A stretch of 36,967 nucleotides of DNA. Source: Magnetococcales bacterium (GTDB taxonomy: Bacteria > Pseudomonadota > Alphaproteobacteria > UBA2136). Below, piece after piece: positions 1 through 36,967 of the stretch. The notes beneath the pieces were generated by a model. It made no database searches. It saw only the letters and a list, made by a program, of their open reading frames with translations, and was not told the DNA's origin. Positions within the stretch are counted from its first letter, which is position 1; each line of letters starts with the position of its first letter. Location: assembly GCA_002689455.1 (NCBI GenBank), contig NZGE01000045.1, forward strand, positions 1 through 36,967. Reading direction: 5' to 3'. The position numbers and the translations under genes were made by a program.

Positions 1-1
1 A

Positions 2-526
2 AGAACTGTTGTTTGTAAACGTAACGACGGTGTAACCGTAGCTGATGGAAATTGTTCTGGCGCGAAACCTGCAAACTCTCAAACTTGTAATACAACTGCT
101 TGTGCAACATACAGCTGGCAAACTGGATCATGGGGCACTTGTTCTGTTACTTGTGGTGGTGGTACACAAACAAGAACTGTTAGTTGTAAGCGTAATGATG
201 GTGTAACAGTAAGTTCTACCTATTGCTCTGGAACAAAGCCAGCCGCATCGCAAACTTGTAATACACAATCTTGCAATGCTTCATGTACAATCCGTCACCC
301 GATAGGGTGGTACGGTGCAGGCCGTCTTAACCCACCTCACTGTATTGAATATTACCTACGTCCAGGTGGAACAATAGGGACATCAACACTCGCACATGGA
401 TCAAGCGCAATGAGAAGTGCAAGATACTGTGCAAACGGACAATGTTGGGGCACAATTCGTTATGAGTGTGATAACGGCTCTATGAGGATTACATCAAAAA
501 CATGTAACTATGGCCTTCAGCCATAA
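2..526 (+). CDS. Thrombospondin type-1 repeat protein, C-terminal part (5' truncated by window)
   Basis: An open frame enters from the window edge and ends at TAA 524-526; its start lies upstream. It encodes the end of one thrombospondin type-1 (TSP1) repeat, then a complete one with the usual W-x-x-x-x-W and C-S-V-T-C-G-G-G elements, then a Cys-rich tail of about 75 residues that I do not recognise. The DNA repeats with a period of 171 nt (57 residues): AGAACTGTT occurs at 2 and 173, followed each time by a similar C-K-R-N-D-G-V-T-V sequence. TSP1 repeats are disulphide-bonded extracellular adhesion modules, common in animals and scattered in bacterial surface or secreted proteins. The many paired cysteines imply an exported location. 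A strong terminator follows. The function is unknown; an adhesin is a guess from the domain. Confidence 0.85.
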   Translation, partial: RTVVCKRNDGVTVADGNCSGAKPANSQTCNTTACATYSWQTGSWGTCSVTCGGGTQTRTVSCKRNDGVTVSSTYCSGTKPAASQTCNTQSCNASCTIRHPIGWYGAGRLNPPHCIEYYLRPGGTIGTSTLAHGSSAMRSARYCANGQCWGTIRYECDNGSMRITSKTCNYGLQP

Positions 527-543
527 TCAGAAAGTCAACACCT

Positions 544-573
544 AAAAAAAGGGGGCTAATACCCCCCTTTTTT
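544..573 (+). terminator. Rho-independent terminator after the TSP1 gene
   Basis: A-run and GGGGG at 545-555, a short loop, then CCCCCC and a T-run at 562-573. The stem is perfect and lies 18 nt beyond the stop codon of the TSP1-repeat gene. It separates that gene from tyrS. Confidence 0.85.
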
Positions 574-583
574 ATTGTTCGAA

Positions 584-612
584 TTGATATAAAATATAAA
601 TTCTGCTATTTT
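584..612 (+). promoter_or_regulatory. Candidate sigma-70 promoter for tyrS
   Basis: TTGATA at 584-589 (5 of 6 to the -35 consensus), a 17-nt spacer and TATTTT at 607-612 as a weak -10. Initiation near 619 would leave a leader of about 25 nt before the tyrS start. The region is very AT-rich, so chance matches are possible. Confidence 0.4.
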
Positions 613-643
613 TTTTCTGTTTTAAAAATAAGGATTTTAATAA

Positions 644-1912
644 ATGCATATACTTGACGATTTACAATGGCGTGGTTTAATTAAACAAAGCACTGACATT
701 GAGAACTTAAAAGAACACCTTTCAAGTGGTATGCGCACCATTTATTCAGGCTTTGACCCAACAGCCGACAGTTTACACGTTGGCCATTTAGTCCCTCTTT
801 TAATGCTGAAGCGCTTTCAGCTTGCAGGCCATAAACCCATTGTGTTAGTTGGCGGTGCAACAGGGATGATTGGTGACCCAAGCTTTAAAGCAACCGAACG
901 TTCCCTTAACACAGAAAAAACCGTTCTAGATTGGACGAAGAAGCTACAAAACCAAACCTCTGCTTTTGTTGACTTTAATTGCGGCGATAATGCTGCCCTT
1001 GCTGTAAACAACTACGACTGGACAAAGTCCTTAAATGTTATTTCATTCTTACGTGACATTGGTAAACATTTCAGTGTTAATATGATGATGAACCGTGAAA
1101 GCGTTAAACTGCGTTTAGAACGTGATGACCAAGGAATTTCATTTACAGAATTCAGTTACACACTTTTACAAGGGCTAGACTATAAAGAATTAAACAAACA
1201 ACACAACTGTACTATTCAAATTGGTGGTTCAGACCAATGGGGCAACATAATGAGTGGTGTTGACCTAACAAGACGCATGAACAACCAACATGTCCATGCT
1301 TTAACATTACCGCTTGTTACCAAAGCAGATGGCACAAAGTTTGGAAAGACTGAAAGCGGTGCCGTTTGGCTAGACCCGAAAAAAACATCTCCATACACAT
1401 TTTATCAATTTTGGTTAAACATTGAAGATGTAAAAGTAGAAGAGTATTTGAAAATTTACACATTCCTCTCCCATGATGAAATTAATGCTGTTATGAAAGA
1501 ACAGAATGAAGCCCCTCACCTTCGTCACGGGCAAAAGACCTTGGCTGAAGAAATGACAAGACTCGTTCATGGAGAAGAAGCTTTAAACAGCGCCAAAAGC
1601 ATTACAGAGGCATTATTTAAAGGTACATTAACCTCACTTAGCCAAAATGACATTCAACAACTCAAACAAGATGGTATGCCTTTTACCTTTTTAGAAGGAA
1701 ATGAGTTCACACTCCTTGAAGCGATTACAAACGCAGACATCGCTCCTTCTAACAATGAAGCTCGTAAACTTATTAAAGGGAATGCAATTGCATTAAACGG
1801 TGAAAAAATAACAGATGCTGAATACAAACTTTCAAAAGAGAACGCTTTAAACGGTGTTCATATTCTGAAGAAGGGTAAAAAGCACTGGCATATGATTGAA
1901 ATGGAAAGCTAG
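644..1912 (+). CDS. tyrS: Tyrosyl-tRNA synthetase
   Basis: A cytoplasmic class I aminoacyl-tRNA synthetase that charges tRNA-Tyr with tyrosine using ATP. At 422 residues it has the normal length of the bacterial TyrRS family. The catalytic Rossmann domain carries the HIGH-type motif HVGH at residues 45-48 and the KMSKS-type loop KFGKT at 232-236. The tyrosine-binding stretch with Q-I-G-G-S-D-Q-W-G lies between them. The last 70 or so residues form an S4-type RNA-binding domain. The ATG at 644 has AGGA 9 nt upstream. It is a single-gene unit bounded by terminators on both sides and converges with the mlaC-end operon. Confidence 0.97.
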   Translation: MHILDDLQWRGLIKQSTDIENLKEHLSSGMRTIYSGFDPTADSLHVGHLVPLLMLKRFQLAGHKPIVLVGGATGMIGDPSFKATERSLNTEKTVLDWTKKLQNQTSAFVDFNCGDNAALAVNNYDWTKSLNVISFLRDIGKHFSVNMMMNRESVKLRLERDDQGISFTEFSYTLLQGLDYKELNKQHNCTIQIGGSDQWGNIMSGVDLTRRMNNQHVHALTLPLVTKADGTKFGKTESGAVWLDPKKTSPYTFYQFWLNIEDVKVEEYLKIYTFLSHDEINAVMKEQNEAPHLRHGQKTLAEEMTRLVHGEEALNSAKSITEALFKGTLTSLSQNDIQQLKQDGMPFTFLEGNEFTLLEAITNADIAPSNNEARKLIKGNAIALNGEKITDAEYKLSKENALNGVHILKKGKKHWHMIEMES

Positions 1913-1924
1913 GAAAAAACAGCT

Positions 1925-1953
1925 AAAAAAACACCCTTAACGGGTGTTTTTTT
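1925..1953. terminator. Bidirectional terminator between tyrS and mlaC
   Basis: ACACCC at 1931-1936 pairs with GGGTGT at 1942-1947 across a 5-nt loop, flanked by an A-run on the left and a T-run on the right. It can therefore terminate both tyrS (plus) and the convergent mlaA-RND-mlaC unit (minus). Confidence 0.85.
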
Positions 1954-1968
1954 TATTCTTAATCGGCT

Positions 1969-2604
1969 CTAGTCTTTTGCTTCTTCATTATCTAAATCAG
2001 TTTGCCAAGAACTAATCACTTTATCAATGTTTCTTTCATAACGGTTCATAGCGCTATCAAATTGATTTAAATAAGTTAAACCAAGGTTAATTCCATCCAC
2101 AATCATATTACGAGCCTGCCACTGCCCTTCTTTATTTTTACGCATAGAATAAATAACTTTATAAACCGTACCATCTTCAGCTGTGACATGGCTGGTAATT
2201 TTTGCTTTGCGAGGGGACACATCTTCAGGGGATGGATCCAGAACTTCAATACTTTTAGATTCAAATGCAATCAGCGCTTTGGCATATAATTTCACCATTG
2301 TTTCTCTAAAAGTTTGTGCAAACTTTTCTTTTTGAGCATCTGTCGCATCATTTTTGTATTTACCCATAACAGCTGTCGCAATCGAATCAAAAGCAACAAC
2401 AGGACTTAAAATAACAACCATTTCATTTGTTAAAATATTTGGATCTTGATCGAATGTATCACGGTTTGTTTCAATGGCTAACATCACTTTATCAATCGAT
2501 GTTTTCACAATATCCTGTGGTTCATTTACCTGTGCCACTGCAGGGGTTGAAATAAATACTAAGCCTAGCAACAACATGTTAAGTGCTATTTTTGAAAATT
2601 TCAT
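1969..2604 (-). CDS. mlaC: MlaC/Ttg2D-family periplasmic lipid-binding protein (HpnM-like)
   Basis: 211 residues with a Sec signal peptide (basic start, hydrophobic core, A-V-A cleavage site near residue 24). The mature part matches the MlaC/Ttg2D family, whose members ferry phospholipid across the periplasm. Family features visible are the N-terminal helix with V-x-T-S-I-D-K-V, the motif-like segment L-S-P-V-V-A-F-D, and the late V-D-G-I-N-L-G-L-T-Y stretch. It is the last gene of the mlaA-RND-mlaC run, 18 nt after the RND gene. HpnM of hopanoid clusters belongs to the same family and also sits beside an RND protein (HpnN), so the lipid carried could be hopanoid or phospholipid. The family is clear; the cargo is inferred. 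Confidence 0.85.
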   Translation of the reverse strand: MKFSKIALNMLLLGLVFISTPAVAQVNEPQDIVKTSIDKVMLAIETNRDTFDQDPNILTNEMVVILSPVVAFDSIATAVMGKYKNDATDAQKEKFAQTFRETMVKLYAKALIAFESKSIEVLDPSPEDVSPRKAKITSHVTAEDGTVYKVIYSMRKNKEGQWQARNMIVDGINLGLTYLNQFDSAMNRYERNIDKVISSWQTDLDNEEAKD

Positions 2605-2622
2605 TTTAAATTAAATCCCTTA

Positions 2623-5070
2623 TTATTTATAAAATTTCACCAGCAAACTTGGTAAAATTGTTAAATTAGCTAGCAATGCTAAAACCATTGCAAGTGCAGT
2701 TAGAATACCAAAATATACAGTTGGGATAAAGTTTGAAAACGCAAGTACAGAAAAACCAATGACCACTGTAATCGATGTAAAGTAAAGTGCGCTACCAATT
2801 GTTTCATGTGTATTTTTAACAGACTTCCTTGCATCGTTTGTTTTCTTAAATTCTTCTCTAAATCTATACAAATAGTGAATCGCATCATCGACACCAATTC
2901 CCACAATAATAGCAGCAATTGTAATTGTCATCATATCCAATGGAATACCTGCAAATCCCATAAAGGCTAAAATAACCATGGCAGCCAAAATATTAGGAAT
3001 AAGGCCTATGATCGCTAATTTTGCAGACCTTAACAAGATCCAAAACATGGTAAATGTTGCACCAATAACAAACAGTAATGTAGAGGTTTGTGACGAAAAC
3101 AGCTTCTTCAACATACCATTAAACAATACGGTCATACCTGTAACATGCACATCTTTAGCTTCAATGTTTAAATTTTCAACCGCAAAGTTTTTAATATCTT
3201 TAATAAGCTCATCACGGGAGAAAATCTCACCTGTTTCATGAATACGAGTAGAAATGCGCATCAAGCCATCTTCTGGTGACGCAAAAGGGTTAATCATTTC
3301 TTTTCGAATGTCTTCTGGTACCAGTGATAACGTAGAAACTAATTCTACTGCACCTAAAGGCTTGCCCTCATTAAAGTTACGTGCAACGTTTTCAAGTGTT
3401 GCAAGTGATACAACCTTACCAACTTCTGGGCGTGTATCTAAATATTCTTCAAATTTATTCAAAACTTCAATTTTATCAGGTGTAAACCAATATCTTTCAG
3501 GGTAAAGGTCCTCTTCATCTGTAAAGAAATCATCTTCAATATCTTGAATAGGTGCAACATATGGTGGGAATTTAATAACGATATCCAAAGGTATTGTTCC
3601 ACCAAAGTTTTTATCAATAAAGACTAATCCATCATTGATTTCTGTACCTTTCTTGAAATAATCAATAAAGCGACTATCTAAGCTTAGCAATAACATACCT
3701 ACAACCGCTAACACACCCAGACCAAATGTAAATTTAAAAACACCTTCAACATGATGCATTGAGAATTTGCATAAAATTTTAATCAAATGAGGTGTTGTAT
3801 CCAGTGAATTGCTTGGTGTTCCTTTTGGAATAAGCATCAAAGCAACAGCAAAAAATGAATATGTTACAAAGAAAGCAATCATAACGCCTAAGCACATAAT
3901 CCAACCAAAATCAATAACAGGAATAATATCACTCGTCATTAAAGAGCCAAATGCAACAATAGTTGTTAATGACGTATAAAGGCAAGGTTCCACCTTTTCA
4001 CGCATTGTTCTTACAATAATTTCTTCATGAGGTGCATTTTTATAAATACGAATAAGCTCATGGTATTTATTGATGAGGTGAATGGTAAATGAAATTGTAG
4101 TAATCGCCAATAGTGAAACAAAGTTCGACGAAATGACAGTTGCAGGCTGTCTTATAAAACCAAGAATACCCACAGTTACTAAAATTGTAATTGCTGTTGT
4201 TGCAATTGGAATAAACACCCAGCGTAGCCGCCTAAAGAATGCAAATAACATGATAACAATAAGCCCTAAAACCGTAACACCAAATGTTGTAATGTCATTT
4301 TTAACAAAGCGAATCATATCGGATGCAACCAAAGTAACACCTCCAAGGTGAACGGTGGCTTCATCCTTCAAACTGTCACGTATAGACCTTACTTCATCAA
4401 GAACTCTATCTCTATCTCTTAAAAAGGACTCTTTTGTAACTCTGTACTCATTTTCAACCTTTTTCAGCTGTTTTTTATCATCTTCACTTTTAGATGTTTT
4501 CGCACGTAAAAGATCTCTCTGTTTTATCAGAGAAAGCAACGCTTCATTAGATTTTAGCTTTAACCTAATTAAAGTTGTTTTTCCATCATCTGAAATAAGA
4601 AGGTTCTTAAAAAGAGGGCTTGTTGTAAGCTCTTGGTGTGCCAGTTTAAGGTTAACATCGTCAGACAATAAAGTTCTGTAGCCTGTCGCCAATTCAGATA
4701 ATGGAATTGGCGGGCTTTTTAAAAGAGGAGCATCAACAATTGTATCAACCTTTTCAACACCTTCAATTTGCCTTAATTGCCTTGCAACTGTATCAATTCT
4801 TGTAATCGTTTCTTTAGATAGAAGTTCATCATAAATTGGTTTATAGGTTAAATATAAATAGTCTTCTTCACCAAATGCTTCCACAACTTTACGGTAATAA
4901 AGTAAATCAGGGTCCGACTCTGCAACCAGCGTATCTGCCGAAGCATCAAACGTAAATTGTTTAGTGTAATAACCTGCAAGCGTGCAAAACGCAATAATAA
5001 CCATGATAACAACCAACGACTGATGCAAACAGCGTCGATAAATATTAAATATAAAGTTTTTCAACCCCAA
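2623..5070 (-). CDS. RND/MMPL-superfamily transporter, HpnN-like
   Basis: 815-residue inner-membrane protein with RND topology. It has one helix near residues 16-38, a large periplasmic loop, a membrane cluster at about 255-415, a second periplasmic loop, and a second membrane cluster from about 650 to the end. Each cluster resembles a sterol-sensing/MMPL-type domain, and the second holds the motif G-I-G-V-D-D-A-I-H-Y, whose acidic pair would relay protons. The first loop has a charged helical stretch (about 185-215) likely to form a coiled coil. HpnN transports hopanoids to the outer membrane in Rhodopseudomonas; this protein has a similar layout. It lies between mlaA and mlaC (23- and 18-nt gaps), suggesting a lipid-transport machine driven by proton-motive force. 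Substrate is inferred. Confidence 0.8.
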   Translation of the reverse strand: MGLKNFIFNIYRRCLHQSLVVIMVIIAFCTLAGYYTKQFTFDASADTLVAESDPDLLYYRKVVEAFGEEDYLYLTYKPIYDELLSKETITRIDTVARQLRQIEGVEKVDTIVDAPLLKSPPIPLSELATGYRTLLSDDVNLKLAHQELTTSPLFKNLLISDDGKTTLIRLKLKSNEALLSLIKQRDLLRAKTSKSEDDKKQLKKVENEYRVTKESFLRDRDRVLDEVRSIRDSLKDEATVHLGGVTLVASDMIRFVKNDITTFGVTVLGLIVIMLFAFFRRLRWVFIPIATTAITILVTVGILGFIRQPATVISSNFVSLLAITTISFTIHLINKYHELIRIYKNAPHEEIIVRTMREKVEPCLYTSLTTIVAFGSLMTSDIIPVIDFGWIMCLGVMIAFFVTYSFFAVALMLIPKGTPSNSLDTTPHLIKILCKFSMHHVEGVFKFTFGLGVLAVVGMLLLSLDSRFIDYFKKGTEINDGLVFIDKNFGGTIPLDIVIKFPPYVAPIQDIEDDFFTDEEDLYPERYWFTPDKIEVLNKFEEYLDTRPEVGKVVSLATLENVARNFNEGKPLGAVELVSTLSLVPEDIRKEMINPFASPEDGLMRISTRIHETGEIFSRDELIKDIKNFAVENLNIEAKDVHVTGMTVLFNGMLKKLFSSQTSTLLFVIGATFTMFWILLRSAKLAIIGLIPNILAAMVILAFMGFAGIPLDMMTITIAAIIVGIGVDDAIHYLYRFREEFKKTNDARKSVKNTHETIGSALYFTSITVVIGFSVLAFSNFIPTVYFGILTALAMVLALLANLTILPSLLVKFYK

Positions 5071-5093
5071 ACCCTAAAATTATGTTTATTTTT

Positions 5094-5795
5094 TTAATCG
5101 TCCAAGAATGGATCGTCAATTGTTTCAGACTTACCGTCACGTACCATGTCTTCTCGTTTTTGTAGGTAAGCGTCACGCATAAATGCATACTTATCGCCTG
5201 AAATTAATCTTTCTGCTTTAAGGAGCTCTGCACGTGTAGAAATTACACTTAATGCTGTCATTCTATTTTTAGTAGCACGACGGTCATCAAAGTATTCATA
5301 GTTCGATGGATCAATGTAATAGTCTCCCCCACGAGCAACAGCATCGCGGACACTACTTGGACCAAAGAAAGGTAAAACAACATAAGGCCCCGAAGTAACA
5401 CCCCAAACACCTAAGGTTTGACCAAAATCTTCATTATGCTCTTTTAACCCAAATTTATCTGCAACATCAAACAAGCCTGCTATACCAAATGTAGAATTAA
5501 TTAAAAATCTTGTCGTATCCTGAAAACCTAACTTAACCTTACCTTGCAAAAACTGATTTGTTACAACAATTGGGTAAGTTAAGTTATCAAAAAAATTACT
5601 AACACCATCTTGTACAAATTCAGGTGTTACAGAATCATAACCCTGCGCAATTGGTTTTAAAACATAGCGATCAACGGTGTCATTAAAAGATGCAATAGGG
5701 CGATTTACAGACTCAAGTGGGTCATTAACCTCCACAGCCATAGCCACATTACCCCAAATAGCAAAAGCGGCACCAAGAAATATTTTTTTTATCAT
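5094..5795 (-). CDS. mlaA: MlaA/VacJ-family outer-membrane lipid-transport protein
   Basis: MlaA forms a ring in the outer membrane that removes phospholipid from the outer leaflet and passes it to MlaC. Family motifs are clear: D-P-L-E-S-V-N-R near the mature N-terminus, F-F-D-N-L at mid-protein, F-G-I-A-G-L-F-D, and G-P-Y-V-V-L-P-F-F-G-P-S-S-V-R-D. The ATG at 5795 is preferred to the upstream in-frame ATG at 5873. It gives a typical signal peptide (M-I-K-K, hydrophobic core, A-M-A cleavage), and AAGG lies upstream at a long spacing. Most MlaA proteins are lipoproteins; this one has no lipobox cysteine, so it should be cut by signal peptidase I. It starts the mlaA-RND-mlaC set. Confidence 0.9.
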   Translation of the reverse strand: MIKKIFLGAAFAIWGNVAMAVEVNDPLESVNRPIASFNDTVDRYVLKPIAQGYDSVTPEFVQDGVSNFFDNLTYPIVVTNQFLQGKVKLGFQDTTRFLINSTFGIAGLFDVADKFGLKEHNEDFGQTLGVWGVTSGPYVVLPFFGPSSVRDAVARGGDYYIDPSNYEYFDDRRATKNRMTALSVISTRAELLKAERLISGDKYAFMRDAYLQKREDMVRDGKSETIDDPFLDD

Positions 5796-5883
5796 TACAA
5801 AATTAAACCTTATTTTCTGCGCAAATTTATGGTTTACAATCAAATTTACCCGTAAACATAAACGAAAAAGCACTTAAAACAAA

Positions 5884-6108
5884 CTATTTTCTTGTAGTTA
5901 CACGCTTTCTTTCACAAACTTTGCACACATCGTTTTCAAATTCGGGCTGCTTATCCACATAAGCATCACAGAAATCACACCTTTTCATATTTATTTTAGC
6001 ATCATGCGATTCCGACTGTAGCCCGCCCTTTTCCTTCTTATGTAGATAATTAAAAATAGAGTACAAAATAAAGGCTAAGCCAAGTAAAATAAATATAAGT
6101 TTAATCAT
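5884..6108 (-). CDS. Small membrane-anchored zinc-ribbon protein (PP0621-like)
   Basis: 74 residues: an N-terminal membrane helix (residues 2-20), a charged linker, then C-D-F-C followed about 18 residues later by C-K-V-C, a four-cysteine zinc ribbon that should face the cytoplasm or periplasm. It resembles the small PP0621-type family, whose role is unknown. The ATG at 6108 overlaps the stop of the TlpA-like gene (ATGATTAA), with AAGG upstream, so translation is probably coupled. Longer in-frame starts exist further upstream but would run inside the neighbouring gene and spoil the N-terminal helix. CxxC pairs beside a thioredoxin-like partner could be redox-active instead of zinc-binding. 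Confidence 0.7.
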   Translation of the reverse strand: MIKLIFILLGLAFILYSIFNYLHKKEKGGLQSESHDAKINMKRCDFCDAYVDKQPEFENDVCKVCERKRVTTRK

Positions 6109-6607
6109 ATTTAACCTTATATTTATCCAGTATTTTTTGAATGTCATCTGATTGCCAGTTTTCAGCGCCAAAAAAAACGTGCTGTATTACCGCGTCTTTA
6201 TCCACAAGCAATGTCATAGGCAAGCCACTGGCATCTAAGGCCTGACGTGATTCACGGCCAAATGCATCATAATAAAACTGAATATCTTTATATTTACCTT
6301 CTTTTATAAATTCCTGAACCTTAATGCGACTTGCATCATTTGATACAGCAATCACTCGGTAATCTCCTTTTTCAGCAACTTTTTCTAAACTTGGCATTTC
6401 AATAACGCAAGGTTTGCACCATGTTGCCCAAATATTTACCAAGGCAGGTTTATCAAAACCATGCAATTGCATGCGTAATGTTTCTCCCATCATGTTTTGA
6501 ATGCGCATATAAGGAGATGCACGACCAACAAGCTCATGCTGATCATCAGAACTACAAGAACTTACAACCAATAAGGTAAATAAACTTAATATAAATTTAA
6601 GCCGCAT
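6101..6607 (-). CDS. TlpA/ResA-like thioredoxin-fold lipoprotein
   Basis: 168 residues. The signal peptide ends in a lipobox with the acylated cysteine at residue 18 (L-V-V-S-S-C), so the protein should be tethered in the periplasm. The thioredoxin fold shows the active site W-C-K-P-C (C64, C67) and the cis-proline in G-L-P-M-T (P130). The N-terminal extension and the insert after the active site fit the TlpA/ResA/AhpC-TSA group, which reduce disulphides in cytochrome c or copper-site biogenesis. The client here is not shown by the context. Its start overlaps the end of the TetR gene by 11 nt, and its end overlaps the zinc-ribbon gene by 8 nt. Confidence 0.85.
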   Translation of the reverse strand: MRLKFILSLFTLLVVSSCSSDDQHELVGRASPYMRIQNMMGETLRMQLHGFDKPALVNIWATWCKPCVIEMPSLEKVAEKGDYRVIAVSNDASRIKVQEFIKEGKYKDIQFYYDAFGRESRQALDASGLPMTLLVDKDAVIQHVFFGAENWQSDDIQKILDKYKVKYD

Positions 6608-7184
6608 GAACCTTTAGACCTAATGTTGTCAATGAAAATGCTTCCCAACGCCCTTCAACTTCAACCATTGGAAAACCATAAACCTGAGCCATAGCAGCAG
6701 AAACCAATAAACCATAAAACATTTCAGTACCTTGTTCAGGGCTTATACCATCTGCTAGTTGACCACGACCTTGACCTGTACGTAAAATTTGTGCCACTTG
6801 AGAACGCATTTTCGCATGTAACATCTTAATACGTTCAGCCACGCCAGATGCTTCAGTTGCACCATGCCCTAAAAATAGACGTGCTAAACCAGGGTGACCT
6901 TCTAAAAAGTCCATATAGTGGTTAAACACTTCTTGCATACGAACTGCCGTTTCATGGCCTTGCTCATCTAAATTTAAAGGGCCTAGTAAGTTTGTTTCCA
7001 TATAAGCAAGTAAAGAAGAGAAAATTTCATCTTTAGATTTGTAATGCCTATAAATAGCCGCATCGGTTACATGAACCGTTTTTGCTATCTTACTTATTGT
7101 AATCTTACTTGAAGGGTCTTCCAAAAGCGTTGATACTGCACGTAAAATACGCAATTTACCATCTGTCATCTCACCTAAACTCAT
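6597..7184 (-). CDS. TetR-family regulator, SlmA-like
   Basis: 195 residues with a TetR helix-turn-helix at about 28-51 (I-S-K-I-A-K-T-V-H-V-T-D-A-A-I-Y-R-H-Y) followed by a helical dimer domain. Several elements recall SlmA, the nucleoid-occlusion factor that blocks FtsZ over the chromosome: A-A-I-Y-R-H-Y-x-S-K, an acidic helix ending in M-E-T-N-L, and G-H-P-G-L-A-R-L-F-L-G-H. It is the first gene of the minus-strand run towards mlaC. It could instead be a local repressor of that run; the sequence does not separate these roles. The ATG at 7184 was chosen; an in-frame ATG lies five codons later. Confidence 0.75.
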   Translation of the reverse strand: MSLGEMTDGKLRILRAVSTLLEDPSSKITISKIAKTVHVTDAAIYRHYKSKDEIFSSLLAYMETNLLGPLNLDEQGHETAVRMQEVFNHYMDFLEGHPGLARLFLGHGATEASGVAERIKMLHAKMRSQVAQILRTGQGRGQLADGISPEQGTEMFYGLLVSAAMAQVYGFPMVEVEGRWEAFSLTTLGLKVHAA

Positions 7185-7308
7185 ACCAGAACCTCTTCAA
7201 TTAATGTTAAACTTGCTAATAAAATAACATACAATATAGAACAATTCACACATTTACGTAAATAAGCATTTACACTAGTGTTGCATATTTAACTGATAAA
7301 TTTTTTAG

Positions 7309-7336
7309 TTGATATTTCAGCCTACATAACTAATAT
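7309..7336 (+). promoter_or_regulatory. Candidate promoter for the 7367 gene
   Basis: TTGATA at 7309-7314 (-35, 5 of 6), a 16-nt spacer and TAATAT at 7331-7336 (-10, 4 of 6) lie in the divergent gap between the TetR gene and the hypothetical gene at 7367. Weak but correctly placed. Confidence 0.35.
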
Positions 7337-7366
7337 TTACAACACTTTACTTTACAGGAATCATTT

Positions 7367-7978
7367 ATGATTATTATCGTTTTTATAGCTTGCACCCTCT
7401 CTGCATTCTACCTAGGCTTCACCACAAAAGCTTATCTTTTAAACGACCATGAACGCACTCAAAAAATACTTTACCAAATAAAAAACGCACCCAAAACAAC
7501 ATTAAGTAACGCGCAAAAAACACTTCTTGCGCAATACCGCATTCACAGCGTACTCAGAACAGTTGTAGAACTAGCCGAACAAGGGGATTTACACGCAATG
7601 TGGGTTCTCTATAAAGCCAAACAAAACAAGAAACTTCCATACAGAGATGTATCCTTACATTTTCCTCATGATTATCTAGATGGATACAATAGCTATATAA
7701 CCGTTTTCGGAACTCACTGGCCTACTGAAAAGTGGCTAAACAACCTTGCACAGCAAAAATTTTGGCCGGCGATGGTTGAAAAAGCCAGACTATTACTTCA
7801 GGAAAACAATAGTCAAAGCAATAAAACCGCGGTAACACTGCTAGAACAAATAAAGCATGGTATGGGCTATAATTTTGTAGAATCCTGCCAACTCTTAGTA
7901 CCGATTTTCAAAAGGGGCATCAAAGGCGTTCCCTGCAATACTGAAAAATATAATTATTACGCTAAATTTGGTTATTAA
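7367..7978 (+). CDS. Membrane-anchored hypothetical protein with Sel1/TPR-like helices
   Basis: I do not recognise this 203-residue protein. It begins with a hydrophobic helix (residues 1-20) acting as an uncleaved anchor or signal. The rest is predicted helical, with short repeats reminiscent of Sel1/tetratricopeptide units, for example V-V-E-L-A-E-Q-G-D-L-H-A-M-W-V-L-Y and L-N-N-L-A-Q-Q-K-F-W-P-A-M-V-E-K-A-R. Two cysteines sit close to the C-terminus. AGGAA 6 nt before the ATG supports the start. It is a single gene, divergent from the TetR operon and ended by a good terminator. A protein-protein interaction role is only suggested by the repeats. Confidence 0.75.
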   Translation: MIIIVFIACTLSAFYLGFTTKAYLLNDHERTQKILYQIKNAPKTTLSNAQKTLLAQYRIHSVLRTVVELAEQGDLHAMWVLYKAKQNKKLPYRDVSLHFPHDYLDGYNSYITVFGTHWPTEKWLNNLAQQKFWPAMVEKARLLLQENNSQSNKTAVTLLEQIKHGMGYNFVESCQLLVPIFKRGIKGVPCNTEKYNYYAKFGY

Positions 7979-7981
7979 GCG

Positions 7982-8008
7982 AAAAGCCCTCACATGAGGG
8001 CTTTTTTT
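7982..8008. terminator. Bidirectional terminator
   Basis: AAAAGCCCTC at 7982-7991 pairs perfectly with GAGGGCTTTT at 7996-8005 around a 4-nt loop, followed by more T. It serves the plus-strand hypothetical gene and the convergent HAD operon, whose stop codon lies in its right arm. Confidence 0.85.
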
Positions 8009-8666
8009 ATTTCATATGATCTTCCAACCAATGCGTAAAGGTATCTTTTTGGTTATGAATATAATCCAAGTGTTTGTAACAATCATCCACATTCACCAGA
8101 ACCGTCCCCATTCCAATTTGATGTGCTGTTTTTAAATTGTGTAAATTATCCTCAAACATCACACACTGATCAGGCTTCGTTTTCATTTTTTGAATTATTT
8201 CATGATAAATATCAGGGTTTGGCTTAAACCTGTTTTGCCTTATATCACTTTCATCAATTGCAATTTTTTCATCAAAGCTATCTTCTAAGCCTAAGTGCTT
8301 CAAAAATTTATCCATGTGCGATGGGTGACCGTTCGTAAACAAAACTTTTTGACCTGGAAGGTCTTTAAGCATTTTTTGGGTCAGCTTACAGACAGGCACA
8401 TCAGACGCATCCACCTTATCAATTTCATTCCACCAATGTTTTATATCGAACCCAGGTAATTCTTCAACCCACCCCTTTAAGTAAAAACTACTTTTGGAGA
8501 ATTCCGCATCCATCGCAGCTGCATCTTCTTTTGAAATACCATAATGCTTTTCAACATATTCAAAAAAATTATTAAAGGCACGTTTCTCCCACTCAAAAGG
8601 CCCTGTATAAAGTGTTCGATCCAAGTCAAAAACCCATGTATTAATATTTTCATACCCTTTAACCAT
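8007..8666 (-). CDS. HAD hydrolase, pyrimidine 5'-nucleotidase-like (second of a tandem pair)
   Basis: 219 residues of the haloacid-dehalogenase superfamily, SDT1-like pyrimidine-5'-nucleotidase group, which dephosphorylates nucleoside monophosphates. Motif I is F-D-L-D-R-T-L-Y (nucleophile D14, acid/base D16), motif II F-T-N-G-H, motif III the lysine in R-F-K-P-N-P, and motif IV F-E-D-N. The cap is a helical insertion after motif I. AAGGG upstream of ATG 8666 supports the start. It is the last gene of the rpmH-to-HAD run and a paralogue of the preceding gene 28 nt upstream. The substrate is inferred from family; small phosphate esters in general are possible. Confidence 0.85.
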   Translation of the reverse strand: MVKGYENINTWVFDLDRTLYTGPFEWEKRAFNNFFEYVEKHYGISKEDAAAMDAEFSKSSFYLKGWVEELPGFDIKHWWNEIDKVDASDVPVCKLTQKMLKDLPGQKVLFTNGHPSHMDKFLKHLGLEDSFDEKIAIDESDIRQNRFKPNPDIYHEIIQKMKTKPDQCVMFEDNLHNLKTAHQIGMGTVLVNVDDCYKHLDYIHNQKDTFTHWLEDHMK

Positions 8667-8694
8667 GAAAGAACCCTTTATACTTTATTTAACT

Positions 8695-9351
8695 TTACGA
8701 AAGCTTTGCCGCATCTTTTAAAAAGGTAAGTATATCAGTATACGCATAATCAACATAGTCTGGTTTATCGCCTTCACCATGAACCCATACAGTTGTCATA
8801 CCGAATGACTTTGCCATTTTTAAGTTTGGTAAACTATCTTCTATCATAGCACAACTCTCACCAGACGCCCCAATCTCTATCAATACTTTTTCAAATGAAG
8901 ATTTTAATGGCTTTGAGTCATAATCCAACCTTGTCACATCAAAAATACTTTGAATATCAAAAACCTCTGAAAGTCCTAATGTTTTCAAAACATTTTCGGC
9001 ATGAACTTTTGGCGAATTCGTGAAAATAAATTTACCCCCATGTAACTTATTAAGACTAGAAACAGTTTCAGCACATTCAGAAAGCATACCATGATCCAAC
9101 TTAAATCCTTCTTCAATAAAAAGATCCATATCAATAGCATTTTCCTTAAAAAGCCCTGTAAATGGCGCACCGCCGTGTTTTTCAACCAGAGCAAGTAAAT
9201 AAGGCTTTACCTGTTTCATATCAATATTAAGCTGCCCAGCCAACGCCTGATGCTGTACTTTTGACATATGCTTTGAAAAACCAGTTTCAGGTGCATATAG
9301 CGTGTCATCTAAATCAAACAACCAAGCCGTTACATGTGAAAACTTCGACAT
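8695..9351 (-). CDS. HAD hydrolase, pyrimidine 5'-nucleotidase-like (first of a tandem pair)
   Basis: 218 residues, clearly paralogous with the next gene. Motif I is F-D-L-D-D-T-L-Y (D13, D15), motif II F-T-N-S-P, motif III the lysine in D-S-K-P-L-K, and motif IV I-E-D-S. The cap sequences have diverged, so the two enzymes may prefer different phosphorylated substrates. Its start is 3 nt after the engB stop, indicating co-transcription. In many alphaproteobacteria a single such gene follows engB with argB between; here argB is absent and the HAD gene is doubled. Confidence 0.85.
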   Translation of the reverse strand: MSKFSHVTAWLFDLDDTLYAPETGFSKHMSKVQHQALAGQLNIDMKQVKPYLLALVEKHGGAPFTGLFKENAIDMDLFIEEGFKLDHGMLSECAETVSSLNKLHGGKFIFTNSPKVHAENVLKTLGLSEVFDIQSIFDVTRLDYDSKPLKSSFEKVLIEIGASGESCAMIEDSLPNLKMAKSFGMTTVWVHGEGDKPDYVDYAYTDILTFLKDAAKLS

Positions 9352-9354
9352 AAG

Positions 9355-9981
9355 CTATGCCCCTACAATTTCACAAGCCTTTAAAATAGATGATTTAATC
9401 TCATCTAGACCAAACCCCTTGTCAGAAGAAGATTTTAAAATTTCCTCATCCACAAAATGATATTCTTCAATATAAGCTTGAACACTTTGAATTACTTTAT
9501 CAACAGCTTTTCCGCGCACCTTATCCATTTTTGTAAGAATAATTTGCGTTTGAATACCCAGCTCCGTCAAAAGGGAAAGTGCATTTTGGTCACTTTCTTT
9601 TAAACCATGACGACCATCTACCAATACGTACACACGCTTAAGGGAACGTCTTGAAGAAAAATATTCTTCAGTCATTCTTGCTATTTTAAAAGAAAGCTCC
9701 TTCGAAACTTTAGCATAGCCATAGCCAGGTAAATCAACCAAAATAAAGTCATCATTCACCTGAAAGAAGTGAACCCCCTTTGTTGCACCTGGATTACTTG
9801 AAGTCCTTGCAAGCTTATTGCGGTTCATCAGCGCATTAATTAAAGATGACTTACCAACATTCGAGCGACCAATAAAAGCTACCTCTGGCAATGTTTCAGG
9901 CGGGAAAGCTACAGCTGCAACCTCTGTCCCCCAAATATGCTGAACATCACCTTTAAAGTAGCTTTTAACAGCCTTTGACAT
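9355..9981 (-). CDS. engB: Ribosome biogenesis GTPase EngB (YihA/YsxC)
   Basis: A 208-residue TrmE-Era-type GTPase that helps late assembly of the large ribosomal subunit in the cytoplasm. The GTP-binding motifs are all present: G1 G-R-S-N-V-G-K-S-S (38-46), G2 around the threonine in G-A-T-K-G, G3 D-L-P-G (83-86), G4 T-K-M-D (150-153) and G5 S-S-S-D-K-G near 190. Length is normal for the family. The gene begins directly after the yidC stop codon with no gap, a very common neighbour pair in proteobacteria. Confidence 0.95.
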   Translation of the reverse strand: MSKAVKSYFKGDVQHIWGTEVAAVAFPPETLPEVAFIGRSNVGKSSLINALMNRNKLARTSSNPGATKGVHFFQVNDDFILVDLPGYGYAKVSKELSFKIARMTEEYFSSRRSLKRVYVLVDGRHGLKESDQNALSLLTELGIQTQIILTKMDKVRGKAVDKVIQSVQAYIEEYHFVDEEILKSSSDKGFGLDEIKSSILKACEIVGA

Positions 9982-11673
9982 TTACTTACCCTCTGCCTTT
10001 TCAATACGCTTCGTAATCATCCACTGCTGAGCAATCGAAACCACGTTGTTTACGAACCAATAAAGAACCAAACCAGATGGGAACATTGCAAACATAACCG
10101 TAAACACAATTGGAAGCGCAGACATAACCTGACGCTGGATAGGGTCAGTTGCTGGAGGGTTAAGCTTTTGTTGTAAGAACATAGAAACACCCATTAAAAC
10201 TGGCAAGATAAAGAACGGATCATGCGCACTCAAATCTTGAATCCAAAGCATAAATGGCTCATGTCTAAATTCAAATGAAATCAGAATGACCTTATACACA
10301 GCAAAGAAAATTGGAATTTGAATAAGCATTGGCCAACAACCAGAAGCTGGGTTCACTTTATGTTCCTTATAAAGCTTCATCATTTCCAAGCCCATTTGCT
10401 CACGGTTATCCCCTAAACGCTCTTTAAGAGCTTCCATTTTAGGTGTTAACTGTTTCAGCTTAGCCATTGAACGGTAACTTTTACTTGCCAGAGGCATTAA
10501 AAGAATTTTCAAAATAACTGTTACAATAATAATGGCTAAACCTAAGTTACCTGTATGCTCATAGAAAAACATCATTGAGCTATAAATTGGAAGCGCAATA
10601 ACCTGATACCACCCGTAATCAACCGAGTCCTCAAGACCTACACTTTCCTTAGACATTTCTTGGCGTTTGTTTGGCCCAACGTACAAACGGTACGATTTTG
10701 TATATGTTCCACCATTGGCTGCCACACGGTTTACCATTGGAACTTGAACAATCGCACTGTAAAAGTCGCGACCATTTAGGTTGCTATATTTAAATTGCCA
10801 CGTATTTTCAGTTTGCTGATCAGGAATAATAGAAGCTAAGAAATAGCGAGACTTAATAGCAATCCAACCTTTTTGACCTGTGTATTTAAAAGCCTTCTCT
10901 TGCTTAATATCATCATAGTCATGTTCGTATTTAATATCTTCAATAACACCTTCAGGTCCAATGAAATTATAAAACGTACTCATTTCTTCTTCATAACCAT
11001 CACCGCCCTGCTCTAAACCATCAGCTTTGTGAACCTGAGCATAGTGACCAATTTGAATATCACGAGATGAACGGTTAATCACTTCATCCACTACGCGGAT
11101 AGTGTAACCAGTTTCATCAATAGTATATGTACGCGTAAACTCCTGACCATCTTCATTTGACCAAGTTAAAACCAAAGGCGTTTTAGGTGTTAAAGCATCA
11201 CCTTTCGCTTCCCAAACCGAGTTTCCAGCAGGAACCTGTACACCAACCGCTTGCCAGCCAGCGTCAAAAAACTGAATACGCTTACCGTTTGGACTTAAAA
11301 TACGAACCTTCTCATCACCATCCAATGTAACGGTATAATTGTTTAAAGCAAGATCGTCTAAACGCGCACCCGTCAACGCTACACCACCTACAAGCGACTT
11401 ACTTTCAACAGGCAGCCTTTTAACCTTTGTTGTCGGCGCTTCTATATTATTAGAAACTTGACTAGAGCCTTGAACAATCACATCTGGTTGACCTGGAACT
11501 TGCGCGCCTTCAACTGTCATTGATGTTTGCTGTGCAATTGCATTTTCCGGCACTTCAGGTTTAGGTGCAAAGTAATCCCACCCCATCATAAAAACAACAG
11601 CCACAAAAGCTGCGATTAAAAGACCGTTATTACCTTCGGGTTGTTTACCTTGTCTTGGATCATAAGAAGCCAT
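9982..11673 (-). CDS. yidC: Membrane protein insertase YidC
   Basis: YidC inserts and folds inner-membrane proteins, alone or with SecYEG. The protein has the Gram-negative plan: an N-terminal anchor (about residues 17-35), a large periplasmic beta-sandwich domain to about 350, then five membrane segments forming the insertase core. The core includes the segment with P-M-L-I-Q-I-P-I-F-F-A and a final helix before a short basic tail. Two starts are possible: ATG 11673, given here, two bases after the yidD stop, or TTG 11679, which overlaps that stop and lies 6 nt after AAGGA, an ideal spacing. They differ by two residues. It lies in the rpmH-rnpA-yidD-yidC-engB block. Confidence 0.97.
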   Translation of the reverse strand: MASYDPRQGKQPEGNNGLLIAAFVAVVFMMGWDYFAPKPEVPENAIAQQTSMTVEGAQVPGQPDVIVQGSSQVSNNIEAPTTKVKRLPVESKSLVGGVALTGARLDDLALNNYTVTLDGDEKVRILSPNGKRIQFFDAGWQAVGVQVPAGNSVWEAKGDALTPKTPLVLTWSNEDGQEFTRTYTIDETGYTIRVVDEVINRSSRDIQIGHYAQVHKADGLEQGGDGYEEEMSTFYNFIGPEGVIEDIKYEHDYDDIKQEKAFKYTGQKGWIAIKSRYFLASIIPDQQTENTWQFKYSNLNGRDFYSAIVQVPMVNRVAANGGTYTKSYRLYVGPNKRQEMSKESVGLEDSVDYGWYQVIALPIYSSMMFFYEHTGNLGLAIIIVTVILKILLMPLASKSYRSMAKLKQLTPKMEALKERLGDNREQMGLEMMKLYKEHKVNPASGCWPMLIQIPIFFAVYKVILISFEFRHEPFMLWIQDLSAHDPFFILPVLMGVSMFLQQKLNPPATDPIQRQVMSALPIVFTVMFAMFPSGLVLYWFVNNVVSIAQQWMITKRIEKAEGK

Positions 11674-11675
11674 AT

Positions 11676-11978
11676 TCAATTAATTTCCTTATACTTTTTA
11701 CTTGCATGACAACATTCCTTTTTAGGCGGAACAGGGTCATACCCACCGTCATGAAATGGACCACATTTTAAAATACGCTTTAGTGCAAGCCATCCGCCTT
11801 TTATACCGCCATGAATTTTTAAAGACTCCACAGCATAGTCTGAACAACTTGGGTAAAAACGACATCTCCCACCAAATTGTTTAAAAATAGCATTGAAGAA
11901 TGTACGATAAAACCAAACTAATTTCATTAATATTAATTGAAAAAATTTATCAAACACTTCAAAACCCTTAAAAATCAT
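11676..11978 (-). CDS. yidD: Membrane protein insertion efficiency factor YidD
   Basis: 100 residues; the small amphipathic inner-membrane-associated factor that helps YidC-dependent insertion. The family signature [10 protein letters not shown] and the later [12 protein letters not shown] are both present with their cysteines. The ATG overlaps the rnpA stop as ATGA, so translation is coupled. The N-terminus is about 20 residues longer than in many homologues, which would be explained by a later start, but the ATGA overlap favours this one. Confidence 0.95.
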
Positions 11979-12340
11979 ACATCGCCTGCCGATTTAAAAA
12001 AGTCCGTTAAAGCTTTTTGCGTTTCACGAACCATTTTCGAGTAATCTCTTTTTAGAATATACGGCCTTGCGATCCAATTCATCATATAACCTTGATGTTT
12101 AGGAAGTTCAAAAGAATCATTTCCTTTAACAACCTCATCAAAAACAGCCTTCATACGCCTTTTGGCAAAGTTACGACAAACAGCATTACCAACTTTTTTG
12201 CTTGCCGTATAACCAACAGCAACATTACCTTCAACCTCTGTCTCTTTAAGTAAAATAATCATTGAAGGCAAAACAAGCTTGGTACAATTCATACCAAACG
12301 ATAAATATTCACGACGTTTTTTTAATTTAGTGACTTGCAT
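11975..12340 (-). CDS. rnpA: Ribonuclease P protein component
   Basis: 121 residues. This basic protein binds RNase P RNA and assists 5'-end maturation of tRNA precursors. The RNR signature is seen as [13 protein letters not shown], preceded by [12 protein letters not shown], which is the family's most conserved stretch. It lies downstream of rpmH in the usual order, separated by an intergenic hairpin that probably attenuates transcription, and overlaps yidD by 4 nt. Confidence 0.95.
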
Positions 12341-12354
12341 AAAAAACCTTTAAC

Positions 12355-12387
12355 GAAAAAAACCTGCCTAGCTTAAAACCAGACAGG
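12355..12387 (-). terminator. Attenuator/terminator between rpmH and rnpA
   Basis: On the minus strand CCTGTCTGG (12387-12379) pairs with CTAGGCAGG (12371-12363) over nine pairs including two G-T wobbles, with a 7-nt loop, followed by seven T (12362-12356). It lies 23 nt after the rpmH stop. Partial termination here would keep L34 in excess over RnpA and the insertase genes, as known for E. coli. Confidence 0.75.
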
Positions 12388-12410
12388 CAAATTCGTTTTA
12401 TAAACAAAAC

Positions 12411-12545
12411 TTACGCGGATAGACGCTTACGACCTTTAGCGCGACGACGACGTAGAACTTCACGACCACCTGTTGTAGCCATACGTGCACGGAAGCCATG
12501 ACGACGTGTACGTTTTGTCTGACTTGGTTGGAATGTACGTTTCAT
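12411..12545 (-). CDS. rpmH: 50S ribosomal protein L34
   Basis: A 44-residue gene. It begins M-K-R-T-F-Q-P-S and continues with the highly basic [11 protein letters not shown] and [18 protein letters not shown], the full-length L34 sequence pattern. L34 is a structural protein of the large ribosomal subunit. It is the first gene of the minus-strand block and has its own strong promoter 37 nt upstream of the likely leader start. Confidence 0.98.
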
Positions 12546-12588
12546 GTTTCTATCCTCTTTAAACTCAAAATTCTTAATTCAGTTGGGA

Positions 12589-12617
12589 CTTATATATCCC
12601 CCACAATCAGAAGTCAA
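12589..12617 (-). promoter_or_regulatory. Sigma-70 promoter of rpmH
   Basis: Read on the minus strand: TTGACT (12617-12612), 17-nt spacer, TATAAG (12594-12589), each 5 of 6 to consensus. Transcription would begin near 12582, giving a leader of about 37 nt before the rpmH ATG. Confidence 0.7.
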
Positions 12618-12662
12618 GCACTAATTTATCAAAAAATTTAATTAAGTTAAAAATCCACAGTA

Positions 12663-12692
12663 CTGGCATACATGAGCAAAAAAGCATATAAT
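12663..12692 (+). promoter_or_regulatory. Candidate promoter of the DUF547 gene
   Basis: A perfect -10 TATAAT at 12687-12692 and CTGGCA at 12663-12668 (-35, 4 of 6) with an 18-nt spacer, about 35 nt before the ATG at 12728. Confidence 0.5.
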
Positions 12693-12727
12693 AGCCTTAT
12701 TAACAAACTTAAATAAAAAAACACACA

Positions 12728-13552
12728 ATGAAAAAACTATTCACAACCTTAACCATTATTACCATATTACAACTATCAAATGCATTTGCTCACAACAGTG
12801 AAACATTTGAAAAAATGCCATTCCTTAAACCCTACAGTGAGCTTTTAGAAAAATACGTACACCCTGAAACCCTTGAGGGAATTCCAAGCACCGGCGTAAA
12901 CTACCTTGGATGGCAAAGTGACCCAAAACACAAACCAGCCATGAAGTTATTAGAAAAAACCAACCTAAGCGACATAAAATCTAAAGAAGAAAAAATCAGC
13001 TTTTGGATAAATGCATATAACTTACTCACAATCGACCTTATTGTTACAAAAGGTGAACAAGAAAGCATACACAACCTAGGTGGACTTGTTGGCGACCCTT
13101 GGAATGAATTTTCGTGGGTGATTGATGGCCTTGAAATAACACTAAGCCAAATCAACCATCAAACGCTTAGAAACATTAACGAACCCCGAGTTAACTTTGC
13201 ACTTACCTGCGCTGCAATTTCATGCCCCAATTTAAAAAATCAACCTTACTGGCCACAACTTATTTACACCCAACTGGAAAGGCAGACTCGAGAATTTCTT
13301 AGAAATAAAGAAAAAGGTGTAAAACTCATCAAAGCACCAAAAACCGATTCTAATTTAAGGCAAACCGACAAATTCAAAGTTTCTCAAATATTCCAATGGT
13401 TCAACAATGACTTTGAACATGGAAATATTGAAAGATTTGTTCAGCGTTATGTTTTTTTATACGGCGCTACGCATGACGGCTACCTACCCTACAATTGGAA
13501 TTTAAACGCCTTAACAGGCAAAAAACCAAAACCTGTTCAACCAAATGAATAA
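12728..13552 (+). CDS. DUF547 family exported protein
   Basis: 274 residues with a cleavable signal peptide (M-K-K-L-F start, N-A-F-A cleavage near residue 22). The mature protein fits DUF547: K-I-S-F-W-I-N-A-Y-N-L-L-T-I about residue 95, N-F-A-L-T-C-A-A-I-S-C-P near 160, and P-Y-N-W at the end. The conserved cysteine, histidine and tyrosine positions have led to the suggestion that DUF547 is a transglutaminase/papain-like fold, but no activity is established. The start codon has no clear Shine-Dalgarno sequence. It is a single gene divergent from rpmH, located in the periplasm or outside the cell. Confidence 0.85.
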   Translation: MKKLFTTLTIITILQLSNAFAHNSETFEKMPFLKPYSELLEKYVHPETLEGIPSTGVNYLGWQSDPKHKPAMKLLEKTNLSDIKSKEEKISFWINAYNLLTIDLIVTKGEQESIHNLGGLVGDPWNEFSWVIDGLEITLSQINHQTLRNINEPRVNFALTCAAISCPNLKNQPYWPQLIYTQLERQTREFLRNKEKGVKLIKAPKTDSNLRQTDKFKVSQIFQWFNNDFEHGNIERFVQRYVFLYGATHDGYLPYNWNLNALTGKKPKPVQPNE

Positions 13553-13643
13553 AAGGAACCTTGCTTTTTAGATAATTTTCAGTACACTGCACGAAATTTA
13601 TCTTTTCACAATTCCTTTTCTTTTTATTGAGAGCGAGTAATTT

Positions 13644-14618
13644 ATGCAAAACTTTCAGCAAAACATTTTAACACAAGCAAAGTTTGTTGCTCAAAATGCA
13701 CAACATGTCAGCATCAACCATACTGAATTAAACAAGCTTGCCCAAAAAGTTTTAAGTACAACAAATGATATCAACAGATCATGGACTGAACTAGACTTTA
13801 AACATCACTTTACCGACGGCACTGCAAAAACAGTACAATGGCTTTTACTTTCCAGCGCCTTAAACTTCTCATTTTGGGATGGAAAGGCTGAGGAGCTTTG
13901 GGAAGTTGAATATGACGGCGAATGGGTTAAAGGCTATTGGGCTTTAACCGCAGCACTCAAAAAAGCTGTTCAGACACACGACATACTCAATGCCAACTTT
14001 TTAGAAAACATGACCACTGAAATACTCTCTGAAATTTTAAAAGGTCGTGGCAAACCACCCCTTTTAAAGGAGCGTGCGCAAGTTTGCAGAAACATTGGAA
14101 AGACTTTAAACACTCATTTTAATGGTGAATTTATAAACGCTTTAGAACAAGCAAATAAAAGTGCAGTTACTTTAACAAACATTGTTGCAAACAACTTTAC
14201 AGACTTTAAAGATGTTTCAACATACAAAGGACAGGAAATACCCATCTTAAAACGAGCTCAAATTTTAGTAGCAGACACATGGGGCGCCTTCAAAGGACAA
14301 TCATTTGGTGAATTCAATGATATTGAAAAGCTCACTATCTTTGCAGACTATAAACTTCCGCAGTTTTTACGCGCCTTAAAAGTGTTTGAGTACAGCCCTG
14401 AACTTGCCAACATCGTTGATCGCTACCAAATCATTGAATCAGGCAGTGAAATGGAGGTCGAGCTACGCGCAATGACCATTCATGCTGTTGAAGAACTTAA
14501 AAAAGCTACGAAAGGGAAATTTTCCGCCGTTCAGTTAGACTGGTGGATATGGAACAGTTCTTTCGAAGCGCAGTACGAAGAAAAACCGCACCATTTAACA
14601 AGGTCGGTTTTTTATTAA
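13644..14618 (+). CDS. qng1: Queuosine-salvage protein Qng1 (DUF2419)
   Basis: 324 residues of the Q salvage family (human QNG1/C9orf64), which cleaves queuosine 5'-phosphate to release the base queuine for tRNA modification. Family features in order: L-N-F-S-F-W-D near residue 75, then G-Y-W-A-L-T-A-A-L-K-K-A near 112, F-A-D-Y-K-L-P-Q-F-L near 235 (the region of the active-site aspartate), and L-D-W-W-I-W near 303. Length agrees with the family. GAGAGCGAG before the ATG serves as ribosome-binding site. No other queuosine gene is in the window. The enzyme is common in eukaryotes but patchy in bacteria, hinting at horizontal spread or reliance on scavenged Q. Confidence 0.88.
   Translation: MQNFQQNILTQAKFVAQNAQHVSINHTELNKLAQKVLSTTNDINRSWTELDFKHHFTDGTAKTVQWLLLSSALNFSFWDGKAEELWEVEYDGEWVKGYWALTAALKKAVQTHDILNANFLENMTTEILSEILKGRGKPPLLKERAQVCRNIGKTLNTHFNGEFINALEQANKSAVTLTNIVANNFTDFKDVSTYKGQEIPILKRAQILVADTWGAFKGQSFGEFNDIEKLTIFADYKLPQFLRALKVFEYSPELANIVDRYQIIESGSEMEVELRAMTIHAVEELKKATKGKFSAVQLDWWIWNSSFEAQYEEKPHHLTRSVFY
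14581..14613 (+). terminator. Terminator overlapping the 3' end of qng1
   Basis: An A-run plus ACCGCACC (to 14592) pairs with GGTCGGT (from 14602) with one bulged C, then T-rich sequence through 14613. The hairpin lies within the last dozen codons of qng1 and also faces the convergent lipoprotein gene. Confidence 0.55.
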
Positions 14619-14624
14619 AACTTA

Positions 14625-15245
14625 TTAGCGAATATAAAACCAATCTGATCCGCGGCCTTTTTGACAAAAGAGCCCGCGGATTTTTTCTTCTCGACCTTGG
14701 TCGTAGTGGATAAACACGCCATCACGACAATTTCCACCACTATAATAAGGTTCATAAACATCCGAGTTTGGCATAAAGACAAACTTACCATCTCCATAGC
14801 GCCACTTGGCTTGACTACCCACAGGTGTTGTTGTTAAAGCATCATTAAACCTTTTGCGGTTTTCAACAACCATTAAGGTTACACCCTCACCAACACTCCC
14901 AACAGGCTTCCCCCAAATAGAAGACAAACTTGGGCTATCTAATTTTTCGTAACGCACAGAAGAAATAGATTCAGACTCCTCCGTTAAACCTGCAACATAA
15001 TCGTCTATCGGGTTTGTTTTAATTTGCTTACCGTAAGTTTCCTCTTGTTTGGCAGCTTCAAGCGCGCTCACATATTCTTTATAACTTGTTGTTTCTCTGG
15101 AAATATATTCATCTGTACCACGAGAAGCCGAAACAATTGGCACACCCTTTTTATAATACCCCTGTTGATACGGAGCATAGCCGCCTGTACAAGACGCCAA
15201 TAAAACACTCACCAACAATAAACAACCAATACTTTGAGAAACCAC
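14625..15245 (-). CDS. Hypothetical lipoprotein with C-terminal surface-antigen-like domain
   Basis: 206 residues starting at GTG 15245. The signal sequence ends in L-L-A-S-C with the acylated cysteine at residue 19, followed by a Gly/Tyr-rich stretch. The C-terminal 90 residues contain W-R-Y-G-D-G, N-C-R-D-G-V-F-I and L-F-C-Q-K-G-R-G-S-D-W-F, with two cysteines likely bridged. This arrangement recalls the C-terminal domain of the rickettsial 17-kDa surface antigen and similar outer-membrane lipoproteins, but the match is weak and from memory. It converges with qng1 with a 6-nt gap. Function unknown. Confidence 0.75.
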   Translation of the reverse strand: MVSQSIGCLLLVSVLLASCTGGYAPYQQGYYKKGVPIVSASRGTDEYISRETTSYKEYVSALEAAKQEETYGKQIKTNPIDDYVAGLTEESESISSVRYEKLDSPSLSSIWGKPVGSVGEGVTLMVVENRKRFNDALTTTPVGSQAKWRYGDGKFVFMPNSDVYEPYYSGGNCRDGVFIHYDQGREEKIRGLFCQKGRGSDWFYIR

Positions 15246-15307
15246 AGAAAAATCTCTTTATTCTTATATTCAGATTAATATAACAAAGACACCACAAAGA
15301 GGCAAGA

Positions 15308-16129
15308 TTATCCATTCAGTTTTGACGTTAAATCTGCGTAAGCTTCATTAATTTCAGCTAATTTAACCTCAGCTTGCTTGATATCTTTTTCAGATCCACC
15401 AGCGCCACGCACTTTATCTGGATGGTATTGACGAATAGCTTTCTTGTAAGCTGAGCGAACCTCCTCATATGATGCCTTTGTTGACAAACCTAGAGTTTTA
15501 AATGATTTATCTGATGCACCCCACCTAAAATCATTAGAAGCATAAGATGATCCAGCCCCATCCTTAGCCGAACCATATCCACCTTGTTTTTTAATAAGTG
15601 CCTTCACATCCAGCATCAATTCATTCAACACCTCATCCGAAACAGAAAATATATGTGCAACAGCTTGAATAAAAGCTTTTTGATACAAATCATTTCCTTG
15701 GCCTGATCCATACATAACAACGCACAAACTTTCAAGGACCGGCAACAACTTATTCATATCAAAAGCCATCATTTCAGCCAGTCGAACAGCTACATGCTCA
15801 AAACCGTCTGATGATCTTCTATGCAAATTATACAAAGTCCTTACCGCAGAAACATCTTGTTTAGAAATCGACGAAATATTTTGAAATAACTGAACCTCTT
15901 CAGGTGTTACACGGCCATCCATTTTAGCAAATTTAGCATGCAAAATAACAAACAAATAAGAAAACTCAGTTTCCCACTCATCCCGCTTACGCATGGGACC
16001 TTCTATTTCCTCTATATAAAAGTCAAATGCAAAACCTATAAGCATACCCATCACAGCGCCAACAATGTCCTGCGTAACCGCAAAACCAACCAATGCCCCT
16101 ATGACTTTACCCAGCAAAATACCACACAC
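15308..16129 (-). CDS. DjlA-like membrane J-domain co-chaperone (TerB + DnaJ)
   Basis: 273 residues. A glycine-rich hydrophobic N-terminal segment (about 5-35) forms the membrane anchor typical of DjlA. A TerB-like helical domain (about 50-165) includes F-A-K-M-D-G-R-V-T-P-E-E-V. The C-terminal J domain (about 208-273) has H-P-D-K. DjlA stimulates DnaK ATPase at the inner membrane and is linked to envelope stress. The start is uncertain: GTG 16129 is only 3 nt from AAGG, and the in-frame TTG at 16117 is a little far; both keep the membrane segment. The plus-strand cytochrome gene is divergent. Confidence 0.88.
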   Translation of the reverse strand: MCGILLGKVIGALVGFAVTQDIVGAVMGMLIGFAFDFYIEEIEGPMRKRDEWETEFSYLFVILHAKFAKMDGRVTPEEVQLFQNISSISKQDVSAVRTLYNLHRRSSDGFEHVAVRLAEMMAFDMNKLLPVLESLCVVMYGSGQGNDLYQKAFIQAVAHIFSVSDEVLNELMLDVKALIKKQGGYGSAKDGAGSSYASNDFRWGASDKSFKTLGLSTKASYEEVRSAYKKAIRQYHPDKVRGAGGSEKDIKQAEVKLAEINEAYADLTSKLNG

Positions 16130-16237
16130 ACCTTATTAAATTTTAGATTAAGATAAACGAATTATCATTGACGTACAAGTACACATACGTCTATAGTGTG
16201 AGTAATTTATAACAAAAACTAGGCCTCTTAACAGAAA

Positions 16238-16762
16238 ATGAGAAATTTTGAGAACAAATTTATCGTGGCTGTCTTTGCCGCAAACCTAATAGCAGTTGTT
16301 GTATTTGGTGGTCGTTACTACTTAACAGGAAACATTGAAACACCACACAAAGAACAACAACAACTTGTTGAAGTTGAAATTGAAGATAGCAACCAAACAA
16401 TCGCTATCGCCGCCCCTGTTGAAGAAGACCTTTCGGATTATGTAGCTGACCCTGAAAAAGGCAGAAAAATCTCAGGGAAATGTAAAGCTTGCCATGACTT
16501 CAGCCAAGGTGGAAAACATAAAACAGGCCCAAGCCTATGGGGCGTTTACGGTCAAAAGATCGCACACCATACAGATTACTCATACTCATCTGCCTTCGAA
16601 GCTGAAAAAGAAAAAGGTGAAATTTTTTGGGACGATACACACTTAAACGAATACCTGCTAAAACCTAAAAAATACATTAAAGGCACTAAAATGGCATTCC
16701 CAGGTATCCGTGACGCCAAAGACCGTCTAGACCTTATTGCTTGGATGAAGGAACAAAAATAA
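16238..16762 (+). CDS. Membrane-anchored c-type cytochrome (CycM/c552-like)
   Basis: 174 residues. An N-terminal helix (about 8-26) anchors the protein in the inner membrane. A negatively charged linker to about residue 70 follows, then a class I cytochrome c domain facing the periplasm. The heme site is C-K-A-C-H (C82, C85, H86) and the distal ligand is Met in G-T-K-M-A-F (M152). Order and spacing match alphaproteobacterial CycM, which carries electrons from the bc1 complex to a terminal oxidase. No oxidase gene is nearby, so the partner is inferred. Confidence 0.9.
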   Translation: MRNFENKFIVAVFAANLIAVVVFGGRYYLTGNIETPHKEQQQLVEVEIEDSNQTIAIAAPVEEDLSDYVADPEKGRKISGKCKACHDFSQGGKHKTGPSLWGVYGQKIAHHTDYSYSSAFEAEKEKGEIFWDDTHLNEYLLKPKKYIKGTKMAFPGIRDAKDRLDLIAWMKEQK

Positions 16763-16777
16763 CCCCATCACACCATT

Positions 16778-16810
16778 AAGTTAAAAGGGCAAGAAAAGCC
16801 CTTTTAACTT
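16778..16810. terminator. 13-bp inverted repeat after the cytochrome gene
   Basis: AAGTTAAAAGGGC (16778-16790) and GCCCTTTTAACTT (16798-16810) are perfect complements around a 7-nt loop. The T-run lies inside the stem, not after it, but the position 15 nt after the stop fits a terminator. Confidence 0.7.
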
Positions 16811-16958
16811 ATATAAAAACAACTACAAGTGACTTATTCCACACAGAACCAATCGAACACCGAATAATTACAATCTTAAAAAACTCACTAAGTACTTGCA
16901 AGTCACACACAAAGCGAGTTACTTTTTGATAATCAACAATTAAAGTTAAAGGTGCAAC

Positions 16959-17522
16959 ATGCGTTTTATAAACAATCTTAAATCTCAAAAAGGCGCATTA
17001 TTTGGTATGGACGCCCGCATTACACTAGCCATTTTTAGTGGCCTGAGTGTCATTGCCGGCACAGCAGGATATGGCTATATGCAACAAACACAAGTCACAT
17101 CACTGGCAACAGAGTTAGATAACATTTCTAAAGCATACGCAAACTTCCAACTGGACACGAGTGTCAATACAAAAAACTTTAGCGACCTTCTCAATAATGA
17201 TGGAGGCCAACTTGGCTGGAACGGTCCATACATGATCATGTCATCAGACAAACATGTATCCTTTGGAACCTACAGCCTCGAATACGGCATTGAAATGCGT
17301 AAAATCAAAGGAAAAAGCCCACGCCCTTGCGTAAACCGCCGAGATCTATGTTTTGTTTGGGCTAAGCTCACAGAAGTACCATCAACACTGGCAGCTGCCG
17401 TGGATGAACACATTGATGGAGAGTTAGACGAAAAAGGGACACCTGATAGTGGAAGACTTCTTGTTGACCTTGACCAATCGACAGATAAAGCTACGCTATA
17501 TTACCGCATTTCTAGAAAATAA
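16959..17522 (+). CDS. Type IV pilin-like protein, first gene of a T2SS/T4P-like locus
   Basis: 187 residues. A short basic leader ends at G12, followed by A-L-F-G-M-D-A-R-I and a hydrophobic stretch of about 20, giving the prepilin pattern. The usual F at +1 and E at +5 are replaced by A at +1 and D at +6. Downstream are N-G-P-Y-M, as in GspG-type W-x-G-P-Y, and a C-terminal part with a likely disulphide (R-P-C to D-L-C) and D-E-H-I-D-G-E-L-D. The gene is followed by two stem-loops and a terminator before gspE, so its transcript may be much more abundant than the rest, as for a major pilin. The family is inferred from leader and context. Confidence 0.75.
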   Translation: MRFINNLKSQKGALFGMDARITLAIFSGLSVIAGTAGYGYMQQTQVTSLATELDNISKAYANFQLDTSVNTKNFSDLLNNDGGQLGWNGPYMIMSSDKHVSFGTYSLEYGIEMRKIKGKSPRPCVNRRDLCFVWAKLTEVPSTLAAAVDEHIDGELDEKGTPDSGRLLVDLDQSTDKATLYYRISRK

Positions 17523-17530
17523 GCAGAAGC

Positions 17531-17570
17531 GCGCAAAAGTGTGTGAAAAAAAGCGCATCACACTTAGCGC
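17531..17570 (+). other. Long stem-loop after the first pilin gene
   Basis: GCGC and AAGTGTG (17531-17543) pair with CACACTT and GCGC (17559-17570), with a 1-2-nt internal mismatch and a 15-nt A-rich loop. It lies 8 nt after the pilin stop and precedes a separate terminator. A 3'-end mRNA stabiliser is possible. Confidence 0.5.
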
Positions 17571-17595
17571 ACTTTATATAAATACACCAAACTTT

Positions 17596-17626
17596 AACGC
17601 CAAACATTTCCAGTTTGGCGTTTTAT
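17596..17626 (+). terminator. Terminator between pilin and gspE
   Basis: AACGCCAAAC (17596-17605) and GTTTGGCGTT (17613-17622) form a perfect 10-bp stem with a 7-nt loop followed by TTAT. Leaky termination here would lower expression of the downstream machinery relative to the pilin. Confidence 0.75.
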
Positions 17627-17673
17627 CATGTAAACTACAGAAGGATTAATCTATTTAAACAGGGGGCCTTACA

Positions 17674-19371
17674 TTGGATATTGTTGACTTAATGATCAGC
17701 GACCATATTGTAACAATTGGAGACTTACAGGGCTTCCCTGTAACTGTACAAAAAGACCCTGATGCACTTATTGAAGCCCTTGGGCGTGCCGGTAAACTTT
17801 CTGAAGTTCAACAAATGCGTTACCGTGCAATTGCATATGACTACACCATCAAAACCGATGAAGAAATGATGGCAACAACGCCTCACCAAATCGATGGCAT
17901 TGACCGTGAGTTTATGACATTTTACACAGCTTGCCCTATTGAACTTGCGCGTGGGACAATCATTTGGGCTGCTGCTGACCTTCCGAACAAACGATTAGTA
18001 AGTGAAATTGTTTTAAGACACAGAAAATCACGCCACGAATTTGTTTGGGCTACACCAAAGGCGATTGAAGGTGCTATCGAGCGCATGTCCAAGCGTGAAG
18101 GTCACTCATTAAAATTCTTAGTTGAAAATGCTTATGCGCAAATCAACCAAGGGAATGATGATGCTATCGTTTCATTGACGGATGAAATTATCCGCACAGC
18201 CTTTAAAAATGGCGCAACCGATTTACATATTGAAATTTTAAACCGTAAACCAACCGTTCTGGCACGTATTGACGGGGAATTAGAAGAACTTGTACCGCTT
18301 CCTGTAGAGGTTTACGAGCGTGTACTTGGTCGCTTGCGTCACATTGCAGGTGTGCGTGCAGAAAACTACAAAAAGCCACTTTACGGCCGTATGACTTTTG
18401 ACCTGTCTTCACGTCAACAAGTTGATATTCGCTACACAACCCAACCAATTACCCTTGAAGGCACTGCCAAAATTGCAATGCGTTTCTTGCGCTCATTTGA
18501 AGGTAACTTAGATAATTTTGGCTATGCCAGCACAACTATTGAAAAAGTGGACAATTTAATGCGCTTTGAAGAGGGCTGCATTATCTTTTCAGGGCCAACG
18601 GGTTCTGGTAAATCAACAGCAGCTCGCTTGATGATTCGTCGAGGCCAACGCCCTGGACAAAACGTTATCTCATATGAAAAACAAATTGAGGAACGTATGG
18701 ATAACGTTATTCAAACCGAAGAAGATACATCGGCTGGTTTGAACTTAGAAACATTTATGTATGCAGCACTTGGATTAGACCCAGATGTAATGTTTATTGG
18801 TGAGGTACGTAACCCTGAAGATACACAAAAAGCAATTGATGCTGGTAACTTAGGTCATCTTGTAATTACGACAATGCACGCCAACGACACTTTTATGACA
18901 TTGGACAGATTATTACAACGTGGAGTGCCGCCAGAGCAAATTTTTACCAACGTACGTGGCATTATTTCACAGCGTCTAGTAAGAAGGCTTTGCTCTAAAT
19001 GTAAAATTCCTACAGAAATTGATTTAGAACATGCTGACAAATTAAACAAACTTCGTAAAATTGGCTTTAGAGCTGGCGATATCATCTACAGACACAACCA
19101 CAATGGTTGTGAAAACTGCCGTTACCGTGGATACCTAGGCCGTATTGCAATTGAAGAAGTTTTAGAACTATGGCGTAAAGATGTTAGCCGTAATATATGG
19201 ACAAACACACGTTTACGCCCTGATTGGTTAGATATTATACGTGAACAAGCAAGATCGAGCGGGCACATGATTGATATGCTCACAAGTGGCATGCTTCACG
19301 TTAAAAATGGTATTACAAGTATAGAAGAACTGGAGAAATTCTTTAGTGCAGATATGGAAACAATTCAGTAA
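17674..19371 (+). CDS. gspE: GspE/PilB-type assembly ATPase
   Basis: 565 residues, the cytoplasmic hexameric ATPase that powers pseudopilus or pilus growth. An N-terminal domain (about 1-150) links it to the inner-membrane platform. The core has the helical-interface sequence A-T-D-L-H-I-E, Walker A G-P-T-G-S-G-K-S (about 307-314), a Walker B-type segment D-P-D-V-M-F-I-G-E-V-R-N (about 369-380), the His box T-M-H-A-N-D, and a C-terminal zinc site of two CxxC pairs (C-S-K-C about 440, C-E-N-C about 479). The segment between Walker motifs is unlike common GspE or PilB. The TTG start at 17674 is supported by AGGGGG 7 nt before it. It overlaps gspF by 26 nt. Confidence 0.93.
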   Translation: MDIVDLMISDHIVTIGDLQGFPVTVQKDPDALIEALGRAGKLSEVQQMRYRAIAYDYTIKTDEEMMATTPHQIDGIDREFMTFYTACPIELARGTIIWAAADLPNKRLVSEIVLRHRKSRHEFVWATPKAIEGAIERMSKREGHSLKFLVENAYAQINQGNDDAIVSLTDEIIRTAFKNGATDLHIEILNRKPTVLARIDGELEELVPLPVEVYERVLGRLRHIAGVRAENYKKPLYGRMTFDLSSRQQVDIRYTTQPITLEGTAKIAMRFLRSFEGNLDNFGYASTTIEKVDNLMRFEEGCIIFSGPTGSGKSTAARLMIRRGQRPGQNVISYEKQIEERMDNVIQTEEDTSAGLNLETFMYAALGLDPDVMFIGEVRNPEDTQKAIDAGNLGHLVITTMHANDTFMTLDRLLQRGVPPEQIFTNVRGIISQRLVRRLCSKCKIPTEIDLEHADKLNKLRKIGFRAGDIIYRHNHNGCENCRYRGYLGRIAIEEVLELWRKDVSRNIWTNTRLRPDWLDIIREQARSSGHMIDMLTSGMLHVKNGITSIEELEKFFSADMETIQ

Positions 19372-20440
19372 CGACGGCATTGGGCCAAGATGTCGTGAAA
19401 TAAGCGCACGTGACCGTGAACGCTTATTTTTCTTGATGCACCAAATGCTCAAAAGTGGGCAACCCACTGAAGCATGCGTACGTGCTGTTGCCCGTGCATT
19501 CCGATCTGAGAAGAAAGAAGAACTTAGCGCTGCTTTACACGGTATCGCACAAAAGGTTTCACAAGGTAAACCTCTTAGCCGTGCTGCTGAACATGAATAT
19601 GTCCTGTTTACAGATATTCACCGTGCGGCGATTCTTGCAGGTGAAGCCTCAAACAATATGACCCAAGCTTTTGCGCTTTTACAAGAGCTAGAGGACAAGA
19701 AACTTAAAAACCAGCGCAGTGGTATGGCTGAAATTATTACACCAACCGTCCTTTTCTTTATGAGCTGTATTTCCATGTTCAACACAGGCTTAAACACCAT
19801 GCCTACAATGGCACAAATGCGCCAAGCACAGGGCAAAGAAATGGCAGCAATTCCACAAGCTTTAATGGAATTTACTGCCGTAACAGCTGAATACTGGTAT
19901 TTCATTTTAAGCGGCTTTATCATTTTTTGTGTAACGGCTTATAGTGTTGCCAAGTCCGCTCAGGGTAGATTTTGGCTAGATAGTTACATACTACGTATAC
20001 CTGGGTTTGGTAAGTACATTACATATAAAACATATGCCAGCATGCTTTTATACTTCCCACACTTAATTGCCAGTGGGGTTAAACCAAAACAGATGATTCC
20101 AATTATGGAAGCTTTAGCTACAAACGCTATTTTAAAAAGGCGTATTGACCTGTTTAACCAGGTCATTACAACAGGTGGGCAAATGTCAGATGCGATGGAA
20201 AAAGCAGGTTTTCCGATGATTTCGGTAACACCTGTAAAAGTATCCGAAACATATGCTGGTAACGAAAAAGGCATTAATGATGTAATGATTGAAGGTATGC
20301 ACCATTCCTATTCAATTTTAGAACGTGAATTAACCGATGCTTACACACAATTTGTGAGCGTCTTTTCAACCATTATGTGGCTACTTGGGGGCGCTGTATT
20401 GCTCCTTGAAATGCTTGCCATTGTTATGTCGCAAAACTAA
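19346..20440 (+). CDS. gspF: GspF/PilC-type inner-membrane platform protein
   Basis: 364 residues with two T2SF domains. The first, cytoplasmic, includes L-F-F-L-M-H-Q-M-L-K-S-G near residue 30 and is followed by a membrane helix near 127-147. After a second helix near 175-198 comes the repeat domain with S-M-L-L-Y-F-P-H-L-I-A-S-G-V near 230, and a final helix near 340-360. GspF couples the ATPase to pseudopilin extrusion. The GTG start (19346) overlaps the end of gspE, with GGAG 10 nt upstream. The protein is slightly shorter than most relatives (about 400) because the N-terminus is reduced. Confidence 0.9.
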   Translation: MQIWKQFSNDGIGPRCREISARDRERLFFLMHQMLKSGQPTEACVRAVARAFRSEKKEELSAALHGIAQKVSQGKPLSRAAEHEYVLFTDIHRAAILAGEASNNMTQAFALLQELEDKKLKNQRSGMAEIITPTVLFFMSCISMFNTGLNTMPTMAQMRQAQGKEMAAIPQALMEFTAVTAEYWYFILSGFIIFCVTAYSVAKSAQGRFWLDSYILRIPGFGKYITYKTYASMLLYFPHLIASGVKPKQMIPIMEALATNAILKRRIDLFNQVITTGGQMSDAMEKAGFPMISVTPVKVSETYAGNEKGINDVMIEGMHHSYSILERELTDAYTQFVSVFSTIMWLLGGAVLLLEMLAIVMSQN

Positions 20441-20457
20441 GTAAGGGAACGGAGAAA

Positions 20458-21594
20458 ATGTCCAAAAGCTTTGAATTAGGTCAAAAGTTTAAAAACATAT
20501 GCTTTCTAGGCTTAAACCGTGTCGAGTATTTCCCTGAAAGCTCAGATGAATCTATTTTTGCAGATACATGGCAAGATGTCACAGATGAACAATCACGACG
20601 TAATTTAGCCATACTCTTTTTTGCACCGCGTGACCTTGATGGTGAACCTCTCGACCCATACATTTTCTTAACCGATACAGATGATGATGCTGATGAACAG
20701 AGCGTTTTAATAGCACAACAAGCCTTTGGAGATATCCCGCTTATAGATATGTGCCGTATGCGTTGTAATAACGCCAATGAAGTTCATATTCTTGTAACAG
20801 GTGACATCATATTCCATTGGGATAGCAATGACAGTTATGTTCAGCCAACATCACCTGTATCATGGGTGCGTGATATTCAAAATATCCTTAAAACATACCC
20901 AAGAACAACAGAAAGATATCTATATACATCTTGGGAGAACAACCGTGTAAATGAACTTGGTGTCAAAATTAGACCTGTACAAGAACTGGTGATATCTGAA
21001 GATGCTTGGGTAAACATGCCAAGCTTCCAAGAAAAATTTGGGTTCGCTGTGATGTTTACATCAATCCTTATTGCAGTGATGACTTACATACTTATTTTCT
21101 TACAAGGCAGTGATATTGATGACTTGTCACAAAAGATTAGGACAGTTGACCTAGAAACACCTTCTGGTAAAAACTACCTTGAACTTAACCGTGCGATTAC
21201 AGAGCAACAACAATTTATGCGATACAGAAATTTAATATCATTTGTAACCACAGATGTTGCAAGCGCCATTCAAAGGTCTGGTATGAAAATTTCAACATTT
21301 GAGATTAAAACTCCTGACTCTCAAGAACCTTCGGATGTATTACTTGTTACAATCAAATCACAAAAAGATGCTTATAAGGGATGGCTTGAAGAAGAACCTA
21401 TCAGCAAGGCATTGCTTGGACAAAGTGTTACAATGTCAGCAATTCGTCGCCCTCCAGGTGGAACACAATTCACTGTTGAAGGACTTGTTGAGCTTGAACC
21501 TATTTCACAAATGCTTGCAGAATACCAAGAAGATGTGAAGCGCTCACAACAACAAACACTCAGCACCGTTGCCAATCAAGGAGAGGGAGAATAA
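20458..21594 (+). CDS. GspL/PilN-like bitopic assembly protein (diverged)
   Basis: 378 residues with no domain I can name from sequence. The plan is a cytoplasmic domain (1-194), one membrane helix (about 195-217), a short coiled stretch, and a periplasmic domain of about 150 residues with a ferredoxin-like alternation of strands and helices. That plan, its size and its position after gspF match GspL or PilM-PilN. The cytoplasmic half lacks obvious actin-like phosphate motifs, so it would be a divergent or replaced ATPase-binding domain. It starts 17 nt after gspF and ends 3 nt before the next gene. Role inferred from context. Confidence 0.65.
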   Translation: MSKSFELGQKFKNICFLGLNRVEYFPESSDESIFADTWQDVTDEQSRRNLAILFFAPRDLDGEPLDPYIFLTDTDDDADEQSVLIAQQAFGDIPLIDMCRMRCNNANEVHILVTGDIIFHWDSNDSYVQPTSPVSWVRDIQNILKTYPRTTERYLYTSWENNRVNELGVKIRPVQELVISEDAWVNMPSFQEKFGFAVMFTSILIAVMTYILIFLQGSDIDDLSQKIRTVDLETPSGKNYLELNRAITEQQQFMRYRNLISFVTTDVASAIQRSGMKISTFEIKTPDSQEPSDVLLVTIKSQKDAYKGWLEEEPISKALLGQSVTMSAIRRPPGGTQFTVEGLVELEPISQMLAEYQEDVKRSQQQTLSTVANQGEGE

Positions 21595-21597
21595 GCC

Positions 21598-22104
21598 ATG
21601 ATGAAATTTACACTCGGTATTGCTATTCTTGTTTTCACAGCAATTGTTGGCAGCTATAAATATCTCGAAAATGAAGATTTAATAATCGCAAAACAGCGTG
21701 GACTTATTGAAGCAAAAGATAAGCTGGACAGATACAAACGTATTGAACAGCGCAGCAAACAAATACCTAAATTTGCTGTTGTACGTGGTGATGACAAGAA
21801 GAACATCATTGAACGTTTACTTGAAATTGGTGAACCAGGTTTAAAATTTAACTTTATTGGGCAAGCACGTCGTCAAGATGCTCACCTAGGTATCATTAGG
21901 CATACCTTCAAAATTTCAGGGCCTGCAACCTTCAAAGAAATGCAAGAACTGCTCAAGAAAATGCAAACTTTACCTTCTTTACCAGGCTTTGTTGTTTACA
22001 ACGTTTGCTTTGCATGCGGCGCAACAAACCAAACACTTAAAGAAGACCAACACATGATTAATATAGAAGGGTACTTATATGCGTATGATCCAAACATCAT
22101 TTAA
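21598..22104 (+). CDS. GspM/PilO-like bitopic protein
   Basis: 168 residues: an N-terminal membrane helix (about 3-20), a charged helical region (about 25-55) likely to form a coiled coil, and a small periplasmic domain with two cysteines in C-F-A-C near residues 139-142. The size and architecture match GspM or PilO, which dimerise with GspL or PilN. The C-F-A-C pair is unusual for those families and could bind metal or form a disulphide. Translation of the following gene begins within its last codons (26-nt overlap). Identification rests on topology and position. Confidence 0.6.
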   Translation: MMKFTLGIAILVFTAIVGSYKYLENEDLIIAKQRGLIEAKDKLDRYKRIEQRSKQIPKFAVVRGDDKKNIIERLLEIGEPGLKFNFIGQARRQDAHLGIIRHTFKISGPATFKEMQELLKKMQTLPSLPGFVVYNVCFACGATNQTLKEDQHMINIEGYLYAYDPNII

Positions 22105-23236
22105 TGTTTTATTAGCATCTTCTATATTTATAACAATAGCCCATGGCGCTATTGCTCAAGAAGACAGCCTCCCTTGGCCTAAAACTTTTGTAGGTCAACC
22201 AGACTTTGAGTTCTTAAGACAAGACGTTATTAATGAGTATGAACGTAAAAAAGGCGAAGAGTCCGATAAGTATATTGCAACACTTAAAGACCTACTTACA
22301 TCTAAAGACATCGATCCATTTACACCTCGCCCACTCACGTCAGATATTGGGCGCAGTAAGTACAGCCGTGACGTTTTCGAACAAAGATTTGGACTCAAAA
22401 AACAAAACAGAAAATTTAGAGAAGTATACCCAGAAGTTGAAGTTGGAAGCGGCCTTGAAGTACGTCTTATCAATGGTGTAATAGCACAAGCCGAACTATT
22501 GAGCGATAATCAGGCACGCATTACAGCCGATAATCGCAAAGTTAGAATTGAAGTTGATGATGAAGGTTATGTTATTGAAGCTAACCGTGAAAAAAGCATT
22601 TCAGAGTCATTCGACAACTTATTAGGTGAAAGCAATCAATATATTAAATCAAGCGATTTAATAGAAGACGATGAGCCTTTACCAGAGGTGACCGGGTTGC
22701 CTGAGTACCATATTTCCATCAACAATTTACCTGACCTTGATAAAATTACTGATGAACAAAAAGAAGGTTTGGATGCCTTTGCATCTTTCCTTGAAAACAT
22801 CATCACACAAGCAACCAAGGCACGTGACGCCGATATGAAGGAAATAAACTTTGAGTCCGAACTGGCGAAACTGAGTATTCAGAGTATTGTGACCTCACCA
22901 TACCCGTATGCAATAATTAACAATAAGCGTTATACAGAAGGCGATCGCATTCCTCTTAAAATCACTTATGCTGAAAAAGATACATCTGAAATTGAGCAAT
23001 TAATTGATTCATACATGCCAAATAAGGAAGCTATCAGTGAAGAATCCTACAAGCAATACCTGATACTCAAACAAGACGCACTTGACCAATTTACAGAAAG
23101 AGCCGGTATTTTAGGGCAAAAAACTCAAGGAAACATACATAAGGTAAATGCAACCATAAAAGAAATTAAGTCACGTACTGTTCTATTGGATATGTTAAAC
23201 CAAGAATACAAGCTTGAAATTAAGCTTGCATTATAA
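22079..23236 (+). CDS. Periplasmic GspC/PilP-like subunit
   Basis: 385 residues. A signal sequence or anchor occupies residues 1-27 (G-A-I-A-Q cleavage possible). The middle (about 100-165) has G-L-E-V-R-L-I-N-G-V-I and beta-rich sequence. From about residue 264, S-I-Q-S-I-V-T-S-P-Y-P-Y-A-I-I-N and Y-T-E-G-D-R-I-P-L begin a homology-region-like fold, interrupted by a helical insert and closed by T-I-K-E-I-K-S-R-T-V-L-L. This pattern (no-gap strand, gain, G-D-x-I, I-x-x-I-x-x-x-x-V-x-L) is that of GspC or PilP, which bind the secretin. A GAAGGG motif 8 nt upstream supports ATG 22079. It is inferred to link inner-membrane subunits to an outer-membrane channel. Confidence 0.55.
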   Translation: MRMIQTSFNVLLASSIFITIAHGAIAQEDSLPWPKTFVGQPDFEFLRQDVINEYERKKGEESDKYIATLKDLLTSKDIDPFTPRPLTSDIGRSKYSRDVFEQRFGLKKQNRKFREVYPEVEVGSGLEVRLINGVIAQAELLSDNQARITADNRKVRIEVDDEGYVIEANREKSISESFDNLLGESNQYIKSSDLIEDDEPLPEVTGLPEYHISINNLPDLDKITDEQKEGLDAFASFLENIITQATKARDADMKEINFESELAKLSIQSIVTSPYPYAIINNKRYTEGDRIPLKITYAEKDTSEIEQLIDSYMPNKEAISEESYKQYLILKQDALDQFTERAGILGQKTQGNIHKVNATIKEIKSRTVLLDMLNQEYKLEIKLAL

Positions 23237-23252
23237 ACGAGGAATAAAATAA

Positions 23253-23981
23253 ATGCTTAAAGGACTGAGAAACCAAAAAGGTGCCTTCTCTCCCTTTATG
23301 TTTGGCATGCTCATGGGCGTTGCCGTATTTAGCGCAGCTATGAACCACTGGGCCAAAAAAGAAATTGTAGACATTGAAAAGCAGAATATTCAATCCGAAC
23401 ACCAAAAAGCTGAACAAATAAAACAGGCATTTGAAAACGCAATTTTAACCGAAAATATCAATTCAGATAACGGTTACAGTGAAGAAATGAATTTAGCACG
23501 CGCGCAAAAATTCCTGAGTGGTTCAACAGGTCAAACCAAAAGCGGAGAACAGGCATTTCTAAGTACTGCAATAAAAAGTGGGTCATTTAAAACGAGCAAC
23601 TCGCGTGTATTAATCACAACAAGTGATGATGAAGCTATCAAAGATGAAATTCGTACACTTGGAAGCGATGCTATGGCTGACTATAACAGCGCAGATAGTA
23701 GTGTTGTTATGTTTGATAGCGAAGAAGTGCGTAAAAAACAAATTAAGGAATCTAAAACACTTCTAGAAAGAGAAGCTTCACAAATCTATAGATCCTACAC
23801 AGCCTATAATTATAAGTTCCCAACAGCTGAACAATATAAAACACAAGTAAATGCCGCAACTGGCTTACGTGATGTATGGGGCAGCCCATTTAAATACGAC
23901 CGAAAATCTGATAAAGTCGTTGTACTTTCTTTTACGACGCCTTGGGGCTATACTTATAAAAAACGTTTAGATATGAATTAA
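23253..23981 (+). CDS. Pseudopilin-like protein, GspG-type end domain
   Basis: 242 residues. The leader ends at G10 (N-Q-K-G), followed by A-F-S-P-F-M-F-G-M and a hydrophobic helix, then a long charged helix (about 35-65). There is no acidic residue near +5, unlike standard pilins. The C-terminal part has R-D-V-W-G-S-P-F-K-Y, close to the D-P-W-G-x-P-Y-x-Y motif of GspG-type pseudopilins, then T-P-W-G-Y. The region between (about 80-165) is an insertion without known homology to me. It lies 16 nt after the PilP-like gene and 12 nt before the next pseudopilin gene. Confidence 0.7.
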   Translation: MLKGLRNQKGAFSPFMFGMLMGVAVFSAAMNHWAKKEIVDIEKQNIQSEHQKAEQIKQAFENAILTENINSDNGYSEEMNLARAQKFLSGSTGQTKSGEQAFLSTAIKSGSFKTSNSRVLITTSDDEAIKDEIRTLGSDAMADYNSADSSVVMFDSEEVRKKQIKESKTLLEREASQIYRSYTAYNYKFPTAEQYKTQVNAATGLRDVWGSPFKYDRKSDKVVVLSFTTPWGYTYKKRLDMN

Positions 23982-23993
23982 GAGAATAAAAAA

Positions 23994-24899
23994 ATGATAT
24001 CCTTTAAAAACATAAAAAAATCTCTTCAAAACCAAACAGGTGCTATGTTTGGTATGGACGCCCGAATTGCACTTATTATTGCCAGTGTACTTGCGGCAAC
24101 TGGCGGTGTCACAATGATGTCTAAATTAGAACGAAGTCGTGTAGAAGGTGCTGAAATTGGATTACAAATCATTAAAGACGCCCTTGAAAATCATTATAAA
24201 ACAAAAGGATTCACAGCTTTAGCACCAGATATCCGAACCCTTTTTGAACAAGGCTTTATTGAAGAAACAACCTTAATGCGTGACCCATGGGATAACGAAT
24301 GGCGTTACAACACTTTAACACGCAAAATTAAGTTGAATGATTTTGAAATTACAGAAAATATAGCAACTATTCACACCGCAGGGAAAGACGGTGTAGACGA
24401 CACCCCTGCTCCAACATTTGAAGCTGAATGGAACGTATGGCAACCATTAAACGATGATATAGGTATTAAATACTCAACAATTGAAGTTGAAAAATCACGT
24501 GTATCTGAATACCAAGGGCGTGCGAAACTTATTGTAGATAAACTAGAAGATTACAGCGCAGCTAATTTCATTGAAGCGCAGGCAGAATGCCCTGAGGCAA
24601 CATGGTGCAACAACACACCGAAAGACGGGGACAAATACACAGAATTCAATTTTTATCCTCAATCTAACACAGACAACTCTGGTGCAACTTATTATGACAA
24701 CATCAAAACTGGCGGTAGCAACAGCATTTTTGTATCTGGTGACAGCTTAAGCATGGCAGAGCTTATGAAAACACTTGGATTGCCAGAGGAGTTTGCATTT
24801 GATCCTTGGAAGCGTGTTTTGAAGTATGATTCAAACTTTATTCAGGATCGTCCAAACCCCCATAAACCACCATTTTCGGCATCTATTATTTATGAGTAA
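23994..24899 (+). CDS. GspG-like pseudopilin with internal duplication
   Basis: 301 residues, twice the usual size of GspG. The leader ends at G16 followed by A-M-F-G-M-D-A-R-I, nearly identical to the first pilin of the locus. The first module has R-D-P-W-D-N-E-W-R-Y near residue 97 and T-A-G-K-D-G near 125, the conserved GspG order D-P-W-G ... S-x-G-x-D-G with its calcium-binding type loop. A second module begins near 175 (a helix resembling the first module's helix) and ends with F-D-P-W-K-R-V-L-K-Y near 265-280. The two halves look like tandem copies on one stem. It is followed 2 nt later by the prepilin peptidase gene. Confidence 0.75.
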   Translation: MISFKNIKKSLQNQTGAMFGMDARIALIIASVLAATGGVTMMSKLERSRVEGAEIGLQIIKDALENHYKTKGFTALAPDIRTLFEQGFIEETTLMRDPWDNEWRYNTLTRKIKLNDFEITENIATIHTAGKDGVDDTPAPTFEAEWNVWQPLNDDIGIKYSTIEVEKSRVSEYQGRAKLIVDKLEDYSAANFIEAQAECPEATWCNNTPKDGDKYTEFNFYPQSNTDNSGATYYDNIKTGGSNSIFVSGDSLSMAELMKTLGLPEEFAFDPWKRVLKYDSNFIQDRPNPHKPPFSASIIYE

Positions 24900-24901
24900 T
24901 C

Positions 24902-25495
24902 ATGTGGTGGTATGAAAAAAAGTTTGTGCCTGAACATGAATTCGAAGAAGGGCCTTTTTATAATTTATCCCTGAATAAAGTAACAATATGGGGGGTGATT
25001 GTATTTTACGCTATATTACTCGTCATAAACCTGAATACAGAAACTGTGTTTTCACTCAACAACTTTACAATGATGTGCATTGCACCCATTTTGGCAAGGC
25101 TTACTGCCATCGACTTAAAACATCAACTTTTATTGAATGTTTATGTTTTACCTCTCTTTATAATAGGCCTTATAAATGCTGGGATTTCGCCCAACATGAC
25201 CCTTTTAAGCTCTATCACTGGCGCTGCTATTTCAGGCGGTAGCCTCCTTGCTTTAAACCTATTACTCAGCAAAATAAACAATAAAAACAATATAGGTGGT
25301 GGTGACATTAAGTTTTGTTTTGCAGCTGGTGCATTTATAGGCTTAGAACTTTTACCTTACTTTTTTTGGCTTAGCTTCTTTATAGCACTTATTATGTATC
25401 CACTCTTAAAAGCAAAAAACAAATATATATCATTCGGCCCTGCCCTTATTTTTTCATTATGGATCCTTTTATCCATCCATAATTATTTTTATTAA
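24902..25495 (+). CDS. A24 prepilin peptidase, reduced form
   Basis: 197 residues; an integral membrane aspartic peptidase that removes pilin leaders. Catalytic aspartates are D71 in A-I-D-L-K and D135 in the G-G-G-D motif (132-135), the A24 family signature. About six membrane segments are visible. The cytoplasmic N-methyltransferase domain of PilD/GspO, with its CxxC zinc pairs, is missing, as in small TadV/FlaK-like peptidases. N-methylation of the mature pilin may therefore not occur. A 25-residue hydrophilic N-terminus is present. It closes the secretion-like operon; the next gene has a different role. Confidence 0.88.
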   Translation: MWWYEKKFVPEHEFEEGPFYNLSLNKVTIWGVIVFYAILLVINLNTETVFSLNNFTMMCIAPILARLTAIDLKHQLLLNVYVLPLFIIGLINAGISPNMTLLSSITGAAISGGSLLALNLLLSKINNKNNIGGGDIKFCFAAGAFIGLELLPYFFWLSFFIALIMYPLLKAKNKYISFGPALIFSLWILLSIHNYFY

Positions 25496-25542
25496 ACAAA
25501 CTATTCCTTGCCAATAAGGCTAAAGGTTTCTATAACAAGTTT

Positions 25543-26088
25543 ATGAATAAATGCGCATGGCCAAATTGTAAAAACGAAGGAACCTTTGCTGCCCCTAAAA
25601 GCACAAAGGACATATACGACCGTCAATACTTCTGCCAAGAACACATCAAAGAGTTCAACAAAAGATGGAATGGCCTTGACGGCATGACCGAAGACGATAT
25701 TTTCTCCATGCAAACAAAGTCCACATGGGAAAGACCTACAAGACGCTTTGGCATTCATGGCGTTAGCGCACAAACTGCTCAATTCACATTTTCAAACGCT
25801 GAAGATTTGTTCAGGTTCTTCAAGCAGCGTCAAAAAGAAGAGAGCATCAAAAAAGCATATGGCTTTGAAGAACAAAAAGATGAAGAAAACTTACCACCAG
25901 ACATCAAAGAAGCATGTTCAATTTTAGGAATTGCTCTTCCCATTGAGTTTACTAACCTTAAGAAAAAATATTTATCTTTAATGAAAAAGCACCACCCAGA
26001 TCTCAACAAAGGATCAAAAAAAGAAGAAGACCACGTTAAAAAAATTAACGTAGCCTTCCAAATTATACAAGATTATATAAGTAAATAG
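25543..26088 (+). CDS. J-domain protein with N-terminal zinc finger
   Basis: 181 residues. The N-terminus contains C-A-W-P-N-C and, about 25 residues later, Y-F-C-Q-E-H, a Cys/His zinc-finger pattern. The middle is Gln/Glu-rich. The C-terminal 60 residues form a J domain with H-H-P-D-L-N-K, so it should recruit DnaK. Proteins of this build are widespread in alphaproteobacteria, often with no set partner. The ATG at 25543 has only a weak ribosome-binding site. It converges with the GntR-family gene, with 2 nt between stops. Confidence 0.85.
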   Translation: MNKCAWPNCKNEGTFAAPKSTKDIYDRQYFCQEHIKEFNKRWNGLDGMTEDDIFSMQTKSTWERPTRRFGIHGVSAQTAQFTFSNAEDLFRFFKQRQKEESIKKAYGFEEQKDEENLPPDIKEACSILGIALPIEFTNLKKKYLSLMKKHHPDLNKGSKKEEDHVKKINVAFQIIQDYISK

Positions 26089-26090
26089 CA

Positions 26091-26783
26091 CTAATTAATC
26101 TGTGGCGCTGGGCTTCCCAAGTAACTTGAAATAACACGTGTTGCCATGTTTTTATCACCTTCTTGAATGGCAGAGTTTAAGCGGATTTGAACACCCATTG
26201 TACGCATAATCTCATCGGCATCTTCAAAACGCTTCAAACGATCCACACGTTGCATGCTCAACAAAGCTTCTAGCATTGTTAGACTTAGACTATTTCCTGC
26301 AACCTGTGCAATTGCTAAGTGCCACTGACGCTCAACATCTTCGATTTCTTCAGCTGTTCCTTGACGGCTAATGACGTAAGACTGAAGAATTTTCTTTTTT
26401 TCTGCCGATGCATCACATGCGATTCGCACCATTTCAACTTCAAGCAAAACGCGCAGTGCTTCCACATCACCAGATTCCATTGTGCTATATTGACCAAGCA
26501 AAGCTAAATCTTTCATCAAAATAGCAGGATCAGGCAAACGAATAAAGCTACCACGACCTGGTGTTACATCTAAAAGACCTGAAACGCGCAACATTTGCAC
26601 CGATTCACGAAGTGTTGTACGAGAAACACCAAAATGTTTACAAAGTTGCTCCTCTGTTGGTAAGCGATCGCCTGGCTTTAAAGCACCCGTAAAAATCATA
26701 TTTCTTAGGTGGTTGGCAATATAAGTAGACCTTCTTACACGTGGCTGACTATCTACCAAAGGCAGATTTACTGACTGATTCAT
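26091..26783 (-). CDS. GntR-family transcriptional regulator, FadR/FCD subfamily
   Basis: 230 residues. A winged helix-turn-helix spans about 20-80: R-L-P-T-E-E-Q-L, then F-G-V-S-R-T-T-L-R-E-S-V, then G-L-L-D-V-T-P-G-R-G-S-F-I. The remaining residues are an all-helical FCD ligand-binding domain that in relatives often holds a metal or an organic acid. FadR-type repressors usually regulate sugar-acid, lactate, pyruvate or fatty-acid metabolism. No such pathway genes adjoin it, so its target is unknown. A perfect inverted repeat 85 nt upstream could be its own operator. Confidence 0.88.
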   Translation of the reverse strand: MNQSVNLPLVDSQPRVRRSTYIANHLRNMIFTGALKPGDRLPTEEQLCKHFGVSRTTLRESVQMLRVSGLLDVTPGRGSFIRLPDPAILMKDLALLGQYSTMESGDVEALRVLLEVEMVRIACDASAEKKKILQSYVISRQGTAEEIEDVERQWHLAIAQVAGNSLSLTMLEALLSMQRVDRLKRFEDADEIMRTMGVQIRLNSAIQEGDKNMATRVISSYLGSPAPQIN

Positions 26784-26867
26784 TGAATATATCCTCTCTT
26801 ATTCTTTTTAAGTACAAGACATACCTGACCAAGGCATATCATTATTCGTTAAAGTTCTTTAAACAAA

Positions 26868-26884
26868 AACAACTATCAGTTGTT
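26868..26884. promoter_or_regulatory. Inverted repeat upstream of the GntR gene
   Basis: AACAACT (26868-26874) and AGTTGTT (26878-26884) are perfect complements with a 3-nt centre, a size suited to a dimeric repressor. It lies 85 nt before the GntR start and could be its operator. The 281-nt gap from 26784 to 27064 holds nothing else I can support. Confidence 0.35.
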
Positions 26885-27064
26885 AGAGATTAAATTATTT
26901 AGTTATATTCAAATCCAAAAACATCCTTATCATACAGCATTCAAATATATGTGTAAAGATAATTGTAATATATAGCAATTACATTAAAATCCTCAGAAAA
27001 ACCGCCAACATTTAAAGTAAAACAATAAAAATATAACAACCTAGAGTTGATAACCATAAAATAT

Positions 27065-27865
27065 TTAAGACAATTTAATAGACTTTTTAAAACTTTCACC
27101 CACAGCCTTCTCAACAGAAGTGGAAACATCACAAGAGTCCAACATATTTAAACCAGCCTCTGTCGTTCCACCCTTGCTAACAACATCTAACTTCAGCTCA
27201 GTAATAGATTTCTCCTTCAAAGAAAATGTGGCATACGCACCTGCACCTTTACAGGTAGCTGCCACAAGGCGTTGTGCCGTATCATAATCTAACCCACATG
27301 CTTCTGCCTTTTTTGCCATTGCCTCCATCACATAAAAGAAATAAGCAGGCCCTGAACCTGCAATGGCTGTAATAATATGCAAATCATCTTCATGGGTAAC
27401 TTCTACAAAATCGCCACAACACTCGAAAATCTCCTGAAATTTCAATTTATCATTTTGATTCCATGACACAGGAAAGAACGTACCAACAACCCCTTCACCA
27501 ATAGAACAAGGTGTATTCGGCATAATGCGTACCACAGAAAATGTTTGATTTTGGGTATACTTCAAAATATTTTGAGACTGAACACCCGCCATCATTGAAA
27601 CGATAACAGCATCTGGCTTTAAATATTTTTCATACTCAGGTAATATTTCATGATAGTTTTGAGGCTTAAGCCCTAGAAGGACTGTATCAAACCCAGCTTG
27701 TCCATCAAAACCATGTAAGTCTAAACTTTCCATATTTTGAGTGCTTTTCCCACCGTGAGACACCACATAAAATGCACTTTTATCAACAGTACCAGCACTC
27801 AACATTCGTTTAACAATCGCTGAGGACATATTACCAAAACCCAATACCAAAACTTTTTGAAACAT
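27065..27865 (-). CDS. proC: Pyrroline-5-carboxylate reductase
   Basis: 266 residues; the last step of proline synthesis, reducing pyrroline-5-carboxylate with NAD(P)H. The Rossmann motif L-G-F-G-N-M-S-S-A-I-V begins at residue 8. Later features are T-P-C-S-I-G-E-G-V near 118 (usually T-P-x-x-x-G-x-G), A-G-S-G-P-A-Y near 165 and K-G-G-T-T-E-A-G near 235, which bind cofactor and substrate. The ATG at 27865 is chosen over an upstream in-frame ATG at 27934: it starts at the conserved N-terminus and follows AAGG at 8 nt. It is divergent from hldD. Confidence 0.95.
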   Translation of the reverse strand: MFQKVLVLGFGNMSSAIVKRMLSAGTVDKSAFYVVSHGGKSTQNMESLDLHGFDGQAGFDTVLLGLKPQNYHEILPEYEKYLKPDAVIVSMMAGVQSQNILKYTQNQTFSVVRIMPNTPCSIGEGVVGTFFPVSWNQNDKLKFQEIFECCGDFVEVTHEDDLHIITAIAGSGPAYFFYVMEAMAKKAEACGLDYDTAQRLVAATCKGAGAYATFSLKEKSITELKLDVVSKGGTTEAGLNMLDSCDVSTSVEKAVGESFKKSIKLS

Positions 27866-27935
27866 AATTACTACCTTTAAAATCAATATTTTTATGTGAC
27901 TTATGACTATATCATATAATTTAAATATCTTCACT

Positions 27936-27964
27936 TTGACATATGAAGGTTAACACAGTAAACT
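27936..27964 (+). promoter_or_regulatory. Promoter of hldD
   Basis: A perfect -35 TTGACA at 27936-27941, a 17-nt spacer and TAAACT at 27959-27964 (4 of 6). Transcription would start near 27971, so the in-frame ATG at 27943 lies in the promoter and hldD must begin at 27994. Confidence 0.65.
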
Positions 27965-27993
27965 GCCCAAACAATTACTTAAAGGAATTTAAT

Positions 27994-28986
27994 ATGTTTG
28001 TTGTTACAGGTGGTGCAGGTTTTATCGGTTCTGTAGTAATAGCTGAGCTTGAAAATAATTTTCCAAACACACCCATTGCAGTTATAGACTGGCTTGAAGA
28101 AGATGATCGCTGGAAAAATATTAATAAACGCACTGTAAGCAATATTATCTTCCCTGAAGATACCTTCGAATTCCTAGAGGACCATCAGAGTGAAATTAAA
28201 GCCATTATTCACATGGGTGCCATTAGCACAACAACAGAAACAAACGTGAATAAGATTGTTGAACAAAACATTGGTTACTCACTCGACCTTTTTGACTGGT
28301 GCACTGAAAATGATATTCCATTCATTTATGCGTCATCAGCCGCTACATATGGTGAAGGAGAGAACGGTTTTAATGACAGCATAGACCCAACACACCTTAA
28401 AAAACTTCAGCCATTAAACCCATACGGTTTTAGCAAGCATATGGTAGATAAAGCCATTATACAAAAGAACGAAAAACCATCACAATGGGTTGGTTTAAAA
28501 TTTTTCAACGTTTATGGCCCAAATGAATACCATAAAGGCGGACAAAAAAGTGTGGTTGCACATGCATTCAAACAAATACAGGAAACCGGCAAAATGAAAT
28601 TGTTCAAAAGCCATCACCCTGACTATGAAGACGGCATGCAACTTCGTGACTTTGTTTACGTAAACGATATTGCAAAAAACATTATTTGGTTTATTAAAAA
28701 CCCTCAGGTTTCGGGCATTTTTAACCAAGGCACAGGTAAAGCGCGCAGCTTTAAAGACCTAACAATCGCAACATTCAAAGCCATGAACTTGCCAGAAAAT
28801 ATTGAATATATTGATATGCCTGAAAACCTTCAAAACCAATATCAATACTTCACAGAAGCAAACATGAATAGCTTTAATCATGTTTACAAAAAGCATGAAG
28901 GTAAAGAATATAAACCAACATCGCTTGAAGACGGTGTGACGGATTATGTTCAAAACTACCTGTTAAAATCAGATTCATACATCTAA
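27994..28986 (+). CDS. hldD: ADP-L-glycero-D-manno-heptose 6-epimerase
   Basis: 330 residues; makes the heptose donor for the lipopolysaccharide inner core, confirming a Gram-negative envelope with heptose LPS. An extended SDR fold begins with V-T-G-G-A-G-F-I-G-S. The active-site Y-x-x-x-K appears as Y-G-F-S-K, with serines in Y-A-S-S-A-A-T-Y. F-F-N-V-Y-G-P-N-E-Y and the later R-D-F-V-Y-V-N-D are typical of HldD. The ATG at 27994 has AAAGGA 8 nt upstream. The gene precedes lgt by 21 nt and may lead that operon. Confidence 0.94.
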   Translation: MFVVTGGAGFIGSVVIAELENNFPNTPIAVIDWLEEDDRWKNINKRTVSNIIFPEDTFEFLEDHQSEIKAIIHMGAISTTTETNVNKIVEQNIGYSLDLFDWCTENDIPFIYASSAATYGEGENGFNDSIDPTHLKKLQPLNPYGFSKHMVDKAIIQKNEKPSQWVGLKFFNVYGPNEYHKGGQKSVVAHAFKQIQETGKMKLFKSHHPDYEDGMQLRDFVYVNDIAKNIIWFIKNPQVSGIFNQGTGKARSFKDLTIATFKAMNLPENIEYIDMPENLQNQYQYFTEANMNSFNHVYKKHEGKEYKPTSLEDGVTDYVQNYLLKSDSYI

Positions 28987-29007
28987 TTAATTCAGAGCTT
29001 AGAACCC

Positions 29008-29790
29008 ATGCAATTTTCACATATTGACCCTGTAGCATTTACAGTTTTTGGCTTTTCCGTTCATTGGTATGGACTTGCCTATATTGCAGCTTTTTTACTT
29101 GGCAGTAAATATGTGGAAAAGTCATTTGCATCTGCCCCTAAACAAAGCAACCTAAGCAAGGATAATGCAGACAGCGTATTAACATGGATTATATTAGGTG
29201 TTTTGCTTGGTGGTCGCTTAGGCTATGTATTTTTTTATAACGCTGGTTTTTATATTGAACACCCTCTAGAAATTTTAAAATTATGGCAAGGTGGTATGTC
29301 ATTCCATGGTGGATTACTTGGGGTTATCGTTTCAACCTACTTATACGCCAAAAAGAATAAGATTCCCTATTTAGAATTAACCGATCGCATGGCTCCTGCA
29401 TTTTGTATAGGCCTTTTCCTCGGCCGTATTGCAAACTTTATCAATGGCGAATTATATGGGCGTATTACCGACTTACCGTGGGGCATCATTTTCCCACATG
29501 GAGGGCCTGAACCAAGACACCCTTCCCAACTTTACGAAGCATTTTTAGAAGGGGGCTTGTTATTTTTAATACTGCACCTTACATTGAAGAAGTCACCCAA
29601 AAAAGGGTTTGTGAGTGGTCTATTCTTAATAGGCTATGGAACCTTTAGAAGCATAGTTGAATTTGTACGCGTACGCGACCCTCAACTAAGCGATGGTATA
29701 TTCGAAGTAATATCCATGGGACAAATACTGTGCATACCAATGATTTTAATAGGTACAGCAGTGATTTTATTAAACAAGGGAGATCGTTAA
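29008..29790 (+). CDS. lgt: Prolipoprotein diacylglyceryl transferase
   Basis: 260 residues with about seven membrane segments. Lgt transfers diacylglycerol from phosphatidylglycerol to the lipobox cysteine, the first step of lipoprotein maturation; its clients here include the TlpA-like and 14.6-kb lipoproteins. The signature G-R-I-A-N-F-I-N-G-E-L-Y-G-R lies near residue 135, and G-G-M-S-F-H-G-G near 95 includes the essential histidine. The stop overlaps the next start as TAATG, so the two are translationally coupled. Confidence 0.96.
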   Translation: MQFSHIDPVAFTVFGFSVHWYGLAYIAAFLLGSKYVEKSFASAPKQSNLSKDNADSVLTWIILGVLLGGRLGYVFFYNAGFYIEHPLEILKLWQGGMSFHGGLLGVIVSTYLYAKKNKIPYLELTDRMAPAFCIGLFLGRIANFINGELYGRITDLPWGIIFPHGGPEPRHPSQLYEAFLEGGLLFLILHLTLKKSPKKGFVSGLFLIGYGTFRSIVEFVRVRDPQLSDGIFEVISMGQILCIPMILIGTAVILLNKGDR

Positions 29791-30857
29791 TGACCACGAT
29801 TGAAGGCATCTTAAAAGATAAGATTAACGAAACCGGTGCTATCTCAGTAGCTGAATATATGGATACATGTTTATATCACAATGAACACGGCTATTACATG
29901 TCATCCACACCATTTGGACCTGAAGGCGATTTCACAACTGCACCAGAAATTAGCCAAATATACGGTGAAATGATTGGCGCTTGGGTTGCTGACACATGGA
30001 TCAAAATGGGTCGCCCGCAGTCATGGCAACTCTTAGAAGCTGGTCCAGGTAATGGCACACTTATGAAAGACGTCCTTCGAACTTTAGAGCATGCCCTGCC
30101 CGAAAGCTACGAAGGCATTACAATCACACTCCTTGAAATTAGCCCTATGCTTAAAATCAAACAAAGGGAATCTCTTGAGAACCACAACATCTGCTGGGCA
30201 AACTCACTCGATGACATATCCTTCGAAAAGCCTACCATCGTTATTGCAAATGAACTTTTAGACGCCTTTCCAGTGCGCCAATTCAAGCAAAAAACAAACG
30301 GTGAATATCAAGAAAAGCTCATCACGCTTCAAAATGGTAAATTTGAATGGACACTTAGCGATGAAACAACAAACCTTAACCTTTCAGGTGAAGTTGTTGA
30401 AACATCCGACGCCATGGAAAGCTTCTTATGTAAGCTAAAAGACAAGCTTACAAATGGTGCTGCCTTATTCATCGACTACGGCGACCACGCCACAGGTGAC
30501 AGCCTTCAAGCTATCGAGAAGCACAAAAAGGTAAACCTTTTCGAACACCCTGGCAAAGCTGACCTAACAGCACATGTTAACTTTGACAACGTTCGCCGTG
30601 TTCTTGGAACAGACCGTACAAGCTTTGCAGAGCCTATGGGGCAATTCCTAAACAGCATTGGGTTACCACTACGTGCAGCTGCATTACTTGGCCGCGCAAC
30701 AGAAGCTCAAAAGAAAGACATTGAACAAGCAACATACCGCTTAATGCACCCAGAACAAATGGGCGAAATGTTCAAAGTTATTACTTACAGAACCCATGCT
30801 GAATACGACCTGGCAGGTGTTTACTTTGAACCGCAACCAAAAAGCAACGCAGCCTAA
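29790..30857 (+). CDS. SAM-dependent methyltransferase, MidA/NDUFAF7 family
   Basis: 355 residues. The human homologue methylates an arginine of the complex I subunit NDUFS2 during assembly; bacterial members are common beside lgt in alphaproteobacteria. Seen here: the entry motif G-D-F-T-T-A-P-E-I-S-Q near residue 50 and the SAM site E-A-G-P-G-N-G-T-L near 85, followed by N-E-L-L-D-A-F-P-V near 155. ATG 29790 shares its A with the lgt stop codon, with AGGGAG 7 nt upstream; longer in-frame starts lie inside lgt. A client on bacterial NuoD is inferred. Confidence 0.9.
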   Translation: MTTIEGILKDKINETGAISVAEYMDTCLYHNEHGYYMSSTPFGPEGDFTTAPEISQIYGEMIGAWVADTWIKMGRPQSWQLLEAGPGNGTLMKDVLRTLEHALPESYEGITITLLEISPMLKIKQRESLENHNICWANSLDDISFEKPTIVIANELLDAFPVRQFKQKTNGEYQEKLITLQNGKFEWTLSDETTNLNLSGEVVETSDAMESFLCKLKDKLTNGAALFIDYGDHATGDSLQAIEKHKKVNLFEHPGKADLTAHVNFDNVRRVLGTDRTSFAEPMGQFLNSIGLPLRAAALLGRATEAQKKDIEQATYRLMHPEQMGEMFKVITYRTHAEYDLAGVYFEPQPKSNAA

Positions 30858-30913
30858 AGCTGAATTGTATTTTAAGCTTGTGAAATAAACCATTTATAAT
30901 TACTTTATAGCGC

Positions 30914-31606
30914 ATGAGATTATTAGAATTAGACCATCAGCTGCAATATGCAGAACACGCTTTCGGGACCATTTCCGAAGGTGAAAAACCGTTAACCGAT
31001 ACGGATGACCTTATCCGTGCTTACACTGAAGTACTGGGCCCTATTGCGCACATGCGTCAAGTGCATGGTTCACGCATTGTTTACACCAGCGAACCTGGCT
31101 GCATTGAAGAAGCAGATGCGATTTACACGGATAACCCAGACCTTTGGTTGGCTGTTAAAACAGCAGACTGCGTGCCTGTTTTAATTAGCACACCCCATGC
31201 AGTTGCTGCGGTTCACTGCGGTTGGCGTGGTTTAGAAGCTGAAATTTTACCGCAAACCATTAAGCTATTAATGGACGAATACAACATTACAGCGGTTGAC
31301 GTTTTTATTCACATTGGTCCATGCATTAGCCAAAGTAAATACGAAGTGGAAGCTGAAAAATACCAAGCTATTTTTGATGAAAAACACTTTAAGCCAGCAG
31401 GCAAAAAAGGCTATGTTTTAATGGACTTAGTGGGTATTGCCATAGACCAAGCGCGTGAACTAGGCGTTCCTAAAAACCACATTATTGACAGTGGTTTGTG
31501 CACCTACCAAGACAAGGATCTGTTCCATTCTTACCGCCGTGCCAAACAAGAAGGTCAAGAAGGTTACAACGTTCAATGTTCTTTAGTTAAACGCTTCGAA
31601 CAATAG
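30914..31606 (+). CDS. pgeF: Laccase-domain (YfiH/PgeF) protein
   Basis: 230 residues of the YfiH family. E. coli YfiH (PgeF) corrects peptidoglycan precursors carrying serine, and related enzymes act as purine nucleoside phosphorylases/adenosine deaminases. The metal-binding triad is present as Q-V-H-G-S near residue 50, T-A-D-C-V-P-V near 85 and V-H-C-G-W-R-G near 100. I-G-P-C-I-S-Q follows near 140. It completes the lgt-midA-pgeF order typical of alphaproteobacteria. Its start has no clear Shine-Dalgarno, and there are 56 nt between it and the previous gene. Confidence 0.92.
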   Translation: MRLLELDHQLQYAEHAFGTISEGEKPLTDTDDLIRAYTEVLGPIAHMRQVHGSRIVYTSEPGCIEEADAIYTDNPDLWLAVKTADCVPVLISTPHAVAAVHCGWRGLEAEILPQTIKLLMDEYNITAVDVFIHIGPCISQSKYEVEAEKYQAIFDEKHFKPAGKKGYVLMDLVGIAIDQARELGVPKNHIIDSGLCTYQDKDLFHSYRRAKQEGQEGYNVQCSLVKRFEQ

Positions 31607-31756
31607 TTTTTACACCAATTTAATTGTAAGTGTTGATTTTTGTGCGCAAACCGCACGAAAATGATGCGCATATAAACGCACCAGCACGCAACAAAGCGCA
31701 AAAGTTAAGCCACAAACCCTCAAAAATCACGTTATAGTTGTAAAAAATGTATTTTC

Positions 31757-31774
31757 TTTCGCCCCTATGCGAAA
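31757..31774. repeat. Short inverted repeat upstream of the 31886 gene
   Basis: TTTCGC (31757-31762) and GCGAAA (31769-31774) are perfect complements around CCCTAT. The rest of the 279-nt gap from 31607 to 31885 is AT-rich with several GCGCA and GCAC steps, including GTGCG-CAAAC-CGCAC near 31640-31655. I see no gene or clear terminator there. Confidence 0.3.
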
Positions 31775-31885
31775 CAGTACACCTATGACACCACAAGAAA
31801 ATTGCAAATAAACACTTATGCGTGTAAACTTTACAACTAACACACTTTTAAAATTTAAAATCTCAAAGTAAAGCGCTTTTCACAC

Positions 31886-32986
31886 ATGAAGATATTTAAA
31901 ATTATAACCATCATTTCCATGACATTATTCACACTTGCAATACTAATAGCATTTGGCACATGGTACTGGTTTGAGTTTACATTTGCGAACACATTAGATA
32001 GAAAATTTTATGGTCACGATAGTTATTATATTTCAAAGGCGTTACAAGCCTCATATGGAATCGCAGAATACTCCCCACGAATAGAAAACGCCCTAAAAAA
32101 GGAAGAACTTCAAGAAGAGACATGCAATCTGTTGGGGAACTCATTAACATTAAAAGAATGTATCTTACCGCTGCATGTTTCATCAGATAGCTTGATTGCG
32201 AAGACAAGACCTTTACAGCTACCCCTTATTCGCAGAACACCCCCTATTGTATGGTTCCATGAATTCACCTTAAAAAATGAACGATATAAAAATGTATTAT
32301 ATAAAGTGTTAAATAACCCCTGCAATTATTTTAACTCACTTCATTACAGTGTGGATAAATCACCTCAAGAAAGTTTTAATGATTGGGAGAATTACAGGTG
32401 CTCCAAACGCGATGGAGTAGAGCTTGAAGTACACTTTGTAGATAACACAGGAGATTTACAGAAAAAAGAGCTTATTAATATAGACTTTACAAATAACTAC
32501 AAAAGAAAACAAAGTTATTACGGTAGTACAAGTCAAGATAATGAGATAGATAGCCATATATCAAAACGCTTCAACTCATACATATGGAATTTAGAGCAAA
32601 TGCTTATGGTAGGTGTTGCATTTCAAGGTGAAGATGACTTTCCGAATGAAATGAAAATGCATGGTTGTAAAGTTATGGAAAAGAATTTCCCAATTTCTGA
32701 CTGCATCATGCCAAGGTTTAGTACGTTAGATAAACCTAAAAAATGCAGTGAAAGAGTCGGCGCTCCTTGTATATCCTTAACCGCGCATGAATACCTAAAA
32801 AAGCACCCTATGATGAAAGAATATAAACAAGCTATTATAAACCCTTGTGGCTATGCAAAAAAAATTAATAGAAATAACATGTTAAACCTATGCCAAAACA
32901 CATCAAACCTCATTAAACCTATCAATGTCATTTTTGACTTCATAGACGAAACAGGACATGTGGTTGACAGCATGCATATGCAATAA
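31886..32986 (+). CDS. Membrane-anchored Cys-rich protein with two homologous domains; unrecognised
   Basis: I do not recognise this 366-residue protein. It starts with a signal anchor (residues 1-30), so the rest is probably periplasmic. Two halves look homologous. Residues about 79-190 hold C80, C92, C146 and C172; residues about 260-360 hold C261, C273, C321 and C336. Aligned landmarks are L-T-L-K-E-C-I-L-P with F-P-I-S-D-C-I-M-P, L-N-N-P-C-N-Y with I-I-N-P-C-G-Y, and V-H-F-V-D-N-T-G-D with F-D-F-I-D-E-T-G-H. Both first cysteine pairs are 12 residues apart, suggesting shared disulphides. The second half has two extra cysteines (C287, C295). It stands alone, ended by a strong terminator. 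Confidence 0.7.
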   Translation: MKIFKIITIISMTLFTLAILIAFGTWYWFEFTFANTLDRKFYGHDSYYISKALQASYGIAEYSPRIENALKKEELQEETCNLLGNSLTLKECILPLHVSSDSLIAKTRPLQLPLIRRTPPIVWFHEFTLKNERYKNVLYKVLNNPCNYFNSLHYSVDKSPQESFNDWENYRCSKRDGVELEVHFVDNTGDLQKKELINIDFTNNYKRKQSYYGSTSQDNEIDSHISKRFNSYIWNLEQMLMVGVAFQGEDDFPNEMKMHGCKVMEKNFPISDCIMPRFSTLDKPKKCSERVGAPCISLTAHEYLKKHPMMKEYKQAIINPCGYAKKINRNNMLNLCQNTSNLIKPINVIFDFIDETGHVVDSMHMQ

Positions 32987-33009
32987 GGTACAACACAAAC
33001 TTCACATAA

Positions 33010-33037
33010 AAAAAGCACCTCATTTGAGGTGCTTTTT
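33010..33037. terminator. Bidirectional terminator
   Basis: AAAAAGCACCTC (33010-33021) and GAGGTGCTTTTT (33026-33037) form a perfect 12-bp stem with a 4-nt loop. It lies between the convergent Cys-rich gene and nhaA, with an A-run and T-run on either side. Confidence 0.88.
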
Positions 33038-33047
33038 GTTCGATTGT

Positions 33048-34349
33048 TTAGGCTGAAGTTTCACACTGCTGAGTCGAACCTGTTGGAACAGGTTTTTCAG
33101 TGTTTTCACCCACTTCATTTACAGAAGGGCAAATAAAGGTAAACCAAGACCATCCAATAACCGCCATCGTAAATGACGCCATTAAAATACCCAGCTTTGC
33201 CTGATTTGCATAACCTGTTACATCGCCCATATAGGCCAAGTCTGTCACGAAGATAGACATGGTAAAGCCGATGCCTGCCAACAAGCCAATGCCCACAAGG
33301 TGCCTGTACGTCATGCCGTCGGGCAATTGAATTTTAAACAATTTAACCGCCAACAAAACACAAGACACAATAGCAACTGGCTTCCCCAGCATTAAACCAA
33401 GGGAAATACCCATGGTTACAGGTTGAAAAACATCTGATACGCTTACGTTCCCTAACACAATGCCCGCATTTGCAAGTGCAAAAGCCGGCATAACAAACCA
33501 TGCATTCATAGGTGACAACCAATGCTCTGCTGTTTTAAGCAAAGACCAGTTACCGCCAAGCTTGGCTGTTGATGGGATCATAAGTGCAGTGATACCCCCT
33601 GCCACTGTTGCATGGACCCCAGAATTTAAAACACAAACCCAAAGGCCAATACCCCATAAACCATAAAAAGCAAGGTTATGAGATTTCATGCGGTTTTGCA
33701 CAAACAACAGCCCAATAAAAATGGTTGAATAAAGCAACCACTGTAACTGAATGTCGCCCGAGTAAAACACTGCAATCACGCCAACGGCTAATAAGTCATC
33801 AATCACTGCAATGGCTAACAAAAACACCTTTACAGAAAGTGGAACTTTACTTTTTGGCACAAGCATTAAAACGCCCAGTGCAAAAGCAATGTCTGTTGCT
33901 GTTGGTATAGCCCAACCATGTAATGCACCCAACACCGAATAGGTGAAAAATGCAAAAATACCCGCAGGTAATAAAACACCACTTAAAGCAGCTGCACCTG
34001 GCAGAAATGCTTTTCCGACTGTGTTTAAGTTACCTTTTTCATCACAAATTTCCCGTTTCACCTCTAAACCGATGGTGAAAAAGAAAATATACATCAGACC
34101 ATCATTGATCCAGTGATGTACGTTTTTTGTGATGGCGAAGAGTGTGTACTCATTGTGAAGGAAATGAATATAACCTTCACTAAAAGACACAAACTGAGGA
34201 AAATTACCGCCCATGCTTGTAATAACACCTTCCAAAAAAGGAATGTTTACTGCAAACAGGGCGAACATCGTCGCCAGGATAAGGTTGATACCGCCAACAG
34301 CTTCTGCACCCAACAGCTTTGCGAGGGTGCTTGATTGATCGTGACTCAT
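33048..34349 (-). CDS. nhaA: Na+/H+ antiporter NhaA
   Basis: 433 residues with about twelve membrane segments; exchanges sodium for protons at the inner membrane, giving tolerance to salt and alkaline pH. Family motifs: F-F-F-T-I-G-L-E-V-K-R-E near residue 90, I-P-T-A-T-D-I-A-F-A near 145 (the D133-type aspartate), and A-I-A-V-I-D-D-L-L-A-V near 175 with the ion-binding aspartate pair. The start ATG at 34349 has GGAGAG 9 nt upstream; a longer frame to 34424 lacks support. A hydrophilic tail of about 25 residues follows the last segment. A candidate small membrane protein is encoded just upstream on the same strand. Confidence 0.95.
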   Translation of the reverse strand: MSHDQSSTLAKLLGAEAVGGINLILATMFALFAVNIPFLEGVITSMGGNFPQFVSFSEGYIHFLHNEYTLFAITKNVHHWINDGLMYIFFFTIGLEVKREICDEKGNLNTVGKAFLPGAAALSGVLLPAGIFAFFTYSVLGALHGWAIPTATDIAFALGVLMLVPKSKVPLSVKVFLLAIAVIDDLLAVGVIAVFYSGDIQLQWLLYSTIFIGLLFVQNRMKSHNLAFYGLWGIGLWVCVLNSGVHATVAGGITALMIPSTAKLGGNWSLLKTAEHWLSPMNAWFVMPAFALANAGIVLGNVSVSDVFQPVTMGISLGLMLGKPVAIVSCVLLAVKLFKIQLPDGMTYRHLVGIGLLAGIGFTMSIFVTDLAYMGDVTGYANQAKLGILMASFTMAVIGWSWFTFICPSVNEVGENTEKPVPTGSTQQCETSA

Positions 34350-34378
34350 AAAAAAGTCTCTCCAAAAGTAGCGTGAAA

Positions 34379-34486
34379 TTAAGGCTTTATGGCGTAAAGC
34401 CCAATAATAAAGAATGTAAAGCAATAAGCAAGAAGTGCTCTTGTTTTATAGAAAAGGAACTTTAAGTCTGCTTTCGCTTCATTCAT
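34379..34486 (-). CDS. Possible 35-residue membrane protein upstream of nhaA
   Basis: An open frame from ATG 34486 to TAA 34379-34381 encodes a 35-residue protein. It has a polar, mixed-charge N-terminus (M-N-E-A-K-A-D-L-K) and one hydrophobic helix (A-L-L-A-Y-C-F-T-F-F-I-I-G-L-Y) ending I-K-P. A second ATG overlaps four bases in, out of frame. It ends 29 nt before nhaA and could be co-transcribed. Ribosome-binding evidence is weak (AGG about 9 nt upstream). Single-helix proteins of this size often modulate transporters, but chance cannot be excluded. Confidence 0.4.
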   Translation of the reverse strand: MNEAKADLKFLFYKTRALLAYCFTFFIIGLYAIKP

Positions 34487-34540
34487 TTATATATGCCTAT
34501 GGAGGTAGGATGTCAAGGGTTTGAAAGGGTTAATTGTGGG

Positions 34541-36394
34541 CTAGCCATTTAAATAATGGTAGATTTGCTCAGCTAAAGCTTCATTCACACCTTCAACACG
34601 CTTAAGGTCTTCCACTGAGGCGTTTTTAACGCCAGCGGCACTGCCAAAGGTTAGTAGCAATGCTTTTTTACGCTTTGCACCCACACCTGGAATGCTATCC
34701 AGCGCTGACTTAAAGGTTTCCTTACTGCGCTTTTGACGGTGAAAACCAATAGCAAAACGGTGCGATTCATCACGGATTACTTGCAGCAAGAACTTTAAGG
34801 GCGAGTTATAGGTAATCTCCAATGGTTTTTCTCGCCCACTTTGGAAAATGGTTTCCAAGCCTTTATCCCGATATTCACCTTTTGCAATGGCAAGCAACAG
34901 CGGATAACCTTCTCCTACTAACCCCAACTCTTCCATCACACTGGTAAGAACACTTAAATGCCCTTTACCACCGTCCACCATAATCACATCTGGCCAAACA
35001 GGCGACGCAGAACCTTCGGCTTTCGCTTTTTCAGTTTCTTTAAGAAGTTTTCCGTAACGGCGCATCAACACCTCACGCATCATGGCGTAATCATCTGGCG
35101 TATCTTTGCCTTTAATGGCAAATTTACGGTAATCGGACTTTAGCATAGAACCTTCGCCAGCAACCACCATGGAAGCCACAGCTTGCTTACCTGAAATATT
35201 CGAAATGTCGAAACATTCAATGCGTTTAACAGGGCTTTCAAGTTGCAACAGCTGTGTAAATTCAGCCATTTGCTTTATCCATGAACTTTCTTCTGAAAGT
35301 TTACGTTTAAGGCTTTTTTCTGCGTTCATAAGGGCTTGCCCTACGAGGTGGCGCTTTTCACCTTTTAAAGGTGTATATATTTTAACACGTTTACCTTCAT
35401 TTAAGCTGTGCGATAAAGTTTCAGCGTCGCTTACTTCATGAGACGTTACAATTTCCTTCGGGGCATCTTTTCCTGAATAATGCATTGCAATGAAAAGGCG
35501 TAAAACTTCCGAATCATCCAGCTCTGCCACTTCTTTTGGATAAAACTGTGCATTTCCAACATGCTGACCATTCTTATAACTAAAAATTTGAATGCACACA
35601 TGTGGATTTTGACGATAAAGAGCAACAATATCACCATTTTCAACAGCTGCACCATAGGTTGATTGAATGGCTAGCGTTTGCGCAATAGACTCTAAACGGT
35701 CTCTGTACATAGCCGCTTTTTCATAATCCATTTGGGTTGAGGCTTCTAGCATTTTATCCTGCAAGGCCTTTTGAACACTTGTTCCCTGCCCTTTTAAGAA
35801 CTTTTCTGCTTGCTTGACCAAGTCTTTGTAGTCGGCTGGGCTAATGCGCCCTACACAAGGTGCACTGCAGCGCTTAATGTCATATTTCAAGCAAGGGCGT
35901 GAACGGTTTTCAAACTCACTGTCCTTACAAGTACGCAATAAAAAAGCTTTTTCTAACATTTCCATGGTGCGGTACATGGCACCTGCGTCGGGGTATGGCC
36001 CAAAATAATCACCTTTTAATTTTTTAGACCCACGGTGCGACATCAGGCGTGGTGATTCTGCCTTGGTGAATAAAATGTAAGGATACGAAGCATCATCACG
36101 AAAAATAATGTTATATTTCGGCTTCAAGTTTTTAATTAGGCTAATTTCAAGCAATAAAGCTTCAGATTCAGAAGCCACTTCAACCACAACCACTTCACAT
36201 GTTTCGAACACCATTTGACGAATGCGGTTTGAAAGACCGTTGCCCTGCGCATAATTTGAAAGACGATTTTTAAGGTTTTTGGCCTTACCCACATATAAAA
36301 CATCACCTTTGTTATTCAGCATACGGTAAACACCTGGCGTTTCAGGTGCACGCTTTATAAAGTCTTTTAAAATGTGAATGCCATCGTTACTCAT
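34541..36394 (-). CDS. uvrC: Excinuclease ABC subunit C
   Basis: 617 residues from ATG 36394. UvrC makes both incisions in nucleotide excision repair. Domains in order: GIY-YIG nuclease (P-G-V-Y-R-M and V-L-Y-V-G-K-A, about 18-95), Cys-rich segment, UVR motif (about 205-240) with M-D-Y-E-K-A-A-M-Y-R-D, RNase H-like endonuclease with F-D-I-S-N-I-S-G and V-D-G-G-K-G-H catalytic aspartates, and tandem helix-hairpin-helix (I-P-G-V-G-A-K-R-K-K) at the end. Two starts compete: 36394 puts P-G-V-Y-R at residue 20 as in homologues but lacks a Shine-Dalgarno. ATG 36439, 15 codons earlier, follows AGGGGGT but adds a hydrophobic tail unlike the family. Confidence 0.96.
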   Translation of the reverse strand: MSNDGIHILKDFIKRAPETPGVYRMLNNKGDVLYVGKAKNLKNRLSNYAQGNGLSNRIRQMVFETCEVVVVEVASESEALLLEISLIKNLKPKYNIIFRDDASYPYILFTKAESPRLMSHRGSKKLKGDYFGPYPDAGAMYRTMEMLEKAFLLRTCKDSEFENRSRPCLKYDIKRCSAPCVGRISPADYKDLVKQAEKFLKGQGTSVQKALQDKMLEASTQMDYEKAAMYRDRLESIAQTLAIQSTYGAAVENGDIVALYRQNPHVCIQIFSYKNGQHVGNAQFYPKEVAELDDSEVLRLFIAMHYSGKDAPKEIVTSHEVSDAETLSHSLNEGKRVKIYTPLKGEKRHLVGQALMNAEKSLKRKLSEESSWIKQMAEFTQLLQLESPVKRIECFDISNISGKQAVASMVVAGEGSMLKSDYRKFAIKGKDTPDDYAMMREVLMRRYGKLLKETEKAKAEGSASPVWPDVIMVDGGKGHLSVLTSVMEELGLVGEGYPLLLAIAKGEYRDKGLETIFQSGREKPLEITYNSPLKFLLQVIRDESHRFAIGFHRQKRSKETFKSALDSIPGVGAKRKKALLLTFGSAAGVKNASVEDLKRVEGVNEALAEQIYHYLNG

Positions 36395-36528
36395 TATGAA
36401 TGTCAAACTAACACAGATACTTATCAAATTAAACGGCATTATTTACCCCCTAGGGCAAATTTTCCACGGCAGGATTTGCCATACAAATGTACCTTTAAAA
36501 TCAGACAAATAATGTTATCCCCGAAACC

Positions 36529-36537
36529 TGTGGATAA
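36529..36537 (-). promoter_or_regulatory. Perfect DnaA box (9-mer)
   Basis: TGTGGATAA, the complement of the TTATCCACA consensus, with one-mismatch and two-mismatch copies on both sides (36541 and 36515). Confidence 0.55.
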
Positions 36538-36709
36538 CTTTGTGGGTAATTGACGGTGTTGTGATATTAATCCCCCACACCCTTTAAACTTTTGCACATT
36601 GCACAAAAAGTAAGCATATAAATTTACATATAAAAATCATACACTTAAATATAACTACAAGGGTTTATAAGACATTTAACAGAAAAAAAAAGCTTTTGCA
36701 TACAATATT

Positions 36710-36718
36710 TGTGGATAA
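36710..36718 (-). promoter_or_regulatory. Perfect DnaA box (9-mer)
   Basis: TGTGGATAA 173 nt from the other perfect site in the same non-coding region, in the same orientation. Confidence 0.5.
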
Positions 36719-36967
36719 AGACATGCCGAATATTATACGAAGAGGCAAAAAACGCCTTTGTCCGACAATAAAAGCACCAATAAAAAGAGGTATTTATACC
36801 TTTACTAGGCAATAATTTTCCTGCGAAGTTAAACCTATTCTAACTCAAATCATAAAAATGGAAATTTCCCCAGCCCTTAACATAGACATGCCATATCAAA
36901 TAAAAAGTACCCCACCCATAAAATAGACACGTGTCAATTTTAAACCTCAATCAAAAGTTGTAAATTA

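Follow-up and report, generated by a model that had tools for sequence, protein, structure and literature searches.

Can a compact set of type IV filament genes that has no secretin gene beside it be a machine of its own, and if so, by what channel would its filament leave the cell? The question is raised by nine plus-strand open reading frames at 16959-25495 of the window, the whole stretch of 36,967 nucleotides analysed here, which is one contig of a 1.6 Mb genome that is 86% complete. We refer to these genes as operon A, and they are arranged as follows.

16959..17522, plus strand: prepilin, 187 aa, N-terminus SQKG/ALFGMDARITLAIF (cut drawn after the G)
17674..19371, plus strand: assembly ATPase of the GspE/PilB superfamily, 565 aa, TTG start
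19346..20440, plus strand: inner-membrane platform of the GspF/PilC superfamily, 364 aa
20458..21594, plus strand: GspL-like protein, 378 aa, with a cytoplasmic domain, one transmembrane segment (197-215) and a periplasmic domain
21598..22104, plus strand: GspM/PilO-like protein, 168 aa, with an N-terminal transmembrane segment and an invariant CxxC
22079..23236, plus strand: GspC/GspB-like periplasmic protein, 385 aa, with a signal-like N-terminus
23253..23981, plus strand: minor prepilin, 242 aa, NQKG/AFSPFMFG, without an acidic residue near +5
23994..24899, plus strand: second prepilin, 301 aa, NQTG/AMFGMDARIALI, with a weak likeness to GspG
24902..25495, plus strand: short A24 prepilin peptidase, 197 aa, with the TAIDLK and GGGDIKF aspartates present

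The junctions from the ATPase to the peptidase range from -26 to +17 bases, with a 26-base overlap at two of them and gaps of 2-17 bases elsewhere, and the widest spacing, 151 bases, lies between the pilin and the ATPase. Since the frames and the gene order are kept across families, this is not a chance run of open reading frames, and the nine tightly spaced plus-strand genes of the preliminary description are borne out by coordinates, junctions and cross-family order. The components by which the type IV filament superfamily is recognized, namely an ATPase, a polytopic platform, prepilins and a prepilin peptidase, are all present. Pfam matches confirm the identities proposed earlier for the ATPase (T2SSE 7e-68, MshEN 2e-5), the platform (T2SSF 4e-16) and the peptidase (Peptidase_A24 4e-15). 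No secretin, PilT or PilU gene was found inside the window.

Operon A belongs to a conserved group. Its ATPase was found at 73-96% identity in 17 of the 18 genomes of one uncultured alphaproteobacterial order (in G014 it is split over two contigs) and at 65-67% identity in further lineages, including UBA12223 and MarineProteo1_Bin2 (both at 65-66%); elsewhere in the class, the matches in a first sample fall to about 30% identity. The close loci come from MAGs of uncultured alphaproteobacteria or proteobacteria, UBA2136 and UBA6156 among them, and no relatives of operon A were found on viral contigs. Several families keep the order pilin, E, F, L, M, P, pp1, pp2, peptidase and J-domain protein, whereas family f2 and some others have no head pilin next to the operon. 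The J-domain protein, at 25543-26088 of the window, has an N-terminal part containing Cys and follows the peptidase in most families. At the edge of the contig, the window also carries the C-terminal end of a protein with TSP1-like repeats (SWGTCSVTCGGGTQTRTVSC, 2-526, plus strand), which the edge cuts. This protein was considered as a tip adhesin of A and set aside, as it is truncated at the contig end and the sister genome G001 has nothing corresponding to it upstream of TyrS.

To which branch of the superfamily does this machine belong? The equivalog models nearest to the ATPase are PilB and then GspE, both of which it misses by far (252 bits against a cut-off of 676, and 226 bits against 630), and the platform likewise lies far under the GspF equivalog cut-off. 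In the ATPase tree, the A sequences form a clade (100/99) outside those of PilB (100/99) and GspE (100/99). Because of long-branch joins, the tree was rebuilt without the VirB11-like outgroup. In this reduced tree, the A clade is supported at 100/100 and groups (98/99) with system B, a second machine of the same genome that is described below, with the R64-type PilQ and with three alphaproteobacterial ATPases, away from PilB and GspE and on long branches. A single ATPase clade of A and B is neither rejected nor shown (p-AU 0.27). In the platform tree, the A clade (100/100) stands outside the GspF and PilC clades, and is nearest to B and to R64 PilR with low support. Given the long branches, the trees place A near type IVb pili without proving kinship, and operon A is best read from these comparisons as a deep, long-branched, probably type IVb-like lineage. 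The suggestion of a distinct lineage is thus upheld by both sets of trees and by the gene order kept in relatives. The three alphaproteobacterial ATPases (L034, L035 and L036, from three families) form a clade of their own (100/100) near the A, B and type IVb ATPases and outside the labelled known types used. In the genome of operon A (86% complete), the only matches besides the A and B ATPases were VirB11-like and ClpB proteins; PilT was not found there, which leaves the machine without a dedicated retraction motor. The extra ATPases read in G001 and G004 are also VirB11-like.

Except for T2SSB on the sixth gene, the three linkers between the platform and the minor prepilin have no Pfam match, and their assignment as GspL-, GspM- and GspC-like proteins holds as a set of likenesses, because of their fold, profile and T2SSB matches. 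The GspL-like protein, whose AlphaFold model has a pLDDT of 83.7, finds its best PDB folds in the GspL cytoplasmic domains 4pht_Y and 1w97 (prob 0.97-0.99, at modest E values of 0.002-0.003), and also matches PilO. Homology to its system B counterpart by profile match (24.5%) was too weak to count. The GspM-like protein matches its system B counterpart over 143 profile columns (98.5%, E 4e-15). Its CxxC (C137 and C140) is invariant in 18 of 18 aligned orthologues and is possibly redox- or metal-linked. The sixth protein has a T2SSB match of 0.0011, seen in 11 of its 18 orthologues (best 8e-6), and matches its system B counterpart by profile (87%, E 4e-6). In a low-confidence model, its fold is similar to that of the GspC HR domain 3oss_C (prob 1.00, TM by target 0.75, E 0.31) and also to GspB 4wfw. 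A bridge of the type II kind, with GspC HR domain, GspL and GspM, is therefore recognized here by fold and profile, in the sixth protein from this low-confidence model. The HR domain is the part of GspC that contacts the secretin and is secretin-bound in 3oss, so machine A appears to be built to meet a secretin. This argues against the idea that A works without any secretin, its filament being confined to the periplasm or leaving by another exit, although none lies beside operon A in any genome examined.

In the prepilins, the register of the acidic residue is peculiar. An invariant glutamate at +5 has been described for pilins (PMC5207764). No Glu is found in the A prepilins at this position, where type IVb prepilins would have it; in the head pilin and the second prepilin, an Asp falls at +6 for a cut after the invariant Gly, and at +5 for one after the Ala. 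The head pilin, which has no Pfam match, and the second prepilin (Pfam T2SSG 0.0026, under the cut-off) have in common the motif G-A-[MLV]-F-[GS]-[MLV]-D-A-R-[IV], in the families having them, with the variant G-V-M-F in UBA12223. The minor prepilin at 23253 reads mostly G-[AGNV]-[FV]-S-P-F in the relatives that were read, without an acid. GspK-type tip pilins have been described as lacking the +5 glutamate (PMC5207764). Of the absences noted in the preliminary description (secretin, PilT and GspK), the first two stand for the window; that of GspK may not hold, since the 23253 prepilin lacks an acid in the +5 region. In family f2 (L046, L049, L050, L051, L057 and L059), the second prepilin is kept and no head pilin lies beside the operon, and in some of these loci the peptidase was also not recognized; the second prepilin is a candidate for the main subunit in this family.

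The genome contains two secretin genes, both outside the window and neither near A. They belong to the following two loci.

L003, 1112-14610 (contig C34 of G000, L001/L003): system B, a second complete type IVb-like machine
L004, 8708-11148 (contig C62, L002/L004): unit C, a pair of TcpQ-like protein and lipoprotein secretin

System B runs in the order TcpQ-like protein, secretin, pilin, E, F, L, M, P, pilins and peptidase, which is the order of A with a two-gene head. The head consists of a weakly TcpQ-like protein of 395 aa and an adjacent lipoprotein secretin of 608 aa, and by analogy it shows what the missing secretin head of A would look like. The major prepilin of system B reads AG/YTIDQT, which puts the acid at +4 for a cut after the Gly. 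Unit C, consisting of a weakly TcpQ-like protein of 239 aa and a lipoprotein secretin of 573 aa, sits at a distant housekeeping locus, beside putA, glmU and glmS. Its secretin has the lipobox LSAC and a conserved secretin core. The TcpQ match is present in 8 of 12 orthologues of the helper, all under the Pfam cut-off (best 0.006). The secretins of B and C are homologous by profile comparison (99.7%, E 1e-26), as are the TcpQ-like parts of the two pairs (96.5%), and the secretin tree has one clade for B and one for C, both on the R64 PilN side and away from GspD. In the case of the toxin-coregulated pilus, the stability of the secretin and its placement in the outer membrane need TcpQ (PMC4971541).

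Which secretin would serve A is suggested by co-distribution. Unit C is present in all 17 genomes of the order that have A, with three cases cut by a contig end, and G005 (78% complete) has neither A nor C while having the B secretin and a GspD-type one. Among 385 genomes of the class, the A-ATPase profile (cut-off 1e-100) and the C-secretin profile (1e-40) find matches in the same nine; the chance of this overlap is about 2e-18 if genomes are independent, a value that greatly overstates the evidence because the nine are related. UBA12223 and MarineProteo1_Bin2 both keep A and C, on different contigs. The two loci lie on one contig in G198, G292 and G077, 21-24 kb apart with housekeeping genes between them, and are about 44 kb apart in G001. 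Inheritance of A, B and C runs within a single group, so that the co-distribution rests on that group, on one double absence (G005) and on two incomplete genomes without B, and not on many independent events.

One alternative is that A uses the secretin of system B, in which case unit C would have another role or be a relic. Almost every genome of the order does have both A and B, and the candidate secretins, B and C, are not separated by the main split of the secretin tree. However, G016 and MarineProteo1_Bin2 have A and C with no B secretin in the assembled part (these genomes are incomplete or of unstated completeness), G005 has B without A and C, and the C secretin, with a mean column identity of 59% over 12 genomes, is too well conserved to look like a relic. 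Such sharing is also compatible with a branch-length correlation between machine proteins and secretins, in which A_L and A_M favoured C; this correlation was discarded because the control, the B ATPase, also preferred C, the wrong secretin. We regard the sharing of the B secretin as improbable. A channel borrowed from another system, as the preliminary description had it, is less likely in general, as each machine has a secretin to itself in the genomes examined; G004 and G008, for example, have three assembly ATPases and three secretins. Some genomes have a further machine with a GspD-type secretin of 619-1132 aa (L060, L061, L062, L244 and L245); in G004 and G005, the ATPase of this machine groups with GspE.

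The earlier proposal that the machine works without a secretin has to give way to the TcpQ-like/secretin pair at a second locus. Unit C was found together with A in every case in which it was sought, and the paralogous system B has a secretin head, which makes a secretin-less A highly improbable. With a secretin available at genome scale, operon A is a real, distinct type IV filament lineage and is not secretin-less genome-wide. The preliminary description had expected that a second-locus secretin, together with nesting of the ATPase and platform in a type IVa pilus or type II secretion clade, would speak against a separate lineage; the secretin pair was found at a second locus, but the nesting was not.

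Several known systems can be compared with A. In type IVb pili (R64 thin, toxin-coregulated, longus and Cof), there is likewise a lipoprotein secretin with a TcpQ-type neighbour, which A would have by its inferred pairing with C; the A platform is similarly short (364 aa, against 365 in an R64-like plasmid), and the ATPases and platforms lie in the same part of the trees. A differs from them in having no close sequence kinship, in the position of its secretin pair far from the operon, in its GspL-like protein and, if the cut follows the invariant Gly, in a prepilin acid off the usual +5 register. With the type IVa pilus the differences prevail, the A ATPase being outside the PilB clade and PilT not being found. 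In system B, the order from pilin to peptidase is the same as in A, with M clearly related, P related and L weakly so; nevertheless, its ATPase is only 34% identical to that of A, its minor prepilins are canonical (GFTLPE and GFTIVE), unlike those of A, and A has no adjacent TcpQ-like/secretin head of its own.

The type II secretion system shares with A the GspL-, GspM- and GspC/GspB-like bridge and an acid-less prepilin as in GspK, and its secretin gene also sometimes lies apart, according to Denise et al. 2019 (PMC6668835). A could accordingly be a diverged type II secretion system that makes pseudopilins only, a reading that concerns the product and overlaps with our preferred one on the secretin. 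The GspL-type protein, the GspB/GspC-like sixth protein, the weakly GspG-like second prepilin, the GspK-like prepilin without acid, the lack of PilT and the setting of gspD as a loner in that same study would all fit. Against it, A has fewer pseudopilins, its ATPase and platform stand outside the GspE/GspF clades and far under the equivalog cut-offs, and G004, G198 and KhW_metabat.34 carry a separate GspD-type secretin; on balance we consider this reading somewhat unlikely.

In Denise et al. 2019 (PMC6668835), T4bP-like systems are basal among the bacterial ones, gspD is a loner in the T2SS model and the T4bP is treated as multi-locus, so that a detached secretin gene has precedents. The unusual feature here is a TcpQ-secretin pair that stays detached as a unit over deep divergence, while the paralogous machine kept its own pair in place. 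Like the "Generic" systems of that study, A has an ATPase, a platform and a pilin and fits no named clade tested. The lineage is not described in the text of that study that we cite, whose main text does not contain the word "Alphaproteobacteria", and no reports were found in the literature on an "orphan secretin" with a T2SS or on UBA2136 pili.

Taken together, A is probably a type IVb-like filament machine whose exit is the secretin of the remote unit C, the head having split off long ago. Its A24 peptidase would trim the prepilins, and the ATPase and platform would push the subunits into a filament, the predicted product. The GspL-like, GspM-like and HR-domain proteins would bridge the periplasm, and the filament would exit via the lipoprotein secretin of unit C, the putative channel of A, with the help of the TcpQ-like protein. 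The secretin head would have separated from the rest of A before these lineages diverged. As to the product, we lean slightly towards a surface pilus, and a secretion pseudopilus is a serious possibility. A further reading, which we find distinctly unlikely, is that A and C constitute a class of type IV filament machine of their own, which goes back to the ancestor of a deep alphaproteobacterial-type group, with an independent secretin module and a pilin that packs with a shifted acid (G/AMFGLDARIAL); if this is true, the shifted acid implies a different subunit docking rule.

Operon A adds to the uncultured alphaproteobacteria a deep type IV filament lineage of which we found no description. 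The paralogous, linked version of the machine (B) in the same cell is a natural comparison for A, and the shifted prepilin motif leads to a specific prediction on subunit docking. The case also shows how joint occurrence across many genomes can account for a "missing secretin", and it names the gene pair to test.
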